From NCBI GenBank assembly GCA_009782915.1, contig WRIC01000005.1, positions 1 to 64,000 on the forward strand: a DNA stretch of 64,000 nt. The letters run 5' to 3'. The DNA is from Propionibacteriaceae bacterium (GTDB taxonomy: Bacteria > Actinomycetota > Actinomycetes > Propionibacteriales > Propionibacteriaceae). Position numbers and translations under genes: made by a program. Below the pieces are notes generated by a model. The model ran no database searches. It worked only from the letters and a program-made list of their open reading frames with translations, and was not told where the DNA came from. This document shows positions 1 through 64,000 of the stretch, one piece after another; position 1 is the stretch's first letter, and each line of letters begins with the position of its first letter.

Positions 1-2
1 AA

Positions 3-404
3 GAGGAAGATGAGCATGAGTGCTTATTTTGCTATCCAGGGATTCAGATGCTTGGCTCGTTCGGAACACGGATGCGTGCAGTTCGTGAAGTCCTTGAGTA
101 CTGCGCGTGTGAGCTGCCATTCGAAGTGCTTCAAATAGAAGACAGCGAGGATGTTGATGAGGACGGAGATACGGTTCCTGATGAGGATGATGATGATGTC
201 GAAGACCGGCTGATCACGAAATATGGTTCTTGGAAAGCATTTATCACTGAGATGCGAGCTTTCGTTATCGAGTGCTGGGACAACCAAGACGCGCGTCTGG
301 CTGCAAATCCAGACCCTACTGCCACCCGGTTACGAGACAACGAAAAGGTACAACGGATCTTCATGCGTATGCTCCCTGAGCAGTGCATCGAAATCGACAG
401 CTAG
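3..404 (+). CDS. C-terminal part of an unknown acidic protein (cut by window edge)
   Basis: The reading frame is open from the first bases of the window, so this is the 3' end of a longer gene; the first in-frame ATG is at 48. The visible part has a Cys-x-x-Cys pair (CLFC) near the edge, then a strongly acidic stretch of Asp/Glu around codons 50-68, and a helical-looking tail. I do not recognise a family. It precedes the methylase-helicase gene by about 100 bases in the same direction, so it may be in the same transfer or maintenance operon of the integrated element. No function is proposed. Confidence 0.6.
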   Translation, partial: EEDEHECLFCYPGIQMLGSFGTRMRAVREVLEYCACELPFEVLQIEDSEDVDEDGDTVPDEDDDDVEDRLITKYGSWKAFITEMRAFVIECWDNQDARLAANPDPTATRLRDNEKVQRIFMRMLPEQCIEIDS

Positions 405-502
405 CCCAGACACTGAGGTGGTCGGGCTCTCTTTGATGTCCTCTTACTTCATGGAAGTGTCCGGGGGCATTCCTAGAGTTGTTTCCAGCACTAGGAGGAA
501 AC

Positions 503-3500
503 ATGGTCACAAGAGTCTGGGAACAACCCAGTTTCCGATTCGACATTTTCGAATCGCCAGTGGGCGAAGCTGACACATTGCAGGAAGCTACTCCCCCGCA
601 ATCACAGTTGGATGGAATCCCCGAGCAGGTCATCCCAGAAGAAGAATCCCGCCCGCTGCTTTCAACAGAAACTGACCATCTAACGAAACAAACTGCTCCT
701 GTTTTCAGGCCACGAACCCAAGAAGATTTTGCACCATCTGGCGCAGTGAGCAGGGTCCGTGCGAATATTGCTGCACTGACTGTGCTGAGAACACTGGAAG
801 AAGAAAAGCGTCCAGCTACCGCCGAGGAGCAGACGGTTCTCGCACACTACGCTGGGTGGGGTGGGGCAAGTGTGGGGAATATTTTCGATGACAGCCGAGA
901 AGATTTCCTAACCGAGCGTGCACAGTTGAGGGAGCTTCTCACCGAGGAAGAGTGGACTGCAGCCCGAGCGACCGTTATAAATGCCAACTACACCGATGCT
1001 TCTATTGTTGAAGCTATCTGGGGTGTAGTCCAGGAGGCTGGCTTCCAGCAAGGGCGCGTGTTGGAACCAGGTTGTGGCACAGGGCATTTCATTGGGTTTG
1101 CCCCACCTGGCGCGCACATGGTGGGTGTGGAGATCGATCCTGTGTCGGCGAGAATCGCGCGAGCTTTGTATCCTGATGCGAGTATTCGGGCAGAGTCTTT
1201 TGGTGACACGAACCTTCCCACTGAGTACTTTGACCTAGTGATCGGTAACGTTCCATTCGGTGACTTTCCTGTTTATGATCCCGTTTGGAATCCGGGCAAC
1301 AAAATGTCTATCCACAATCATTTCATTGTGAAGTCTATTGGTCTAACCAAACCAGGTGGAATGGTCGCTGTCCTGACATCCTCGTACACCATGGATTCGC
1401 TGAACACCGACACCCGGGAACGAATTGCGGACATGGCGGACCTGGTGTCAGCTGTGCGGCTTCCCACTGGAGCTCATCGAACTGCTGGTGGCACTGATGT
1501 GGTTACGGATCTCCTCGTGTTCCAGCGACGCCTCGAACCAGAAAAAGACACAGAGAAGGAGATCGTTTGGTCAATAGAACAGAATCTTCCCGAGTGGGTG
1601 AAGAGCGACGTCGTCGACATACCCAACAAGGAGGGTGCCCTTGAGCAATACCAGCTGAACAACTATTGGGCCTCGCATCCTGACAATATCCTCGGCACCA
1701 CACAGATCACGGTTGGCATGCATGGTGTTGCAGGGCTGGAGGTTGTCGCCAAAGCATCGGAGGGAAGTCTGAGCGAACAAATCACAATGCGAGTTCTTGA
1801 TGATTTCCATCGAGCAGCTGACCCCGTGTTCGCGCCTGCTGTTGAAGCGGAGAATACTGAGATTATTGTGGCCGACCCGTCTTTACTGGATGGTGAGATC
1901 CGGTGGAGCAAGGACCAAGGGTTCACCCAGGTGCGCGGTGGGGTCATGATGGAGCTGTCTGTTCCACAAGCACAAGCTGTTGAAACCAAGCATCTGATGG
2001 AATTACGTGACCAACTTCGCACATTGATTGATGCGGAGAATTCTCCCACCAGTGACCCCGGCGATCTTGATGAGCAACGGTATCAGTTGAAGGAAAACTG
2101 GGAAAAGTATGTTGCCAAGTATGAGGCGATAACGAGGGTCACTATTTCGACGAAAACTATTACTGACAAGGTAACCGGTGAACAAGAGACTGTAGAGTAT
2201 GCGAAAGTTCCGCCGGCTGTAAAGCGGTTTCTCACTGATCCGATTGGTGCGCGGATCACTGGACTGGAAATCTACAAGCAGGGGTGGGATAAACCACGGC
2301 CGGCAGGGATACTCCTGAACAGGCAACTCACTCCACGCCAGGAAGTTGAGCAGGTTGAAACCCCAGCTGATGGTCTCGCGGTTGTGCTAGCAGAAACGGG
2401 TGGGAGGGTTGATCTTGAACGGATCTCTGAACTGCTGAGCGGACAACCAAAGCAGGACATCATTGATGCTTTGGGTGACAAGATTTTCCATGATCCTTCT
2501 ACTAACGAGTGGGCTACCTCTGCGGTGTACCTATCCGGGAATGTGCGTGCCAAGCTTGATGAGGCTCGTGTCATGGCTGCCCAGAATCCTCAATATTCCC
2601 GCAATGTCTCAGCATTAGAGGCTGTGCTGCCAGTGGATATTCCCATGGGAAATATTCGACCACGGCTGGGCGCGGTGTGGATTCCTGACACTGACGTCCA
2701 CGATTTCATGGCAGACGTACTGGGGCGTGCACCCGATCGATGTGTACAAAAGGGTTCGGCATCATGGGATATTTCAGTAAATTCTTGGTTGGCAGATAGA
2801 CCAGAATCAGTGTCCACCTGGGGAACAAGACAGATGCCTTTCCACAAGATCGTGAAAAACATTTGCGAGAACAAACCCATCGAAGTACGAGATTCGTACT
2901 ACGAAGATGGAAAGAAAAAGCAGGGAGGGATCAACACTACAGAAACCATTGCAGCTCAAGCCAAAGCAAGCGAGATTGAAGAAAAGTTTGCGGAATGGTT
3001 GTGGAGTTCCCCGGATCGAGCACAACGGTTAACCCAGGAATACAATCGTCGATTCAACTCGAAGGTTGCCCGCTCCTATGAAGTCGAAGGAACCCAGCAG
3101 ACTTTTCCTGGTCTCAGTGACTCGTTTACACCACACCCCTGGCAACGCACCGCTGTAGCGCGAATACTCGCCGAACCATCAGTCGGCTTATTCCATGAGG
3201 TCGGTGCTGGGAAAACAGCTGAAATGATCATGGGCACAATGGAATTGAAACGCCTCGGATTGGTGAACAAACCACTAGTGGTGGTGCCGAATCACATGTT
3301 GCTACAGTTTTCTTCCGAATGGTATCGATTGTATCCTCAGGCCAAACTATTTGCGGCAGACAAAGCAGACACTGACAAGCACTCTCGGCAAGCGTTCATT
3401 TCTAAAGCAGCAATGAACGATTGGGATGCGATCATCATCACCACAACTGCTTTCGGGCTGATCCCGGTATCTGCCGAGACATCAGCCAACTACGAGAAGG

Positions 3501-5797
3501 TTAAGATCCAAGAGGTTGATCGATTCCTCGACAGTCTACGAGCCAGTAAGAATCCTGATGCGCGACGGAGCATTAAAGATTTGGAGAAACAGAAAGCCAC
3601 CAAGCTGGCGAAGATACAGGCATCACTGGATACCAAGAGTGATAACACCTTGTCTTTCGAACAAATGGGTGTGGACCTGCTGGTGGTTGATGAAATCCAC
3701 GAGTTCAAGAATTTACAACTCAACTCAGCGATACCCAACATTGGTGGTCGGAGCTCACAACGGGCAACAAACCTGGATATGAAACTGATGTGGCTGTGTG
3801 AACAGTACGGCGATCAGCACACCCTCATCGGGGCCTCAGGTACGCCCATCAGTAACTCACTGCAAGAAATGTATGTCATGCAACACTATTTCCGTCCCGA
3901 TGCGCTCGAAGAAGCTGGTGTCACAGATTTTGATGCTTGGGCTGCGACGTTCGCGGAACTGGTCACAAAACTGGAGCTGGGTAACGATTCACAGAAGATG
4001 ACCGTCAAAACACGGTTAGCTCGTTTCATTAATCTGCCAGAGCTGGTGGGAATGTTCCACGAGTTCGGTGATATCAAAACAGCCGCAGAACTCGACCTGT
4101 CACGACCCAGCATCACCATCAACCCTGAGACAGGTGCCCGTGAACCACGCATGGTGGTCCTTGAACGAGATGACGAGCTCGCCCAGTATGTTGATGATCT
4201 CAGCGATCGGCTCACTAAGGTCAAGGGCAGTGGTGGAAAGAAGGGTCAAGACAACGTTTTGAGCATTATTGGTGACGGCCGGCACGCCAGCCTCGATATG
4301 CGATTGCGGAACCCCAATGCCCATGGTGGACTCAAGATCGATGTTGCAGCTGACATTCTCGCAGACACCTATCAAGCACATAGAAATGACCAGTATCTTG
4401 AGGAAGACGGATCGGTTTCCCCTACGCCTGGAAGCCTCCAGATCGTGTTCTGCGACCTGGGTGTACCCAAGGATGAATGGAACGTCTACGACGGTCTCAA
4501 GGATGCTCTCAAAGCGCGAGGTGTGCCCTCAGGGATGATCCGATACATTCACGAAGCCGATAACAGCACCAAGAAGGAACGCCTCTTTGAAGACTGCCGT
4601 GCCGGTAACGTAGCTGTCATCATTGGGTCCACCGGGAAAATGGGTGTCGGCACTAACATTCAACAACGAGCCGTGCATTTGCTGCACATGGATTCACCGT
4701 GGAAACCAGGTGAAGTCGATCAGCGAAACGGTCGGATCATTCGCCAAGGCAACCAGAACAAGGAGGTGGATGTCACCTATCTGGTGGTCAAGAAAACCTA
4801 TGATGCGCTGATGTGGCAAACAGTGGAACGCAAAGCCAAATTCATTCACCAACTCATGGACGGATCGATCACCGATCGTGTCGCAGAGGACGTGGACGAC
4901 ATCTCCGAGAACACAGCACTCTTCGGGGCCCTCAAAGCCGCTGCCACAGACAATCCGCTGTTGATGAAACAAGCAGAGCTCACCTCGGATGTTGCGCGTC
5001 TGACCGCGCTGGAGCGCGCGCACCGCCGTAACATCCAAGGAATACAACAAACCCTCGTGTCGGACAAAGCAGGCCTCACCCACAGCACGGAGCTACTGGG
5101 ATCATTGACGCAGGCTGTGTCCTTGACTGAACCCATAGGAGAGGAGTTTGAAGCCACTGTAGCAGTGCATAATTATTTACGAAGCTTGGACTCAGACCAG
5201 TACGTCAGGGATTCCCCAAGTGTTGATTCCCGCACGAAAGCAGCCAATGCTCTGCAGCTATTCTTTGGGTTCGGGGCCGTCAACAGCCAGCACCCAATAA
5301 CGATCATGACCCACCGCGGGCACGGCATCAACGCTACAAAAGTGACCACCGGGTACACAAAGTACGGTAGCCCCATCCACTCAACGAAACTATCTCTTCA
5401 GGAGGCACCATCAGTGACTCGGGTCATACCCAACAAACCCGATGGGGGAATCTCTTTCACTGGCATGGTGACTCGTATCGAGAACATGATCGACGATCTC
5501 CCCAATGAGCAAGCCAAGGTCGAAGCGAAAATCGCGGAACTCCAGCACCGCATCAGAGTCAACGAAACCATCAACTATGGTGAATTTCCACAAGCACAAG
5601 AACTCAGCGTTGCACGGAGAGCACTCGAAGATGTCAATGATCAGATCACTCAACAAAACAACCAGGACCAGCTACCCAACCCTGATGTTACCTACGAGCA
5701 GTCCTCACCACCCAATCGAAGTGTCCTGCTTGACGTGAGCGACCATGATGAATATCCCTGGGAAAACCAACCACACGACCCTGAAATCGAAATATAA
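503..5797 (+). CDS. Very large adenine-specific DNA methylase-helicase fusion (DarB/COG4646 type)
   Basis: A 1764-aa protein. The N-terminal third carries a class I methyltransferase fold: SAM motif LEPGCGTGHF near residue 186 and catalytic-type motif GNVPFGD near residue 248, a variant of the N6-adenine NPPF motif. The middle and C-terminal parts form an SNF2-like helicase: Walker A in HEVGAGKT near residue 901, DEIH box near residue 1063, and motif VI QRNGRIIRQGN near residue 1407. Known relatives are carried by plasmids, integrative elements and phages; phage P1 DarB has this architecture and protects incoming DNA from restriction. That role here is inference. The ATG at 503 is chosen because AGGAGG at 493-498 lies just upstream; an in-frame TTG at 479 is the alternative. 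It ends convergently with parA. Confidence 0.85.
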   Translation: MVTRVWEQPSFRFDIFESPVGEADTLQEATPPQSQLDGIPEQVIPEEESRPLLSTETDHLTKQTAPVFRPRTQEDFAPSGAVSRVRANIAALTVLRTLEEEKRPATAEEQTVLAHYAGWGGASVGNIFDDSREDFLTERAQLRELLTEEEWTAARATVINANYTDASIVEAIWGVVQEAGFQQGRVLEPGCGTGHFIGFAPPGAHMVGVEIDPVSARIARALYPDASIRAESFGDTNLPTEYFDLVIGNVPFGDFPVYDPVWNPGNKMSIHNHFIVKSIGLTKPGGMVAVLTSSYTMDSLNTDTRERIADMADLVSAVRLPTGAHRTAGGTDVVTDLLVFQRRLEPEKDTEKEIVWSIEQNLPEWVKSDVVDIPNKEGALEQYQLNNYWASHPDNILGTTQITVGMHGVAGLEVVAKASEGSLSEQITMRVLDDFHRAADPVFAPAVEAENTEIIVADPSLLDGEIRWSKDQGFTQVRGGVMMELSVPQAQAVETKHLMELRDQLRTLIDAENSPTSDPGDLDEQRYQLKENWEKYVAKYEAITRVTISTKTITDKVTGEQETVEYAKVPPAVKRFLTDPIGARITGLEIYKQGWDKPRPAGILLNRQLTPRQEVEQVETPADGLAVVLAETGGRVDLERISELLSGQPKQDIIDALGDKIFHDPSTNEWATSAVYLSGNVRAKLDEARVMAAQNPQYSRNVSALEAVLPVDIPMGNIRPRLGAVWIPDTDVHDFMADVLGRAPDRCVQKGSASWDISVNSWLADRPESVSTWGTRQMPFHKIVKNICENKPIEVRDSYYEDGKKKQGGINTTETIAAQAKASEIEEKFAEWLWSSPDRAQRLTQEYNRRFNSKVARSYEVEGTQQTFPGLSDSFTPHPWQRTAVARILAEPSVGLFHEVGAGKTAEMIMGTMELKRLGLVNKPLVVVPNHMLLQFSSEWYRLYPQAKLFAADKADTDKHSRQAFISKAAMNDWDAIIITTTAFGLIPVSAETSANYEKVKIQEVDRFLDSLRASKNPDARRSIKDLEKQKATKLAKIQASLDTKSDNTLSFEQMGVDLLVVDEIHEFKNLQLNSAIPNIGGRSSQRATNLDMKLMWLCEQYGDQHTLIGASGTPISNSLQEMYVMQHYFRPDALEEAGVTDFDAWAATFAELVTKLELGNDSQKMTVKTRLARFINLPELVGMFHEFGDIKTAAELDLSRPSITINPETGAREPRMVVLERDDELAQYVDDLSDRLTKVKGSGGKKGQDNVLSIIGDGRHASLDMRLRNPNAHGGLKIDVAADILADTYQAHRNDQYLEEDGSVSPTPGSLQIVFCDLGVPKDEWNVYDGLKDALKARGVPSGMIRYIHEADNSTKKERLFEDCRAGNVAVIIGSTGKMGVGTNIQQRAVHLLHMDSPWKPGEVDQRNGRIIRQGNQNKEVDVTYLVVKKTYDALMWQTVERKAKFIHQLMDGSITDRVAEDVDDISENTALFGALKAAATDNPLLMKQAELTSDVARLTALERAHRRNIQGIQQTLVSDKAGLTHSTELLGSLTQAVSLTEPIGEEFEATVAVHNYLRSLDSDQYVRDSPSVDSRTKAANALQLFFGFGAVNSQHPITIMTHRGHGINATKVTTGYTKYGSPIHSTKLSLQEAPSVTRVIPNKPDGGISFTGMVTRIENMIDDLPNEQAKVEAKIAELQHRIRVNETINYGEFPQAQELSVARRALEDVNDQITQQNNQDQLPNPDVTYEQSSPPNRSVLLDVSDHDEYPWENQPHDPEIEI

Positions 5798-5806
5798 GCC
5801 CTAATA
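5793..5806 (+). repeat. par-region repeat, copy 1 (partial)
   Basis: TATAAGCCCTAATA, 14 bases shared with the fuller copies at 7711-7729 and 10071-10089. It overlaps the stop codon of the methylase-helicase gene and sits between two convergent genes, so it is not a promoter for either. It is a candidate ParB binding site (parS-like) or partition-associated repeat. Confidence 0.55.
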
Positions 5807-5821
5807 TTTAGGTTTCTTTAT

Positions 5822-6586
5822 TTACAGGATTCTGGCATGCACGAGATGGTCATGTACATGGCCGTAGTCCACGCTCACGTGTTCTCGTGGGCAGTACAAG
5901 GGCAACGGGATTTGCGCTGCAAAAGACTCCGCCACTTTGACACTCCGGCGAACACTGGGGGTTATGTTATCCCAGGGCTGGTTATGCAGGAGACTCATCG
6001 CATCTTGATAGTGCCCGCCAGCGTTAACCGGTGGCACCATGCACGGAATAATCGCATCTACACTAATAGTGAGATCGTGTGCTTGCGCGAGTTCGTTCAC
6101 TGCACTATACAGTTTTTGGATACTACGCAACTCCTTGTTGGTGGGGAAAGTCGTAGTGATGACATGGTTCGCAGCAACGATCGCTCCGCACGTGACTAGA
6201 TTGAGTGAACCTGGACTATCAACGATAACCAGGTCATGTGTCAGCGGTTTCAATGCTGCACGCAGTTTGCGTTCACCACCATAGGTTGCACTCAGTTGCA
6301 CAACGACTCCTTCAAGATCCTCAGCTGCTGGCAGGAGACTTACACCTGGCACAGTGCTGGGAATTATTGCGTCAATAATGGGCACGCCGTGGAGGAGGAC
6401 ATCGCCAACATCTGACAGGCATTCCCTGGGGTCCACACCTAGCCATCGTGTAGCCGTGCCCTGAGCGTCAGCATCTACTACAACCACTGATGATCCTTGA
6501 GCTGCTGCCAGTGTGGCGAGGGTAACAGCAGTCGTGGTTTTTCCGGTGGATCCTCCCCCACTGGCGATAGCAACGATCTTGGTCAT
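5822..6586 (-). CDS. parA: ParA-family partition ATPase
   Basis: A 254-aa P-loop ATPase of the ParA/MinD class, which would drive segregation of the element with ParB and a centromere site. The N-terminus starts MTKIVAIASGGG and runs into a STGKTTTAV P-loop at residues 13-21; the signature lysine that normally begins the deviant Walker A motif (KGGxGKT) appears to be replaced, as in some actinobacterial plasmid ParA proteins. A VVDADAQGTATRWL segment (residues 36-49) matches Walker A' (DxDxQ) and a VIVDSPG segment near residue 121 matches Walker B. Its ATG overlaps the parB stop codon (ATGA, 6583-6586), so the two are translationally coupled, with the order parB then parA. Confidence 0.88.
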   Translation of the reverse strand: MTKIVAIASGGGSTGKTTTAVTLATLAAAQGSSVVVVDADAQGTATRWLGVDPRECLSDVGDVLLHGVPIIDAIIPSTVPGVSLLPAAEDLEGVVVQLSATYGGERKLRAALKPLTHDLVIVDSPGSLNLVTCGAIVAANHVITTTFPTNKELRSIQKLYSAVNELAQAHDLTISVDAIIPCMVPPVNAGGHYQDAMSLLHNQPWDNITPSVRRSVKVAESFAAQIPLPLYCPREHVSVDYGHVHDHLVHARIL

Positions 6587-7668
6587 GAGTTCATCTCCTT
6601 GTCAGCGTGTGAGGGTGCTGTGGCACAGATGGTCCACTGCTTGATAACGACCTGTTCTTCTTTGAATGGCTTGTACCCGACTGCTTGAAGTTGTTCATAG
6701 TAGAACAACAGCAATGATGCACGTACTGGACTCAGGGAGGAAATGGGAGTCTTAACCATCTCTTCAGCCAGGGTAAGACCCTCACACCAGGCAGTGTTTT
6801 TCGACCAATGCTGTACTTCGGCAATGCTCAGCCCTGCGCAAACAAACATGGACATGAAAAGATCCCAGTCTTCGACAGTCGGATCCGTGTTCATCAGTTT
6901 CACCAGGAAAGTTCCCCGCATCGACTCTATTGATGCTTTCGCAGGCTCACTCTTTGGGCCTTCTTTGCGCTTCTCTGCCGGCGGGGGAGTGCTCTCACTA
7001 GACTTCGCTTGCCGAGCCACGGTGACCTGCTCCACAAAGGATGGTCCGCTAGTAGCTTTGCGTAACCCTTGGGCTACCTCCTTGAGGATCACTGGGTCTG
7101 TGTTGCGCTGTTGGTAGGCATCCCATGCGGACACGTGGTCTTCCTTGATGAGCTCTTGGACTTCCTGTGGAAGGGTAAGCAGAGTCAACCGCTGCGACAC
7201 ATGAGCCTGTGATCGCCCTGCACTACGAGCGATCTTCACTTGGGAAACACCCGCATCGATCAAGCGTTGATAGGCAGTGGCTTCTTCCAGCGGAGTCAGA
7301 TCCAACCTGGCACCATTCTCGGCGAGCATCACCTCATCTGTGCGTCCACGAAGATCATTGCGCACAATCACTGGAACAGTGGGCAATCCAGCAAGTCGAG
7401 CTGCTGCAAGCCTGCGGTTACCGGCAAGCACCATGTGCCCGTCCGCTGTGGTGACAACGACCAGAGGATGGATGATGCCGATCTCTTGAAAGGACTCAGC
7501 CATATTCTCCAGCGATTCGCTGGGAAGTATTCGACTCTCAGGGTTGGAGGGATTGGTGTATACGTCCTCGATGGGAACCTCAGTACTACCTGATGTTCGC
7601 GACATTGCCGCAACAATCCCAGGACCAGTAGTATCAGAATCAAGTGTTAGTGTCGGTCTCTTAGCCAT
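6583..7668 (-). CDS. parB: ParB-family partition protein
   Basis: A 361-aa DNA-binding partition protein. It has the ParB/sulfiredoxin N-terminal domain with PLVVVTT and the conserved LAGNRRLAAARLAG box around residues 75-95, then a helix-turn-helix segment (SQVKIARSAGRSQAHVSQRL) typical of the central ParB DNA-binding domain, and a less conserved C-terminal half. I placed the start at the ATG beginning MAKRPTLTLD; the frame extends upstream to a TTG at 7713, but the extra 15 residues look unlike a ParB N-terminus. Its 5' region holds copy 2 of the par-region repeat and is shared with the divergent DUF3800-like gene. It forms an operon with parA. Confidence 0.87.
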   Translation of the reverse strand: MAKRPTLTLDSDTTGPGIVAAMSRTSGSTEVPIEDVYTNPSNPESRILPSESLENMAESFQEIGIIHPLVVVTTADGHMVLAGNRRLAAARLAGLPTVPVIVRNDLRGRTDEVMLAENGARLDLTPLEEATAYQRLIDAGVSQVKIARSAGRSQAHVSQRLTLLTLPQEVQELIKEDHVSAWDAYQQRNTDPVILKEVAQGLRKATSGPSFVEQVTVARQAKSSESTPPPAEKRKEGPKSEPAKASIESMRGTFLVKLMNTDPTVEDWDLFMSMFVCAGLSIAEVQHWSKNTAWCEGLTLAEEMVKTPISSLSPVRASLLLFYYEQLQAVGYKPFKEEQVVIKQWTICATAPSHADKEMNS

Positions 7669-7710
7669 ACAGGGAACTATACGAACACCACCGGACACAC
7701 AACTGACATC

Positions 7711-7729
7711 CAATTATTAGGGCTTATAA
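7711..7729 (-). repeat. par-region repeat, copy 2
   Basis: On the minus strand this reads TTATAAGCCCTAATAATTG, identical over 19 bases to the copy at 10071-10089 and inverted relative to it. It lies in the divergent intergenic region upstream of parB. It is consistent with a ParB operator or parS site. Confidence 0.6.
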
Positions 7730-7800
7730 ATAGATTCCGTGGATAGTGGTGTTGTCGTAACTGCACTGTAACCTTGGAACACCACCACCAGGAGCATCAC

Positions 7801-8718
7801 ATGGCCGATCAACGACTCATCACCTACATAGATGAGTCCGAGCGCGGGTCATCGCGGGATGGCGGCTTCTACCTCATGACAGCTGCCATCATCAACCAGG
7901 AAGACCCCAGCCTCAATGATTTGAGAACAACGATGAGACGTTTCGCATCAGAACAACCAAGCCGGTTATTGCATGCCACCAAACTCGCCCACAAGGATCC
8001 TGCAACACTACTGAAAGCTGAAACTGCAGTAGGCCAATGTCCTGCTGTAAATCTTGTATGTGCGGTCAGCAATATCGCCAGGGGAACGACTTTCGAGGAT
8101 GCGCGCCAGCGATGTATAGCCACACTCTTTCGGCATATCACCCAAAACACCAACGCGAGAGTGTTCATCCTGGACACTAGAGACAACCTAGGCATTTCTG
8201 CGAAATCGAAAACACCAAAAGAGCGGCAGAATCGGATAGATTTCGACACCATCAACGCCCTAGTGAAACGAAAGGAAAACCCTAATGTCGATGTAGCGCA
8301 CGGAAACGATAAGGTCATTCATGATTTGTGGATCCCGGACATTGCTTCCTATGCGATCGCCACATCGATTATGAGAAAAGATCCTGCAAGACTAGAGTAC
8401 ATTGCAGCGCAGCTTGAACTCATGGAAGCATGCGTCCTTCCTGTTGCTCAAAGGAAACAAGTATCCATCACCGCACACCCACCCACTGCACTTTCCGAGT
8501 TTCTTCACCAAACGATGGTGGAGGCCACCCAAAAGATGACTGCCTTACCCGAAACCGACTCACCAGTTACACATAGTTACTCTCTCGCAGAAACTATCGG
8601 GGGCATCCAACTTATCAGCGAGCGATCACGACTATGCCTTGATGTTGACGATCCGCCAGGAGAAAGTGAATTAGGCACCCCCTACTTGAGCAAAGGTGAT
8701 GAGGGAATTGGCCTGTAG
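7801..8718 (+). CDS. DUF3800-like protein
   Basis: A 305-aa protein whose N-terminus reads LITYIDESERGSSRDGGFYLMTAAII, matching the hydrophobic-DES start of DUF3800 proteins (predicted RNase H-like fold, often found on mobile elements and in defence loci). Further Asp-rich segments fit: IDFDTINALV around residue 147, and NVDVAHGNDK followed by a second DLWIPDIASYAIAT block. The biochemical function is not established for the family. Start: ATG at 7801 with AGGAG at 7790-7794; an in-frame TTG at 7774 is less likely. It is transcribed divergently from parB. A duplicated noncoding element follows directly. Confidence 0.65.
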   Translation: MADQRLITYIDESERGSSRDGGFYLMTAAIINQEDPSLNDLRTTMRRFASEQPSRLLHATKLAHKDPATLLKAETAVGQCPAVNLVCAVSNIARGTTFEDARQRCIATLFRHITQNTNARVFILDTRDNLGISAKSKTPKERQNRIDFDTINALVKRKENPNVDVAHGNDKVIHDLWIPDIASYAIATSIMRKDPARLEYIAAQLELMEACVLPVAQRKQVSITAHPPTALSEFLHQTMVEATQKMTALPETDSPVTHSYSLAETIGGIQLISERSRLCLDVDDPPGESELGTPYLSKGDEGIGL

Positions 8719-8721
8719 CAA

Positions 8722-8884
8722 CGACGACCGCGATGGGGTGTGTATCTCACGTCGAACGCGGATTACCTCACCACTACTGTCCGGTTCTCCATCCGAGGGG
8801 GGGTTCTTAGCCCAACTGCCTCAATGGTCTCTGCGGGGGTCGTGCTCCATCGCGGTAGAACCATCGTACCAAACAAATCCGACA
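8722..8884 (+). repeat. Duplicated intergenic element, copy 1
   Basis: About 160 bases closely repeated at 8909-9067 with a period of 187. Shared blocks include CACCACTACTGTCCG, TCTCCATCCGAGGGGG, TCAATGGTCTCTGCGGGGG and ACCATCGTACCAAACAAATC. In this copy ACCGCGATGG (8727-8736) is perfectly complementary to CCATCGCGGT (8847-8856), which would close a roughly 130-nt structure. ACGACC just before it can instead pair with GGTCGT at 8839-8844. Reading frames through the two copies differ, which argues against coding. It may be a structured RNA or a cis element. Confidence 0.7.
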
Positions 8885-8908
8885 AAAGCGACGCCAGCGA
8901 GTAGAAAA

Positions 8909-9067
8909 CGACGACCGCAAAGGGGTGGATAACTCAAAGACGAACTTTGGTCACCTCACCACTACTGTCCGTTTCTCCATCCGAGGGGGCTTTCGCCAAT
9001 GTCTCAATGGTCTCTGCGGGGGTCGTGCTCCATCGCGGTAGTAACCATCGTACCAAACAAATCAGAC
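8909..9067 (+). repeat. Duplicated intergenic element, copy 2
   Basis: The second copy of the element at 8722-8884. It retains the central conserved blocks and the ACGACC/GGTCGT pairing, but the outer 10-bp arm is reduced: the left arm reads ACCGCAAAGG while the right arm still has CCATCGCGGT. It lies directly upstream of the 9145 operon and could supply its leader. Confidence 0.7.
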
Positions 9068-9144
9068 AGTCCTTGGTCGTGGTCCATTGGTGGTGGGTGT
9101 CTGGGTGGGGGACTAGTTTTCTGTCACGAGTAATGTGAGGTTCG

Positions 9145-9735
9145 ATGCGAAAGGGTGTGATGGCTGCTCAGGTGAAGGTGTCTTTGGAGGACGAGGATTA
9201 CCGTGTTGTGGCCCCGTCATATCGTGAGGCTGTTTTACGACTGGAACCCTTTCTTGGTGTGTTTGATTCGTCAGTGGTGCCCAGGTTTGATGATTTCCCT
9301 GATCCCGGTTTCGAGGTTGAACGATTCCTGGTGAGTACATATCCTGGGATTGAGGTGTGGTGTTGCCGGGAGCCGGTTGTGTCCACTATGAGGTCTGCTG
9401 TTGAGATGGCCCAGTCTCTTAATGTTGGGTACGTGATGCGAGGTGGGTCGGAGCAAGAACAGCGTGTGGCGTGGGCTCGGATTGTTGAGGGAACGATGGC
9501 TCATGTGACAGCACGGGATCCAGATGGGGTTCCTGTGGGATCTACGGGTTATCAGCTCCGCGCGGAATTGGCTACAAGTGCGAGCTACGACACAAGAATC
9601 GGGGAGGTTCTTGCTGGTATGAATGTGACGTTGGTCAATGAAATGTCTAACCGTACTTTCCTAGATTTGGAAACACCTGACGATGATCTTTCAATAAACA
9701 ACTACAACTTGGACATGGGAGACTGGACTCTATGA
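9145..9735 (+). CDS. Unknown protein, first gene of a two-gene operon
   Basis: A 196-aa soluble, acidic protein with no signal peptide or membrane segment. I do not recognise a family. Visible features: a Val-rich N-terminus (AAQVKVSLEDEDYRVV), a WCCREPVVST segment around residue 73, a predicted helical region (AVEMAQSLNVGYVMRGGSEQEQ), and an Asp/Asn-rich C-terminus. GTGAGG at 9135-9140 precedes the ATG; Met6 is an alternative start. Its stop overlaps the start of the next gene (ATGA, 9732-9735), so the two products are probably made together. It sits among element maintenance genes downstream of the duplicated 187-bp element. Confidence 0.55.
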   Translation: MRKGVMAAQVKVSLEDEDYRVVAPSYREAVLRLEPFLGVFDSSVVPRFDDFPDPGFEVERFLVSTYPGIEVWCCREPVVSTMRSAVEMAQSLNVGYVMRGGSEQEQRVAWARIVEGTMAHVTARDPDGVPVGSTGYQLRAELATSASYDTRIGEVLAGMNVTLVNEMSNRTFLDLETPDDDLSINNYNLDMGDWTL

Positions 9736-10070
9736 GAGGTAGAGTGCAACCCGTCACACCTGGGCCACTTTTCGATGATGAGGTTAACGAGTTCCTAGAA
9801 TCCCGGATGGGGTGGGTGTCACGTCGTCGATGGGATCCTGACACACTGTGTGATGAGTGGGTGTACATGCCAACAGTTGGGTATGGGGTCCCGTGGCCTA
9901 TACAAATAGAGTGCGATGGATATGGGTTTGTTGCGACCGGAACTTGTTTGGATATTGTTCGAGATTCCCTCAACAGTGAGCGGGTTCGTTTCTACAGTAA
10001 GACGGATCTTGAAAACCTCATCGATGACATTGAAACCTGGGATATCAACCTTGGATATTCAGAACACTAA
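9732..10070 (+). CDS. Unknown protein, second gene of the operon
   Basis: A 112-aa protein translationally coupled to the preceding gene by a 4-base overlap. It is rich in Trp, Tyr and Asp (MGWVSRRRWDPDTLCDEWVYMP, GVPWPIQIECDGYGF). The last third looks helical and acidic. No known family recognised. A small acidic coupled partner could be an immunity, antitoxin or accessory subunit, but nothing in the sequence proves this. The par-region repeat copy 3 follows its stop codon immediately. Confidence 0.5.
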   Translation: MRGRVQPVTPGPLFDDEVNEFLESRMGWVSRRRWDPDTLCDEWVYMPTVGYGVPWPIQIECDGYGFVATGTCLDIVRDSLNSERVRFYSKTDLENLIDDIETWDINLGYSEH

Positions 10071-10089
10071 TTATAAGCCCTAATAATTG
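10071..10089 (+). repeat. par-region repeat, copy 3
   Basis: TTATAAGCCCTAATAATTG, identical to the inverted copy at 7711-7729. Including two flanking bases it forms a dyad: AATTAT at 10069-10074 and ATAATT at 10083-10088, spaced by 8. It lies between convergent genes, so a partition or termination role fits better than a promoter. Confidence 0.6.
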
Positions 10090-10118
10090 CATTTCAGTTA
10101 TAGTGGGTTTGGGGTGCA

Positions 10119-10139
10119 TTTTCGGTGTCTATACAAAAC
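10119..10139 (+). repeat. Rep-flanking repeat, copy 1
   Basis: TTTTCGGTGTCTATACAAAAC, nearly identical to GTTTTGGTGTTTATACAAAAC at 11303-11323. The two copies bracket the putative replication gene: this one lies just beyond its stop codon. Confidence 0.5.
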
Positions 10140-10143
10140 CTAT

Positions 10144-11433
10144 TCACTTACTCTCATAAGGCTGGTGTTTAGCGATGATTGTCACAACATAGTTCGCAGT
10201 GTCGCTTGAGCTTGTTTCGGTGGTGCTGTGTGGCAAATGCAGAGAAGGCAACCGGGGGATGTGCCGACCGAGTTGTTCTCTTAGTCGCTGGCGTGCTGCT
10301 TCTTGGCGGGTGATCCACTGGGGATCCTGACAGGTTTCTAATTCGATAATGGGATCTGGCATGGATGACGGAATATCTAGGGGACAACGGCTGGGTGGTT
10401 CTGGATTGATAATCAGGGCGTTGCGGAGCTGGTGAATGAACAAACCAATCGGGTTGCGGGGATGAGTGGGTTGATCATATTTTTGTTGCTTGTTGTGGGC
10501 ACTGATCACTTCAACAATGTCCTCAGCACTCCATACTTGCGGATCAATGTTGAGGTATACCAGGGCATGGCAGAGATTCCACAGGTGACTTCTTCCTAGC
10601 CACGGCATGGCAAGTTCAAGGTGGGCAGCTAATCGTTGAATTGGCAGTGGTGGGCGCAAGCGGTGTGCCCTGGTATTTCGTTGTGGCGGTGGCCGCGGAG
10701 CGGCCCCCATGCGCCGTGAGGTGCTCTTGGGTACCCAAAACTCTTCTGTTGTATTAATACTTTCTATATCACTACGTGATAGGTGCTCATTTCGCAGATG
10801 TCGGAGCATATCTGGGGTAATCAGCTGGCGTACTGAGGCGAGTTTCTTGATCGGTGTTCCTGATTGCTTAGAGGCCGCGCGTCTTTGGTGAGTAGAAAGC
10901 CAGTTGCCTTGCCATGCTACTCGTGTGAGGTGGAGGGCTTGGGCGACATCCCGGCATCGGCGCACCGTGGAGACCGAGCATCCCATGGTTGTGGCGACAG
11001 TCTTATGACTCGTGGTCACCCACAGCCCGGTGGTTCTATCAACAACTGAGGCTTCAACAGCAATGAAATCGAGGAAGGTCGCACGTGACACATGATGCGA
11101 TGCCAGCACTAGTTGACCGTGTTTACTGTTCACTGCACGAACTACGTGCTTTTGGAAAATCTGTGCAGAGAACCACACTGGGTTTTTCTTGTTCCTGGTC
11201 ACAGGAATCCATAGAGCATTCGGTGTGGAGCGGGTCACGACTCTTAGGGTCATGTTCCGAGGACAATCCTTGGAACGGTAATAGGAACGTCGAGAAATAG
11301 CGGTTTTGGTGTTTATACAAAACTGCTTAATGTTGGGTCCGGGGGAGTTTCCCGGCGAAAATACGCTGGAATCGCGCCCACCACTCGTGGACTGCTGCTC
11401 TCCCGACTGTGAAGGTACGGGTAAACTAGGCAT
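10144..11433 (-). CDS. Putative plasmid-type replication initiator or HTH DNA-binding protein
   Basis: Up to 429 aa, basic. Around residues 128-165 a clear helix-turn-helix reads TSHKTVATTMGCSVSTVRRCRDVAQ. A Pro/Arg-rich linker (RRMGAAPRPPPQRNTRAHR) separates it from a C-terminal domain containing WNLCHALVYLNIDPQVW and NPIGLFIHQLRNAL. The arrangement resembles HTH replication initiators on actinobacterial plasmids, and the parAB context supports that, but the assignment is inference. The start is uncertain. The first 60 residues are low-complexity (SQSGEQQSTSGGRDSS), and a dyad repeat at 11303-11323 lies within them, so translation may begin at Met61 (position 11253) with the repeat as operator. 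Alternative: a transcriptional regulator. Confidence 0.55.
   Translation of the reverse strand: MPSLPVPSQSGEQQSTSGGRDSSVFSPGNSPGPNIKQFCINTKTAISRRSYYRSKDCPRNMTLRVVTRSTPNALWIPVTRNKKNPVWFSAQIFQKHVVRAVNSKHGQLVLASHHVSRATFLDFIAVEASVVDRTTGLWVTTSHKTVATTMGCSVSTVRRCRDVAQALHLTRVAWQGNWLSTHQRRAASKQSGTPIKKLASVRQLITPDMLRHLRNEHLSRSDIESINTTEEFWVPKSTSRRMGAAPRPPPQRNTRAHRLRPPLPIQRLAAHLELAMPWLGRSHLWNLCHALVYLNIDPQVWSAEDIVEVISAHNKQQKYDQPTHPRNPIGLFIHQLRNALIINPEPPSRCPLDIPSSMPDPIIELETCQDPQWITRQEAARQRLREQLGRHIPRLPSLHLPHSTTETSSSDTANYVVTIIAKHQPYESK
11303..11323 (-). repeat. Rep-flanking repeat, copy 2 (dyad)
   Basis: On the plus strand GTTTTGGTGTTTATACAAAAC, with GTTTTG/CAAAAC arms, matching the copy at 10119-10139. Its minus strand contains TATAAA, a possible -10. 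It lies either inside the first codons of the rep-like gene or, if that gene starts at 11253, in its operator region. Confidence 0.45.
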
Positions 11434-11575
11434 TACACGTTACACACCCCCTTTGTGTGTGTGTGTGTATGGGAGTTAGCAGCTCCGTACCACTGGTTTG
11501 ACAGGCACGTAATAACTGTCGATAGGAAAATCACTACCACCCCCACTGGGGGGATTGTGGTGGTGATGAGGAAAA

Positions 11576-12634
11576 TCATTTCGTTGACCAGCTCAAGCCT
11601 TCTGCCCAATGCCGGTCACTGTTTTCGAGCTTGACACTCAATTGTTGAACCAGGTCTCGTCGCCCATGTCGTTTACAGGATTTTTGGAAGGAATCCCATT
11701 TGATCCATCCGCAACGCTGTAAGGCTTCTGTGATGGGTGTACCGCAATCTAAGAGGAACTCCAAGTTTTCGATGCGCCGTGAGAAACCAAAGTCACTATC
11801 TGCACCTGATGCGCGTTCAACAAGATCGAGACGATTGTGTGAGTAGCATTCGCGAATGAATTTGTCGAGAGTGTCCCATCCGGACTGGTCGATTGCGCGT
11901 TCAACCGGTAATCCTTGTGCCAGTAGTGATTCAAGGTCTTCTACTTGATCGATGAAGCGAAATCGATCCTCATCGACTCCTGCCGGCAGGCTTTCGGGAT
12001 CATTGATCGTGTCATCATCCCAGGCGAGTGCAGGATACCAATTCTGCTTCGATGCCCACCGACGAGTCTTGTTGGCTGATTTGTTGGTGACACCCATGGT
12101 TTCTGGTGGTTGGTCCCATAGCCGATCGAAGACTTCTTGGATCCGGTCATAGATAACAATCTTGTGTGGCTCATTGGCTAGAATCCCCGTCAACATTCGG
12201 GTTTTAACACCAGAGTGGGTAGCAAGGAATGAAAGGGGATACCCAGCAAGACACAGGGCTTGGATTCTTCGTTGCGCACCAACACAGGTGTTGAACATGC
12301 CAAGGGATAAAGCGGTGATCTCATCGACCATGGAGCTTTTCAGTTTTGTTCTGGAGTGAATCCGAACGAGTGTTGCATGGGATATTCCCAACCTGTCAGC
12401 GAGAACACGCTTGGGAACATACTCGAGAAGATGATCCAGATGCGCCAGTAGTTCCTCAGTGACCGGGGTGTAGGTGGATCTGCCCTGGTAGCGCTTGAAA
12501 TTGTCGGCTTGTACTCTCTTCGACCATGCACTGCGACAGAGTGAGCATTTACAGTGATGAACCTGGTAGGTGAGGTAATTCCCGTGATTGTGAGGGCGGG
12601 CATGCGTACAGTCGGGGACACGGTCGTGTGCCAT
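11576..12634 (-). CDS. HTH protein with N-terminal Cys/His cluster, mobile-element type
   Basis: A 352-aa protein. The first 40 residues hold CTHARPHNHG followed by HHCKCSLCRSAWSKR, a Cys/His cluster that looks like a small zinc-binding module. An HTH follows (VPKRVLADRLGISHATLVRIHSRT, about residues 73-96) and a second HTH-like stretch (FLATHSGVKTRMLTGILAN). The C-terminal half has two related segments, LESLLAQGLPVERAIDQSGWDTLDKFIREC and LEFLLDCGTPITEALQRCGWIKWDSFQKSC, an internal duplication. Similar Cys/His plus HTH proteins occur in actinobacterial phages and integrative elements; a regulatory role is inferred. It is the last element gene before tRNA-Arg. Confidence 0.6.
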   Translation of the reverse strand: MAHDRVPDCTHARPHNHGNYLTYQVHHCKCSLCRSAWSKRVQADNFKRYQGRSTYTPVTEELLAHLDHLLEYVPKRVLADRLGISHATLVRIHSRTKLKSSMVDEITALSLGMFNTCVGAQRRIQALCLAGYPLSFLATHSGVKTRMLTGILANEPHKIVIYDRIQEVFDRLWDQPPETMGVTNKSANKTRRWASKQNWYPALAWDDDTINDPESLPAGVDEDRFRFIDQVEDLESLLAQGLPVERAIDQSGWDTLDKFIRECYSHNRLDLVERASGADSDFGFSRRIENLEFLLDCGTPITEALQRCGWIKWDSFQKSCKRHGRRDLVQQLSVKLENSDRHWAEGLSWSTK

Positions 12635-12699
12635 GACCTACTCCTGATCTCTCAGGAATAGACACTGTTAATACTGTCAAACCCAGCCGTGAAAACCAA

Positions 12700-12745
12700 C
12701 CGGGGAGCCTCGCATTAAGCGCGCCTGGAGGGAGTCGAACCCCCA
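12700..12745. other. Probable attachment-site end of the integrated element at the tRNA-Arg 3' end
   Basis: Plasmid-like genes (parAB, rep-like, methylase-helicase) fill the sequence to the left and chromosomal genes begin to the right of tRNA-Arg. Tyrosine-integrase elements commonly recombine in the 3' half of a tRNA gene. The core itself cannot be defined because the other end lies outside the window. Confidence 0.4.
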
Positions 12746-12792
12746 ACCTTCTGATCCGTAGTCAGATGCTCTATCCATTAAGCTACAGGCGC
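12720..12792 (-). tRNA. tRNA-Arg(ACG)
   Basis: On the minus strand the acceptor arm GCGCCTG pairs with CAGGCGC. The D-arm has AGCTTAATGGATAGAGC, the anticodon stem-loop is TCTGACTACGGATCAGA with anticodon ACG, and the T-arm contains GGGGGTTCGACTCCC. The discriminator base is G and CCA is not encoded. Its 3' end faces the plasmid-like region on the left, the usual geometry for tRNA-directed site-specific integration. Confidence 0.93.
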
Positions 12793-12951
12793 TTTGGGCA
12801 TTGAACAGTCTAGCAAACCCAAGCAACCCACCGCGAACTGCTGATGTTGACAACACCACACCGTGGATGGACAACACAAACCTGTGGATAAGCTCCCAGC
12901 GCTCCTGTCTGCCAACCAGGATAGAAGAGTCCGAAAAAGAAAGAAGGACTC

Positions 12952-13626
12952 ATGGCAGCAGCAATTGGTGCGATTCTGGGGCTGATGTGCGGGGAAATCC
13001 TGCGCCGTAGGCTCAACCAATTGACCTATCGTGTGGCCTGGGAAGATGAGTCCGGTACCACCGATGAGAGACAACTCACCAACCCAGGCCCACGGTGGTG
13101 GATACCGCCCGTACTGGCTGGGAGCTGGGCCCTCGTCTTAGGGATCCTAGAACCCACCCTCACCATTGCCTACGCGGCCACCGGGTTCGGTTGGCTTGCC
13201 CTGTGTGTCATCGGGCTCTGGTTGGCTGTCATCGATGTTGACGTACGCCGCCTGCCTGACTCAGGGCAACTCGTACTGGCGGGAACCTCACTCGTGGCTG
13301 GAGTGGCCCTAGCGTGGAACCACCCTGCGACCCTGCTCACTGCCCTGGTTGCTGCACTGTTGTGTGGGTTAGGGTTTCTGATCCTGCACCTGCTCAGCCG
13401 CGGAGCCCTTGGTTTCGGTGACGTCAAACTCGTCATGACCTGCGGGTGGTGGCTCGGGCTGATTTCCCCCACCGCGGTTTTCACGGGGCTCATGGTTTCC
13501 TGTCTGCTAGCCCTGGGGTTTTCGCTCATCAATCGAGCACGAGAATTCGCTTTCGGCCCCTGGCTACTTGCCGGCACAGTCCTCGCCGGACTCGGGCTAC
13601 CACTGCTCGGACAACACACACTCTAG
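12952..13626 (+). CDS. Prepilin peptidase, A24 family
   Basis: A 224-aa polytopic membrane aspartic peptidase that would cleave leaders from type IV or Tad-type pilin precursors. It has about six hydrophobic segments. The two catalytic aspartates are visible in IDVDVRRLPDS (around residues 94-104) and in the invariant GFGDVKL motif (residues 150-156). The N-terminal cysteine-rich methylase domain of long prepilin peptidases is absent, as in the short forms of Gram-positive bacteria. GAAGGA stands just upstream of the ATG. No pilin genes lie next to it in the window. It starts the chromosomal side after tRNA-Arg and is followed 18 bases later by a secreted protein gene. Confidence 0.85.
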   Translation: MAAAIGAILGLMCGEILRRRLNQLTYRVAWEDESGTTDERQLTNPGPRWWIPPVLAGSWALVLGILEPTLTIAYAATGFGWLALCVIGLWLAVIDVDVRRLPDSGQLVLAGTSLVAGVALAWNHPATLLTALVAALLCGLGFLILHLLSRGALGFGDVKLVMTCGWWLGLISPTAVFTGLMVSCLLALGFSLINRAREFAFGPWLLAGTVLAGLGLPLLGQHTL

Positions 13627-13644
13627 AAAACGAAAGGACCACAG

Positions 13645-15474
13645 ATGATCCCCCACCACTCACACCCGCGTTGCGGACGCACCGGCCAACTTGTGTTGAC
13701 GCTCCTGTTCGTGATTGCTCTCAACCTCACCGGGGCGCCACACAGCCAAGCCGCCACCAGTGTCACCAGCCGAGGCCCCGGCTACATGGTGTCGGTTCCG
13801 GGGTACGGCAACATCTGGCTGGGTGTCTACAACACGTCGAGGGGGCCTGCTTTCTGTATCGACCCTGGTGGAGTGAGCCCCATCGGAAAAAGCGGTAATG
13901 ATCCAGCGTGGTTGACCAGTTGGACCAACCGTCAGGGAACCAAGATGACCCCCACCCAATTAGCGCAGGCCTCTGCTGTGATGATGTGGTTCAACTCCAG
14001 CTCCCGCTCCCACCATGACGCCGCGGCTACAAAGCTGGCCCTGTTTACCGTGCTGGGCCTCACCCACCAGGAACTTTATGGGGGTCATGGTTACTGGTTG
14101 AATTTCGACATCACCGTACCTGGGTCAACTATTAATAAGGCGGCTTCACGCCTGGGAATCCTCCAGAAGAGTCTCGACTTGGTGGCGTACGCGAAGTCTC
14201 ATGCTGCCCCATGGGATGGTACGACCGCCAACGTCACCCACAATCTTGATGAGATTCGGTGGCCAGGAGAACAGATCAACTATTCCGTACAACTGCCGGG
14301 AGTTCCCGCGGGTAACACCATCACTTTCACAGTGAAGAAACCAGATGGATCCTCGCAAGCCATCACCGCCAAGACCGATGGGGCGGGACAAGCCTCCATC
14401 GAGCTGGAAACCGACCCCCAGCTCCAAGGTCGCTATCAGGTGTCCTGGTCGATCAGCGGGATACCCGAGAGATACCCGCGGGCCTTCACTGGTGGAGGTT
14501 CACCTCCGCAAAAACTCATGCTACTCAATGGTTCTCGCAGTGCTTCTGGGGCAACTGCGGTGGTCTATCTAGCGAGCGGAGAAATCAGCATTAGTACGCG
14601 GATCTCCGACCAAAGCGCCCAACCCGGATCAACAATTCGAGACACAGTGTCTGCCCAAGGGCTCGTACCCATGGTGTATGGACAACCCGTGGACTGGGTC
14701 ATCACTGGAGCTATCCACCGTGCCACTGCCACGGGTGACACCTGTGAAAACATCGATTGGGGTGAAGCAGACCAAGTGTGGGAGTTCACCCACCACCTCG
14801 ACAACACCACCATCAACGCTGATGGGACAGTGGAGGTCACTATCGGTGATTACCTCATCCCCCGCCACCAACCGGCGTACTGCTACACCTATGTGGTGAC
14901 CCTCACCGGGACTACCGCCTTCGATGATGAGGATCCCATGGAAGCCGACCATCCCATGGGTGAGGCTCTTGAGACAACCCTTGTTCGCAGTGATCTGCCC
15001 ACCATTGTCACTCAGATCTCCGATCAGCGTGCTGCCCCAGGGGCACAGATTGTCGACACGATCACCATCGAGAACCTTCACTTTGACCCGGTTGATGGTG
15101 AGGAGCTCACGTGGACGATGGAGGGCGTGCTCGTGCGTACTGCCTCGAAAGATGGCTCCTGCGCATCTTCGAATTGGGGCAATGCCACCACAGTCATGAT
15201 CTATGAGATGGGCCTTGATCCTGAGCTGTTCGACGAGCAGGGTGTAGCCATCCTGCCTGGTGCCGGCCCATTTGTGATTCCTCGCGGTGATCCCAGTTAT
15301 TGCTATTCCTATGGGGAAACACTAGTCGGCACCTGGGAATCCATGGAGACCCCAGTGAGGGTGGAGCATCCCGTGGGGCAGGTGGCACAAACCACCCACA
15401 CCCTGTCCGGGATCCACGTACCTACAGGGGGAATGAAACTTGCTGACAACCCCCCAAAGAACAGGAGCAGGTGA
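13645..15474 (+). CDS. Secreted surface protein with thioester-like N-terminal domain and duplicated C-terminal module
   Basis: A 609-aa exported protein. A signal peptide is evident (LVLTLLFVIALNL, cleavage near AHSQAA at residues 31-37). Then comes AFCIDPGG with Cys71, followed by TPTQLAQASAVMMWF around residues 103-116. This Cys...TQ pattern resembles thioester domains of Gram-positive adhesins that bind host surfaces covalently. Two related modules follow, beginning ISTRISDQSAQPGSTI and IVTQISDQRAAPGAQI, each with paired cysteines and about 130 aa long. The C-terminus contains VPTGG but no clear LPxTG motif and no hydrophobic anchor, although a sortase gene overlaps its stop codon. AAAGGA precedes the ATG. 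An adhesin function is inference. Confidence 0.65.
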   Translation: MIPHHSHPRCGRTGQLVLTLLFVIALNLTGAPHSQAATSVTSRGPGYMVSVPGYGNIWLGVYNTSRGPAFCIDPGGVSPIGKSGNDPAWLTSWTNRQGTKMTPTQLAQASAVMMWFNSSSRSHHDAAATKLALFTVLGLTHQELYGGHGYWLNFDITVPGSTINKAASRLGILQKSLDLVAYAKSHAAPWDGTTANVTHNLDEIRWPGEQINYSVQLPGVPAGNTITFTVKKPDGSSQAITAKTDGAGQASIELETDPQLQGRYQVSWSISGIPERYPRAFTGGGSPPQKLMLLNGSRSASGATAVVYLASGEISISTRISDQSAQPGSTIRDTVSAQGLVPMVYGQPVDWVITGAIHRATATGDTCENIDWGEADQVWEFTHHLDNTTINADGTVEVTIGDYLIPRHQPAYCYTYVVTLTGTTAFDDEDPMEADHPMGEALETTLVRSDLPTIVTQISDQRAAPGAQIVDTITIENLHFDPVDGEELTWTMEGVLVRTASKDGSCASSNWGNATTVMIYEMGLDPELFDEQGVAILPGAGPFVIPRGDPSYCYSYGETLVGTWESMETPVRVEHPVGQVAQTTHTLSGIHVPTGGMKLADNPPKNRSR

Positions 15475-16127
15475 TGGCCGCCCGCCCTGGTCGGCCTCGT
15501 CGGGCTATCAGGCGAAGGCGCTGGTGGATCCCTGGTGTGGTTGGCTTCCTAACAGTGACTCTGGTCCTTGTGGTGGTGCATCAAGGGTCCAGTGAAGGGT
15601 TCACTGACATGAGTGGCCACCGTGTGGTGCCCGACGAGGAGGTTCCGGTTGACAACCATGAAGCTATCGCCATGGTGTTAGAAGAGTCCGGCCCCCAGTT
15701 TGAGATTCCTTCGGTGGGGCTGAGTGCACCACTGGGTTCCATCCTGGATGTGGACGGGGTGATGTATCCCCCCAACTATGACTCCGTTTTTCACGTACGC
15801 AATCGTGGGGTGAGCCTGAGGGAAGCTTCACAGGGAACCGTCTTCCTGGTGGCTCACTCAACAGCGGGCGGGAAATCACCCGGCAACTTCATTCAGAACA
15901 AACAGCAGATCACTGTGAACCAAGGTGAACAGATCATCGTGGGTGACCTGGTCTATCAAGTGGTCAGCACCACAAAAATCCCTAAAGATCAGATAGGGGA
16001 GGATGCCACCCTGTGGGAGTCCATACCTGGGCGGCTGGTGTTTCTCACCTGTGCGGTGGAACCCCACAGTGGACCCTCCACCACCAACATCGTGGTGATC
16101 GGTGAACTCACCGGGGCCCACCACTAA
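15474..16127 (+). CDS. Sortase-family protein (class F-like), Arg position altered
   Basis: A 217-aa protein with a basic N-terminus (RPGRPRRAIRRRRWW), one membrane anchor (about residues 22-38), then a sortase domain: FEIPSVGLSAPLG, LVAHST with the catalytic His, and LVFLTCAVEPHS with the catalytic Cys. The arginine that normally sits two residues before the final Asn-strand (R-x-N) is not present; this segment reads GPSTTNIVVIGEL. Sortases attach secreted proteins to the wall or polymerise pili, and the overlapping upstream gene (TGATG) is the likely substrate. Start: ATG at 15474 with AGGAG at 15463-15467, rather than the GTG at 15471. Whether it is active without that Arg is uncertain. 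Confidence 0.75.
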   Translation: MAARPGRPRRAIRRRRWWIPGVVGFLTVTLVLVVVHQGSSEGFTDMSGHRVVPDEEVPVDNHEAIAMVLEESGPQFEIPSVGLSAPLGSILDVDGVMYPPNYDSVFHVRNRGVSLREASQGTVFLVAHSTAGGKSPGNFIQNKQQITVNQGEQIIVGDLVYQVVSTTKIPKDQIGEDATLWESIPGRLVFLTCAVEPHSGPSTTNIVVIGELTGAHH

Positions 16128-17391
16128 AGAAAACCTCGAAAACTCTTCGCAGCTCGTCCACATCACTGGGGGCACAAAGTTCCCGAGCTGAATGCATAGC
16201 GAGGATAGGAACCCCCACATCAAGAGCGCTGACACCGATCCCTGCTGCCAGGATCGGACCTATTGTTGTCCCACAGCGCACCGAGTTATTCGAAACAAAG
16301 ATCTGATATTCCACACCGGCTTTGCGGCATAGACCATCCCACAAGGCCAGCCCCCACCCATCGGTGCTATATCTGTGTTGGGCGTTCACTTTAATGAGCG
16401 GGCCACCGCCCACCATGGGTTGAGCATCTGGGTCATGCTTGTCTGGATAGTTCGGATGAATGCCATGACCGGCATCGGCAGAAATCATGATCGAATTCGC
16501 TTTGATCTGCGAAATTTTATCCTCACCCAATCCTAACCCTCGAAGGAGGCGCTCAACCGTCTGCGCCAGGAAGGTTCCACCTGCACCACTGTAGGTCTGT
16601 GATCCCACTTCCTCATGGTCCACAAAGGCAACCATGGTCATGTCAGAGCCTTGAGGGTCTGTACGAAGGAATGCTCGCAAACCAGGGTAGACACTCGAGA
16701 GATCATCAAGTCCTCGAGCAGCAAGGAATTGGTCCTCATCACCGAAGAGCCGTGGCGGGTCTATGGGAAAAGTATAAAGATCATGACCAGCCACCGTGGA
16801 GCCAACATCATTGAAATAGGCAAGAAGGCTCTCCGGCTTGCTGCCCGTTTGATGTGTTCCATAGACCGCCATGAGGTGTTTCTGCCGGTCCATAACCGCG
16901 GGTTGACCAGATGAGGATTCGAAATGTGGAGCTAGCGAAGGTATGACTCCTAGTGCGCCAGTAAGGACCAACCTCTTCTGCAGATCGTGACCAATGACCT
17001 GCCCTGCTAACCCAATCTCCCGATCGAACCAAGTCGTTAAAAGCGGACTACCATACACCTCCATGGAGAGCTGTTTCCACCCGTGGGAGACGTGTGTTTG
17101 GTGGGGTTTCAGTTTAAACCCCGGTGAATCTGTGTGGGCAACAAGAATCCTCATCGCGGCGTCACTGCTGGTGTCAACTCCCCCGCCGTGACTATAGGCG
17201 ATCAACGAGCCATCTCTGACAACATAAGCCCCGGGAGGAATCTCCTCCCATGGGTCTTGCTCATTCAGTTCAATGAAGCAGTTCTCATCGAGGACGCGTT
17301 TCACCTCGGCTACACAGTGGTACGGCGATGGTGATGCTTCAAGAAACTCAGTGAAGTCCTGAGACATTGCCAGCAGCGTTGAATCTGTCAT
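16108..17391 (-). CDS. pepC: M18 family aminopeptidase
   Basis: A 427-aa cytoplasmic zinc aminopeptidase of the aspartyl aminopeptidase/ApeB family, which removes N-terminal residues from peptides. Characteristic metal-site motifs are present: VAHTDSPGFKLKP near residue 85, FVDHEEVGSQTYSGAGG in the middle, ISADAGHGIHPNYPDKHDP, and a C-terminal PILAMHSARELC. Length matches the family. The ATG at 17391 starts MTDSTLLAMSQDF; the open frame upstream runs through a palindromic repeat and is not coding. Its 3' end overlaps that of the convergent sortase gene by 20 bases. The symbol follows usage in this family and is tentative. Confidence 0.88.
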   Translation of the reverse strand: MTDSTLLAMSQDFTEFLEASPSPYHCVAEVKRVLDENCFIELNEQDPWEEIPPGAYVVRDGSLIAYSHGGGVDTSSDAAMRILVAHTDSPGFKLKPHQTHVSHGWKQLSMEVYGSPLLTTWFDREIGLAGQVIGHDLQKRLVLTGALGVIPSLAPHFESSSGQPAVMDRQKHLMAVYGTHQTGSKPESLLAYFNDVGSTVAGHDLYTFPIDPPRLFGDEDQFLAARGLDDLSSVYPGLRAFLRTDPQGSDMTMVAFVDHEEVGSQTYSGAGGTFLAQTVERLLRGLGLGEDKISQIKANSIMISADAGHGIHPNYPDKHDPDAQPMVGGGPLIKVNAQHRYSTDGWGLALWDGLCRKAGVEYQIFVSNNSVRCGTTIGPILAAGIGVSALDVGVPILAMHSARELCAPSDVDELRRVFEVFFSGGPR

Positions 17392-17467
17392 AACGACAGT
17401 ATCCCACAGTGGCGACTCGCTACCTTGGTGAAGCTGGGGCAGCTGACACGCCAGGACAGCTCGATAG

Positions 17468-17497
17468 TCTGGACCCTGCGACTTCGCGCAGGGTGAC
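17468..17497 (+). repeat. REP-like palindrome, CCCTGCG type
   Basis: TCTGGACCCTGCG followed by ACTTCGCGCAGGGTGAC. CCCTGCG pairs with CGCAGGG across a short loop. It lies in the divergent gap between the aminopeptidase gene and argS and is one of at least a dozen related palindromes in the window. Confidence 0.75.
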
Positions 17498-17533
17498 GAA
17501 GGTGTGTGACTCGTGGCAGTCCCCACACCGTCA

Positions 17534-17539
17534 TAGAAT
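17534..17539 (+). promoter_or_regulatory. -10 element for leaderless argS transcript
   Basis: TAGAAT, seven bases before the argS ATG at 17547. At this distance the predicted transcription start is at or next to the A of the start codon; no correctly spaced Shine-Dalgarno sequence exists. Confidence 0.5.
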
Positions 17540-17546
17540 AGGGGGC

Positions 17547-19187
17547 ATGGTTTGTCTTCCTGAGGTTATCTCTGCTCGCATACAAGAGGTCACGAATGTG
17601 GATCCTGAGTTGCGGTTGTCTACCAAACCGGCTTTCGGTCATTATCAGTGCAATGTTGCGATGCGCCTAGCCAAAGACACTGGGCGAAACCCCAGAGAGA
17701 TCGCCCAAGAGATCGTGGCCGACCTCGACCTCAGTGACCTGTGCGAACCACTGGAGATCGCTGGGCCGGGTTTCATCAACATCCGTATCCGCGCTGACCG
17801 ACTCGGGGAAGCGGTCACATCCCTACTCGACGACCCTCATTGCGGTATCACCCAAGCGGAATCACCCCAGCAGGTTGTCGTGGACTATTCTGCCCCTAAT
17901 GTCGCCAAACCCATGCATGTGGGTAATCTTCGATCCACCATTATTGGGGATTGCCTCGTGCGCATTTTGCGGGCCAGTGGTCACACGGTCATCCCACAGA
18001 ATCACATCGGGGATTGGGGAACCCAGTTCGGTATGCTCGTTGAACAAATTCTCCACGAGGGCACCGATCCGTCCACCCTCACCCTTGACTCGTCAGTTGA
18101 GCTCTATAAGCGTGCCCAAACCCATTTCCGCGATGATGAGTCCTTCGCTGAGGCGGCCCGCTTCAGGGTGGTGGCACTCCAGGGTGGGGATGAACAAACA
18201 GTAGCAATCTGGCAAACCCTCATTGAGGTATCCAAAGTCGGATTCAACGAAGCCTATACACGGTTGGGTGTTCTCCTCACCGATGAGGATCTTGCTGGAG
18301 AATCCATGTACAACGGAATGCTCGATTCTGTTGCCCAAGACCTGGAAACCCTGGGGATTGCTGTCCACGATTCGGGGGCGCTCTGTGTTTTCCTCGATGA
18401 CGACGAGACACCCCTGATCGTACGCAAGAGTGATGGGGGGTACGGCTACTCTGCCACCGACCTCGCTGCGATCCGTTACCGCATCGATGTCCTACAAGCC
18501 GATCGGCTGATCTACGTTGTAGGCTCACCTCAAGCTCATCATTTCCGCCAAGTTTTTGCAGCGGCAACCAAGGCCGGGTGGCTCCCGGACACGGTACGCG
18601 CCGAGCATGTGGGTTTCGGTTCGGTTCTGGGCGCCGATGGGAAGATGTTCAAAACACGTGACGGGAAAGCGGTGACACTCAACACCCTTCTCGATGCTGC
18701 CGAGGAGGCCGCCACCCCCGAGGTTGCCATGGCAGCAGTGAAATATGCTGATCTCGCTAATGCCCTCCACAAGGATTATGTTTTTGATGTCGACAGGATG
18801 ACAGCCACCACCGGTGACACCGGACCCTACCTCCAGTACGCCCATGCGCGGGTCTCCCAGATTCTTCGGCGAGCCGGGGCTGAGGGGGATGTGGTCGTGG
18901 ACGCCTCAGCAGAGATCAATTCTCTGACTGAACCTGCCGAAGAGTTCCTTGCCTTGGCACTCAGTCGGTTTCCGCAGGTTGTTTCGGAGGTGGAGAAAGG
19001 GCTCCAACCTCATAAACTCTGCATCTATCTGTTTGAGTTGGCGACACAGTTGTCGACCTTCTACGAACAGTGTCCCGTACTGAAATCTGAGGAAAGACTC
19101 TCACGTCTGGTCTTGTGTCGAGCCACGCAGAAGGTGCTCGCCACAGGGTTGAACTTGTTGGGCATCCAAGCTCCAGAGTCGATGTAG
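17547..19187 (+). CDS. argS: Arginyl-tRNA synthetase
   Basis: A 546-aa class I aminoacyl-tRNA synthetase that charges tRNA-Arg. The N-terminal additional domain (GHYQCNVAMRLAK, GPGFINIRI) is followed by the HIGH-type motif in PNVAKPMHVGNLRST around residues 118-132. Mid-protein shows DGGYGYSATDLAAIRYR and VGSPQAHHFRQVF, then the KMSK-equivalent region GADGKMFKTRDG. The C-terminal DALR anticodon-binding domain contains YLQYAHARV and ends at LLGIQAPESM. The start is placed at MVCLPEVISARIQ; upstream in-frame codons derive from a palindromic repeat. The TAGAAT hexamer 7 bases upstream suggests leaderless expression. A hairpin lies immediately after the stop. Confidence 0.95.
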   Translation: MVCLPEVISARIQEVTNVDPELRLSTKPAFGHYQCNVAMRLAKDTGRNPREIAQEIVADLDLSDLCEPLEIAGPGFINIRIRADRLGEAVTSLLDDPHCGITQAESPQQVVVDYSAPNVAKPMHVGNLRSTIIGDCLVRILRASGHTVIPQNHIGDWGTQFGMLVEQILHEGTDPSTLTLDSSVELYKRAQTHFRDDESFAEAARFRVVALQGGDEQTVAIWQTLIEVSKVGFNEAYTRLGVLLTDEDLAGESMYNGMLDSVAQDLETLGIAVHDSGALCVFLDDDETPLIVRKSDGGYGYSATDLAAIRYRIDVLQADRLIYVVGSPQAHHFRQVFAAATKAGWLPDTVRAEHVGFGSVLGADGKMFKTRDGKAVTLNTLLDAAEEAATPEVAMAAVKYADLANALHKDYVFDVDRMTATTGDTGPYLQYAHARVSQILRRAGAEGDVVVDASAEINSLTEPAEEFLALALSRFPQVVSEVEKGLQPHKLCIYLFELATQLSTFYEQCPVLKSEERLSRLVLCRATQKVLATGLNLLGIQAPESM

Positions 19188-19188
19188 C

Positions 19189-19207
19189 CACTGGAAGACA
19201 TCCAGTG
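19189..19207 (+). terminator. Hairpin after argS
   Basis: CACTGGA and TCCAGTG form a 7-bp perfect stem with a 5-base loop, starting two bases after the argS stop codon. There is no T run, so this is a weak or factor-dependent terminator candidate. Confidence 0.45.
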
Positions 19208-19388
19208 TGGGGTCATTGTTTTGACTCAAACCTCTCTAGCGTACATAATCGATACTGGAAACTTCGGGACTTTCGAGCACAGCGCACGAATCGGAGGGGG
19301 ATTGCCGGTTGGGTGCATTGCCACTGACATCTCACCGCGATGCAACGCATGTTCGCAGGCCCACTGATGCATGCGAAAAGGAAGAAAG

Positions 19389-22300
19389 ATGACGCCTTCA
19401 TCCCTGCTGGGAAGCTGGGTGGTCGGAGCCATCATCGTGATGAGCTTTCTTTTCCTCATCGCCATGGGATTGCGCGCAAGCAGATACCCGAAGTTGACTC
19501 ACTATAAACGTCTACCGCACGTGATGAGGGTCACAGGAATAATTCGTCTTGTTGCGATTCTCGTGGGGGTTCTTCTCAGTGTCGGGGTGACGTTCTCGGT
19601 AGCCCACCTCCAACTCATTCTCAGCGCCCCGATCTTGGGTGCGGTTGTTGCTCTGACCATCGTTGCCAGTGCCGATTGGATTCTCCTGGGACGTACTGCC
19701 GATGCTCAATCATCGAGTACGGCGACGGGTGAAAGATTCCATTGGAGGTATATCGGGTCGATTCTTCCACTAAGAATATTGGGACTCACCTTGGTCATCT
19801 TGGCCACCCTCATCGGTTTCTCGCTGTGGGCGGGGAGCAAAGCTAGTCCCGGTGATCGAAGCTACACCACATCCTGGTCTGATGGTGGCATCTTTGGGTG
19901 GGGGATTCGTGAGCCCTTTGTCGGGTCCTTCTATACGGTGTCACTGTGTGTGGTCATCCCTTTCATCTTTATCATGGGCGCACTGAGCATCATCGCTGTG
20001 GTGGCACGAGACGAGTATCTTCCTTTCCCGAAGTACCGCGCTATCGATCGTGGGTTACGCCAGCAGACTGTGAGAATCATCTCCTTGTTGGTACTTCTTT
20101 CTCTTGGAACCACCCTCACCCTGGTCACTGCAGATATCGCCTGGGTTTTCGGTAGCCTCGGTCATGGTTCCCCTGAAGAAACACGTGTCGCACTGATCTC
20201 AACAACAGCAGCGATCCTCTCCCTGGTTATTACCCTGTGGACGATCGCCAATCTCGTATGGCTACCCACCATCAAGGAGGATGACGCCCTTCTACCCCAG
20301 GAGATTTCGGGAAGACTGAAGTCAGCCCAAGAAGTCGCCCGTTTGAAAAAAATCAAACGTCGCCAAGACATGCGCACGCAAGCGGTGGCCCCAGTACGCC
20401 TGACGCCACTGGTTCCACCAGTGTTGGACGACAACCAAGACTGGGGTGATACGCAGGAAGGGGAGGAATCACCTTCGCTGCAGGACGGCGAATCAGTAGG
20501 TGAGAACGATGAACCAACTGAACAGGACACCGAATCCACTGGTGGGGATGAAAAATCGGTCGCCCAGGACGTCGAATCAACTGATCAAGAAGACGACCTA
20601 GATACTCATGAATCTGAGGATATTGATAGGGCCGATGAATCCGAGGAGTCTGCGGAGACCGACGAACCTCGGGAGGTCGACGAGCCCGAGGATGTCGAGC
20701 AGGACGAGCAGGCCAACGAGTCAGACGAATCTCAGGTGACTGAGGAGACCAACGAATCCGAGGAGACTGCGGAGGACGAGCAGGGCGAGCAGGGCGAGCA
20801 GGGCGAGCAGGGCGAGCAGGGCGAAGAGGTTGAGCAGACCGACGAATCAGACGAATCCGACGAATCTGTGGTGACTGAGGAGACCGAAGAGACCGACGGA
20901 TCTGAGCAGACCAAAGAGACCACTGAATCTGAGGATATGGAGGATGTCGAGGAATCTGGGGAGACTGGGGAGGTCGAGGAGTCCAAGCAGACTGACGAGT
21001 TTGCGGAAACAGAAGAAGCCGACGATGATGATTCCACGGAACCAGCAGACTCCATCGCCGACGAGGATTTCAACGATGACGATCCTCTCATGAGGTTCAT
21101 CGAATACATCGAACGCCAGGCAGCTCGCCTGAGGGATGCCACGCTCCATGCAGCGAAACACTCAGGTCGTAGTTTGGTCGCCTATTTACACAAACCTATC
21201 TCCCCCGAGTCACCAGATACCTTAGACAAGGTAGAGACATCCACACGGACCCTTCTTTCTCGGTGGTTCCCCCCTGAGCTTTCACTCAATCCTCTCACCA
21301 CACAGGAGGACGACCACACCCTCGACATGACTCCTGAGGCTCCCCTGATCGACATCACTCAGGTCAGCCTCGGGTTACTCACCGACCAAGACGACCTACT
21401 CCTGGAGACTGACCAAACACCCGAGGACACCGATTCTGCTGAACAATCAGATGAGCCAGAGGAATTCGGTGACTCGGACTCGGAGGATAATGACCAGTCC
21501 GAAGAAATAGTGGAAGAACCACCAGAGCAAGAGTCAGAAGAAGACAGTGATGAAACTCCTGAAGTCAGTGACGAAGAAGAAGTCAGTGAAGAGGAAGATA
21601 CTGTCACCAGCGAAGAATCCCTGAACGAGGAAATCTCGGGTGGCCCCACCATCGAAGAGACAATAGTGGAGGAAGAAACTATTGATGAGACCGCCGAGAC
21701 CGAAGTAGATGAAACCGGAGAAATCACTGAACCGGACCAGGACCTCAGTGAAGACACTGAAGGTATTGACGCTGAGGAAACTGAGGTTGAACCCACCGAG
21801 GAGACCACAGTCGATCAAACCGAGGGTGACCTTGACGAGACTGAGGACACTGACCTTGACGAGACTGGGGACACGGGGATTGGCGAATCCGAGGACACTG
21901 AAGTTGAGGAGACCGAAGACAGCGAAGCCGATGATACGGATGTCGAGGAAATTGAAGAAACCCTAGGTGAACAAACCGAGGATGATGGAGACGAGGAACC
22001 AGAGGCTAGTGAGACCAACACCTCAGTAGCACCTGACACCCCTCCAGCGAATTGGTTCTCACGAATGACCCGTTTCCTGAAAACCAACCCTGCTGAGGTT
22101 GCAGGAGCACTCTTGGAAGAAACAGGCGACCTTCCTCCTACCCACGACACCACAGATGCGCCCGGCCTTCCTGGGGCAACCGACCTGGAGACTACTCATC
22201 AACAAGACACTGACGTGCCAGAACCCCAGGACACCGTCCAAGAGTATCCATCCCTGTCTGTGAATTGGTATTCCCGGATGCGTGGCCTGTTCCACGCAGA

Positions 22301-22628
22301 TGCCGTCAGCAGCGAAGCGACTGCCACCGAACAGACACTAGTTGAGGAACCTTCCACCAGCGAGCCACCAGCAGACGAGACCAACGACCAGCCTGTTCAC
22401 GATGAAACCCGGGACGACCAGACAGAACTCACCACACCGGACCCGACCGATGAAACAGACCCGGAGGATCCACAACAACCACGTGACCAACCCGAGGACA
22501 CACCCCAGGAAAACCCCACCCAGGATAATCCAGCTGATGAGTCACTTGATGAGATTCTTCTCGGTGATGTTCTTCCCCCACTTCCCCCGCCCACGAAGAA
22601 ACAATTCCGTACCAAAAAGAAGAAGTGA
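19389..22628 (+). CDS. Membrane protein with very long acidic repetitive cytoplasmic or surface tail
   Basis: About 1079 aa. Residues 1-300 contain about seven to eight hydrophobic segments (for example GSWVVGAIIVMSFLFLIAMG, LVAILVGVLLSVGVTF, VVIPFIFIMGALSIIAVVA). The rest is extremely rich in Glu, Asp, Thr and Ser, with near-periodic Glu-Thr-Asp-Glu/Ser units and a GEQ tripeptide run at 20778-20826. Two related short modules, NWFSRMTRFLK and NWYSRMRGLFH, break the acidic tail, and it ends in basic QFRTKKKK. I recognise no family. The tail is probably disordered and could bind cations or basic proteins. Start ATG 19389 follows AAAGGAAG; an upstream ATG at 19371 is possible. Repeat copy-number variation is likely. 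Confidence 0.7.
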   Translation: MTPSSLLGSWVVGAIIVMSFLFLIAMGLRASRYPKLTHYKRLPHVMRVTGIIRLVAILVGVLLSVGVTFSVAHLQLILSAPILGAVVALTIVASADWILLGRTADAQSSSTATGERFHWRYIGSILPLRILGLTLVILATLIGFSLWAGSKASPGDRSYTTSWSDGGIFGWGIREPFVGSFYTVSLCVVIPFIFIMGALSIIAVVARDEYLPFPKYRAIDRGLRQQTVRIISLLVLLSLGTTLTLVTADIAWVFGSLGHGSPEETRVALISTTAAILSLVITLWTIANLVWLPTIKEDDALLPQEISGRLKSAQEVARLKKIKRRQDMRTQAVAPVRLTPLVPPVLDDNQDWGDTQEGEESPSLQDGESVGENDEPTEQDTESTGGDEKSVAQDVESTDQEDDLDTHESEDIDRADESEESAETDEPREVDEPEDVEQDEQANESDESQVTEETNESEETAEDEQGEQGEQGEQGEQGEEVEQTDESDESDESVVTEETEETDGSEQTKETTESEDMEDVEESGETGEVEESKQTDEFAETEEADDDDSTEPADSIADEDFNDDDPLMRFIEYIERQAARLRDATLHAAKHSGRSLVAYLHKPISPESPDTLDKVETSTRTLLSRWFPPELSLNPLTTQEDDHTLDMTPEAPLIDITQVSLGLLTDQDDLLLETDQTPEDTDSAEQSDEPEEFGDSDSEDNDQSEEIVEEPPEQESEEDSDETPEVSDEEEVSEEEDTVTSEESLNEEISGGPTIEETIVEEETIDETAETEVDETGEITEPDQDLSEDTEGIDAEETEVEPTEETTVDQTEGDLDETEDTDLDETGDTGIGESEDTEVEETEDSEADDTDVEEIEETLGEQTEDDGDEEPEASETNTSVAPDTPPANWFSRMTRFLKTNPAEVAGALLEETGDLPPTHDTTDAPGLPGATDLETTHQQDTDVPEPQDTVQEYPSLSVNWYSRMRGLFHADAVSSEATATEQTLVEEPSTSEPPADETNDQPVHDETRDDQTELTTPDPTDETDPEDPQQPRDQPEDTPQENPTQDNPADESLDEILLGDVLPPLPPPTKKQFRTKKKK

Positions 22629-22699
22629 CCTACCAGGTGTATTGCCCACCTTTGATCGTTGGTGTTTCAACCAAGTTCCTATGAGGTACGCTCAAGTCT

Positions 22700-23659
22700 A
22701 TGAGCCCTTCCACCACAGATCAGGTCCGTGTTCGCGTACCAGCCAAAATCAATCTGGCTCTGTGTGTGGGAGCAACCCGACAAGACGGATACCATGAGCT
22801 CGCGACTCTCTTCCAAGCTGTCTCCCTGTTTGACGAAGTTACTGCCAGTGGCTCTGCAGAGATCACCTGTGAGGTGTTCGGGCCACAGGCCGACCACATT
22901 GGGCCCGGTGATGAGAATCTTGCCTATCGTGCGGCTCGCTTGCTCAAAAATGAGTACGGCGTCAGTGAAGGGGTCCGCCTGAGGATCGACAAGACCATCC
23001 CCGTGGCTGGGGGAATGGCTGGGGGATCAGCCGATGCCGCTGGAGCTCTGCTGGCTTGTGCACGCTACTGGGAACTGCCGGCATCTCTGGAGGATCTGAT
23101 GGCGCTGGGGGCCAGGCTCGGTGCTGACGTACCCTTCCCGCTCATGGGTGGCTGTGCTGTCGGACTTGGTAAAGGGGAAACCCTAACCCCGATGCTCTGC
23201 CGAGGTAGTTTCCACTGGGTTCTTGCCCTATCAGCTTCGAAGCTGTCCACTCCTGAGGTTTTTAGGCAATTCGACCAACTCCACACCTCGAAGTCACCAC
23301 TGAATCCTCCCCAGATTCCGCGAGAACTCATGATGGCTTTGACCGCTGGTGACACCACCCGAGTGGGGTTGAATCTCACCAATGATCTTCACCACTCCTC
23401 CTTTGCCCTTGCCCCCGAGTTGCCCGCAACATTGGAGGCCGGTCTTGGTCTTGGGTGCCTGGGTGGGATAGTCTCAGGCTCTGGCCCCACAGTTGCCTTC
23501 CTGCTCGCCAGCGAAACCGAAGCCACCGATTTTGCTGGGCGCCTCACCGCTTTGGGTGTGGCTGGTCAGGTCCGACAAGCTGTTGGCCCTGTTCCTGGGG
23601 CAACAGTGGTCACCGATTTTCTTCCCCCCATGGACTTCTCTGATCCTATTCCCGCCTAA
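22700..23659 (+). CDS. ispE: 4-diphosphocytidyl-2-C-methyl-D-erythritol kinase
   Basis: A 319-aa GHMP kinase of the MEP isoprenoid pathway, phosphorylating CDP-methylerythritol at the 2-hydroxyl. Motifs: PAKINLALCVGATRQDGYHEL at the N-terminus (residues 14-34), the GHMP ATP-binding loop IPVAGGMAGGSADAAGAL around residues 97-114, and the C-terminal GGIVSGSGPTVAFLL. Length is normal. The gene stands about 70 bases after the acidic membrane protein gene and about 50 before the ABC exporter; these functions are unrelated, so any co-transcription is incidental. Confidence 0.95.
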   Translation: MSPSTTDQVRVRVPAKINLALCVGATRQDGYHELATLFQAVSLFDEVTASGSAEITCEVFGPQADHIGPGDENLAYRAARLLKNEYGVSEGVRLRIDKTIPVAGGMAGGSADAAGALLACARYWELPASLEDLMALGARLGADVPFPLMGGCAVGLGKGETLTPMLCRGSFHWVLALSASKLSTPEVFRQFDQLHTSKSPLNPPQIPRELMMALTAGDTTRVGLNLTNDLHHSSFALAPELPATLEAGLGLGCLGGIVSGSGPTVAFLLASETEATDFAGRLTALGVAGQVRQAVGPVPGATVVTDFLPPMDFSDPIPA

Positions 23660-23706
23660 CGGCTTGGGGAAGGCAGTTTGGCGCTGCGAGTGGTTTACTT
23701 GGACCT

Positions 23707-25587
23707 ATGAGTGGAATGGGTGGTGGTCGTGGACGTGCGGCCCGAATATCGTCTGGTGATATCGAGGCGCAGAAAGCACTCAATGCAGCTGCCCCGAAGG
23801 TCGCCAACCTGAAGAAAAGAATCCTGGCTTTATTCAAGCCCTATACCCGTTCTATCACGGTCATGATTGTCCTGGTGCTCATCACCGCTCTGATCTCTGT
23901 CTTCCCTCCCCTGATCACTCAGCGGATCTTTGATGAAGGGTTATTCCCCACCAACACTGCGGGGCTGATCCTAGCCCCAAATATGCCTCATTTATATCGA
24001 CTGCTCGGGGTCATGGTCGCACTATTGGTCGCGTCGAACCTCATCGGAATCTGGCAGACCTGGCTCACATCAAAGACCGGCAACCGTGTCATGGGGGATA
24101 TGAGGGTCACCTTGTTTGACCACCTCCAAAAGATGGAGCTCGCTTTCTTCACGAAAACCAAAACAGGGGTGATCCAATCCCGTCTCGCCAACGATGTGGG
24201 TGGGGTGGCCACTGTGTTGACGAACACTGTGTCTTCGGTGGTAGGAAACACAGTGACTGTCATCGCTGCCGCCATCACGATGCTCATTCTCAGTTGGCAA
24301 CTCACCCTCATTGCCTTCCTGCTCATGCCGATACTGGTGTTTGTTCAGCGGCGGGTCGGTGTGATCCGGGCACGGGTAGCCGGTCAAACCCAAGAATCCT
24401 TGTCCACCATGACCGCCATCACCCAAGAGTCCCTGTCGGTATCGGGGATTTTGTTGGCGAAGTCTTTCGGACGCGCCCAGGATGAGTCTTCACGCTACGC
24501 CCAAGAGAACGACAATCAGATCGCACTCCAGGTCAAGCAGATGATGACCGGTCAATGGTTCTTTGCACTGGTTCAGGTTTTTGTCTCTCTTCTTCCCGCA
24601 CTCATCTATCTCCTCAGTGGGTTTTTTATCGTACGCGGAAATGAGCAGATCACCGCAGGAACCCTGGTTGCTTTCACCGCTGTTCAAGCACGCTTGCTCA
24701 TGCCCATGATGGGATTGCTCAGGGTGGCTCTCGACCTTCAGACCTCAGCGGCCCTATTCGCTCGAATATTCGAGTATCTTGACATGGTTCCCTCCATTCA
24801 AGATCGACCTGATGCGCGGGTGGTCAACGAGGAACGAGTCGGTGAGATCGAATTCGACTCTGTTAGTTTCCGCTACCCCGATGCCACCGACGATGAAAGA
24901 CCCACCCTAGGAAACGTGAGTTTCCAGATCAACCGCGGTGAATTTGTGGCCTTTGTCGGGCCCTCTGGTGCAGGAAAAACAACCATCGGTTATCTCATTG
25001 CTCGGCTTCATGAAGTCGGGGAAGGTCGGGTTGTTTTCGCTGGGGATGACGTACGAGAATTGGCTCAAGCCTCCCTCATCGACCACATCGGCATCGTCTC
25101 CCAGCAGGCCTACCTCTTCCATGACTCTATTGCCGCGAACCTTCGATACGCCCGGCCTGATGCCACCGACGAGGAACTGCGTACCGCCTGTAGGAAGTCC
25201 AATATCCTCGACACGATTGATGCCATGCCTGATGGAATCCAGACGGTTGTTGGTGAACAGGGATACCGCCTGTCTGGCGGTGAACGTCAACGCTTGGCTA
25301 TCGCGCGAGTCATCCTGAAAGACTCCCCCATCCTCATTCTCGATGAAGCCACCTCCGCTCTCGACACGGTTTCCGAACGCATCGTGCAAGAAGCTCTCGA
25401 TGAGGCCAGCAAAAACCGAACAACGATTGCTATCGCCCACCGCCTGTCCACTGTTCAACACGCAGACCGAATCATTGTTCTACAAGCCGGGGAAATCGCA
25501 GAATCCGGAACCCATGAGGAATTATTGGAACTCCAGGGTCTCTACTCCCAGCTCTACAGCCAACAGGCCTCAGAACCGCGTTCGTGA
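23707..25587 (+). CDS. ABC exporter, fused membrane and ATPase domains
   Basis: A 626-aa half-transporter of the multidrug/lipid exporter (MsbA/MdlB) class. The N-terminal six-helix type I exporter domain spans about residues 45-340 (FPPLITQRIFDEGLF, LANDVGGVATVLTN, SWQLTLIAFLLMPILVF). The ATPase domain has Walker A GPSGAGKTT near residue 420, Q-loop IVSQQAYLFHD, signature LSGGERQRL, Walker B ILILDEATSALD and H-loop IAHRLST. It could act as a homodimer, or once as a heterodimer: the end of a second, now deleted, related gene survives downstream at 25919-25972. Substrate unknown. MSGMGGGRGRAARISSGD is a Gly/Arg-rich leader common in actinobacterial homologues. Confidence 0.9.
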   Translation: MSGMGGGRGRAARISSGDIEAQKALNAAAPKVANLKKRILALFKPYTRSITVMIVLVLITALISVFPPLITQRIFDEGLFPTNTAGLILAPNMPHLYRLLGVMVALLVASNLIGIWQTWLTSKTGNRVMGDMRVTLFDHLQKMELAFFTKTKTGVIQSRLANDVGGVATVLTNTVSSVVGNTVTVIAAAITMLILSWQLTLIAFLLMPILVFVQRRVGVIRARVAGQTQESLSTMTAITQESLSVSGILLAKSFGRAQDESSRYAQENDNQIALQVKQMMTGQWFFALVQVFVSLLPALIYLLSGFFIVRGNEQITAGTLVAFTAVQARLLMPMMGLLRVALDLQTSAALFARIFEYLDMVPSIQDRPDARVVNEERVGEIEFDSVSFRYPDATDDERPTLGNVSFQINRGEFVAFVGPSGAGKTTIGYLIARLHEVGEGRVVFAGDDVRELAQASLIDHIGIVSQQAYLFHDSIAANLRYARPDATDEELRTACRKSNILDTIDAMPDGIQTVVGEQGYRLSGGERQRLAIARVILKDSPILILDEATSALDTVSERIVQEALDEASKNRTTIAIAHRLSTVQHADRIIVLQAGEIAESGTHEELLELQGLYSQLYSQQASEPRS

Positions 25588-25779
25588 ACCACCGCCTTCC
25601 CAGGTGCCATCTGCGAGACTATTGATGCTGGGTTTGATAAGGGATTTTAGTGGCTATGCTCCGAAAAGTTCACGCACCGAGGGAGATCACCTACGGGTGA
25701 CATATCTGCGAACCCGAGCTCAACTTGATGGTAAACAGTGGCTCTCTTACATGGGAAAAGCGAGTTCCTATCCCAAATT

Positions 25780-25888
25780 GCCGTTCGTGTACAGGATTTG
25801 CACCCCCTGAGGTGCGAAAACAGGCGATTCACAGCGGTTTCACTCGGTTTTATCCCACTCAGGGGGGCTGAGGGTGTACACGAACGGC
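25780..25888. mobile_element. MITE-like element or long hairpin with 14-bp perfect inverted ends
   Basis: GCCGTTCGTGTACA at 25780-25793 is perfectly inverted at 25875-25888. Inside, CCCCCTGAG near 25803 is complementary to CTCAGGGGG near 25858, and GCACC/GGTGC forms a nested hairpin at 25800-25815. The 109-bp element has no coding capacity. It lies between the intact end of the ABC exporter gene and the decayed duplicate of that end. Confidence 0.55.
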
Positions 25889-25918
25889 TTTTTCGGATAA
25901 GAACTCAGTAATCCAATG

Positions 25919-25972
25919 CATGAGGAATTATTGGAACTCCAAGGTCTCTACTCTCAGCTTTACAGCCAATAA
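25919..25972 (+). pseudogene. Remnant of a second ABC exporter gene (last 17 codons)
   Basis: This stretch encodes HEELLELQGLYSQLYSQ then TAA. It matches the C-terminus of the exporter gene 406 bases upstream and differs mainly at third codon positions (CAG/CAA, TCC/TCT, CTC/CTT), plus CAG to TAA at the end. Synonymous divergence suggests it was once translated in a full paralogous gene. Similarity continues past the stop to about 26044, matching bases after the intact gene up to about 25632. Everything upstream of codon -17 is missing. Confidence 0.6.
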
Positions 25973-26298
25973 GCCTCAGTACCGCATTCGAGAACCGCCA
26001 CCTTCCACGGTGCCATCGGTGCAATCTGCGAGAGTATTGCTGGTGGAGTTCGAGGGTTTGGGAGCCGCTGTTCCGTGTTGGGGTGCCCTGAAAGTCGTTG
26101 CGTTCGACTAGTTAAGGGCAAGCTGGGCCACCAGTGGATCAGGGCAGCAAGCACGCTACGACTAGTGAGAATGTATGATGATCAGCAGCGGTATCCCGAT
26201 AATTTGACTCAATTGTGTATTCATGGCGGCCAAGAAGCATTGCCTGAGGAACTACTCCTGGCCTTTCGGACAACCATGGCAGAAATGGCGTTCGTGAA

Positions 26299-27468
26299 TC
26301 ATTCTTCCTCGGAGTCGGCAGCCTCATCGACAGCGAAACGGAACATATCGATCGTGTCAGTGAGTTCGTCACGGGTGGGACTATAGGAGTCGAAACTTAC
26401 TGCGACATTGCCATACTGTGCTGCGATATTCGACAGAGCGCCACTGGTTTCATCAGTCAACCACCAGACTATGACCCCATCGAAATACTCGAAGTCCCAA
26501 TGCAAATCGCTACCAGCAAATCGCGCTTCTGCCCATCCTTCACAAAACCCGAAAGCATTCTCGCTATTGGTGAAAAGCCTGAGCACCACCTGGCCATATT
26601 CTGCGGTCGCCGGATCAGAATTATAGGTACGCACCCCAGCTGTGACAGCCTTCGACACTGTTCCATAATTGACCGTACTCGGCCAATCAGCTGGCGGAAC
26701 CCCATCACCACGGAAATCCGCCGCCTGGGAAATGACCCGAGGCCGGATGTCGGCGTACTCACCAATGAAATTCTGCTCTTGGACCGACATCTGCCACCAT
26801 CCGCGATCACCGTCATACCCCTTGCCTCCCGTGACCAGGTGCACGAATTGATCGGTCGACAGCGTCACATCACTGGCTTGGGGAACATCAATGGTTTCGG
26901 TCGGCGTGGGTTCAGTCGTGGGAGCCACCGTGACCTGCCCGTCTGACAACAGAAGGCCGAGCACCAAGGCAATGAGAGCCAGGACAACACCGATCAATAT
27001 CACGAGCAACCACGAGGGAACAAGTGGCTTAGTTCGTGGCTGGGGAGCAATAAAGGGGGCATCCACATCCAAGCGCGAGGACGCCGGCGACTGCGTGGGG
27101 GTCTCGGCAGGCCGAGGTGGTGCGGTGGGGACAACAGGTTGGTCCACAAGAACAGAAGCGGGAGTTTCCACTGGTGGTGTAGGTGCAGGTTTTTCTAGAC
27201 CAATCCCCAAGAAGGGAAGAGGCGCTGGCTGCTGTTGATTCGCTAACTGTGATTCGAGGGGGAGCCGCGCGGTGGCTAGGGCACTAATGAAAGGATGGTA
27301 TGCCTCATCAGCCAGCCAACGCAGAAGGGTTGGGTCGGCTTTCGGATGAGCAACAATATCTGTCCACAAACTCTGGTGAGCTTTGGCGATATCCATGAGA
27401 TCAGCTGAGGTGGTCGCAGGATCCACCAAGGCCTTTGTTGCCAACATAATATTGGACCAGTTCTTCAT
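26299..27468 (-). CDS. Single-pass membrane protein with N-terminal LRV-like domain
   Basis: A 389-aa protein. Residues 1-60 resemble variant leucine-rich repeat proteins of actinobacteria (ATTSADLMDIAKAHQSLWTDIVAHP, then LLRWLADEA). A Pro-rich cytoplasmic linker follows, then one membrane helix (SWLLVILIGVVLALIALVLGLLL), a Thr/Pro spacer and an extracytoplasmic domain of about 180 aa with many Trp, ending in an acidic SEEE tail. The function is unknown; the topology fits an envelope-associated sensor or scaffold. Start at 27468 has AAGAGG just upstream; the longer open frame to 27555 is unlikely. It is convergent with the exporter remnant and divergent from the alcohol dehydrogenase gene. 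Confidence 0.7.
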   Translation of the reverse strand: MKNWSNIMLATKALVDPATTSADLMDIAKAHQSLWTDIVAHPKADPTLLRWLADEAYHPFISALATARLPLESQLANQQQPAPLPFLGIGLEKPAPTPPVETPASVLVDQPVVPTAPPRPAETPTQSPASSRLDVDAPFIAPQPRTKPLVPSWLLVILIGVVLALIALVLGLLLSDGQVTVAPTTEPTPTETIDVPQASDVTLSTDQFVHLVTGGKGYDGDRGWWQMSVQEQNFIGEYADIRPRVISQAADFRGDGVPPADWPSTVNYGTVSKAVTAGVRTYNSDPATAEYGQVVLRLFTNSENAFGFCEGWAEARFAGSDLHWDFEYFDGVIVWWLTDETSGALSNIAAQYGNVAVSFDSYSPTRDELTDTIDMFRFAVDEAADSEEE

Positions 27469-27591
27469 CGCACCTCTTCTCTCAACACAAAGCATAGCGA
27501 AGCCACATGATACCTTCGACCAGTGCCACCACCTGGGTACCAACACCTGGCACAATGGAGTAGTACGTTACCACCGAACAAAGGACTGCTG

Positions 27592-28635
27592 ATGCCCTCC
27601 ACTCATGCCTATGGTTTTACCTCCCCCACCAGTGCCTGCACACCCATAGAGATCACGCGACGCACCCCGGGCCCGCTCGATGTTGTTTTTGACATCCAGT
27701 ACGCCGGGATCTGCCACTCCGATATTCACACGGCACGCGGGGAATGGGGGCAACAACGATTCCCACTGGTCCCCGGTCACGAGATTGCCGGGATCGTACG
27801 CGAGGTTGGCGAGCGTGTTAGTGCCTACCAGGTAGGTGATCGTGTCGGCGTGGGTTGCATGGTCGATTCCTGTGGAGAGTGTGACTATTGTTTGGCCGGT
27901 CGTGAACAGTACTGCCCGAAAACCAACTGGACCTATGGCAGTCTCGATTGGGAGGGCAACCCCACCCAGGGTGGATATTCCCAGTCGATCACTGTCACCG
28001 AGAAATTCGTTTTCCGTATCCCGGATTCTCTTCCCCTGGATCAGGCGGCTCCACTGCTGTGTGCGGGAGTGACTACCTATTCCCCCCTCAAAGCGTGGGT
28101 GAAACCGGGGATGAAAGTAGCCATCGTTGGTTTGGGCGGCCTCGGGCATGTGGGGGTGCAGATCGCTGCAGCCATGGGAGCAGAGGTGAGCGTACTGTCT
28201 CACACGTTAGCAAAGAAAGCCGATGGTCTTGCTTTCGGGGCAAGTGATTACTATGCCACCAGTGACCCTGATACTTTCCCTGCTTTGCGTAACCGTTTCG
28301 ACATGATTCTTTCCACGGTTTCCGCAACAGATGACTATTCCAGTTATCTCAGTTCCCTGACAAAAACAGGTGTGCTGGTTAATGTGGGTCTTCCAGGGGA
28401 TTCGATTCAACTGAAGCTTCCCGCCCTTGGCCCGGCACGTACCCTCATGGGTTCACAGATTGGTGGGTGCGCCGAAACCCAGGAGATGCTCGATTTCTGT
28501 GGAGCCCATGGCGTACTTCCCAGGATCGAAACCATCAGTGGGGAACAGATCACCGAAGCCTACGACCAGGTCGTGAATTCTGCGGTACGCTACCGCTTTG
28601 TCATCGACACCGATACTCTCGGCGATCGAGGGTAA
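27592..28635 (+). CDS. Zinc-dependent NAD(P)+ alcohol dehydrogenase
   Basis: A 347-aa medium-chain dehydrogenase of the cinnamyl alcohol dehydrogenase/YahK type, probably interconverting aldehydes and alcohols with NADP(H). Catalytic zinc ligands: Cys in YAGICHSDIH (residues 34-43) and GHE in LVPGHEIAGIV. Structural zinc cysteines: DSCGECDYCLAGREQYC around residues 90-106. Cofactor site: GLGGLGHVGVQIAAAMGAEV near residue 178. AAGGA six bases before the ATG at 27592 sets the start. It is monocistronic, transcribed away from the LRV-like gene, and its stop nearly abuts the convergent proline-rich gene. Confidence 0.92.
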   Translation: MPSTHAYGFTSPTSACTPIEITRRTPGPLDVVFDIQYAGICHSDIHTARGEWGQQRFPLVPGHEIAGIVREVGERVSAYQVGDRVGVGCMVDSCGECDYCLAGREQYCPKTNWTYGSLDWEGNPTQGGYSQSITVTEKFVFRIPDSLPLDQAAPLLCAGVTTYSPLKAWVKPGMKVAIVGLGGLGHVGVQIAAAMGAEVSVLSHTLAKKADGLAFGASDYYATSDPDTFPALRNRFDMILSTVSATDDYSSYLSSLTKTGVLVNVGLPGDSIQLKLPALGPARTLMGSQIGGCAETQEMLDFCGAHGVLPRIETISGEQITEAYDQVVNSAVRYRFVIDTDTLGDRG

Positions 28636-28645
28636 GCACCTCGGT

Positions 28646-30325
28646 TCACCAGATAGTTCCACCGCCAAGCAGCATCATCACGCTGCTGATGATCGAGAAG
28701 ACGAACCCGATGATGGCAGGGACGAGACCTTTCTTGGCTTTGCTGCTCTTCACCATTCCGATGATGCCGAAGATGAAGGCAAGAAGGGAGGACGGGCTGG
28801 CGATGAGGATGCCAATGAGTGGAATGACCGCAAAGATGATAGAGACGATACCTAAAACAAGGGAGGCGACCGCAATCCCATTGCCTCTCTCCACGACAAC
28901 ATTCTGTATCACCGTGGGTCCAACGACGTACGGTACTGGCGCTGGTCCTGGATCATTGGGTCCGGGGGGATACACCATGTCTTGTTGGAAGGTTGGCGAC
29001 CTGGGCTCTGGTGGGCGAGCGATCTCTGCAGCGGGAAGGGGTGGCTCCGGTATCTGTGGCACATAACCCTCCACTGGTGGTGGGGGAGGTATTTCCGCTG
29101 GCAGGAACTGTGATGCCTGCGCAGTGGGAACCGCAGGTACATCGACTGGGGGGAAGCCACCCATTGTTGCTGGTGGGGATGTCACCTCATATGGATGCTC
29201 CGATTCGAGTGCTTGTTCAGGCAAATCACCGGTCTGAAATGCGGGGGTCGCTGCCCACCCTGGAGACGGTTCCGGGGGGAGGGTTGGGACGGGAGGTGCA
29301 TCATTGGCACCCCCCCAAGCGGGTTGGTCTTGATCGGGTGTGCCCCAAGAATTACCTTCACCAGGTGGTGTGCCCCAGGGACTGCCCTCAACCACAGGTG
29401 CTACCTGTGGGGTTTCTGCTGGCGCAGGAGCCCAAGGTTCAGGGGTTGATGGTGCGGGCTGTGGGTCGACAGCCCCCCACGTGGATTCAGCCACAGGTGC
29501 TGGTTCTCCCCAGGATGGCGCGTCACTTCCCCAGGATGGCGCCTCACTTCCCCACGTGGATTCAGCCACTGGCGCTTCCTCGCCCCAGGTCACAGGGGCA
29601 ACCTCGGGGATGTCGGTAGGCTGAGGAGCCGTGGGTTGAGGAGCTGGTTCAACAGGCGGTACGGCACCGTACGCCTGTGGGGTTTGCTGAGTCCATGAAG
29701 GAGCAGGGGCGGGTTCCTGTTCCACATAGGGGGGAACCGGCACCCCGGGAACCTGTTGTGGTGGCCACTGCTGACCAACGGGAGGTGCCGGTGGTTCACC
29801 TGGTTGGGTTGGACCAGTAGCCCATTGCGGGGTTGCCACAGGAGCTGTGGGCGCCTGCGGTATGCCAGGGTATCCCCCTGGTGGTCCCGGAATAGTTGGA
29901 GGTACGGGAGGTGGCGCGTAGGGAACCTGGGGTACGGGAGTCTGCGGGTAGGGGGCTTGAGGAGCTTGCGGGTAGGGAACCTGAGGAACCTGCGGGTAGG
30001 GCGCCTGAGGAACCTGCGGGTGGGGCGCCTCGTACGCCTGGGGGTAGGCCGGACCGTACGCCTGGGGGTAGGCCGGATCGTAGGCGGGCGGCTGAGGAAC
30101 TTGAGGTTCAGGTATGTGAGCAGGAGGAGGTGGCGGCTGATATCCCTGCGGTACTCCAGGGTTCCAGGCCACTCCAACGGGTTGTGCGGCTGGCGGGGCA
30201 CCCCAGGGTTGAGGGTCTTGACCAGCGGAAGGATCCACTGGTGGTTGCTCTGCCGGGGGTTGCGCAGGTGCCTGTGGTGCGGGAGGCTGAACAGGTGGCC
30301 ATCCCTGAGAATCGTATGAACTCAT
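28646..30325 (-). CDS. Proline-rich membrane protein with C-terminal DUF4190-like domain
   Basis: A 559-aa protein. Roughly the first 460 residues are low-complexity Pro/Gln/Ala/Trp sequence with repeats such as PQVPYPQAPQAPYPQ and tandem SWGSDAPSWGEPAPVAESTW units. The C-terminal 80 residues hold two hydrophobic hairpins (NGIAVASLVLGIVSIIFAVIPLIGIL and GLVPAIIGFVFSIISSVMMLL), typical of DUF4190-like small membrane domains found after proline-rich leaders in actinobacteria. The leader is probably cytoplasmic and disordered; function unknown. AGAGGGGAA precedes the ATG. Repeats make length variation likely. A much smaller protein of the same layout is encoded at 36899-37453. Confidence 0.8.
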   Translation of the reverse strand: MSSYDSQGWPPVQPPAPQAPAQPPAEQPPVDPSAGQDPQPWGAPPAAQPVGVAWNPGVPQGYQPPPPPAHIPEPQVPQPPAYDPAYPQAYGPAYPQAYEAPHPQVPQAPYPQVPQVPYPQAPQAPYPQTPVPQVPYAPPPVPPTIPGPPGGYPGIPQAPTAPVATPQWATGPTQPGEPPAPPVGQQWPPQQVPGVPVPPYVEQEPAPAPSWTQQTPQAYGAVPPVEPAPQPTAPQPTDIPEVAPVTWGEEAPVAESTWGSEAPSWGSDAPSWGEPAPVAESTWGAVDPQPAPSTPEPWAPAPAETPQVAPVVEGSPWGTPPGEGNSWGTPDQDQPAWGGANDAPPVPTLPPEPSPGWAATPAFQTGDLPEQALESEHPYEVTSPPATMGGFPPVDVPAVPTAQASQFLPAEIPPPPPVEGYVPQIPEPPLPAAEIARPPEPRSPTFQQDMVYPPGPNDPGPAPVPYVVGPTVIQNVVVERGNGIAVASLVLGIVSIIFAVIPLIGILIASPSSLLAFIFGIIGMVKSSKAKKGLVPAIIGFVFSIISSVMMLLGGGTIW

Positions 30326-30442
30326 CGTGATTCCCCTCTGTGAATGATAACAAGCATAGTGGATACCTTTCCCAGCTCCGAAATGCGACCATACTCAGTG
30401 ATAAAATCTAAAGCCGTGCGTGAGTTGAGTTAAGGAGCCACC

Positions 30443-32701
30443 ATGTCTGGAGATGATTGGTTGCAGTCCTCCCCGTGGGCTCATCCGTCGCGCCCACAGG
30501 CAGGTGGAAGGTTGCCCGCTGAGCGCCCGGCGATGGTTTATTCACCGGTTGACACCCAGTGGGCCGCACCCGATTCATCGCCAGAAATGCCGACACCTCC
30601 CCCCGGGCGTACTGGGAAGAAACGGGGGAAAAAAGCTCTTCGCGGGTTTCTCATCACCGCCTTAGTCATAGCTCTGGTGGCTGCCGGTTTCGTCTTCATA
30701 CCGCGTCTCAGTTGGGAGTCATCCGATTACGGGTACGACATTGTCGAACGTACGACTGTTGAACCCGACAGCATCTGGACGCTGACTGCACCACTGATCG
30801 GTGTTGAGCAGGACACCACGAACAGTCGAAACCCTTGGCATACGATCATCGAGGTCTACTCTGATCCGGAGCTGGCCTACCCCATTTCTTTTAGACAGCT
30901 CACCCAAGAGCCCATTCCTGTGATCAAGCGCCTGGCCATTACCCCCAGTCAAGCCGACCTGAATCCATGGTTCACCTTTCCTGACTATCGTGAAGAACCC
31001 ACACTGGGCACGGAAGGAATGTGGCCGGAAGGAACCTACTACGTCGTTCAGAGGAACTCACTGCTGGGGTATGAGCTCAAGAAGCCACGAGTCCACATTT
31101 ACACCGTGGAACCACATGCAGGTTCCCTACCCCATGTTGACTACACCATGGAGGCCTCCGACGCGGGGGTTCCAGTATTCGAGTGGACGGAGGTGGCTGG
31201 CGCATCGGCGTACTACATTATTCGCAAAGCCCCCACCACCACCCAAGGAAACGACGACACCCGTACCGACATCATCGGATGGGTTGAGGGATCGACGACG
31301 AAATGGTACGCCTCCAGTCAAGACCTGGACTATCACAACGAGCGCCAAAATGGGGAAAAAACCAGTCAATACAATTCGGCCTTCGTGGCATTCGATCCGG
31401 AAAGAGGGGTCCCCTGTCAGCCCCAAGATGCCGTCTACGACCAGGACAGCCCCCCCGAATACAACACCACAAACTACACCTATCCGAGTTTCTCTGTTGT
31501 GGCAGTTGACAACCGTGGCAATACCTCCTTCGCTACTTTTGCCGACGGCCAGAAAGTGGTTGCCGACACCCCGGTGGCCACTGCCTCACGTACCCTTGAA
31601 TGGATGCGCGAACAATCAGGCCAAGGAGCAAACTACCTGCCCGAGACCTTCCCGGTCACCATGGGTGACTGCCGTACCACATTCGTCCCCAGCCAAACCC
31701 TGACCTTTGTCTCCCACCCCGACAACTATGAGGCCGAGATCACCTATGGCGGTGAAGGCACCCTGCTGACCGAAACCGTCAGCACGGAAGCGGGCGCAAC
31801 CTATTCAGCTGTCACCTCTCTGGGAGAAAAAAGCGGGGTGCCCCGGCAATATCAAAAACACTTCTCGCAAGACCTCGTGATGATGACACCACGAGAAGTC
31901 AAGGACTATTCCACGGGCAGAGAAGTGTCCACCTCGGCACCGGAATCCCCCTTCACCTGGTGGGGAACCTCCGAGATGGTGACCTATATTGCGGCCAATA
32001 TGTTTGCTGGGCAAGAAGCCATCGACATGACCGCCTTCCTCACCCCTGATGCCCCGCTCATTATTGATGCCACCAATGAGGCCTTCCTCCAAAACCCCTA
32101 CATCACCGACATGTTTCCCGTGGTCGGCGTACTCAACAACATCCTCTATGTGGACTATGAGATGACCGCACAGGAACGCAGCCAAGCCGCTGCACGCATC
32201 AAAGCCAAAGTCGAAACAGTGGCCGCCTCCATCATCAGCCCAGGGATGAACGATCGTGCCAAAGCCCTCGCCATCAACGAATACCTCGCCAAAAACGCAG
32301 TCTACGACGATGGGGCCTACAAGTTTTCCCAGAAATCGCACACCCGAGAAGAGTTCGTGGAAGCCTTCCCCAACTCCTGGGATGCCGAAGGCGTACTCCT
32401 GGACGGGAAAGGCGTCTGCACCTCGTACGCTGCGGCCTTCCAGCTCCTCGCACGCGAAGTAGGACTCGAAACCATGATCATCACCGGGTACGCTGATGAC
32501 TCCGGGGTGGGTCACGCATGGATTAAAGCCAAATTCGGGAGCCAGTGGCGCGTGATCGACCCCACCTGGAATTCCAATATCTGGGAGCAGGTCCGTGGCA
32601 ATGTGAACCGATATTTTGGGCTCACCGATCGGGAAGCCAACCGAACAGAATTTGACGCTTTCGTGGTTGATAGATACCTGAACAACTACAAGGCCCACTG
32701 A
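30443..32701 (+). CDS. Membrane-anchored transglutaminase-like protein
   Basis: A 752-aa protein. A proline-rich N-terminus with KKRGKKALRG precedes one membrane helix (FLITALVIALVAAGFVFI, about residues 70-87), then a large extracytoplasmic region. The C-terminal transglutaminase-like core starts near residue 650: GKGVCTSYAAAFQLLAREVG (catalytic Cys), SGVGHAWIKAKFGSQW (His) and VIDPTWN (Asp). The middle part contains fibronectin-like segments (VPVFEWTEVAGASAYYIIRKAP). Such proteins act as cysteine peptidases or cross-linkers on the cell surface; which applies here is unknown. AAGGAG five bases before the ATG defines the start. Confidence 0.82.
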   Translation: MSGDDWLQSSPWAHPSRPQAGGRLPAERPAMVYSPVDTQWAAPDSSPEMPTPPPGRTGKKRGKKALRGFLITALVIALVAAGFVFIPRLSWESSDYGYDIVERTTVEPDSIWTLTAPLIGVEQDTTNSRNPWHTIIEVYSDPELAYPISFRQLTQEPIPVIKRLAITPSQADLNPWFTFPDYREEPTLGTEGMWPEGTYYVVQRNSLLGYELKKPRVHIYTVEPHAGSLPHVDYTMEASDAGVPVFEWTEVAGASAYYIIRKAPTTTQGNDDTRTDIIGWVEGSTTKWYASSQDLDYHNERQNGEKTSQYNSAFVAFDPERGVPCQPQDAVYDQDSPPEYNTTNYTYPSFSVVAVDNRGNTSFATFADGQKVVADTPVATASRTLEWMREQSGQGANYLPETFPVTMGDCRTTFVPSQTLTFVSHPDNYEAEITYGGEGTLLTETVSTEAGATYSAVTSLGEKSGVPRQYQKHFSQDLVMMTPREVKDYSTGREVSTSAPESPFTWWGTSEMVTYIAANMFAGQEAIDMTAFLTPDAPLIIDATNEAFLQNPYITDMFPVVGVLNNILYVDYEMTAQERSQAAARIKAKVETVAASIISPGMNDRAKALAINEYLAKNAVYDDGAYKFSQKSHTREEFVEAFPNSWDAEGVLLDGKGVCTSYAAAFQLLAREVGLETMIITGYADDSGVGHAWIKAKFGSQWRVIDPTWNSNIWEQVRGNVNRYFGLTDREANRTEFDAFVVDRYLNNYKAH

Positions 32702-32721
32702 CCCAACCGCGTACTGTGCAC

Positions 32722-33108
32722 TCAGGCCGCCTCATCATCAATGAAAACAAGATCCTCAACCTGTTTCGCCAAAGTGAATGGATCAATCGGCATAGGATGG
32801 ATTGCCTCCGCCCGCGACCATGTCGCCAACCACGAATCACTGGATCGTGCGATGAGCAGAAGAACCGGAGGGCATTCAGGGTATTCGTCGCGGATTTGCT
32901 TAGACAAACCCATACCCCCTGAGGGTGTGGCCTCGGCGTCGAAGATGCAGCAGTCGATATCTTTCTTATCGAGTTGCGCCAGTACGGCCGCTTGCGTCGC
33001 AACCTCGCGTACCTCCACGTCAAGACCGCCCATGGTTTTGCCCAATGCCCTGTTCACATCAGCGCGTACTGCTGGATCATCGCTGTACACCACAACCACA
33101 ACTTGCAT
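32722..33108 (-). CDS. Receiver-like (CheY-fold) stand-alone protein
   Basis: A 128-aa protein shaped like a response-regulator receiver domain: MQVVVVVYSDDPAVRADVNRAL at the N-terminus (acidic pocket residues after the first strand), DIDCCIFDAEATPSGGMGL, where Asp is expected as phosphoacceptor, VLLLIARSSD as the Thr/Ser strand, and MPIDPFTLAKQV with the usual Lys replaced by Ile. The missing conserved Lys suggests an atypical receiver that may not be regulated by phosphorylation. No output domain or kinase gene is adjacent. ATG at 33108 has AAGGAG five bases upstream, which favours it over the 33141 start. It is convergent with the transglutaminase-like gene. Confidence 0.65.
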   Translation of the reverse strand: MQVVVVVYSDDPAVRADVNRALGKTMGGLDVEVREVATQAAVLAQLDKKDIDCCIFDAEATPSGGMGLSKQIRDEYPECPPVLLLIARSSDSWLATWSRAEAIHPMPIDPFTLAKQVEDLVFIDDEAA

Positions 33109-33190
33109 AGCTACTCCTTGAATGGCGATGGTTCTCATCATAGTGAATCAGTAGCGCAGACGTACATCGACCTTGATAGAATCAAAGAAA

Positions 33191-33273
33191 ACACGGGAGC
33201 CCACCTGGGCTGAGAGGAAGGCGAGGGCCTTCGACCGCATGAACCTGATCTGGTTAGGACCAGCGAAGGGAAG
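33191..33273 (+). ncRNA. TPP riboswitch (THI element)
   Basis: Conserved thiamine pyrophosphate aptamer blocks are clear: ACACGGGAGCCC, GGGCTGAGAGG (the pyrimidine-sensing CUGAGA), ACCGCATGAACCTGATC, TGGTTAGGACCAGCG and AAGGGAAG. It sits upstream of ykoE and would shut the transporter off when thiamine is plentiful. Confidence 0.93.
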
Positions 33274-33293
33274 TTCTCTGACTTCGGTCACCC

Positions 33294-33313
33294 GTGCCCC
33301 ACAGAAAGGGCAC
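33294..33313 (+). promoter_or_regulatory. Ribosome-site sequestering hairpin downstream of the TPP aptamer
   Basis: GTGCCC (33294-33299) pairs with GGGCAC (33308-33313). The right arm overlaps GAAAGGG, the ribosome-binding site of ykoE, so control is probably at translation initiation rather than termination; no T run is present. Confidence 0.55.
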
Positions 33314-33315
33314 AC

Positions 33316-33918
33316 ATGTCATCCACATCCAACCCACGTCGCTTGCGCTGGCGTGTTGTCGATATTGTCGTCGCCGCTGTTTTAGGCGTCGCGATCGGGT
33401 TCGTCTTCTTCGGATGGAATTTCGCTGGCAACTCACTTGGCGGCCTGCTGAAAACCTTCTATCCTCCGTTGAAAGGACTGGTTGGAGGTGTGTGGCTTCT
33501 CGGGGGCATCCTCGGCGGTTTAGTCATCCGCAAACCGGGGGCCGCTATTTTTGTGGAAATGGTGGCTGCCCTGGTTTCCACACTACTGGGCAGTCAGTGG
33601 GGGTTGACTGTTCTCATCAGTGGATTCCTTCAAGGTTTCGGCGCTGAACTAGTGTTCCTGCTCTTCTTCTATCGCGTGTGGAAACTACCAGTGGCGATGT
33701 TGGCTGGGGTTGTCGCTGCTGGGTTCGAATGGGTTTTTGAACTTATTGCCTGGTATGCCGGGTGGGTGTGGCCGCACAAACTAGTGTTGGGTGGCACACT
33801 CATGGTGTCGGGAGCTGTTCTTGCTGGTTTGCTCGGGTGGCTCATAGTGCGTGGCTTGGCTCGTACTGGGGCTTTGGACCGTTTCGAATCGGGACGTGAA
33901 GTACGCCAGCTCGTGTGA
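33316..33918 (+). CDS. ykoE: Thiamine-precursor ECF transporter S component YkoE
   Basis: A 200-aa integral membrane protein with about five to six hydrophobic segments and conserved aromatic motifs (FVFFGWNFAG, GLTVLISGFLQGFGAELVFLL, AGFEWVFELIAWYAGW). YkoE is the substrate-binding unit of an energy-coupling factor transporter for hydroxymethylpyrimidine or thiamine. Its identity is supported by the TPP riboswitch upstream and by the downstream fused ATPase and T-component genes. A GAAAGGG ribosome site lies five bases before the ATG. Only 13 bases separate it from ykoD. Confidence 0.9.
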   Translation: MSSTSNPRRLRWRVVDIVVAAVLGVAIGFVFFGWNFAGNSLGGLLKTFYPPLKGLVGGVWLLGGILGGLVIRKPGAAIFVEMVAALVSTLLGSQWGLTVLISGFLQGFGAELVFLLFFYRVWKLPVAMLAGVVAAGFEWVFELIAWYAGWVWPHKLVLGGTLMVSGAVLAGLLGWLIVRGLARTGALDRFESGREVRQLV

Positions 33919-33931
33919 GCAGGTGGTCGCG

Positions 33932-36061
33932 ATGTCTGGGCGAATCGTTGCTGAGGACTGGGGTTGGCGGCACGCCAGTCGCCGTGCCTGGGCTGTTCGC
34001 CATCTCAATTTCGTTATTGAACCGGGGGAACGGGTGTTGCTCTTGGGGGCATCCGGCGCGGGGAAATCAACTCTGTTGGCTGGTCTTGCTGGGGTTCTAG
34101 GCGATGGTGACGAGGGTGAGGAATCCGGGTCTCTTTTGATTGATGGTTTGGTTCCGCGTGATCTGAGAGGCCACGCTGCTTTGGTGATGCAGGACCCCGA
34201 ATCGCAGATAGTTTTGGCACGCATCGGCGATGAGGTGGCTTTCGGTTGCGAGAACATGTGTGTCCCGGTTGAAGAGATCTGGCCGCGTGTGGAACAGGGG
34301 TTGTCGTCAGTGGGACTCGCCTTGCCCCTGGGTCACCCCAGCGATCATCTCTCCGGTGGCCAACAGCAGCGCCTGGTGTTGGCCGGCGCACTCGCCATGG
34401 GTGCCGACCTCCTCCTCCTCGACGAACCCACAGCCAACCTCGACCCCGCCGGTGTCCACCAGGTACGCACCAGTATCGGTCAACTCTTGCAGGAACGGAG
34501 CAACTGTCACACGACTGCCCAGTCTGGACCCTGCGACTACGCGCAGGGAGACGGCGCAAGGGAGTATGTGCAACGTTACGACCCACCCCGTCATTCTGCA
34601 CAACCGCAACCCCGTGATTCTGCGCAACACCCACCCCGGAACCCTGCGCAACACCTACCCCGTCATTCTGCACAACCTTCACCCCGTCATTCTGCGCAAC
34701 ACCCACCCCGGAACCCTGCGCGACCCCTACCCCGTCATTCTGCACAACCTTCACCCCGTCATTCTGCGCAACCTTCACCCTGTCATTCTGCGCGTCAGTC
34801 GCAGAATCCAGAAACCACACCAACCCCGACACAACCTTGCTCCTCACACACCCTCATTGTCGTCGAGCACCGTTGCGATGTGTGGGCTGACCTGGTGGAT
34901 CGAGTCCTCGTCCTCGGCGCCGAGGGGCTCATCGCCGACGGCACCCCCCACGAGGTATTCACCTCCCGCGGTGACGAACTCGCCGCCATGGGAGTGTGGG
35001 TCCCACCCCGCACGACAACTGTTAATTCTGGACCCTGCGACTCCGCGCAGGGAGACGGCACAGGACAATGTACACAGCGAGACGGCACAGGGGAATGTGC
35101 GCAGCGAGACGGCACAGGGGAATGTGCACAGCATTGTGACCCACCACCAACCCATGGGTCAGTAGGTACGGCACCTACTGACCCACCCGCATCTGGTCTC
35201 TCCGCACGACACTCACCCCGTCTTTCCGTGGCACACCACCAAAGCCGTCATTCTGCGCAACCCCTACCCTGTCATTCTGCACAACCCCTACCCTGTCATT
35301 CTGCGCGTCAGTCGCAGAATCCAGAAACCACACCAACCCCGAATGAACCTTGCTCCTCGGACAACCCGATACTTTCCACCCAGGATCTCACCATCGGGTA
35401 CGGAACCAAAGCAGTAGCCACAAATCTCTTTATCGATATTCCGCAGGGGAAGTCCACGATCATCACCGGACCGAACGGGTCAGGGAAAACAACTCTGGCA
35501 CTAACCTTGGCTGGTCTTCTTCCCCCCCTGAGCGGAAAGGTCATCGCCAGTGACAACCTCGCCGGTTCGAGCCTCCCACACCCCCACACCTGGAGTTCAA
35601 AGGAATTGCTCACCCGGATTGGTACAGTCTTCCAATCCCCCGAACACCAATTCGTAGCAGGTACGGTCTTCGATGAGATCGCCATCGGCCTCAAAGCCCG
35701 GGGGGAGAAGAGAGGCCGAGAACCGCTGTCACGCCGGGCACACGATCCCAAAGAGAATATCGAGGAAAAGGTCAACTCGCTGCTTGATGAGTTCCATCTG
35801 ACCCACTTGGGGCGCGCTAACCCTTTCACCTTGTCGGGTGGGGAGAAGCGCCGACTCTCCGTGGCCACCGTACTGGCAGCTAACCCGCAGGTCATCATCC
35901 TGGATGAGCCCACCTTCGGACAGGACTACCTCACCTGGCAGGCCATGGTGTCCATGGTTGAGTCTCTGCGAGATCAGGGTACGACGATCATCTCGGTCAC
36001 CCATGACCAGGCCTATCTCGACACCCTCGGTGACCACCACATCAATCTGGGGGAACGATGA
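33932..36061 (+). CDS. ykoD: ECF transporter dual ATPase YkoD with two in-frame repeat insertions
   Basis: 709 aa, two ABC ATPase domains that power YkoE/YkoC import. Domain 1: Walker A GASGAGKST (about residue 43), Q-loop MQDPESQ, signature LSGGQQQRL, Walker B LLLLDEPTANLDP (about residue 165), and H-loop LIVVEH only at about residue 307. Domain 2: GPNGSGKTT, FQSPEHQ, LSGGEKRRL, VIILDEPTFGQD, SVTHD. A foreign Pro/His/Ser-rich stretch of about 100-115 aa splits domain 1 between Walker B and the H-loop; it includes nine 8-residue units such as PRHSAQPS. A similar stretch forms the linker between domains. Both come from palindromic repeat DNA, yet the frame stays open. Start ATG 33932 has AGGTGG upstream. 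The stop overlaps ykoC. Confidence 0.9.
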   Translation: MSGRIVAEDWGWRHASRRAWAVRHLNFVIEPGERVLLLGASGAGKSTLLAGLAGVLGDGDEGEESGSLLIDGLVPRDLRGHAALVMQDPESQIVLARIGDEVAFGCENMCVPVEEIWPRVEQGLSSVGLALPLGHPSDHLSGGQQQRLVLAGALAMGADLLLLDEPTANLDPAGVHQVRTSIGQLLQERSNCHTTAQSGPCDYAQGDGAREYVQRYDPPRHSAQPQPRDSAQHPPRNPAQHLPRHSAQPSPRHSAQHPPRNPARPLPRHSAQPSPRHSAQPSPCHSARQSQNPETTPTPTQPCSSHTLIVVEHRCDVWADLVDRVLVLGAEGLIADGTPHEVFTSRGDELAAMGVWVPPRTTTVNSGPCDSAQGDGTGQCTQRDGTGECAQRDGTGECAQHCDPPPTHGSVGTAPTDPPASGLSARHSPRLSVAHHQSRHSAQPLPCHSAQPLPCHSARQSQNPETTPTPNEPCSSDNPILSTQDLTIGYGTKAVATNLFIDIPQGKSTIITGPNGSGKTTLALTLAGLLPPLSGKVIASDNLAGSSLPHPHTWSSKELLTRIGTVFQSPEHQFVAGTVFDEIAIGLKARGEKRGREPLSRRAHDPKENIEEKVNSLLDEFHLTHLGRANPFTLSGGEKRRLSVATVLAANPQVIILDEPTFGQDYLTWQAMVSMVESLRDQGTTIISVTHDQAYLDTLGDHHINLGER
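34523..34552 (+). repeat. REP-like palindrome inside ykoD (CCCTGCG type, insertion 1 left end)
   Basis: TCTGGACCCTGCG then ACTACGCGCAGGGAGAC; CCCTGCG pairs with CGCAGGG. It is translated as SGPCDYAQGD within the first ATPase domain. Confidence 0.75.
34586..34801 (+). repeat. 24-bp tandem array inside ykoD
   Basis: Nine consecutive 24-base units built on CCCCGTCATTCTGCGCAA, encoding PRHSAQPx variants. The core GTCATTCTGCGC is the left half of the palindrome that ends the insertion. The period is a multiple of three, so gain or loss of units keeps the frame. Confidence 0.85.
34782..34812 (+). repeat. REP-like palindrome inside ykoD (ATTCTGCG type, insertion 1 right end)
   Basis: GTCATTCTGCG and CGCAGAATCCAGA form inverted arms around a 7-base loop. 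The following about 30 bases are almost identical to those after the copy at 35295-35325. Confidence 0.75.
35027..35056 (+). repeat. REP-like palindrome inside ykoD (CCCTGCG type, insertion 2 left end)
   Basis: TCTGGACCCTGCG then ACTCCGCGCAGGGAGAC, one base different from the copy at 34523. It is followed by 27-base units encoding RDGTGECAQ. Confidence 0.75.
35295..35325 (+). repeat. REP-like palindrome inside ykoD (ATTCTGCG type, insertion 2 right end)
   Basis: The same GTCATTCTGCG / CGCAGAATCCAGA palindrome as at 34782-34812, preceded by three partial 24-base units and followed by the same downstream bases. Confidence 0.75.
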
Positions 36062-36897
36062 CAGCGCAAAACAGTGGGGACGGTACCGTTTTGTCACAGC
36101 CAAGTTGGACAGCGGCGCCTGTCCCCACGGCTCTTGATCGGGTGAATCCGGTGACTCGGTTGGGGGCGGCGATGGTCCTCACTTTTCCGTTGCTCATATC
36201 CTTGGACTGGGTGAGTGCTGTGGTGGTGATCGCCTTGGAATTGGTGGTGTGGTTGGCTCTCGCTCCTCGACATATTGGGCCACGCCTGCGTACTCTCGTC
36301 AAAAGATCCATCCCCTTTGTGATCGCTGCTCCCCTGGCGGGTTTGTCTCTTGCGCTCTACGGGAAACCTGCCGGTGAGGTGTTTTTCTCTTGGGGGTTCA
36401 TCGTCATCTCTGAGCAATCGCTGAGTTACGCCGCCGCTGTGACTGCGCGCGTCATTGCTCTCGGCATGGCTGTTGTCATCACCCTGACGGGGGTTGATCC
36501 CACAGACATGGCCGATGGGCTTGCCCAGGTGTGGCATCTTCCAGCCCGCTTTGTGTTGAGCACCCTCGCATCAGTACGGCTCCTCAACCGACTGGGGGAA
36601 GATTGGAGAACCATGTCGTTGGCCCGCCGCGCTCGCGGACTCGGTGACCAGCGCCGACTCCACCGCTACGCCACCATGGGTTTCGCTCTTCTGGTGACCG
36701 CCATTCGACGCGGTTCGACTTTAGCAACAGCGATGGAGGTACGCGGGTTCGGGCGTGGGAAACGCTCGTGGGCCCGGCCATCAACCGTGGGTTGGGCTGA
36801 CGCGGTATGTCTGCTGATCGCTTGTGGAATCGTCGTAGCTGGTCTGGTTGTCGCCGTTGCGACCAATCATTTCAGGTGGATTGGTAGTGTTCTGTAG
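36058..36897 (+). CDS. ykoC: ECF transporter T component YkoC (EcfT/CbiQ family)
   Basis: A 279-aa membrane protein that couples the ATPase subunit to YkoE. It has about five to six hydrophobic segments (LISLDWVSAVVVIALELVVWLAL, FVIAAPLAGLSLALYG, ADAVCLLIACGIVVAGLVVAVA). The coupling helices carry the family's Ala-Arg-Gly-type motifs: ARRARGLGDQRRLHRYA and AMEVRGFGRGKR. Its ATG overlaps the ykoD stop (ATGA, 36058-36061), giving the gene order S, A-A, T under one TPP riboswitch. Confidence 0.9.
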   Translation: MTAQNSGDGTVLSQPSWTAAPVPTALDRVNPVTRLGAAMVLTFPLLISLDWVSAVVVIALELVVWLALAPRHIGPRLRTLVKRSIPFVIAAPLAGLSLALYGKPAGEVFFSWGFIVISEQSLSYAAAVTARVIALGMAVVITLTGVDPTDMADGLAQVWHLPARFVLSTLASVRLLNRLGEDWRTMSLARRARGLGDQRRLHRYATMGFALLVTAIRRGSTLATAMEVRGFGRGKRSWARPSTVGWADAVCLLIACGIVVAGLVVAVATNHFRWIGSVL

Positions 36898-36898
36898 C

Positions 36899-37453
36899 TC
36901 AAATGAAGGAAGACACCAGAATGATAGCCCCGATGAAGTAAATCAGTAAGAAGGCGAGTCCAATACTGACAAGGATCGTTGAAATTGTGCCGAAGGCATG
37001 CCCGACTGATAGTGGCCCTGTTGATCTGTATTGACCAGCATTGCACTCCTTTAATGCATTACGCCCCATAATCCATGCAACCGGACCTAAGGGCCAGAAG
37101 ACGAACAACCCGAGTATCCCTAGGACAAGAACAGCTCCTGCCCGTGGATGCTCCGGCTGCAGGGGTATGGAATAAACCGGCATGACTGGATACACAGGCA
37201 CCATGGGGTACGGGGCGTAGGGCTGGGGCATAACAACAGGTGGTCCAACCTGTGGCGGGGGTGTAGCCACCTGCGGGGGAAAAGGTTGCTGCGGTGGAAC
37301 CTGTGGTTGCACCACCGGAGGCGAACCTGGTGGTGGAGAAAATCTCGGCGCCGGTGGTTGCTGGGCGACCGTTGGTCGGGTTGGGTCAAAGGGCGAATAG
37401 TCGCCTGTTGGAGCAAACCCTGGTCCTGGGTGACCATTGCCGTACTCGCTCAT
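36899..37453 (-). CDS. Proline-rich DUF4190-like membrane protein (small)
   Basis: A 184-aa protein with a Pro/Gln/Val-rich N-terminal half (PPQQPFPPQVATPPPQVGPP) and two hydrophobic segments at the C-terminal half (AGAVLVLGILGLFVFWPLGPVAWIMGRNAL and GTISTILVSIGLAFLLIYFIGAIILV). The GLFVFWPLGPVAWIMGRNALKE segment matches the DUF4190-type turn in many actinobacterial proteins. Function unknown. It ends convergently two bases from the ykoC stop codon. It lies 26 bases downstream of the clpC start side in the same direction as clpC, but its own start is on the far side of nothing regulatory that I can see. Confidence 0.7.
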   Translation of the reverse strand: MSEYGNGHPGPGFAPTGDYSPFDPTRPTVAQQPPAPRFSPPPGSPPVVQPQVPPQQPFPPQVATPPPQVGPPVVMPQPYAPYPMVPVYPVMPVYSIPLQPEHPRAGAVLVLGILGLFVFWPLGPVAWIMGRNALKECNAGQYRSTGPLSVGHAFGTISTILVSIGLAFLLIYFIGAIILVSSFI

Positions 37454-37479
37454 CGAATCCCCCTCAGACCCTTGTTGCC

Positions 37480-39993
37480 TTATGCTTTGTCATCCGCAGT
37501 AGCGAGCTCTTCGAGATCGGAATCGGAGATCTCAGGTTTGGGTGTCCCGGTGAAGGTGAACGGTTGTTCAGCGCCTTCTTCGGCAACATCGACCACAACC
37601 ACTTCGCCAGCATGAAGCTCCCCATAGAGAATCTTCTCCGCTAAAGAGTCCTCGATGTCGCGCTGCAGGGCACGCCTCAAGGGTCGAGCACCCAACGTGG
37701 GGTCATATCCTCGTTCAGCGATCTTGGTCTTGGCTGCTGGGGTGAGCTCCAAGCCCATGTCACGATCAGCGAGACGCAACTCAATTTGTGCAACCAAGAG
37801 ATCAACAATCAACTCGATTTCCTCATGGCTGAGCTGATGGAAGACCACAATCTCATCAACACGGTTGAGGAACTCGGGGCGGAAGTGTTGCTTGAGTTCG
37901 TCGGAAACCTTGGCTTTCATGTTCTCGTAGGAGGACTCAGAGTCATTCGACTTCGAGAACCCGAGACCCACAGCCTTCGAGATGTCACGTGTCCCCAGGT
38001 TGGTCGTCATCACGATCACCGTGTTCTTGAAGTCCACGACTCGTCCTTGAGCATCAGTCAAACGACCCTCATCGAGGATCTGCAACAACGAGTTGAAGAT
38101 GTCGGGGTGTGCTTTTTCGACCTCATCGAAGAGCACCACAGAGAAGGGGCGGCGCCTGACCTTCTCAGTGAGTTGGCCGCCCTCTTCGTACCCAACAAAA
38201 CCTGGGGGTGAACCAAACAAGCGGGAGGCGGTGTGTTTCTCGGAATACTCCGACATATCGAGGGTGATGAGCGCATCCTCATCACCGAACAGGAATTCGG
38301 TCAGCGCCTTCGACAGTTCGGTTTTCCCGACCCCCGAGGGACCCGCGAAAATGAAGGAACCCGAGGGGCGCTTGGGGTCTTTCAGCCCTGCGCGAGTACG
38401 GCGAATCGACCTCGACAGGGCATGGACGGCATCGGTTTGACCAATGATCCTCTTGCCGATTTCGGCTTCCATCTGCAGCAACCGGGAGCTCTCCTCCTCG
38501 GTCAGTTTGAACACAGGAATACCTGTGGAGGCGCTGAGCACTTCGGCAATTTGTTCCTCATCCACGGAGGCTGGCACGGCTTCACCGGAGGCTTTCCATT
38601 CAACATCGAGGCGCTCGCGCTCAGCGAGCAAGTTGATTTCTTGGGTACGCATCGTACCGGCTGACTCATAGTCCATGGATTCTGCTGCTGCTTCACGTTC
38701 GCGTCGAATCTGAGCGAGCTGCTCATCAATTTCACGGAGGTTCGCTGGAGCAGTCATCAACTTAATGCGCAAGCGAGCACCCGCCTCATCAATGAGGTCG
38801 ATAGCTTTGTCGGGCAGGAACCGATCAGACACATAGCGGTCAGCCAACTGAGCGGCCGCAGTGAGTGCTGCGTCAGTGATCGTCACTCGGTGGTGGGTTT
38901 CATAGCGATCCCGCAACCCTTTAAGAATCTCAATAGTCAGGGCAATGGAGGGCTCATCGACTTTGATCGGCTGGAATCGGCGTTCGAGCGCCGCATCTTT
39001 TTCAATGTATTTGCGATACTCATCAAGGGTGGTCGCACCAATGGTCTGCAATTCTCCACGTGCCAACATGGGTTTGAGGATGGAGGCAGCGTCGATAGCG
39101 CCCTCCGCAGCACCAGCGCCGACCAGGGTGTGAATCTCATCAATGAAGATCATGATGTCGCCACGTTGCTTGATCTCGGCCAGCACCTTCTTCAAGCGTT
39201 CCTCAAAGTCGCCACGATAGCGCGAACCAGCAACCAGCGCACCCATGTCGATGGTGTAAATCTGCTTGTCTTTCAGGGTTTCGGGTACGTCCCCACGTAC
39301 GATCGCTTCAGCGAGTCCCTCCACGACAGCGGTTTTCCCCACACCAGGTTCACCAACAAGAACAGGGTTGTTTTTCGTACGCCTCGACAAGACGGTCATC
39401 ACGCGCTCGATTTCTTTTAGGCGCCCCACCACAGGATCGAGTTTGCCTTCGCGCGCTGCTTGGGTGAGGTTACGCCCAAACTGATCGAGGATCTTGGAGT
39501 TAGATTGACTGGATGATCTTTCGGGCGCCCCAGCCATCGCGGCTTGTTTGGTCTGCTGGAATCCACTGAGCAGCGACAACACAGTTTCGCGGACATTACC
39601 GAGATCGGCCTCCATTTTGATCAGTACGCTCGAAGCCACACCCTCACCTTCGCGCAGTACACCGAGGAGAATGTGTTCGGTCCCAATATAGGGGTGGTTC
39701 AACTGCAGAGCCTCACGCAGAGACAACTCAAGGACCCTCTTGGCCCGCGAGGTGAAAGGAATGTGCCCGGCGGGGGCCTGCGAACCTTTGCCGATGATTT
39801 CTTCGACCTCTTTGCGGGCAGCTTCGAGGGTGATCCCCAACTGCGACAGTGCCTTAGCGGCTACGCCTTCCCCCTCAGAGATCAACCCCAAGAGGATGTG
39901 TTCGGTGCCCACATAGTTGTGGTTCATGGCACGGGCTTCGTCCTGCGCCAGAATAACCACGCGACGGGCCCGATCAGTAAATCTTTCAAACAT
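37480..39993 (-). CDS. clpC: ATP-dependent Clp protease ATPase subunit ClpC
   Basis: An 837-aa AAA+ unfoldase that feeds substrates to ClpP and controls proteostasis. Two N-terminal Clp repeats ([11 protein letters not shown] at about 27-37 and [11 protein letters not shown] at about 102-112), first AAA+ module with Walker A GEPGVGKT at 214-221, a UVR-like middle segment ([19 protein letters not shown]), and a second AAA+ module with GPSGVGKTE near 550, [20 protein letters not shown], and a C-terminal D2-small domain with [10 protein letters not shown]. Length and motifs are standard. GAGGAG lies seven bases upstream of the ATG. No ctsR or mcs genes are adjacent. Confidence 0.97.
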
Positions 39994-40090
39994 TCCATAC
40001 TCCTCAGGTGGGCAATCACACCCACCGAGGAACTATTCTACCGCGTGAGTACGATATCCACTCGCGCCCGCTCATCCTCACTGTGACGTC

Positions 40091-40135
40091 CGTGTGATGA
40101 CTTAACCCCCATCATGAGGGTTAAGTCATCACACG
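40091..40135. other. Perfect 18-bp inverted repeat upstream of clpC
   Basis: CGTGTGATGACTTAACCC (40091-40108) is perfectly inverted at 40118-40135 with a 9-base loop. It lies about 100 bases upstream of the clpC start and downstream of dapA. It could be a dapA terminator read through both ways or a regulatory hairpin; there is no T run. Confidence 0.65.
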
Positions 40136-40507
40136 AATGAACTCTCGGAGGGTGCGGGGTAGTCATGGTCGGGATTGTTCCGAGGCTTTCACGGCTCGTC
40201 TGTTTCTGAGTTACCGCAAGAAGGACATCGAGTATGCACACGAGGTCATGGAGCGTTTCTACGAGATCGAAGAGTCCTGGGTACGGGTGACCACAGCTCG
40301 ATCCAGAAAAACTGCGCCAATTGCCCAGCATTCGACCGTCCCGCCCGCGATCGAGTGTTCGCTCGCCACTACGCCACCGGCACACCAGTGAAGCGACCAC
40401 ACCCACACTGTTCCCGATCTCCCCATCAGTGGCGCGAACCAATGATTTGAGATAGTCGAGTTTGTGACCAAAACCGGTCACCTGGTGAGAGTCCACGTTG
40501 GCACTCC
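40136..40507. other. Gene-free stretch between clpC and dapA
   Basis: I see no supported gene. Open frames on both strands (40137-40391 plus; 40038-40496 minus) overlap each other and show no family features or convincing ribosome sites. A degraded gene is possible. Confidence 0.5.
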
Positions 40508-41395
40508 TTAACGAGGCTGAACCCCGTACTCCTTGAGGGCCGTTGCCAGCATCTGGCGTGTGGCCTCACCCGCGCGTACGAGCGGAAGCTTCGGCTGACC
40601 AATATCGAACCCCAGCATGTTCAAGGCTTCCTTCACCGGGATTGGGTTCACCTCGCTGAATAGGGCCTTCACCAGGGGGAGTGCTTTGAGTTGCAGGCGG
40701 CGGGCCGTTTCGTAGTCGCCCTCCAACCAGCTGGTGACCAGGGTGTGAACATCGCGTGGAACGACATTACTCAGCACAGAGATGACACCGATTCCACCCC
40801 ATCCGAGCAGAGGAATAATCTGACCATCCTCACCGGTGTACAGCTGGAAGTCAGGTTCGGTGGCGTTGCGTACCGCACCAATCTGCTCAGTGTTGCATTC
40901 CTTAACCGCGACAATGTTCTCGATTTTGCTGAGTTGGCCGGCGGTCTCGGGCTCAATGTTGAGCTTCGTGCGACTCGGCACATTGTAGAGAATGATCGGC
41001 AATGTGGTTTCTTTGGCGATCGCTGTGTAGTGGGCGACCAGGCCCGCCTGCGAGGTTTTGTTGTAGTACGGCGTCACCGACAAGATGGCGTCAGCACCGA
41101 CCTCCTCGCATTTTCTTGTCAGATGCATCGCCTCGGCGGTCGAATTCGATCCGGCACCAGAAATAACCGGCACCCGTCCGTTCACAAACTCCACCGCCGC
41201 TTTGATGGTGGCCACATGGTCATCAGTGAGAATCGTGGAGGATTCCCCTGTTGTCCCCAGGATGACCACGGCATCGATGCCTTCAGTGATCTGGAACTCA
41301 AGTAGTTCTCCCAGCTTCTCAGTATTCACCTCCCCAGTGGGCGTGAAAGGCGTTATCAGCGCAGTGGCTGCTCCGCGAAAAATGGGTTCTCTCAC
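40508..41395 (-). CDS. dapA: 4-hydroxy-tetrahydrodipicolinate synthase
   Basis: A 295-aa TIM-barrel aldolase that condenses aspartate semialdehyde with pyruvate, the first committed step of lysine and diaminopimelate synthesis. Visible motifs: GTTGESSTI near residue 47, SVTPYYNK with the catalytic Tyr, LYNVPSRT, and the Schiff-base Lys in IVAVKECN at about residue 165. The GTG start at 41395 is chosen because AAAGGAGG lies seven bases upstream; the frame continues to 41440 without a ribosome site. With hom and lysC in this window it covers part of the aspartate pathway, though the three are not an operon. Confidence 0.95.
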   Translation of the reverse strand: MREPIFRGAATALITPFTPTGEVNTEKLGELLEFQITEGIDAVVILGTTGESSTILTDDHVATIKAAVEFVNGRVPVISGAGSNSTAEAMHLTRKCEEVGADAILSVTPYYNKTSQAGLVAHYTAIAKETTLPIILYNVPSRTKLNIEPETAGQLSKIENIVAVKECNTEQIGAVRNATEPDFQLYTGEDGQIIPLLGWGGIGVISVLSNVVPRDVHTLVTSWLEGDYETARRLQLKALPLVKALFSEVNPIPVKEALNMLGFDIGQPKLPLVRAGEATRQMLATALKEYGVQPR

Positions 41396-41496
41396 CGTGA
41401 TCCTCCTTTCTTGAGGTCGTGTACGCGCACCAGCGCGCAATTAATCCCCCTTATGCTACCCGACAACCCCATTCGACCCAACATGGACAAGTGGGG

Positions 41497-41516
41497 GACG
41501 GTTCCTTTTCGACACA
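41497..41516 (+). repeat. GACGGTTCC...GACACA repeat
   Basis: GACGGTTCCTTTTCGACACA; its reverse complement recurs at 58081-58100 with one mismatch. It belongs to a second short repeat family built on TGTGTCAAA and GTC. Confidence 0.5.
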
Positions 41517-41551
41517 TTCTTGTTCAGGTGTGTGACCAATGGAACCGATGT

Positions 41552-41581
41552 GTCATTCCGTGCAACGTCACGGAATCCAGA
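41552..41581 (-). repeat. REP-like palindrome, ATTCCGTG type
   Basis: ATTCCGTG pairs with CACGGAAT around a 6-base loop, flanked by GTC and CCAGA as in other family members, in reverse orientation. Confidence 0.7.
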
Positions 41582-41605
41582 CTCCCCAGTTGAACAGCTA
41601 TGGAT

Positions 41606-41635
41606 TCTGGACCCTGTGACTTCGCACAGGGTGAC
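41606..41635 (+). repeat. REP-like palindrome, CCCTGTG type
   Basis: TCTGGACCCTGTG then ACTTCGCACAGGGTGAC. Compared with the common form both arms changed (CCCTGTG/CACAGGG versus CCCTGCG/CGCAGGG), so pairing is preserved. Confidence 0.75.
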
Positions 41636-41664
41636 AGTAAGCGAGATAGATGAGGAGACGCTGT

Positions 41665-41738
41665 GGGTGTTGGTGACAAACGCCCCGTCCCCTTTGTTGG
41701 TGGGTGTTGGTGACAAACGCCCCGTCCCCTTTGTTGTC
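41665..41738 (+). repeat. Two tandem 37-bp units
   Basis: Each unit reads GGGTGTTGGTGACAAACG then CCCCGTCCCCTTTGTTG, nearly identical. GACAAA and TTTGTT-type arms flank a CCGTCCC core. It lies in the leader region of hom. Confidence 0.7.
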
Positions 41739-41809
41739 AGCTAGTCGCCTGAGTAGGGGATAATAGAACACGAACTACCAAAGACTCAGGATGTGAAGGA
41801 GGTCGACCA

Positions 41810-42853
41810 GTGGAATACAACTACAATCTTGCGCTCATCGGATTTGGGAATGTTAACCGTACTCTTGCGGAGATCATTCAACGCGATGGCAACGTACTTG
41901 CCCAGGAACTGGGATTCACTCTTCGTGTTACTGCCATCACAGACCTCCGGTTCGGCTCAGTGGTCAACCCTGACGGAGTGGACCTCGATCGTGCGCTCGC
42001 CCTTGGTGCGGGCGAAACCTTTGCGGTGTTGGACGGTGGTCAGGAAACCTGCAACAACCAGGAGATCATCACCAGCGATGCTGCCGACATCATCGTTGAA
42101 GCCACGTTCACCAACCCCGAAGACGGACAACCTGCCTTGTCCCACGTACGGTGGGGTTTGGAGTCGGGAAAGTCTGTCTGCACCACCAACAAGGGACCAG
42201 CTGCTTTTGCTGCTCGGGAACTGAGCGACCTGGCTGCTAAGAATGGTGTCCGCTTTGAGTGTGAGGGCGCTGTCATGAGTGGTACGCCGGTTCTTCGTTT
42301 GGCGACCGGGCCCATGAAAGGTGTGGGGGTGAGGGGTTTCTCGGGCATCCTCAACGGAACCAGCAACCATGTGTTCACTCGCATGGAGTCAGGGCTCAGC
42401 CAAGGTGATGCGATCACTGAAGCCCAAGAATTGGGTTACGCCGAAGCTGACCCCACAGCAGACATTGGTGGATCGGATGTCCGATTGAAGGTCACCCTTC
42501 TCGCCAATGAACTGTGGGGAACAGAACTCACCACCAAGGATGTCCCCACCCAGGGAATCACCTCGATCACCCACGAGAAAATCGAAGAAGCATCCGCCCA
42601 GGGTGCCCACTGGAAACTCATTGGCCAAGCCCAACGCGACGCAGCAGGAAACATCACTGCTTCGGTTGGTCCCCAGATGCTCCCCAGCGATCACCCCCTG
42701 GCTGGCATCTCCGGGGCCACTAATGCGGTCATGTTCGACACTAAATATCTCGGCCCAGTCACCATCTCCGGCCCCGGAGCCGGTCGCGAAGAAACCGCGT
42801 ACGCCCTACTCAGCGACATCGTCGCCATTGATGGGTTTTATCGTTCTCAGTAG
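41810..42853 (+). CDS. hom: Homoserine dehydrogenase, short form without ACT domain
   Basis: A 347-aa NAD(P)-dependent enzyme reducing aspartate semialdehyde to homoserine for threonine and methionine synthesis. The N-terminal Rossmann motif is LIGFGNVNRTLAEII (residues 9-23). The core has VEATFTNPEDG, VCTTNKGPAA with the catalytic-region Lys, GFSGILNGTSNHVFTRM and the substrate motif EAQELGYAEADPTADIGGSDVRLK. No C-terminal regulatory ACT domain is present, so feedback control may be absent or act elsewhere. It starts with GTG at 41810, with GAAGGAGG about six bases upstream. The 5' leader is full of repeats and the gene is followed by a repeat cluster. Confidence 0.92.
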   Translation: MEYNYNLALIGFGNVNRTLAEIIQRDGNVLAQELGFTLRVTAITDLRFGSVVNPDGVDLDRALALGAGETFAVLDGGQETCNNQEIITSDAADIIVEATFTNPEDGQPALSHVRWGLESGKSVCTTNKGPAAFAARELSDLAAKNGVRFECEGAVMSGTPVLRLATGPMKGVGVRGFSGILNGTSNHVFTRMESGLSQGDAITEAQELGYAEADPTADIGGSDVRLKVTLLANELWGTELTTKDVPTQGITSITHEKIEEASAQGAHWKLIGQAQRDAAGNITASVGPQMLPSDHPLAGISGATNAVMFDTKYLGPVTISGPGAGREETAYALLSDIVAIDGFYRSQ

Positions 42854-42860
42854 AAGGACT

Positions 42861-42890
42861 TCTGGACCCTGCGACTTCGCGCAGGGAGAC
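42861..42890 (+). repeat. REP-like palindrome, CCCTGCG type, opening a repeat cluster
   Basis: TCTGGACCCTGCG then ACTTCGCGCAGGGAGAC, eight bases after the hom stop codon. A mirror-image copy closes the cluster at 43106-43135. Confidence 0.75.
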
Positions 42891-42964
42891 GGGGTTGGAG
42901 CGCAGGGAGACGGGGTTGGAGCGCAGGGAGACGGGGTTGGAGCGCAGAGAGACGGGGTTGGGTT
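42881..42964 (+). repeat. Four tandem 21-bp units
   Basis: Units GCAGGGAGACGGGGTTGGAGC begin at 42881, 42902, 42923 and 42944 (the last with one change). They reuse the right arm of the adjoining palindrome, as the arrays in ykoD do. Confidence 0.8.
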
Positions 42965-42992
42965 GCGCATAGCAGGGAGACGGAGTTGGCAG

Positions 42993-43024
42993 TGTGTCAA
43001 AACACCCCCGTCCCCTGTGACACA
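42993..43024. repeat. TGTGTCA...TGACACA inverted repeat
   Basis: TGTGTCA (42993-42999) and TGACACA (43018-43024) enclose a core with CCCCGTCCCC. It resembles the hairpin at 58081-58116. Confidence 0.55.
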
Positions 43025-43105
43025 CCGCCGTTTCCCTGCCACCGCACCGCCGCTCCGTCCTGCCACTGCTCCACCGTCGCCCTGCCACCGTACGGCCGTA
43101 CCGCT

Positions 43106-43135
43106 GTCACCCTGCGCGAAGTCGCAGGGTCCAGA
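43106..43135 (-). repeat. REP-like palindrome, CCCTGCG type, inverted
   Basis: The reverse complement of the common form: GTCACCCTGCGCG then AAGTCGCAGGGTCCAGA. It is paired in opposite orientation with 42861-42890 to bound about 275 bp. Confidence 0.75.
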
Positions 43136-43154
43136 AATCACATTTGAACAACTG

Positions 43155-43346
43155 TGGAGTCTGGATTCCGCGACTACGCACGGAATGACCAGCAGGTGAC
43201 TATGGAGTCTGGATTCCGCGACTACGCACGGAATGACCAGCAGGTGACTATGGAGTCTGGATTCCGCGACTACGCACGGAATGACCAGCAGGTGACTGTG
43301 GAGTCTGGATTCCGCGACTACGCACGGAATGACCAGCGGGTGACTC
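43155..43346 (+). repeat. Four tandem 48-bp units each with an ATTCCG-type palindrome
   Basis: Units start at 43155, 43203, 43251 and 43299. Each contains TCTGGATTCCGCG and ACTACGCACGGAATGAC, where ATTCCG pairs with CGGAAT, plus a spacer CAGCAGGTGACTAT. Because 48 is divisible by three an open frame runs through it, but nothing suggests translation. There are no variable spacers, so it is not CRISPR. Confidence 0.85.
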
Positions 43347-43358
43347 GATGACGGTGGA

Positions 43359-44282
43359 CTAGCTACCGATGTCGATGCGGGTCTGCCAGTATTGGGCTGA
43401 TTTTTCGTTGAGGATGGTGTAGAGGTTGGTGATGTTGTCGAGGGCTTCCTGCTCCTCGGGGGTGGGTACAGCATTTTGTTTAGTGGAACCCTTGAGGGAG
43501 GGGATGAAGAAATCAACACTCGGGTCGGGCAGGTAGTCGTCCGGGTATCCACCACTGGAGTCGGTGTGCCACCACTGGTTGAGGGCCTCCTGGCTTTGGG
43601 GATCAAAATTCGGGCAGGAACCCAGTAGGGAACGCAGTTCTTTCTCTGTGATCGTGACAGGCAGAGAAACCATAGGCCAATCCTTCACATCAGGATCCTC
43701 CACAGCCTCGGAATCCTCCACCATCGGCCAGCCGTGGTTTCTGGCACAATCCGCCCACAGATTATTAGCTTCCACCTGTTTGAGAACAAGGAAAGAATCC
43801 ATCGACAGTGTTCCCCAGGCGGCATGAGAATCGTAGCCTGATCTTTCCAAACAGATCGTGTACGCAACGGTGTAATCGACACCATCGAGCATCAGCCCAG
43901 GGGAATTGCCATGGGAGAAGAATTCTTGAGCTGCCGCCCAAGCAACAGGGTCATCCTCGGACCCATGAGTTTCCGACCAGCGAAGAGTGCCACCCTCGGG
44001 ACTACGGACCATCAGCCAGTGATCACCAGTGAACTGGACAACAGCCGGGTGACCATCATGGTTGTTCACCAGAGCAACCGGTAGCTCAGCCTCAGACAAG
44101 CAGTCGTGGAAAATCTCTGCAGTAAGAACTAGATCATCAGCGGAAACAGTAGGAACAATAGCGGTCGGGGAAACCGTGGTTTCCACCTCATCAGGAACAC
44201 AGGCTGACAGAAACACCACCATCAGCGCTGCCACCATCAGGGAGACCATTGTCCCCAATCGCCGCGGATGTGTTTGGCCCAT
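43359..44282 (-). CDS. Putative lipoprotein
   Basis: A 307-aa secreted protein. A basic start (GQTHPRRLG) precedes the hydrophobic signal MVSLMVAALMVVFLSAC, with lipobox LSAC placing the lipidated Cys near residue 28. The mature part is acidic with several Cys and Trp and has no motif I recognise; function unknown. The start codon lies 12 bases after the lysS stop codon (GTG at 44288 is an alternative), so it is probably translated from the lysS transcript. Downstream lies the tandem REP array. Confidence 0.7.
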   Translation of the reverse strand: MGQTHPRRLGTMVSLMVAALMVVFLSACVPDEVETTVSPTAIVPTVSADDLVLTAEIFHDCLSEAELPVALVNNHDGHPAVVQFTGDHWLMVRSPEGGTLRWSETHGSEDDPVAWAAAQEFFSHGNSPGLMLDGVDYTVAYTICLERSGYDSHAAWGTLSMDSFLVLKQVEANNLWADCARNHGWPMVEDSEAVEDPDVKDWPMVSLPVTITEKELRSLLGSCPNFDPQSQEALNQWWHTDSSGGYPDDYLPDPSVDFFIPSLKGSTKQNAVPTPEEQEALDNITNLYTILNEKSAQYWQTRIDIGS

Positions 44283-44294
44283 GATCACCAATCC

Positions 44295-45812
44295 TCAACC
44301 AGCGGGCCTCAGGAGCGGGAACAAAATAGTCTCGCGGATACCCACACCAGTGAGCAACATCATCAGCCGATCCATGCCAACCCCTACCCCACCCATGGGT
44401 GGTGCGCCACATTCCAAGGCCCGCAGGAAATCCTCATCAAGTTGCATTGCTTCCGGGTCACCACCAGCAGCGCGCAACGACTGCTCCACGAGTCGTTCAC
44501 GCTGAATCACTGGATCAATCAACTCAGTGAAACCCGTACCTCTTTCCACTCCACCAATGATCAAATCCCAGGCCTCCACCAAACGAGGGTCCTCAGGGTT
44601 CAACCGGGCCAGTGGTTGGGCGATTGCTGGGAAATCATAGACAAAGGTGGGTTGAATCAACGAATGCTCAGCGAGCTCTGAATAGAGCTCCATCGCCATC
44701 TTGCCCTGGTCCAGTTTCGGATCATAGGTGATCTCTAGTCGATCAGCATAGGCATGCAGTTGCTCCAGGGGGGTATCCGCGCTGACATGCTCACCAACAG
44801 CCTCAGAAACCAGATCGAAAAACTTCACCCGGCGCCACTGACCATCCAAATCAATCACCGAGTCACCGAACTCAAGTTGCCTATGCCCCAAGGCGGCATC
44901 AGCTGAATTCTGAATCAGCCTCTGCGTGGTGTCAGCCACCGTCCACTGATCCCCCCAGGCTGCATAAAACTCGAGCATCGAAAACTCGGCAGAATGAGAA
45001 GAATCGATCCCCTCGTTGCGGAAGATACGCCCAATCTCGTACACCCGCTCCGCTCCACCAACCATCGCCCTCTTCAGGTAGAGCTCCAAAGCGATCCTCA
45101 ACGTCATATCGATATTGAAAGCATTCAAATGGGTGTGGAAGGGTCGCGCAGTTGCCCCACCATGAAGAAGCTGAAGAACAGGGGTTTCAATCTCCAAGAA
45201 TCCCTCCAAGTCCAGGGTCTCACGGATCGCCTTCATCACCGCCGAACGCTGGCGCACCATCAACCGCGACTCCTCGCGTACCACCAGATCGGAGTAACGC
45301 TGACGAACCCTGGTTTCCTCCGAAAGATCCTTATGCAGTACGGGCAAAGGTCGCAAAGCCTTCGATGCCATCGCCCAGGTGGAGACCATCACCGACAGCT
45401 CACCACGCTTGGAGGCGATCACTCGACCAGTCACCGAAACAAAGTCGCCCAAATCAACATCCGACTTCCAATCCTCCAGGCGCTGTTCCCCAACCTCCGC
45501 CAAAGAAATCATCACCTGCAACCGCTCACCGGAAGTCTCAGCAGTGAACCCGCCTTGCATAGTGGCGAAACATAGCTTGCCGGTGTTGCGCAGGAAGATC
45601 ACTCGCCCGGCAACACTCACCACCTCTTGGGTCTCCTCACCAGCTTCCAAGTGGCCCCACCGCGCGCGTACCTCAGCTAAAGAATGGGTGATCTCCACAT
45701 CTGCAGGATAAGGCGACGTGCCCTGATCCAGCAGGCGAGTGCGCTTATCGAGGCGGACCTGCATCTGCTCATTGAGGTCTGCTGGCTCGAAAGTGAGGGG
45801 CTGTTCAGTCAC
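44295..45812 (-). CDS. lysS: Lysyl-tRNA synthetase, class II
   Basis: A 505-aa class II synthetase charging tRNA-Lys. The N-terminal OB-fold anticodon-binding region contains VSVAGRVIFLRNTGKLCFATMQ. The catalytic core shows motif 1 near FLEIETPVLQLLHGGATARPF, motif 2 GRIFRNEGIDSSHSAEFSMLEFYAAWGD, and motif 3 GVGVGMDRLMMLLTG followed by IRETILFPLLRP. I chose the GTG at 45812 (VTEQPLTF): a TATTCT -10 hexamer lies six bases upstream, implying a leaderless mRNA, and the longer frame to 46253 would overlap a divergent gene. The motif 2 sequence SSHSAEF differs slightly from the usual HNPEF form. The lipoprotein gene follows directly. Confidence 0.92.
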   Translation of the reverse strand: MTEQPLTFEPADLNEQMQVRLDKRTRLLDQGTSPYPADVEITHSLAEVRARWGHLEAGEETQEVVSVAGRVIFLRNTGKLCFATMQGGFTAETSGERLQVMISLAEVGEQRLEDWKSDVDLGDFVSVTGRVIASKRGELSVMVSTWAMASKALRPLPVLHKDLSEETRVRQRYSDLVVREESRLMVRQRSAVMKAIRETLDLEGFLEIETPVLQLLHGGATARPFHTHLNAFNIDMTLRIALELYLKRAMVGGAERVYEIGRIFRNEGIDSSHSAEFSMLEFYAAWGDQWTVADTTQRLIQNSADAALGHRQLEFGDSVIDLDGQWRRVKFFDLVSEAVGEHVSADTPLEQLHAYADRLEITYDPKLDQGKMAMELYSELAEHSLIQPTFVYDFPAIAQPLARLNPEDPRLVEAWDLIIGGVERGTGFTELIDPVIQRERLVEQSLRAAGGDPEAMQLDEDFLRALECGAPPMGGVGVGMDRLMMLLTGVGIRETILFPLLRPAG

Positions 45813-45818
45813 AGAGAA

Positions 45819-45824
45819 AGAATA
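45819..45824 (-). promoter_or_regulatory. -10 element for leaderless lysS transcript
   Basis: TATTCT on the minus strand, six bases before the GTG at 45812. A GGGAGGG upstream is too far to serve as ribosome site for this start. Confidence 0.45.
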
Positions 45825-45869
45825 CCCTCCCCAGAGGTGAAACCATGAACTTGATGACTCGAAATGCCG

Positions 45870-45875
45870 TACAGT
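45870..45875 (+). promoter_or_regulatory. -10 element for leaderless transcript of the methyltransferase-like gene
   Basis: TACAGT, six bases before the ATG at 45882, in the short divergent gap with lysS. Confidence 0.45.
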
Positions 45876-45881
45876 CATGAC

Positions 45882-46682
45882 ATGGACCCTCGCCTGATCC
45901 GTGATCGTGAACGCACAAACGGATGGATTGTGCAGGTGGAGGGCATCGATCAGTCGTACGTGGATCTCGACGACCCCACCTATCTTGGGTTCGACTATGT
46001 AGAGCGGATTGTTGACATCATTGATCTGGTTTACCCGGCGCCACAACGGATCACAGCCATCCATGTGGGTGGGGCCGGGATGACGATCCCGCGCTATCTT
46101 ACCCACACTCGCCCCACGTCTGGACAGGTCGTTTTCGAGCCGGATGCTTCCCTCACCCAGGCAGTACGCGAGGTGGCTCCCCTTGTGCGTCACAGCGGGA
46201 TCAAGGTACGTGCACAGGATGGGCGTACCGGAATCAAAAAACTTCCAGACCACTACAGTGATGTGATCGTGGTTGATGCTTTCGCTGGTTCAGCTGTGCC
46301 AGCTGACCTGGGAACAGTGCAATGGTTTGCCGAAGTGGCAAGGGTCCTCACCGCCCAAGGGACACTGATCATGAACCTCACCGACCTGGCCCCCTTCGCT
46401 TATTCGCGACGAGTCCTGGCGGGGATTATTGACCACTTCACTGGGGTTGTTGTGGGTGCTGAACCCTCCACCTGGAAGGGACGGCGTTTCGGCAATCTCG
46501 TTGTTGGGGCTGGTCCTTTGATCGATCCTCATCTGCTTGGGCGCACAGCAGCCGGAGGTGTTTTTCCGTACCGATTGATCTACGGCCTGGAACTGGCCAG
46601 GTGGGTGGGCAAGGCACAACCATTCACCGATCAGGATTGCGAGTCTTCACCGAAGGCGGGTTCCCCACCCATGTTCCGTTGA
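45882..46682 (+). CDS. Spermidine synthase-like SAM-dependent protein
   Basis: A 266-aa protein with the spermidine synthase/class I methyltransferase fold: NGWIVQVEGIDQSYVDLDDP at the N-terminus, SAM-type loop AIHVGGAGMTIPRYL around residues 60-75, an acidic strand end VVFEPDASLTQAVRE, and DVIVVDAFAGSAVPADL in the active-site region. Such stand-alone homologues are common in actinobacteria and are often annotated as spermidine synthase, although polyamine activity is rarely shown. ATG 45882 is preferred over 45864 because TACAGT lies six bases upstream, leaving 45864 outside the transcript. It is divergent from lysS. Confidence 0.8.
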   Translation: MDPRLIRDRERTNGWIVQVEGIDQSYVDLDDPTYLGFDYVERIVDIIDLVYPAPQRITAIHVGGAGMTIPRYLTHTRPTSGQVVFEPDASLTQAVREVAPLVRHSGIKVRAQDGRTGIKKLPDHYSDVIVVDAFAGSAVPADLGTVQWFAEVARVLTAQGTLIMNLTDLAPFAYSRRVLAGIIDHFTGVVVGAEPSTWKGRRFGNLVVGAGPLIDPHLLGRTAAGGVFPYRLIYGLELARWVGKAQPFTDQDCESSPKAGSPPMFR

Positions 46683-46717
46683 GTTGTTCCGTTGAACGGC
46701 ATGGGTGATATGCAACA

Positions 46718-47662
46718 ATGGACACCATGGTGGACACCACAGGTCACACATTCGATCAGCTGTCAGGCAATGTTCCTGAGTCAGCGGTGGTCGTACCGAT
46801 CATTCGTCGTGTCAACAATGCGGAGTTGAAGAAAGCCTTGCGTCTGGCAAAAAAAACTACTCGGGCAAAAACCGCACAGTCCACCCATCGGCAGGAAGCT
46901 AAGAAATCTCCGGACCCCGCGCCACTTCATCCACCCGTGGACACCACGGTTGCCCTCCCACCACAAACCCCGGAACTCAATTCGCTCATCCCCACGACGT
47001 GGGTGGATTCCCAACCTCTCAGTGACAACCCTGTGACACCAGACAAAACGGTGGAGAAGAAGACGAAAAAGACAAAGGTGTCCAAGAATAAAGCCGATGA
47101 CAAACCTCGCAAGTATTGGGGGGTTCCGCTTGTCCTGATCACCACCTTCCTGTTGTTGTGTAGCGGAGCTGGTGTCTTCCTTGCATCGAACGCCATCGCA
47201 CAGGCCCGCTACCCAGCGGTGATCGCCTCACCTCACACCATGGGAACACTAGAGATTCCACGGTTTGGCTCCAGCTACGCCATCCCTATCCTGCCCGATA
47301 CTTCCTTGGCTTCTTTGCGTAGCGGAGTGGGATGGTACGAGGGGACCGGGGAGGCTGGCAACTATGGGAATTTCGCTCTGGCTGGGCACCGACTCGGATG
47401 GGGCCAACCTTTCTACCGGCTCGGTTCTCTCGAGGCTGGTGATGAGATCTGGGTAACGATCGAGGACACTCGCTACACCTACACTGTCATCAAGGGTCCC
47501 ACGAGTGTGTCGAGCACGGATAACGATGTTTTGGCTGGTGTTCCTGGGGACCCGGAGCGGCGCCCCACCAAGGCGCTCATTACTCTCACCACGGCGGCAA
47601 CATGGCTCCCCTCCCCTGAGCGAGTGGTTGTCATCGGTGAACTAGTCTTGCCCTCACCCTAG
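46718..47662 (+). CDS. Class E sortase homologue lacking the catalytic cysteine
   Basis: A 314-aa protein. A long basic/Pro-rich cytoplasmic N-terminus (RRVNNAELKKALRLAKKTTRAK) precedes one membrane helix (VPLVLITTFLLLCSGAGVFLA, about residues 139-160) and a C-terminal sortase domain: LEIPRFGSSYAIPI, GNYGNFALAGHRLGWGQPF with the His, and LITLTTAATWLPSPERVVVIGEL. In active class E enzymes the last motif is TLTTC...ER; here the Cys position is Ala (GCG codon), while the Arg is retained. It is therefore probably a pseudoenzyme, perhaps a binding or regulatory subunit. Start may be ATG 46718 or 46727, since a TATGCA hexamer lies at 46709-46714. Confidence 0.8.
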   Translation: MDTMVDTTGHTFDQLSGNVPESAVVVPIIRRVNNAELKKALRLAKKTTRAKTAQSTHRQEAKKSPDPAPLHPPVDTTVALPPQTPELNSLIPTTWVDSQPLSDNPVTPDKTVEKKTKKTKVSKNKADDKPRKYWGVPLVLITTFLLLCSGAGVFLASNAIAQARYPAVIASPHTMGTLEIPRFGSSYAIPILPDTSLASLRSGVGWYEGTGEAGNYGNFALAGHRLGWGQPFYRLGSLEAGDEIWVTIEDTRYTYTVIKGPTSVSSTDNDVLAGVPGDPERRPTKALITLTTAATWLPSPERVVVIGELVLPSP

Positions 47663-47688
47663 GGTCTCTCAGTCTTCCCGGCTCCCAC

Positions 47689-47694
47689 TAGACT
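47689..47694 (+). promoter_or_regulatory. -10 element for leaderless pyrE transcript
   Basis: TAGACT, seven bases before the ATG at 47702, with no Shine-Dalgarno sequence in between. Confidence 0.45.
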
Positions 47695-47701
47695 GGTGTG
47701 C

Positions 47702-48250
47702 ATGTCTGATCGTGATGCGCTAATAAATGCTGTTCGCACCCATGGAGTCGTCCATGGGCGGGTCACTCTTGCCTCGGGGCGCGAAGCTAATTATTACGTT
47801 GATATGCGCAGGGTCACTCTCGATGGGTATGCTGCTCCACTCGTGGGCCGTGTCATGCGCGAACTCACCGCTGATTGGGAGTATGACTGTGTGGGTGGTC
47901 TGACTTTGGGAGCTGACCCTGTTGCCACAGCAATGCTTCACTGCGCAGCTCACAGCGGTGAAACCTTGGACGGGTTTGTCGTACGCAAGGAGGCCAAAGC
48001 TCACGGCATGCAACGCCAGATTGAGGGACCATCCATTGAGGGGCGCCGCGTTCTGGTGGTGGAGGATACCTCAACCACGGGTGGTTCGGTGATGAGGGCC
48101 GTCGAAGCTGTCCGCGGTGGTGGGGGCATCGTGGTGGGTGTGGCTGTGGTTGTTGATCGCGCAACAGGGGCCAAGGAAGTGATTGAGGCCGAAGGGTTGA
48201 CCTATAGGGCGGCCCTGGACCTGGCAGATCTGGGTTTGGATAAGGAGTGA
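47702..48250 (+). CDS. pyrE: Orotate phosphoribosyltransferase
   Basis: A 182-aa enzyme of pyrimidine synthesis that converts orotate and PRPP to OMP. HGRVTLASGREANYYVDMRR at the N-terminus is the orotate-site region, CVGGLTLGADPVATAM follows, FVVRKEAKAHGMQRQIEG is the flexible loop with the catalytic Lys, and VLVVEDTSTTGGSVMRAVEAV (about residues 115-135) is the PRPP-binding motif. ATG at 47702 is seven bases after TAGACT, consistent with a leaderless mRNA; the GTG at 47696 would be upstream of the predicted transcript start. lysC follows after four bases. Confidence 0.95.
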   Translation: MSDRDALINAVRTHGVVHGRVTLASGREANYYVDMRRVTLDGYAAPLVGRVMRELTADWEYDCVGGLTLGADPVATAMLHCAAHSGETLDGFVVRKEAKAHGMQRQIEGPSIEGRRVLVVEDTSTTGGSVMRAVEAVRGGGGIVVGVAVVVDRATGAKEVIEAEGLTYRAALDLADLGLDKE

Positions 48251-48254
48251 CATC

Positions 48255-49574
48255 ATGGGTGTTCGAGCAGTGAAATTTGGCGGTACGAGCCTGGCTAGCG
48301 CATCGCAAATCCGCAAGTGCATGGACATTGTCCAGGCACACCCTGATCGCAAATATGTGATCGCGTCGGCACCAGGCAAGCGTTCCGCTGATGATGAGAA
48401 GATCACAGACCTGCTCTATCAGTTGTACGAGCAACGCAGTGGGGACTATGCACACACCTGGTCGAAGATTTGTTTGCGCTTCACCGAGATCGCCGAGGAC
48501 CTTGGTGTTGATGCTTCGAAGGTGGACTCTGCTCTGGGGGAGATTGATTCACACCTGGGGCCTGACACCAGTGTGGACTATTGCGCTTCGCGTGGGGAAT
48601 ATCTCAATGCCATGATCATCGCCGCTCACTTGGGTTGGTCGTTTATTGACGCAGCTGAGGTGGTTCGATTCTCAGACTCTGGTGAATTCCTGGCCGAGGA
48701 AACAAATGATCTCCTGGGAGAGGCTCTGCGCACCCATGATCATGCGGTGATTCCGGGCTTCTATGGCGCGACACCATCAGGGGAGATCAAGACTTTTTCT
48801 CGCGGTGGCTCCGATGTCACTGGAGCTCTCGTGGCACGCGCCACCCAGGCCAGTGTCTATGAGAATTGGACCGACGTGTCGGGGATTCTCACAGCTGACC
48901 CACGGATTGTTGACAATCCGCTACCCATCCCACGTATCTCCTACACTGCGTTGCGCCAACTGACCTACCTGGGCGCCTCGGTCCTCCATGAGAACGCTAT
49001 CTATCCCGTACGACGAGCCAATATCCCCACCCACATTCGCAATACGAATCAGCCCCAGGACCCGGGAACCTGGATTCAGGGGGAACCTTTTGCAGGAAGC
49101 TCCCTTGCTGATGCTTCACCAGCAACACCACAAAAAATGATTGGTCTTGCTGGACGAACCAATTGCCTAGCACTGACCGTACGTAAGGTTCAATGGAGTG
49201 GCTCCTTGGGTGTTGGAGCCCAACTACTGAATCTCTTCGACGAGGCTCGCATTGCTGTGGACCTCGTGGTCACTAGCGTTGATTCATGGACCTTTATCTT
49301 TCGTGGGGACACCTCCACGAAGGAATCGGTGATGGCCAAGATCGGTAGCCTCGACCCTGATTCCATGGAGGTCCGTGAGAACCTCGCCTTGGTTGGTGTC
49401 GTCACCACCGGTACCCTGCCACGTGCTAAGACAACATCCGCCATCAATCAATCCCTGGCTGAAGCAGGAATTGATGTCTTTCTCGACTCATCGGCTGAGT
49501 CCATGCATGTCGTTGCTGTTGATTCGCTTCGCTACGAAGATGCCGTACGCTCGATCTATTCTGTTTTAACTTAG
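48255..49574 (+). CDS. lysC: Aspartate kinase
   Basis: A 439-aa kinase producing aspartyl phosphate, first step toward lysine, threonine and methionine. The N-terminal nucleotide motif KFGGTSLAS is at residues 7-15, with SRGEYLNAMI near 111 and FSRGGSDVTGALVA near 181. Two C-terminal ACT-type regulatory segments follow (LVVTSVDSWTFIF and LVGVVTTGTLPRAKTTSAINQSLAEAGIDV). The kinase domain looks like the longer, class that is distinct from the common LysC alpha/beta arrangement. AAGGAG in the last codons of pyrE is its ribosome site, so pyrE and lysC form an operon. Confidence 0.93.
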   Translation: MGVRAVKFGGTSLASASQIRKCMDIVQAHPDRKYVIASAPGKRSADDEKITDLLYQLYEQRSGDYAHTWSKICLRFTEIAEDLGVDASKVDSALGEIDSHLGPDTSVDYCASRGEYLNAMIIAAHLGWSFIDAAEVVRFSDSGEFLAEETNDLLGEALRTHDHAVIPGFYGATPSGEIKTFSRGGSDVTGALVARATQASVYENWTDVSGILTADPRIVDNPLPIPRISYTALRQLTYLGASVLHENAIYPVRRANIPTHIRNTNQPQDPGTWIQGEPFAGSSLADASPATPQKMIGLAGRTNCLALTVRKVQWSGSLGVGAQLLNLFDEARIAVDLVVTSVDSWTFIFRGDTSTKESVMAKIGSLDPDSMEVRENLALVGVVTTGTLPRAKTTSAINQSLAEAGIDVFLDSSAESMHVVAVDSLRYEDAVRSIYSVLT

Positions 49575-49794
49575 GCGACTACCTCCTGGCCTGTGTGAAC
49601 TGTCTGGTGGTGCTTGCGCAAGAACCACGTCGCGACTGAAGGGATTTCCTTCACTACGAACAATGGCGAGTTCCGTCCCACAAGTGTCATGATTCTTTGA
49701 ATCTGTGGATAACTTTCATTCATCAAACTTTTCCTGTGGATAACCTACATTTCCCTTCCAAAAACTCCCATAGTTACTCTTGGAAAGGAAAAAC
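49575..49794. other. Intergenic region with two DnaA-box-like sequences
   Basis: TGTGGATAA (consensus DnaA box in reverse) occurs at 49704-49712 and again at 49735-49743. GAAGG/CCTTC around 49637-49651 forms a small hairpin after lysC that may terminate transcription. Confidence 0.4.
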
Positions 49795-52794
49795 GTGGAC
49801 AGGAATCCTCCCGATCAGAAAACACCTCGGTCGGCTCTCCGTATTCTCCGGGCGCTTGGTGCAATCGTGGCACTGGGTGTCATGGTGTGTGTCTTTCCAT
49901 GGATATTGCTCACCTGGGGAGCCTGGGATGAGATTCGCATCATTGTCTCTTCCCCCTCATGGTTACTTCAGCGCGATGATGGGCATCTTGTTCTTGGGGT
50001 GCTCACCCTTGCTGGCGTGATTGCCTGGGTCATACTCGTGTGCAGCATTGCCATCGAGGTTGTCCATGCCGCGCGTTCTCGTCTGGTTGCCGGCAAAACT
50101 AGCGCGGAACCTGCCCGAGTTTTGCGGTGGGGACGAGCTATCGTACGTCCACTGGTTTCCGCAGTGTTTGCCCTCATTGTCATTGGTGGAGGGATCCAAG
50201 CAACAGCAGATGATGGAGCCCATCCCGCCATTGTGACCGTTGATCAACGCGACGACGAGGACGACGTACTCACCCCTGAGGAGTCACCTGAGGTGCTGTG
50301 GCACCTGAGTTCTGTTGCTGAAATCTTGGAGCCGAACGCGAACACTCCGGTGACTGCGAGCCCACAAGAAGACATCTACCAGGTCCAACCAGGTGATTCC
50401 CTATGGTTGATTGCTGAACAGGTTTACGGAGATGGTGGGCAATGGACGAGGATCGCTGTGGCAAATGAGGATCTTCTTGGGGGAGTCACCGATGTGATCC
50501 ATGTGGGATGGAAGCTCAAGATACCATCGAATACCCCACCACCCCACACCTGCGATGCCGAGAGCGTTGTCGTTGAGAAGGGGGACACCCTGTGGGGAAT
50601 TGCCGAGGAGCATCTCGGTGATGGGCAACTCTGGTCCCAAATCGCACAGACTAATCCGCAACAAATCTCCCACCCCAACCACATTGAACCCGGCTGGACA
50701 CTCGACCTCCCCTGTGAGGTGTGGGAACCTCCCAGTGATCCCAACCATGAACCCTCTCAGCAGTCCCCCCCACCATCACTGGTTCCCCAAGAGTATCTTC
50801 ACGGTGAAGAAACCCACCCAGAGGTTGATGAAGACACCACTGTTTCCTCGGGGGTTCTGCAAGAATCGCAGGGTGAGTCAGCCCTTGACCACTCGACGCC
50901 AGACACCGCTGTGGTTATTGACCTGGAAGCCGACGAGGATGGAACACAGCAGTGGTCGAAGGCCATTGGTGTGAGTACGGCCCTGGCGGGAGGCATGGCA
51001 CTCATGCTCGGGCGTCGACGTCTAGCGCAACTGCGAGCTCGCCCTGTTGGTCGAAGAATTGTGCATCCAACCCAGGCAAGTCAAACCTACGCTTCAGTAC
51101 TTGGTCGTCTGGGAAACCCAGTGCCTTCACCACGAGCAATCACCTGCGATGAGGCAAGCGATGGGGAGGTTTTCGCAACCGAAACAGGCTTGTGCGACCC
51201 TGGTGAACCAATGATCGCATATCAGAATGTGAGCAATCCCGAAAAGCCTGTTGACCTGGATAGTCTTTTACACTATGGGGAAACAGTTGTTGTTTCCATA
51301 GGAGAAGACGAACGAGGACTTCCAGTGATAGCAGAGGTGAGTGGGGGCTCTCCCTTCCTGGTGACAGGTCGAGATCACCGTGACTTGATGCATGTCATGT
51401 GTGGGATTGCCATGAACATTGCCACCGAAGAATGTGTCGGTGCCATGGATCTCCATGTCGTCACTGGGATTGATATCTTTGACACCTTCGAAAGTGTTCA
51501 CTGTCATCGCAGTTTCACCACAGCCCTGACCAGCATCGCGGAAATCATTGGCATTCGCCAAGAACACCTGGGTGACAACTCGTGGCATGACTTAAGGGAT
51601 GACCCCACACTTCAGGAGGCATGGCGCCCCATCATCTTCATTGTCACTGATCCTATCTGCCACGCGGACTACCAATCATTGGCTGAATCCTTCGCCGGCC
51701 CAGATGTCGGAGTGGCAGCCATGGTGACCATGCTCGCCGATGACCTTGGTGACACTGCCCTTGAGGCAGACATGAGCATCGAATCAAGTGACCATGCCAC
51801 CGTCAATGTTTTCAACACGTACGTGCACCCACATCAACTCACACCGCGTCGAGAGCTGCAAGAGCTCCTCGATGTTTCTTTGAGTGTTGAAACAACACCC
51901 GCATGGTGGTCAGCACATGACCTCAATGATGATCTTCTCCACCAGAAGACCCCCCAGGTCGCTTCGACCTCCATTCCTGCCCTCGTCAGCGAAAGGTACC
52001 CCGAGACCATGGACAGCCCACTGGTGATGACCGAGTCTGGGATGAGTTCCCAGACCTTGTTCAATCACCCCACATTGAAATTGCTTGGCCCTATTGCCCT
52101 TGAAGGAGCCCGAGGAGATCCTCCCTTGCGCGCGGAAAGGTCCTGCATGGAATACTGCGGTTGGCTGCTCGAACATCCTGGGTGCACTGCGATGGCGATG
52201 GCGCAGGGGTTGGTGGTCTCTGAGGGAACCCGTCGATCAAACATGAGCCGTCTGCGTGGGTGGCTAGGCCACGACGATGAAAACAAACCCTATCTTCCTG
52301 AAGCATACTCGGGCCGGATCTGGTTGGATGCAGCAGTGGGTTCCGATTGGGATCGTATGCGCATGATTATTGGTCACGGCATCGAGGAGGTGTCCACTGA
52401 TGACCTTATTCAAGCGCTCAGCCTCGTACGCGGTGCACCACTAGCCGATGCAACCCCTGGGCAATGGGGTTGGGCAGAGGAGCTACGAACAGACATGGTC
52501 TCACTCATCCGCGACATTGGTGTTGTTGCCACCCACCGCTGTTTGGAACGAAACGATATTGATGGTGCACGATGGGTTGCCAGTCGAGCGCTCGTGGCAG
52601 CACCAGAAGATGAACGCCTCCTGGCAGTGCGTATTCTCACCGAACACAATGCAGGAAATCGCTTCGAAGTCGAGCGCCTCGCCTCCTGGGTTATCCGCAA
52701 TGCTCGAAACCTCTGTGTGGATGTATTCCCCGAGACCACCACCATTCTTCAGCATGTTCTGGGAGCAACCTCACCTCCGCTAGCCCGTCTCTGA
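49795..52794 (+). CDS. Large membrane protein with two LysM domains and a C-terminal BTAD-like region
   Basis: A 999-aa protein. Membrane segments: ILRALGAIVALGVMVCVFPWILL, LVLGVLTLAGVIAWVILVCSIAIEVV and PLVSAVFALIVIGGGIQA. LysM-like units: YQVQPGDSLWLIAEQVYGDG (about residue 195) and VVEKGDTLWGIAEEHLGDG (about residue 256). A further segment at about 395 (AIGVSTALAGGMALMLGRRRL) may be another membrane pass. The last 150 residues (SDWDRMRMIIGHGIE... CLERNDIDGARWVASRALVAAPEDERLLAVRILTEHNAGN) resemble the bacterial transcriptional activator domain of SARP-like proteins. Known relatives occur in actinobacteria, often with Tad-type gene clusters; role unclear. GTG 49795 has AAAGGAAA five bases upstream. 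Confidence 0.75.
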   Translation: MDRNPPDQKTPRSALRILRALGAIVALGVMVCVFPWILLTWGAWDEIRIIVSSPSWLLQRDDGHLVLGVLTLAGVIAWVILVCSIAIEVVHAARSRLVAGKTSAEPARVLRWGRAIVRPLVSAVFALIVIGGGIQATADDGAHPAIVTVDQRDDEDDVLTPEESPEVLWHLSSVAEILEPNANTPVTASPQEDIYQVQPGDSLWLIAEQVYGDGGQWTRIAVANEDLLGGVTDVIHVGWKLKIPSNTPPPHTCDAESVVVEKGDTLWGIAEEHLGDGQLWSQIAQTNPQQISHPNHIEPGWTLDLPCEVWEPPSDPNHEPSQQSPPPSLVPQEYLHGEETHPEVDEDTTVSSGVLQESQGESALDHSTPDTAVVIDLEADEDGTQQWSKAIGVSTALAGGMALMLGRRRLAQLRARPVGRRIVHPTQASQTYASVLGRLGNPVPSPRAITCDEASDGEVFATETGLCDPGEPMIAYQNVSNPEKPVDLDSLLHYGETVVVSIGEDERGLPVIAEVSGGSPFLVTGRDHRDLMHVMCGIAMNIATEECVGAMDLHVVTGIDIFDTFESVHCHRSFTTALTSIAEIIGIRQEHLGDNSWHDLRDDPTLQEAWRPIIFIVTDPICHADYQSLAESFAGPDVGVAAMVTMLADDLGDTALEADMSIESSDHATVNVFNTYVHPHQLTPRRELQELLDVSLSVETTPAWWSAHDLNDDLLHQKTPQVASTSIPALVSERYPETMDSPLVMTESGMSSQTLFNHPTLKLLGPIALEGARGDPPLRAERSCMEYCGWLLEHPGCTAMAMAQGLVVSEGTRRSNMSRLRGWLGHDDENKPYLPEAYSGRIWLDAAVGSDWDRMRMIIGHGIEEVSTDDLIQALSLVRGAPLADATPGQWGWAEELRTDMVSLIRDIGVVATHRCLERNDIDGARWVASRALVAAPEDERLLAVRILTEHNAGNRFEVERLASWVIRNARNLCVDVFPETTTILQHVLGATSPPLARL

Positions 52795-52851
52795 AGTAGA
52801 GGCTTCTAGGAAACTCGCCGTACACTGATCTGTGGAATGAAAGGCCTTCTC

Positions 52852-53313
52852 ATGGAGATCCGTTACGCAACCGAGCAGGACATTGAGCATCTCATCCATG
52901 CACGTCTGGCGTTCAACGAAGAGATACATCCACACGACCATGGAAGAAATGAGGAGTTGGCCAAGCAGTTTCGGGTCTACCTACCTCAAGCGATGGCCAC
53001 TGGCGCTTTCGAAGCTGTCCTCGGTTTTGTCGACTCACAACTTGCTTCCACTGTCTTCATGGCTATTCGTGACATGCCAGCCAATACGGCCATGCCACGA
53101 GGAAGGAATGCCACCCTTATCAATGTGTATACCTTCCCTGCTTTCAGGCGCCTTGGGTACGGACAGGCAGTTCTCGCAGCAGCACTGCGCAAGGCCCGCG
53201 AACTTGATCTCGATGTCGTCGATCTGGAATCCACGGCTATGGGGAAGGGACTCTACGAGAAAGCTGGTTTCACAGTTCGGCCTTTGACACCCATGAGAAT
53301 GGTGTTGAATTAG
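52852..53313 (+). CDS. GNAT-family N-acetyltransferase
   Basis: A 153-aa acetyl-CoA-dependent transferase. The N-terminus MEIRYATEQDIEHLIHAR is a typical GNAT beta1-alpha1. The acetyl-CoA loop follows INVYTFPAFRRLGYGQAVLAAAL (RRLGYG), and ESTAMGKGLYEKAGF is the conserved C-terminal motif. Substrate unknown. ATG 52852 is preceded by AAAGG at the right distance; the ATG at 52837 is the alternative. It stands alone after the LysM/BTAD gene. Confidence 0.88.
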   Translation: MEIRYATEQDIEHLIHARLAFNEEIHPHDHGRNEELAKQFRVYLPQAMATGAFEAVLGFVDSQLASTVFMAIRDMPANTAMPRGRNATLINVYTFPAFRRLGYGQAVLAAALRKARELDLDVVDLESTAMGKGLYEKAGFTVRPLTPMRMVLN

Positions 53314-53513
53314 CCTTTTCGGAATTGATGGTCACCAGATAATGCGCTATGGTCGTACTATCACTGAAAGAGCTCTGGAGAACCACCGGGAACTTTGAGA
53401 GATCAAACCCTTTAGTATCCTATTTTCATGGTTATGCCGTGTAAAGTAGGCGAGGGGATTGAAGGACGATAAAAAACTTCAAGAACACCATACTAAGTAG
53501 AGAGACGAATGGA

Positions 53514-53732
53514 ATGACAACAACAGCACCAACCCGCAAGGCAATGCTCCTCCGCCTGGACCCAGCGGTCCACAAGGCACTCGCCGAATGGGCAGTCGAG
53601 GATTCGCGAAGCCTGAACTCGCATATCGAGCTTCTCCTTCGTGACGATTTGGCTCAGGCCAACCGTTTGCCCGCCAATGTGCAGCCACTTCGCAGGCCTG
53701 GTCGCCCGCCACTAGCTACATACAACAAGTAA
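53514..53732 (+). CDS. Small ribbon-helix-helix (HicB/Arc-like) DNA-binding protein
   Basis: A 72-aa protein with RKAMLLRLDPAVHKALAEWAVEDSRSLNSHIELLLRDDL, the classic ribbon-helix-helix layout: a beta strand (MLLRLD), then two helices. The C-terminal tail is Pro/Arg-rich. Proteins of this kind act as autorepressors, sometimes as antitoxins, but no toxin gene is adjacent: tilS follows convergently. A preceding 200-base region has a possible TATCCTATTTT promoter and a TTGAAG/CTTCAA inverted pair at 53459-53482. Confidence 0.75.
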   Translation: MTTTAPTRKAMLLRLDPAVHKALAEWAVEDSRSLNSHIELLLRDDLAQANRLPANVQPLRRPGRPPLATYNK

Positions 53733-53738
53733 CTAGTC

Positions 53739-54713
53739 TTATTCGGAGCTCATGATGAGCTCACCGGATTGTCGTACGACGCGTCCAGATGGCACGCAGA
53801 TCGATTTCTGCCCGTGCCATTGGGTGATCAAGGAATCCACTGCTTCGACATGGTCCTTGGTCACAGCGTCGTCACCAATCTGACGTAACCACAGAAGAAT
53901 AATTCGATGACGTAGAGCCGGATGGAGTTCCTGGAGAACAGCCACCGGCATTTCTTTCGATTCCACATCAATGCCCGCTTTCTCGGTTTGTTCATCCAGA
54001 TAGTCAGCATCCCTCCGCGATAGATCCGCGGTTTTCCCCAACCCCCGCACCACACCAGGTCCCAGTGCTTCCTCCAAGGTGGGCATCACTTGGCGCAGGC
54101 GAGCACGAGTATAGGCCGGGTCGGTATTCATGGGGTCCTCCCACCAGGTCAAACCCCAATCTTGACAGGCCTGAACAGTGTCACGACGCCTCAGATGAAG
54201 GAAGGGGCGCACAATGCGATCGCGACATCGAGGCATTCCCGCCAATGAACGCGTACCAGAGCCTCTCGCCAAACCAAGAAGAACCGTTTCTGCTTGATCA
54301 TCGAGGGTATGGCCCAGAAGAAGCAGAGCATCCTCGCCGTGATTCAATCCGCGATACCGTGCCTCACGTGCAGCGGATTCAACACCCTGGCCTTGCCGGT
54401 CTACGCTCACTGCCACGATATCAGCACTCACACCCAGGCTTTCACTGGCAACAGCGGCTTTCTCAGCAATCTCATGGGATCGATCTTGAAGCCCATGATC
54501 AATGATCCGCGCCGACAACCCTACGCCCGCCAAAGGTCCTTCACGGCAATCACGGGCCCAAGCTGCAGCAGCAGTGAGGGCGAGAGAGTCCGCCCCCCCG
54601 GATAAGCCGATACGGCAGGAGTGCACATCGAGCCCCTCCAAAGCTTCCGGGACATATTTTTCTAAAGCCTGCACCAGCAAGAGACAGGTAGGCGACAAAG
54701 CGCGACGGCCCAT
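53739..54713 (-). CDS. tilS: tRNA(Ile)-lysidine synthetase
   Basis: A 324-aa N-type ATP pyrophosphatase that modifies C34 of tRNA-Ile(CAU) to lysidine. The PP-loop LSGGADSLALTAAAAWA is at residues 33-49, LLLGHTLDDQAETVLLGLARG gives the conserved TxxDDxxET motif, and LAGMPRCRDRIVRPFLHLRR continues the core. Its C-terminal domain is short, as in actinobacteria. It starts one base after the dacB stop and is the last gene of the leftward rnhA-dacB-tilS group; the usual downstream partner hpt is not present. Confidence 0.92.
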   Translation of the reverse strand: MGRRALSPTCLLLVQALEKYVPEALEGLDVHSCRIGLSGGADSLALTAAAAWARDCREGPLAGVGLSARIIDHGLQDRSHEIAEKAAVASESLGVSADIVAVSVDRQGQGVESAAREARYRGLNHGEDALLLLGHTLDDQAETVLLGLARGSGTRSLAGMPRCRDRIVRPFLHLRRRDTVQACQDWGLTWWEDPMNTDPAYTRARLRQVMPTLEEALGPGVVRGLGKTADLSRRDADYLDEQTEKAGIDVESKEMPVAVLQELHPALRHRIILLWLRQIGDDAVTKDHVEAVDSLITQWHGQKSICVPSGRVVRQSGELIMSSE

Positions 54714-54715
54714 AG

Positions 54716-56050
54716 CTAAGACTCCGCAAGAATAGAAGCAGCCCGATCAAGCCAATTCAAGGTGGCATAGTCGTTGGTCACATCATTGACCATGAACGAA
54801 AAGACCAGGACATGGCCTGATTGCGTACTGACCACCCCCGTGAGGGAACGAACCCCGGTGAGCATTCCTGTTTTGGCATGAACAACTCCACGACCAGCGG
54901 CTTCGTTTCGGTCATCAAAACGCGAGGAGAGAGTGCCCTCTACTCCTGCCACGGGCATTCCCCTGACAACATCAGCAAGTTGAGGATTCTTGATGGAGAC
55001 CAACACGGCTTTGGCGAGTACGGCCGGAGGGACACGGTTGCCTCGCGCTAATCCCGACCCATCATAAATAGACATTCCGTCCATCCATAGATCAGCCGAC
55101 TTCAAATAGGCTTCCATGGCTTTTTGGGCGTTGGTGTAGCTCCCCTGCTGGCCAGCGGCAACTGCCACATGATAGAACATAACCTCGGCAGCAAAGTTGT
55201 GGGAGACCTCCATGGTACGTTGAACAATGAGACCCAAAGGTAATGAGTCAACCTCACCGAGGGTGGTGGGATTCTCTGGGGATTTCTCTTCCTGGGTTGT
55301 TGTCACAGTGATTCCACGAGCAGAAAGCAGGTTGGAAAAAGTGTTGACTGCCTCTTGGGTGGCATTACCTCTCGTTGACATTTTCGGATCAATCGACAAG
55401 GCGGTGATGGAGGTGATGAAACCCTCATCACCTCTAGCATTCCATCCAGGATTCCACTGTTGAGCAGCGAAAAGAGAGGTGTCATAGCCAAGAGCAACTG
55501 AAGTTTTCTGGCTTTTCTTGAGCGCCTCAGCAACCTGATCGGCCAAATCTTCAGCGGATGCCTGCCAGGGGTGGAATTTCTTTCCAGCGGTTAAGAAAGG
55601 ATCACCCGCGCCAACAATGATGATTCCCTGAGAAGAGGACACCACCCTCGTAGTGAAACGATGCTGCGGGCCATAGGCGGCTAGGACCCCCAAGGAGGTG
55701 AGGGTCTTAAACGATGACGCAGGGGTCTTGGCACTGTCTGACGCTCGAGAGGCAACCTTTTTCCCGGAGAGGTCATACACAGCGTAACCAATGCTGCCTG
55801 ATCCCGAGTGCCCATCGAGACGCTGTTGAAGATTTCCTCCATCAAAGGTGTCTGAATAATCAAGTCCCTCGATTCCCCCTGCTGGGGTTGCTGGGTCAGG
55901 AAGAGGTTGGACAAAATCATCGGAATTGGTGATCCCGGGCGGTGTCGAGGTAAAAAGCCCCCAGGCTGACGCGCCCACAACACTCCCAGCGCAGACAATC
56001 ACCAGACAAAACAGGGAAATCGCAATGCGGCTAGCGATCTTTGACTGCAT
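54716..56050 (-). CDS. dacB: D-alanyl-D-alanine carboxypeptidase/endopeptidase (PBP4, S13)
   Basis: A 444-aa low-molecular-weight penicillin-binding protein that trims or cleaves peptidoglycan stem peptides. An N-terminal signal anchor (IAISLFCLVIVCAGSVVGASAW) leads to an extracytoplasmic enzyme. Active-site motifs: SSFK at residues 112-115 (SxxK), a second motif read as SHN in MEVSHNFAAEVM, where family members usually have SDN, and KTG in VVHAKTGML. The SHN variant deserves attention but still provides Ser and Asn. Gene order next to tilS matches actinobacterial genomes. Confidence 0.9.
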   Translation of the reverse strand: MQSKIASRIAISLFCLVIVCAGSVVGASAWGLFTSTPPGITNSDDFVQPLPDPATPAGGIEGLDYSDTFDGGNLQQRLDGHSGSGSIGYAVYDLSGKKVASRASDSAKTPASSFKTLTSLGVLAAYGPQHRFTTRVVSSSQGIIIVGAGDPFLTAGKKFHPWQASAEDLADQVAEALKKSQKTSVALGYDTSLFAAQQWNPGWNARGDEGFITSITALSIDPKMSTRGNATQEAVNTFSNLLSARGITVTTTQEEKSPENPTTLGEVDSLPLGLIVQRTMEVSHNFAAEVMFYHVAVAAGQQGSYTNAQKAMEAYLKSADLWMDGMSIYDGSGLARGNRVPPAVLAKAVLVSIKNPQLADVVRGMPVAGVEGTLSSRFDDRNEAAGRGVVHAKTGMLTGVRSLTGVVSTQSGHVLVFSFMVNDVTNDYATLNWLDRAASILAES

Positions 56051-56065
56051 AACAACCTCTCCGGA

Positions 56066-57010
56066 TTAACCAACGACGGCCACGTGTTGGAATCGTGCCT
56101 GCCACATCTGCTGGGTTCGTTGCCACAGAACAGCACACAGGAAGTCTTGGGAATTCTGCTCCATGCGAAATCTCAACAAAACTACGTCATCGGCGAGTCT
56201 ATCTGAACCATAGACATCTAGATGGACTGTCCCCATCAGCGAGGCGGGGCGAGCAAGAATAGAACCCTTGGTCCGAATCGCTCCCTCGGGAAGGTGGGCA
56301 ACAAACTCTGGGTGAAGCAACTCACTGAGGCGTTCCCGATCAAGTTGAATCTCATCACCCATGAGTTCACGGGTGAGCTCAGTCAGGTCAACTGACAGTG
56401 ACGCCTGTCCCGGATCCCAGCCGTTGAACCCGTCCAGTTCCGGTTGGGTGACTGAGAGCGCTTCAGCGACCTCTGGTCGTGGACTGTTGTGGTCGGTGGT
56501 GTCATCTTGTGGTTCAGGGTCCCCCTCGGGCACTTCAACCGCTCCCACAGGCCGAGGAAACCCGGGACCTCTAGCTACCGGAGTGCCATCCTGGTAAGCC
56601 GTTGCTGCCGCATGAGCAAAACCATCGGCTTTGTCGTTGAGCGGGTGTCCGGTGTGACCGTGAACCCACTGGAAAGTGAAATCGCGACCCTTAACTGCAA
56701 GATCGATGGCTTTCATCTGGTCAAGATTTTTCACTGTCTTGTTGTCCGCAGTACGCCATCCGCGTTTCTTCCATTGGGGAATCCACTTCTGACAAGAATC
56801 GATGACGTACCTTGAATCACAATAAATCAGCAGTGGTTCCTCGCTATGTTTGGTTGCTTCCAAGAGTTCAATAAGAGCTTGGAGTTCCCCCTTGTTGTTC
56901 GTACCATAGGCCCATCCGCCAGCAGCCCAACAAGAGTCGTCAACGTACCAGGCCCATCCACTAGGACCAGGATTTCCCAGTGATGACCCATCAATCGCAG
57001 CATGAATCAT
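56066..57010 (-). CDS. rnhA: RNase HI fused to a C-terminal NTF2-like (DUF4440-type) domain
   Basis: A 314-aa protein. Residues 1-145 are a type I RNase H: MIHAAIDGSSLGNPGPSGWAW (first catalytic Asp), NNKGELQALIELLEA (Glu), YCDSRYVIDSCQKWIPQWKKRGW (Asp), and WVHGHTGHPLNDKADGFAHAAA (His and last Asp). It would remove RNA from RNA-DNA hybrids. After a Pro/Asp-rich linker, about residues 215-314 form an unrelated small domain resembling SnoaL/DUF4440 proteins (LSELLHPEFVAHLPEGAI, DDVVLLRFRM). The start is set at 57010, with TACACT six bases upstream suggesting leaderless translation. Confidence 0.85.
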   Translation of the reverse strand: MIHAAIDGSSLGNPGPSGWAWYVDDSCWAAGGWAYGTNNKGELQALIELLEATKHSEEPLLIYCDSRYVIDSCQKWIPQWKKRGWRTADNKTVKNLDQMKAIDLAVKGRDFTFQWVHGHTGHPLNDKADGFAHAAATAYQDGTPVARGPGFPRPVGAVEVPEGDPEPQDDTTDHNSPRPEVAEALSVTQPELDGFNGWDPGQASLSVDLTELTRELMGDEIQLDRERLSELLHPEFVAHLPEGAIRTKGSILARPASLMGTVHLDVYGSDRLADDVVLLRFRMEQNSQDFLCAVLWQRTQQMWQARFQHVAVVG

Positions 57011-57016
57011 AACTTC

Positions 57017-57022
57017 AGTGTA
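57017..57022 (-). promoter_or_regulatory. -10 element for leaderless rnhA transcript
   Basis: TACACT on the minus strand, six bases before the ATG at 57010. Confidence 0.4.
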
Positions 57023-57090
57023 GTGCGAGCCCCCACAAGATCGGTGTAGCTGAGGGTCAACCAGCAAGACATTCGTGACATGATTAAGCC

Positions 57091-58059
57091 ATGCATGCGA
57101 TTATTGTTGAGGAACCCGGTGGGCCTGCTGCACTGAAATACACCGAAATGGCAGACCCTCAACCCCAGGTGGGGGAGGCACGTATCGCCGTTGCCGCTGC
57201 TGGGGTCAATCGAGCTGACATTCTCCAACGGAAAGGGTTTTACCCACCACCTGCAGGGATCACCGACATCATAGGCTTGGAGGTGGCTGGGGTGGTCGAG
57301 TCTGTCAATCAGTGTTCCACGGTGAAGGTAGGCGATGAGGTGGTGGCTCTGCTCGCTGGTGGAGGATACGCAGAATTAGCAGTGGTTCCCGAGGGACAAT
57401 GCGCGCCACTTCCCCCCGGTCTCACCATGAGTCAAGCAGCCTCCATCATGGAAATCTCTGCAACCGTGGTCTCGAACTTCGACCACATCAAGGTCCAAGA
57501 ATCTGAAACTATTTTGATCCACGGTGGTGCTGGTGGCATCGGTAGTTTTGCCATCCCCTACGCCAAACACTGTGGGTTGCGTGTGGTGACAACGGTGGGC
57601 ACCCAAGCCAAAGCAAACCATGCCCGTGAGCTAGGCGCCGATGAAGTATTCGACTATCACGACGACTGGGCTACCCAGGTACGCGAAGTCTGTCCGCGGG
57701 GTGTGGACGGGATCCTCGACATCATGGGAGCGAAATATCTCGAGGCCCATGTTGATCTTCTTGCCCGAGCAGGGCGCATGGTGGTGATCGGCATGCAGGG
57801 GGGAACCAAGGGAACCCTGAATCTGAGCAAACTACTCAACAAAGCAGCAACGATCACAGCAACAAGTCTCCGCTTTCGCCCAGCGCAGGAGAAAGCCCAG
57901 ATTGTGGCTTCCATCCAAGACAGGATTTGGCCACTGTTTGCCGAGGGCGTGATTCCTTTGCCCGCTATGACAACATTCCCACTCGCTGAAGCTGCAGCTG
58001 CCCATGCGCATCTCGAATCAGGGGAGAACCTAGGAAAAATTGTTCTCGTGACCAGTTAG
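57091..58059 (+). CDS. NAD(P)H quinone oxidoreductase, PIG3 family
   Basis: A 322-aa zinc-independent medium-chain reductase. MHAIIVEEPGGPAALKYTEM at the N-terminus, VNRADILQRKGFYPPPAGITDIIGLEVAG in the substrate region, ILIHGGAGGIGSFAIPYAKHCG as NADPH motif around residue 146, and DGILDIMGAKYLEAHVDLLARAGRMVVIGMQGG. The structural zinc cysteines of alcohol dehydrogenases are absent, consistent with quinone oxidoreductase. It reduces quinones or related carbonyls; the physiological substrate is unknown. It is divergent from rnhA. Confidence 0.9.
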   Translation: MHAIIVEEPGGPAALKYTEMADPQPQVGEARIAVAAAGVNRADILQRKGFYPPPAGITDIIGLEVAGVVESVNQCSTVKVGDEVVALLAGGGYAELAVVPEGQCAPLPPGLTMSQAASIMEISATVVSNFDHIKVQESETILIHGGAGGIGSFAIPYAKHCGLRVVTTVGTQAKANHARELGADEVFDYHDDWATQVREVCPRGVDGILDIMGAKYLEAHVDLLARAGRMVVIGMQGGTKGTLNLSKLLNKAATITATSLRFRPAQEKAQIVASIQDRIWPLFAEGVIPLPAMTTFPLAEAAAAHAHLESGENLGKIVLVTS

Positions 58060-58080
58060 TTGGCTGATAGTTTCTCTGAA

Positions 58081-58116
58081 TGTGTCAAAAAGGAACCGTC
58101 GCGGGCGTTTGACACA
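58081..58116. terminator. Bidirectional hairpin between convergent genes
   Basis: TGTGTCAAA (58081-58089) and TTTGACACA (58108-58116) are a 9-bp perfect inverted pair between the quinone reductase and the polymer gene that ends at 58118. The left half repeats at 41497-41516 in reverse. Confidence 0.6.
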
Positions 58117-58117
58117 T

Positions 58118-59281
58118 CTAGGTGGTGGGGAGTTTCTCTGCAATCAATGACGTCAATCGGTCGACATTGCCTGTCCGGTGCTCAATCTCAGAGTCGATGA
58201 ACGATTCGATGGCACTGAGGTCGTACTGGTTAGCTTCGATCCCAGCCACCACCTCACTGGCCTCGGTGAAGCGCGGGCCGGGAAAGTCCCTGGGATGGGT
58301 GTAGAATCCACGATCTGTTTCATAGACCTCGGAGTCGAATTGATAGAAGAAGACTGGTTTGCCGAGAAGATACATCTCATAAGCCACGGCAGAGTAGTCG
58401 GTGATCATAGCGTCACACACCGAAAGGATCTCCAAGGTTGAGAAGTCACCGATGACCACAGTACGGGGATCCGGGTCGGCCAACGGGGTCAGTGGATGAA
58501 CCTGGACAATGAGATTGTATAACTCGTAGTTCACTTCGTTTGCCAAGGCTCGTACCTGGTCATCGAGAGACCCTGTGCGGCGAAAAGTTGGGGCAAAGAT
58601 AATGTTCTTCTTGCCCACCAACTGCGGATGAGCCAGCTCAACACGCCCACGAATCTCCCCCATTGTTGTCGAATCACTCAGCACATCCGTACGTGGCAAA
58701 GAAGCCACTATTAACTTCTCAGGGTCGATATTGAAAGCCTCGGCATAGTACTCGACATTGCGCTCACTGCTGGCGATGACCAGGTCATAATTCTCATGTT
58801 GATGCATCAACTGAGCTAGGGTGCGAGGGTCCAAGGAGCTTCGGCCGGTGTTTCCTTCAGCAACATCCAAAGCGCTGTATCCAAATTTTTTGAAAGCCCC
58901 CAGCCCATGCCAAAGTTGGATGATGAACAGCTCTGGTTGATGGCGCAGGATACCCACCGCGATGGAATAGGAATCGAGGACGGCAACCCTGCTGGTCGCC
59001 AAATGATAGACCTGACGGACAAAATGAGGGAGATAACCCACCATGGCCCACGGCCCATGTCCGAGAGTTCGACACAGAACCACCAGGGATGTTTCGGGTG
59101 TTTTCTGTTGCAAGGAGTCGATGAGCAACTGGAAATCGAGTGGAACCTGATCAGATTGGCGAGAGATAAAGACGACCTTGCGGCGTGTGGGGAACAGCTT
59201 CATCAACCCATGGAGTCCGCGAGCGAAACCCTTCGCACATGATAGTGCCACCACAATCAACGAGCGCTTCAGCCGGGTCAT
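58118..59281 (-). CDS. CDP-glycerol glycerophosphotransferase-like enzyme (TagB/TagF family), distal
   Basis: A 387-aa polymerase-type glycosyltransferase that transfers glycerol- or ribitol-phosphate from a CDP-activated donor to a cell-surface polymer. Family hallmarks: VFISRQSDQVPLDF near the N-terminus, QLWHGLGAFKKFGYSALD (HG site), FAPTFRRTGS, and DAMITDYSAVAYEMYLLGKPVFFYQFD with the ITDYSS-type motif, followed by a YETDRGFYTHP motif. The N-terminus has no signal and the protein is probably membrane-associated at the cytoplasmic face. Its ATG overlaps the stop of the previous transferase gene by 4 bases, so the genes are coupled. Confidence 0.87.
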   Translation of the reverse strand: MTRLKRSLIVVALSCAKGFARGLHGLMKLFPTRRKVVFISRQSDQVPLDFQLLIDSLQQKTPETSLVVLCRTLGHGPWAMVGYLPHFVRQVYHLATSRVAVLDSYSIAVGILRHQPELFIIQLWHGLGAFKKFGYSALDVAEGNTGRSSLDPRTLAQLMHQHENYDLVIASSERNVEYYAEAFNIDPEKLIVASLPRTDVLSDSTTMGEIRGRVELAHPQLVGKKNIIFAPTFRRTGSLDDQVRALANEVNYELYNLIVQVHPLTPLADPDPRTVVIGDFSTLEILSVCDAMITDYSAVAYEMYLLGKPVFFYQFDSEVYETDRGFYTHPRDFPGPRFTEASEVVAGIEANQYDLSAIESFIDSEIEHRTGNVDRLTSLIAEKLPTT

Positions 59282-60465
59282 GATCCCTCACCTTCCCGCT
59301 GTGACACACTGGGGGAGAACACTGTTTCGATGAATCTCTGGGTTGCTCGGCCATCGCAGCTGTTGAGGAAGAGTTCGCAAAATTCACTCCAGCGCGGCTC
59401 ATCGATGTCCACACCAGGAATCAAGGCCACAAGCGAATCCAGGTCGTGAACCACCGGACCATAGACGTACTGATCAAAGGGATAATAGAAACCACGAGCG
59501 CCGTCATAGACCTCGAAATCTGGGGTATAGAACACCACCGGGTTCTTCAACAGGGCATTGTCGAAGATCGCCGAGGAGTAGTCGGTGATGAGAAGATCAC
59601 TAACCAAAAGAAGATGGTTGAACTCCTCAAAGCTGGACAGGTCAAGGATCTTGTCCGCGTACTGCGGGGGAATCTCCCAGGACTCTGCGACCAGTGGATG
59701 ATTCTTGATGATGAAGAGATCCCCCTCACCCAGTGTCTGCCCGATGCGGTCAAGATCCAGAAACTCTAAGGGATAACCGACACGGTTATTCACCCCAGTA
59801 CGGTAGGTGGGGGCGAAGAGAATGATGCGGTGGTCTCGAAGCTGAGGGAACTGGGCAAACAACCGATCGCGGGCAAGGTCCTGGGCATCACCATCAAAGA
59901 AGAAATCTGAGCGTGGCACTCCAGTGGCATGGATTTTCTCCAGGGGAATCCCAAAACCCTCGGCAAAATGTGGTCTCATGGCCTCAGAGCTGACGATCAC
60001 ATCAGTGTAGTTGCGGTGGGTGAGAGAGGTACGTGCCGGTGCACCGAAACCCTGTCCCACCCGAGAAAACCCCATCTTTTTCATCGCCCCCATCCCATGC
60101 CAGACCTGAACAAGGCGTACCCCCAAGCGGAGCTTGATGGCATGAAGGAGATGGGAGAAGTCATCAAGCAGGATGTATTGTGCCTGAGCCACAGCCACCA
60201 CCAGGCGGACGCGGTCGATGATTCTCTTCCCCCGCGACTGGTCACTCGCCGGGAAGAACTCCATGATCGAATAGTCGGTCTCGGGTAAGGCTTGGCGAAT
60301 CCAGCGAAGGTTCTCCCCCAAATGATCCCCATGACGCGAAACAAAAACCACGCGGTTGGGTTTCACTGGTTTCACCCGGCACACCACTGAATAGATCAGA
60401 AGATAGCCGATCCACCTCAGGCGCTGAACAAGCGGGACAAGCCGGTCAGGAATCAGTTCTTTCAT
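59278..60465 (-). CDS. CDP-glycerol glycerophosphotransferase-like enzyme, proximal
   Basis: A 395-aa protein of the same family as its downstream neighbour: VFVSRHGDHLGENLRW near the N-terminus, VQVWHGMGAMKKMGFSRVGQGFGAP, FAPTYRTGV and DLLITDYSSAIFDNALLKNPVVFYTPDFEVYDGARGFYYPF. The two paralogues presumably add different units or act at different polymerisation steps (primer versus main chain). A hydrophobic N-terminal stretch (LRWIGYLLIYSVVCRV) may associate with the membrane. It follows the epimerase gene by three bases and overlaps the next transferase by four. Confidence 0.87.
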   Translation of the reverse strand: MKELIPDRLVPLVQRLRWIGYLLIYSVVCRVKPVKPNRVVFVSRHGDHLGENLRWIRQALPETDYSIMEFFPASDQSRGKRIIDRVRLVVAVAQAQYILLDDFSHLLHAIKLRLGVRLVQVWHGMGAMKKMGFSRVGQGFGAPARTSLTHRNYTDVIVSSEAMRPHFAEGFGIPLEKIHATGVPRSDFFFDGDAQDLARDRLFAQFPQLRDHRIILFAPTYRTGVNNRVGYPLEFLDLDRIGQTLGEGDLFIIKNHPLVAESWEIPPQYADKILDLSSFEEFNHLLLVSDLLITDYSSAIFDNALLKNPVVFYTPDFEVYDGARGFYYPFDQYVYGPVVHDLDSLVALIPGVDIDEPRWSEFCELFLNSCDGRATQRFIETVFSPSVSQREGEGS

Positions 60466-60467
60466 CT

Positions 60468-61532
60468 TCAGCCTCGCGGGGCCATCGCTTGAAGAACATC
60501 GAGGGTACGCTCCACACCAACCCGCAGGTCATAGAGTGGTTCCCAACCCAGCTGCGCGAGTTTGCTGCCCTCCAAGGCAGCCACAGTGGCGGCAGAAAAC
60601 CCCTGTTTCTCTGTGTCGCTGGGAAGCTCAGACACCACCTGGCGATTGACACTGGATGCAACCATCACAGCCAAATCCTTCAGCAGGATATCTCCCGACG
60701 GGTGGGCGATGTTGTAGGCCTGCCCTGCCTCACCCAGCAGCACACAGGTCAAGAGACCACCAACCACATCAGCGACATGTTGATAGGAGAAGAATTGGTT
60801 GCCCTCAGACTTGAGTACGATGTCTTGGCCCGCCACAGCCTTGAGCAGAAATTGGCTCAGAGCCTTCGAATCATCGGGTTTCATGGTTGGGCCATAGACC
60901 CGCGGAAGCCTGGGGATGATCACTTCGAGGCCATGATGGATGGCGTAGGCCTGGCACAGCGCTTCACCTGTTCTCTTTGATTCAGGGTATCCCGCCCGAA
61001 CAGTGTTGCAGTCAATGTATCCCATGTCTTTCTCAGTGAACCTCTGGGTTCCACCACGATTGTCTCCATAGATTTCCACAGTGGACAGGAAAGCAAAACG
61101 GCGAGCCCCAGCGCGTACTGCAAGGTCAAGCATGGCGGTGGTTCCTTGAACGTTCGTGACAATCGTGCCAATCGGATCAGTAGCGTAAGCAACCGGATGG
61201 GTGTTGGAGGCGGCGTGAAACACAAAGTCGGCTTCAGCAAGGCGGAGAGGGCCTGCACCCAGGTCGTGAACGAGAATCTGGAGGTTCTTGTCCCCCAGGT
61301 ACGGCGCAAAGCGGGTTTCCAGTCGACACTTGTCACGAGCCACAGCAATGACCCGGCAATTCATGGCATGGGTTCGATTGCGCCACATCACAACATCAAC
61401 CAGGAAACTCCCGATCATTCCCGAGGCGCCACTGAGAACGATCGTGGCATCCTTCAACTGATCCCAGGGCAGGTCGAGGCCACCAACCGCAGCGAGGTCG
61501 CCGAGATAGGTGGGATGATCGAGCAAGTCCAT
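60468..61532 (-). CDS. NAD-dependent epimerase/dehydratase family protein
   Basis: A 354-aa short-chain dehydrogenase-type enzyme with the Rossmann loop LSGASGMIGSFLVDVVMW at about residues 32-49, the DFVFHAASNTHPVAYATDP segment, FLSTVEIYGDNRG, and the catalytic-type YPESKRTGEALC (Tyr-x-x-x-Lys). It should modify a nucleotide-activated sugar or alditol precursor. In this operon, with a TarI-like cytidylyltransferase, its product probably feeds a phosphate polymer. It overlaps the cytidylyltransferase stop (TGATG). Confidence 0.85.
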   Translation of the reverse strand: MDLLDHPTYLGDLAAVGGLDLPWDQLKDATIVLSGASGMIGSFLVDVVMWRNRTHAMNCRVIAVARDKCRLETRFAPYLGDKNLQILVHDLGAGPLRLAEADFVFHAASNTHPVAYATDPIGTIVTNVQGTTAMLDLAVRAGARRFAFLSTVEIYGDNRGGTQRFTEKDMGYIDCNTVRAGYPESKRTGEALCQAYAIHHGLEVIIPRLPRVYGPTMKPDDSKALSQFLLKAVAGQDIVLKSEGNQFFSYQHVADVVGGLLTCVLLGEAGQAYNIAHPSGDILLKDLAVMVASSVNRQVVSELPSDTEKQGFSAATVAALEGSKLAQLGWEPLYDLRVGVERTLDVLQAMAPRG

Positions 61533-62278
61533 CAGGTCTCCTCACCGCTGATGGGCAAAGTTTTGGGAAGAGTTCTGCCCACCACATAGGCGTGGAAGAG
61601 AGCCAAGTCATCTGGTGTAGTCAACTTGATGTTTCTATCGGAGCCCGCTGCAAAATACAGCCGTACCCCCAAATCCACCATCATGGTGTTCGCATACGAG
61701 GAACCGCCGATGCCCACACCTGTTTCGAAAGCCTCCCGATACTTCGTGGAGAGCAGATCGTAGCGATAGGCCTGCGGTGTTGAGACCCGTCGCAGGGTTT
61801 CACGAGGAACATATTCGATGGTGGAGGTTTCGTCTTGTGGGTCAATGCGGAAAATTTGTTCATTGTACGGCAGGGAGGTGACGGCGTTCCCGTGGCGGTG
61901 GCACACAGCAAGCACATCGGAAACCACTGCTGGATCAACCAGGGGGCGTATCCCATCATGAATGATCACCACATCATCATCGGCGCAGGTTCCCTCAAGT
62001 TGCTGAACACCGAGGTAGATGGATTCTTGTGCGGATTCCCCACCCGAGATAATCCAATCCAGCTTGGTGACACTAAACCGATCAGCATAGTCCTGCAGGA
62101 TCTCATGCCACCCATCAATGCACACCACCCCAATGGAGGAAACACTGGGATGTTCTTGAAAAGCCTCAAGGGTATACAGGAGAACCGGTTTGTCTTCAAC
62201 CAGGTGAAACTGCTTCGGCACTTCGAGACCCATGCGCGTACCCGAACCACCTGCGATGATAATTGCTGTTGTTGACAC
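61532..62278 (-). CDS. tarI: IspD/TarI-type cytidylyltransferase
   Basis: A 248-aa nucleotidyltransferase. N-terminal motif AIIIAGGSGTRMGLEVPKQFH (residues 5-25), IISGGESAQESIYLGVQ, VIIHDGIRPLVDPAVV and the C-terminal NIKLTTPDDLALFHAYV motif define the IspD/TarI family, which makes CDP-methylerythritol or CDP-ribitol. The context of two CDP-glycerol glycerophosphotransferase-like genes argues for a TarI-like role in wall teichoic-acid-type polymer synthesis, but an IspD role cannot be excluded by sequence alone. I prefer the GTG at 62278, with AAAGAGG five bases before, over the ATG at 62281. It is first in a four-gene leftward operon. Confidence 0.8.
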   Translation of the reverse strand: MSTTAIIIAGGSGTRMGLEVPKQFHLVEDKPVLLYTLEAFQEHPSVSSIGVVCIDGWHEILQDYADRFSVTKLDWIISGGESAQESIYLGVQQLEGTCADDDVVIIHDGIRPLVDPAVVSDVLAVCHRHGNAVTSLPYNEQIFRIDPQDETSTIEYVPRETLRRVSTPQAYRYDLLSTKYREAFETGVGIGGSSYANTMMVDLGVRLYFAAGSDRNIKLTTPDDLALFHAYVVGRTLPKTLPISGEET

Positions 62279-62370
62279 CATCACCTCTTTTCAACCGTGA
62301 CCCTACCCACCCAGACTACCAGCGCCAACAACGTACGGGAGTGATCAAGGAGCTGTCCTACTCTGTTGGG

Positions 62371-62376
62371 TATGAT
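62371..62376 (+). promoter_or_regulatory. Putative -10 element of the metallopeptidase-like gene
   Basis: TATGAT about 28 bases before the GTG at 62404. The -35 region is not clear. Confidence 0.35.
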
Positions 62377-62403
62377 AGAAAAGCAATGTGAGAGGGGAAT
62401 GTT

Positions 62404-63096
62404 GTGTCTGACATTGTTGTGGATCAGGCTCTTGTGCGTGGTGCTTCAGTGGGGATGTTGAGCGCTGTGCCGGATGGGTATTCGATGACTGCTTTTCATA
62501 GCATGAACAACGGTGCGAAACCTCGCTCATCGAATATGGGGAGTTTCTCGACGAGTTTTCTGCGAGCTGCTGCAACCGGTCTCACTGCGATTGCCATGCA
62601 CCATGAAAACAGCTCTGATGAGGCCATAGTTGAAAAAGCAAAATCAGGTCTGACTCCAGAAGAACAACAACGATCCCTCGACTATATTGCGCTCATCTTG
62701 GCTCAAGCCCAGGAGCCGTACAAGCGACTCTATCTCAACGCTGTTGACAATGTGAGCTTCAAGCACAAAACATCGGACACATTCCCTGGAACGAACCATG
62801 ACAACGAATTTTTCAACTATACAAATGTGGATTTCTACTCAGACTACGCTGATCCCAATGGTCCTTTCTACACCTTGTTCCATGAAATGGGGCATGCCAT
62901 TGATGATTTCGCTAAACCTCTAGGAACAGTCACCGACACGTACACCGTAGATGGGAAAACCATTAGTAGCGCCCTCGGTGGGGACGTTCGTGCTCACCTG
63001 GAAAGCACGATCCCCAGCCACTCGGATCAGGAACAAGTAGAGCAAATTTTTCCCCATGCAACACAGGTAGCCAACAGATTGGCGAAACACATATGA
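62404..63096 (+). CDS. Zincin-like protein, possible toxin or effector domain
   Basis: A 230-aa protein without a classical signal peptide. The motif FYTLFHEMGHAIDDF around residues 154-168 (HExxH plus downstream acidic residue) is the zinc-metallopeptidase signature, and the region before it (FPGTNHDNEFFNYTNVDFYSDYADP) resembles the substrate edge of such folds. The N-terminal 85 residues are helix-rich, as in contact-dependent or type VII effector leaders (inference). GTG 62404 has GAGAGGGG six bases upstream. It overlaps the next gene by four bases. The pairing suggests toxin-immunity, but no test is possible here. Confidence 0.55.
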   Translation: MSDIVVDQALVRGASVGMLSAVPDGYSMTAFHSMNNGAKPRSSNMGSFSTSFLRAAATGLTAIAMHHENSSDEAIVEKAKSGLTPEEQQRSLDYIALILAQAQEPYKRLYLNAVDNVSFKHKTSDTFPGTNHDNEFFNYTNVDFYSDYADPNGPFYTLFHEMGHAIDDFAKPLGTVTDTYTVDGKTISSALGGDVRAHLESTIPSHSDQEQVEQIFPHATQVANRLAKHI

Positions 63097-63866
63097 CCGA
63101 GCAAACACCCAAGAAACGCCCACGATGGACCATCGGAATCACAGTAGTAGCACTCATCATGGCAGCCACAGTGATACGGATAACAACCCTGCCGGGCTGT
63201 TGGGACGGTTGGCCCAAGGGAGACCCCGCACCCTACGACCCCACCGTTGTGCCCAACTTCGTACAACAATGCGAGCTAGAACCAGCTGATACCTACATGA
63301 TTAACCTCGTTCAATTCCTCCAAGAAAAACAGCCAACAAGAAAGAACCCAACCCAAATCCATCACATGCTCGAGAGATGGAGGGAAAAACATGGAGCTGC
63401 TACCACGTTCATGACCCATAACCCTTCCCTAATCCAGGCACCAACCTCGTATGGGAACCTTCACCATCTCAATTTCGGTGTCAACCTGGACCTCTCTGAC
63501 GACGAAAGCCAACAAGGAGAGGTGTACATTGATTTTCACACTAAAACAATGCTCATCGGTACGAAAGATCGAGGTCTCCTATACTCGGCAAATGACGCCC
63601 CCACTCGCCCAGTTTCCACAGAAACGCTCCATGAACTCGACCAACTCCTCAGCCAATGGCTCCCCACATGGTCACACACCGATTACCGCCAACCCCCCAG
63701 CGATTGGCCAGAACCTCCCATCGATTATTGGATTCTTTCAGTATGCTTCGATGACCACACGATATACAGGCTCTACCCAAAGAGTAGGAGCAACACCCCC
63801 GAAGGATTCCTTGACTTCGTCCACGCATTCCAAATTATACTTGATATTGATTTTCTCAATGCTTGA
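63093..63866 (+). CDS. Membrane-anchored protein coupled to the zincin gene
   Basis: A 257-aa protein with one N-terminal membrane helix (WTIGITVVALIMAATVIRI) and an exposed Pro/Trp-rich domain with two cysteines (GCWDGWP, QQCELEP). No family recognised. The ATGA overlap with the zincin-like gene makes co-translation certain enough to suggest partnership; as a membrane-anchored partner it may be the immunity protein or an anchoring factor. Downstream, an overlapping frame ending at 63984 is not convincing. Confidence 0.55.
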   Translation: MTEQTPKKRPRWTIGITVVALIMAATVIRITTLPGCWDGWPKGDPAPYDPTVVPNFVQQCELEPADTYMINLVQFLQEKQPTRKNPTQIHHMLERWREKHGAATTFMTHNPSLIQAPTSYGNLHHLNFGVNLDLSDDESQQGEVYIDFHTKTMLIGTKDRGLLYSANDAPTRPVSTETLHELDQLLSQWLPTWSHTDYRQPPSDWPEPPIDYWILSVCFDDHTIYRLYPKSRSNTPEGFLDFVHAFQIILDIDFLNA

Positions 63867-64000
63867 AGGTGCTGGACGACTCCAGCCAAGGATCGAAAGC
63901 ATCGAGGCCCGAACGAGAAGTACAATCCCTCTGCTACGAGGTGCCGCCCTGCTCTCCGAGGAAGTGATCGAGGATTCTCTTTGATGCTCCTTCTAGGTGG
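63867..64000 (+). other. Unresolved right edge
   Basis: No supported gene; a reading frame from 63451 in another phase ends at 63984 with LQPRIESIEARTRSTIPLLRG, but it is internal to the membrane protein gene upstream and may be chance or a frameshifted fusion tail. Confidence 0.3.

Follow-up and report, generated by a model that had tools for sequence, protein, structure and literature searches.

In-frame CGTC-tagged REPs with half-hairpin arrays in the ykoD-like ATPase gene of a Propionibacteriaceae bacterium

The gene for a ykoD-like ECF transporter ATPase in the window (the whole 64,000-nucleotide stretch of contig WRIC01000005.1 analyzed here) carries two composite, in-frame inserts made of short palindromes and of tandem arrays of half palindromes. 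To judge from their sequence, these palindromes probably represent a further family of the CGTC-tagged REP superfamily, distinct from each of families 1-4. We consider it probable, at roughly four chances in five, that CGTC REPs spread in this genome and inserted in ykoD, that the arrays then grew in place, and that, within genes, the units that preserve the frame were kept.

Two composite inserts in the ykoD gene

The ykoD gene lies between a PF09819 gene (33316-33918) and a CbiQ gene (36058-36897), both recognized by profile matches. From an alternative GTG start at 33851, the ORF list gives an open frame of 736 codons up to the stop at 36061, and this frame runs through both inserts, as the preliminary description of this DNA had stated. 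In sequence searches, domain 1 finds its closest solved relatives among EcfA and CbiO chains, and in a Foldseek search the whole two-domain model retrieves two-ATPase proteins (such as DppD/OppD) at the top and the single domains retrieve CbiO. Among the matches listed, the nearest named YkoD relatives are mostly actinobacterial, the best one coming from Alpinimonas at 51% identity (the species itself may be left out of this list). A search for known RNA families yielded no match up to E = 1 within 33300-37000. The features of the gene are as follows.

33932..36061, + strand: ykoD-like ECF transporter ATPase with two ABC domains (ORF; ABC_tran 3.9e-48 over two stretches)
34502..34843, + strand: insert 1 relative to orthologues, 342 bp, 114 codons (191-304 from the ATG at 33932)
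34523..34554, - strand: left REP of insert 1, CCCTGCG stem type, core 34528-34552, tag inward
34582..34793, + strand: half-REP tandem array of insert 1, 24-bp units, 72-bp higher-order period (TRF)
34781..34813, + strand: right REP of insert 1, ATTCTGCG stem type, tag TGTC, core 34782-34807
34814..34845, + strand: flank of insert 1 common to insert 2
35026..35058, - strand: left REP of insert 2, CCCTGCG stem type, core 35032-35056, tag inward
35048..35132, - strand: left half-REP array of insert 2, 27-bp units (TRF)
35155..35185, no strand assigned: extra hairpin in insert 2, 13-bp perfect arms, 5-nt loop
35247..35306, + strand: right half-REP array of insert 2, 24-bp units (TRF)
35294..35326, + strand: right REP of insert 2, ATTCTGCG stem type, tag TGTC, core 35295-35320
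35327..35358, + strand: flank of insert 2 common to insert 1

Each insert is thus a pair of REPs, one with a CCC stem and one with a TTC stem, whose CGTC/TGTC tags face inward; between the two lie tandem units that consist of the tag-side half of the hairpin and a short spacer. This confirms the architecture given in the preliminary description: a CCCTGCG palindrome at the left, 24- or 27-bp tandem units, an ATTCTGCG palindrome at the right, and a nearly identical right flank. The size of 290-300 bp given there holds for the distance from REP to REP; compared with orthologues, insert 1 is longer (342 bp). Among the BLAST places listed, the extra hairpin of insert 2 matches nothing but its own complement. 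Within an insert, the two outer arms are inverted matches of one another (16-17 nt, 88% identity). Of the two features by which a MITE is recognized, terminal inverted repeats and target duplication, the inserts show inverted ends, and no empty site close enough to judge a duplication or the exact joint was found.

Behind the two right stems, the inserts align with 35 identities over 38 nt, and the 14-nt core of this common flank is absent from every other locus fetched by that stage. The inserts are therefore not independent: one of them probably owes at least some of its sequence to copying from the other, for which a local duplication or a gene conversion could be responsible.

Profile matches and the orthologue alignment place insert 1 between Walker B/D-loop and the H-loop of ATPase domain 1, more precisely between the helix that follows the D-loop and the strand that precedes the H-loop, and insert 2 in the domain linker, in agreement with the initial assignment. 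Insert 1, delimited at 34502-34843 by alignment with homologues, is missing in all 13 congeners with an aligned ORF covering the site, and no aligned residue is lost there. The G014 gene, the frame of which was not recovered in that alignment, likewise jumps straight from residue 189 of the query to residue 306. In a 19-row alignment (the window protein and 18 proteins from named genomes, out of 35 fetched loci), the majority consensus passes the site without an insert. The sharing of the loop with unrelated genera that had been named as evidence against an insertion was thus not encountered in these comparisons. The linker that harbors insert 2 varies from 26 to 95 residues, measured from GVWxP to the GY-type motif of the next domain, in seven congeners (8 of 14 loci were printed, and L028 was left out because of a wrong anchor). 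In the G006 orthologue, the linker holds two decayed in-frame REPs, recognized by eye, so this site received REPs either in each of the two species or from their common ancestor onward.

An AlphaFold model built from the 19-row alignment has a mean pLDDT of 72.6. Most 10-residue blocks of both ATPase domains score 85-97, with dips at 101-110 and 591-610, whereas the insert residues 197-258, 260-297 and 363-474 fall below 50; a helix that ends at residue 191 and a strand at 307 border insert 1. The inserts are accordingly predicted to be disordered and both ATPase cores to be folded, in line with the tolerated disordered loop proposed at the outset. The expectation that an insertion between Walker B and the H-loop would be damaging is not obviously borne out, given that no aligned residue is lost and that the core is modeled with confidence.

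Repeats might have been mis-joined within ykoD during assembly, the draft consisting of 33 contigs and such sequences being difficult to assemble. Nevertheless, the two inserts differ in their arrays and internal hairpin, the flanks hold the ykoD frame exactly, and comparable structures, built with different spacers, are present at further loci, which makes an artefact very improbable.

The REP family in the genome and beyond

The window belongs to contig C5 of a 1.64-Mb draft genome (G000; 33 contigs, 93.5% complete). A BLAST search with the insert region returned 94 places in this genome, the query included (40 of 207 first-look candidates were scored), and a REP pattern with up to 2 mismatches has 275 matches, compared with 0 for the reversed-pattern control, so that chance is excluded. 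Rather than a peculiarity of ykoD, the inserts are part of a 275-copy family that is found in frame in other genes of the genome as well. Within the genus (19 genomes), matches are present in G003 (117), G006 (62), G005 (21) and G012 (4), and the other 14 congeners have none. In an order-level scan, matches were detected in 4 of 37 genera: G213, which belongs to a different genus of the family, has 161 copies, and another two show 1-2 weak matches; in a phylum sample, the only genome with a match was G000 itself. A widely spread REP family was accordingly rejected (5/19 genus, 6/293 order and 1/396 phylum genomes).

From 131 cores in 294 kb of sampled sequence, the consensus CC-CGTC-[A/T](TT/CC)CTGCGC-GAAG-TCGCAG(AA/GG)T-CCAGA with matching stem arms was derived, several positions of which were fixed by the selecting regex. 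The CCA tail behind the stem was left free and is nearly invariant (C 1.00, C 0.99, A 0.99). In the tag, C occupies position -1 in 88% and the fourth tag position in 100% of the profiled cores, GT being fixed by the regex and the last C restricted to not-T. The stems come in three types, TTC, CCC and CCG, each with its matching partner arm, and the loop is 6 nt long in 130 of 143 cases. Among 62 close REP pairs, the tags lie outside in 31, the largest class, inside in 15 and in the same direction in 16; the ykoD inserts fall in the tags-inside class. There are 24 tags-outside doublets with a 33-35-bp spacer, and all 24 combine a CCC with a TTC stem.

These features resemble those of the CGTC REPs described by Di Nocera, De Gregorio and Rocco (2013, PMC3733652), which, in that account, occur predominantly as dimers with tags outside (termed HH), have no RAYT and spread by means not known. 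The likeness covers the CGTC/TGTC tag, the 8-bp stem, the CCA tail, tags-outside and mixed-stem dimers, the absence of a RAYT, and intragenic in-frame dimers with two insertions per gene. The elements described here differ in the 6-nt loop, compared with 4-5 nt in families 1-4, and in the stem: families 1-4 have A-T at the first and second stem positions, whereas the CCC stems lack the second A-T pair (PMC3733652). It is this combination of loop length and differing stems (CCC types, with T/T first positions common) that sets the palindromes apart from CGTC families 1-4. The host appears to differ as well, being actinobacterial here, whereas the main text of that paper does not contain the word actinobacterium.

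For CGTC REPs, dimers inserted in frame, clusters that code for 43-82 residues and genes hit by two insertions have been reported (PMC3733652); the two-copy in-frame case, of which the preliminary description knew no example in one ECF ATPase, thus has published precedents in other species. The analogy with Rickettsia palindromic elements drawn there applies at the superfamily level, by classification: RPE-4 is filed under CGTC-4 and RPE-6 under CGTC-1 (PMC3733652), and both are inserted in frame inside proteins. Overall, ykoD offers a well-built example of a known phenomenon, the insertion of CGTC REPs in frame; the host group appears to be new, and the mode of local growth is unusual.

REPINs (Bertels and Rainey 2011, PMC3116915) are similar in that inverted REP doublets occur at fixed spacing and tandem clusters are also described; unlike the present elements, they have a RAYT transposase, and the tandem units described there are whole REPs or REPINs rather than halves. 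No PF01797 (Y1_Tnp/RAYT) match was found in the REP-rich genomes G000, G003, G005 and G006 (drafts, 93-98% complete). In the genus, PF01797 is present in 2 of 19 genomes, G012 and G014, and beside their nine Y1_Tnp loci the CGTC-REP pattern identified no hairpin, only one chance CGTC-like string (L085). A RAYT-driven REPIN was accordingly rejected: the tag is CGTC, not GTAG, and the four REP-richest genomes gave no match to PF01797.

The window contains further repeats. At 42861-43345, a dense REP cluster contains, besides a 21-bp half array, a 48-bp sequence in four tandem copies, every one of them with a full REP. A second repeat, GGGGACGGTACYGTTTTGTCAC, the paired copies of which are palindromic by eye, occurs at 36076-36097 of the window and at 34 other places in the genome (35 copies at up to 3 mismatches; control, 0); one copy begins the CbiQ-like gene.

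One-sided arrays of half hairpins

A pattern search identified 39 arrays of at least 2 half units in the sampled G000 sequence, which was picked by similarity to the ykoD inserts; the count of 39 in 294 kb should therefore not be read as a density for the whole genome. In 37 of the 39, the array ends in one complete hairpin, whereas none of the 75 earlier units is complete. Within an array, the spacers share an identity of 0.91, vs 0.44 between arrays. The last half unit departs from the terminal hairpin 1 base past CTGCG in 25 of the 39 arrays and within 3 bases in 35, that is, in the loop. Adjacent half-unit pairs, counted genome-wide, number 86 in G000, 21 in G012 and at most 5 in the other congeners. 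(Stretches from G003 and G005 and most from G006 were picked with the same query; four of the nine G006 stretches came from the pattern-match list.) The G012 arrays, examined by eye in six stretches (L161-L166), consist of 20-bp half units with another stem, again of the tag side; they finish in one full, long-looped hairpin, and the repeat reaches a few bases into the long loop. In both species, G000 and G012, array growth is thus one-sided, and in the former it stops at the tip of the hairpin.

Single arms follow the same trend less sharply: under the strict pattern, 2 of 95 3' arms are lone, and under a laxer pattern, which may also catch a long-loop REP variant, 23 of 176 3' arms vs 92 of 235 5' arms lack a partner, and we therefore rely on the array counts. 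A replication-strand bias was considered and dismissed as not telling, array direction following local GC skew in 25 of 39 cases, a relation confounded by genes.

We propose that REP copies would insert at places that tolerate them, in ykoD a surface loop of domain 1 and an already variable domain linker, and that DNA synthesis would stall at the hairpin loop, with slippage or template switching duplicating the tag-side half and the adjoining DNA in tandem. Such a stall would leave nearly every array ending in one complete hairpin. Slippage at hairpins is a known route, proposed by the authors who described hairpin-containing VNTRs in Wolbachia (PMC3287509); those tandem repeats also carry hairpins, of 23 bp, but their periods are 105-141 bp and the hairpins are whole within the period.

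Growth by an active enzyme, for example, a putative transposase of the CGTC REPs, that cuts the hairpin tip and extends from it instead of passive slippage, would account for the one-sidedness and the sharp break at the loop, as well as for the fact that G012, too, has one-sided arrays of half units, built on another stem and spacer. Given that no candidate enzyme was found, that the CGTC-REP pattern identified no hairpin beside any Y1_Tnp locus of G012 or G014 (nine in all) and that slippage provides an established path, we hold this unlikely. We are similarly doubtful about a more general scheme, in which CGTC REPs would grow in place: a directional process, beginning or halting at the hairpin tip, would recopy the tag-side half together with ~7-14 adjoining bases and give each insertion its private minisatellite, and it would do so in no fewer than two species whose stems differ.

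The half-hairpin pattern looks unusual. In a limited search of titles and abstracts of the open-licence literature, we did not find such arrays described, and we know of none made of half units among Rickettsia palindromic elements. The CGTC REP paper (PMC3733652), as far as the parts consulted go, holds no mention of long half-hairpin arrays.

Reading frame, invaded genes and the fate of ykoD

Unit lengths differ between arrays inside and outside of genes. In Pfam-supported frames, 11 of 11 arrays (three in ykoD and eight in seven other ORFs) have a unit length divisible by three vs 7 of 26 other arrays (Fisher 3.7e-5), a P-value that is too strong because arrays were assigned to the classes manually, when their periods were already known, and because ORFs cross arrays of such units more easily. 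Counted per gene, the figures are 8/8 vs 7/26 (3.5e-4). For ykoD, two pattern rows were merged into one and the 27-bp array was taken from TRF. Two ambiguous arrays N-terminal to a domain (L098, 24 bp; L103, 23 bp) were omitted; when counted as coding, they change the result to 12/13 (1.4e-4). Outside ykoD, six of the eight coding arrays follow the Pfam domain on its C-terminal side, where an ORF passes more readily through units divisible by three. These observations suggest, though they do not prove, that selection on frame keeps arrays with units divisible by three in genes; in the proposed mechanism, it would be mainly such units that survive there, the frame being preserved.

In-frame REPs within or between stretches of one Pfam domain are present in an oligopeptide-type ABC ATPase (L118:5020-6099), a DUF2344 protein (L109:5494-6366), an enoyl-CoA hydratase (L093:316-1407) and a Ppx/GppA protein (L098:3782-4963), and behind the Pfam domain in truB, folP and others. 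The truB gene (L112:3005-4453) has a REP array near its C-terminus, and the CGTC REP paper also names truB as a repeated target, hit by a REP or RPE-1 in four further species (PMC3733652). For the second repeat, GGGGACGGTACYGTTTTGTCAC, peptides of the GDGTVLSQECDKTVPSP type occur in frame in L091:3249-4892, with a variant inside the Pterin_bind match of L116:1855-3276. In the window, a REP at 17473-17497 falls in the N-terminal part of the arginyl-tRNA synthetase open frame, ahead of the first Pfam domain, and may sit upstream of the true start.

Inserted peptides might have been recruited for a function, for instance, to tune the transporter, either as linkers of variable length or as loops that bind a partner. 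The in-frame REP remnants in the G006 linker and the unit lengths divisible by three would fit such a role. However, the same elements reside in unrelated proteins and outside Pfam-supported frames, the inserts are predicted to be disordered, and insert 1 is private to the species among 13 aligned congeners; recruitment thus seems quite improbable.

Decay of the gene deserves more weight, even though we still regard it as rather unlikely: ykoD could be a pseudogene in a reduced genome, its frame open only because REP sequence contains few stops. Read tag-first, REPs indeed show few stops by eye, and the draft, 93.5% complete at 1.64 Mb, is below the listed sizes of 18 congeners. In the Ppx/GppA protein of this genome, the expected DxGGGSTE motif is missing where the REP cluster sits, and yet the frame is open; the motif is kept in 8 of 8 congeners printed (eleven were tried, and three, including G006, were not found by pattern). 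An open frame is therefore no proof of function. Against decay stands the conservation of ykoD. Walker A, Q-loop, signature, Walker B and H-loop His columns of both domains are identical in 19 of 19 aligned rows, second codon positions differ far less than third positions from five congeners (0.13-0.22 vs 0.48-0.71), the PF09819 and CbiQ neighbors are kept, and 3 of 3 ykoD arrays have units divisible by three. Across three ykoD segments, in 5 of 14 congeners, dN is 0.22-0.38 and dS is near 1, higher or saturated; with dS saturated, these values are still compatible with a recent loss of function.

The one-sided arrays that break at the hairpin loop are a physical clue to events at CGTC REP hairpins. 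If an enzyme does cut the tip, the arrays would be the first trace of the movement of CGTC REPs, which have no transposase of their own. This small genome is, moreover, a non-Rickettsia case in which palindromic repeats populate protein-coding genes, and it allows a comparison of how proteins take up REP loops, including a REP in the place of a conserved motif, as in Ppx/GppA.
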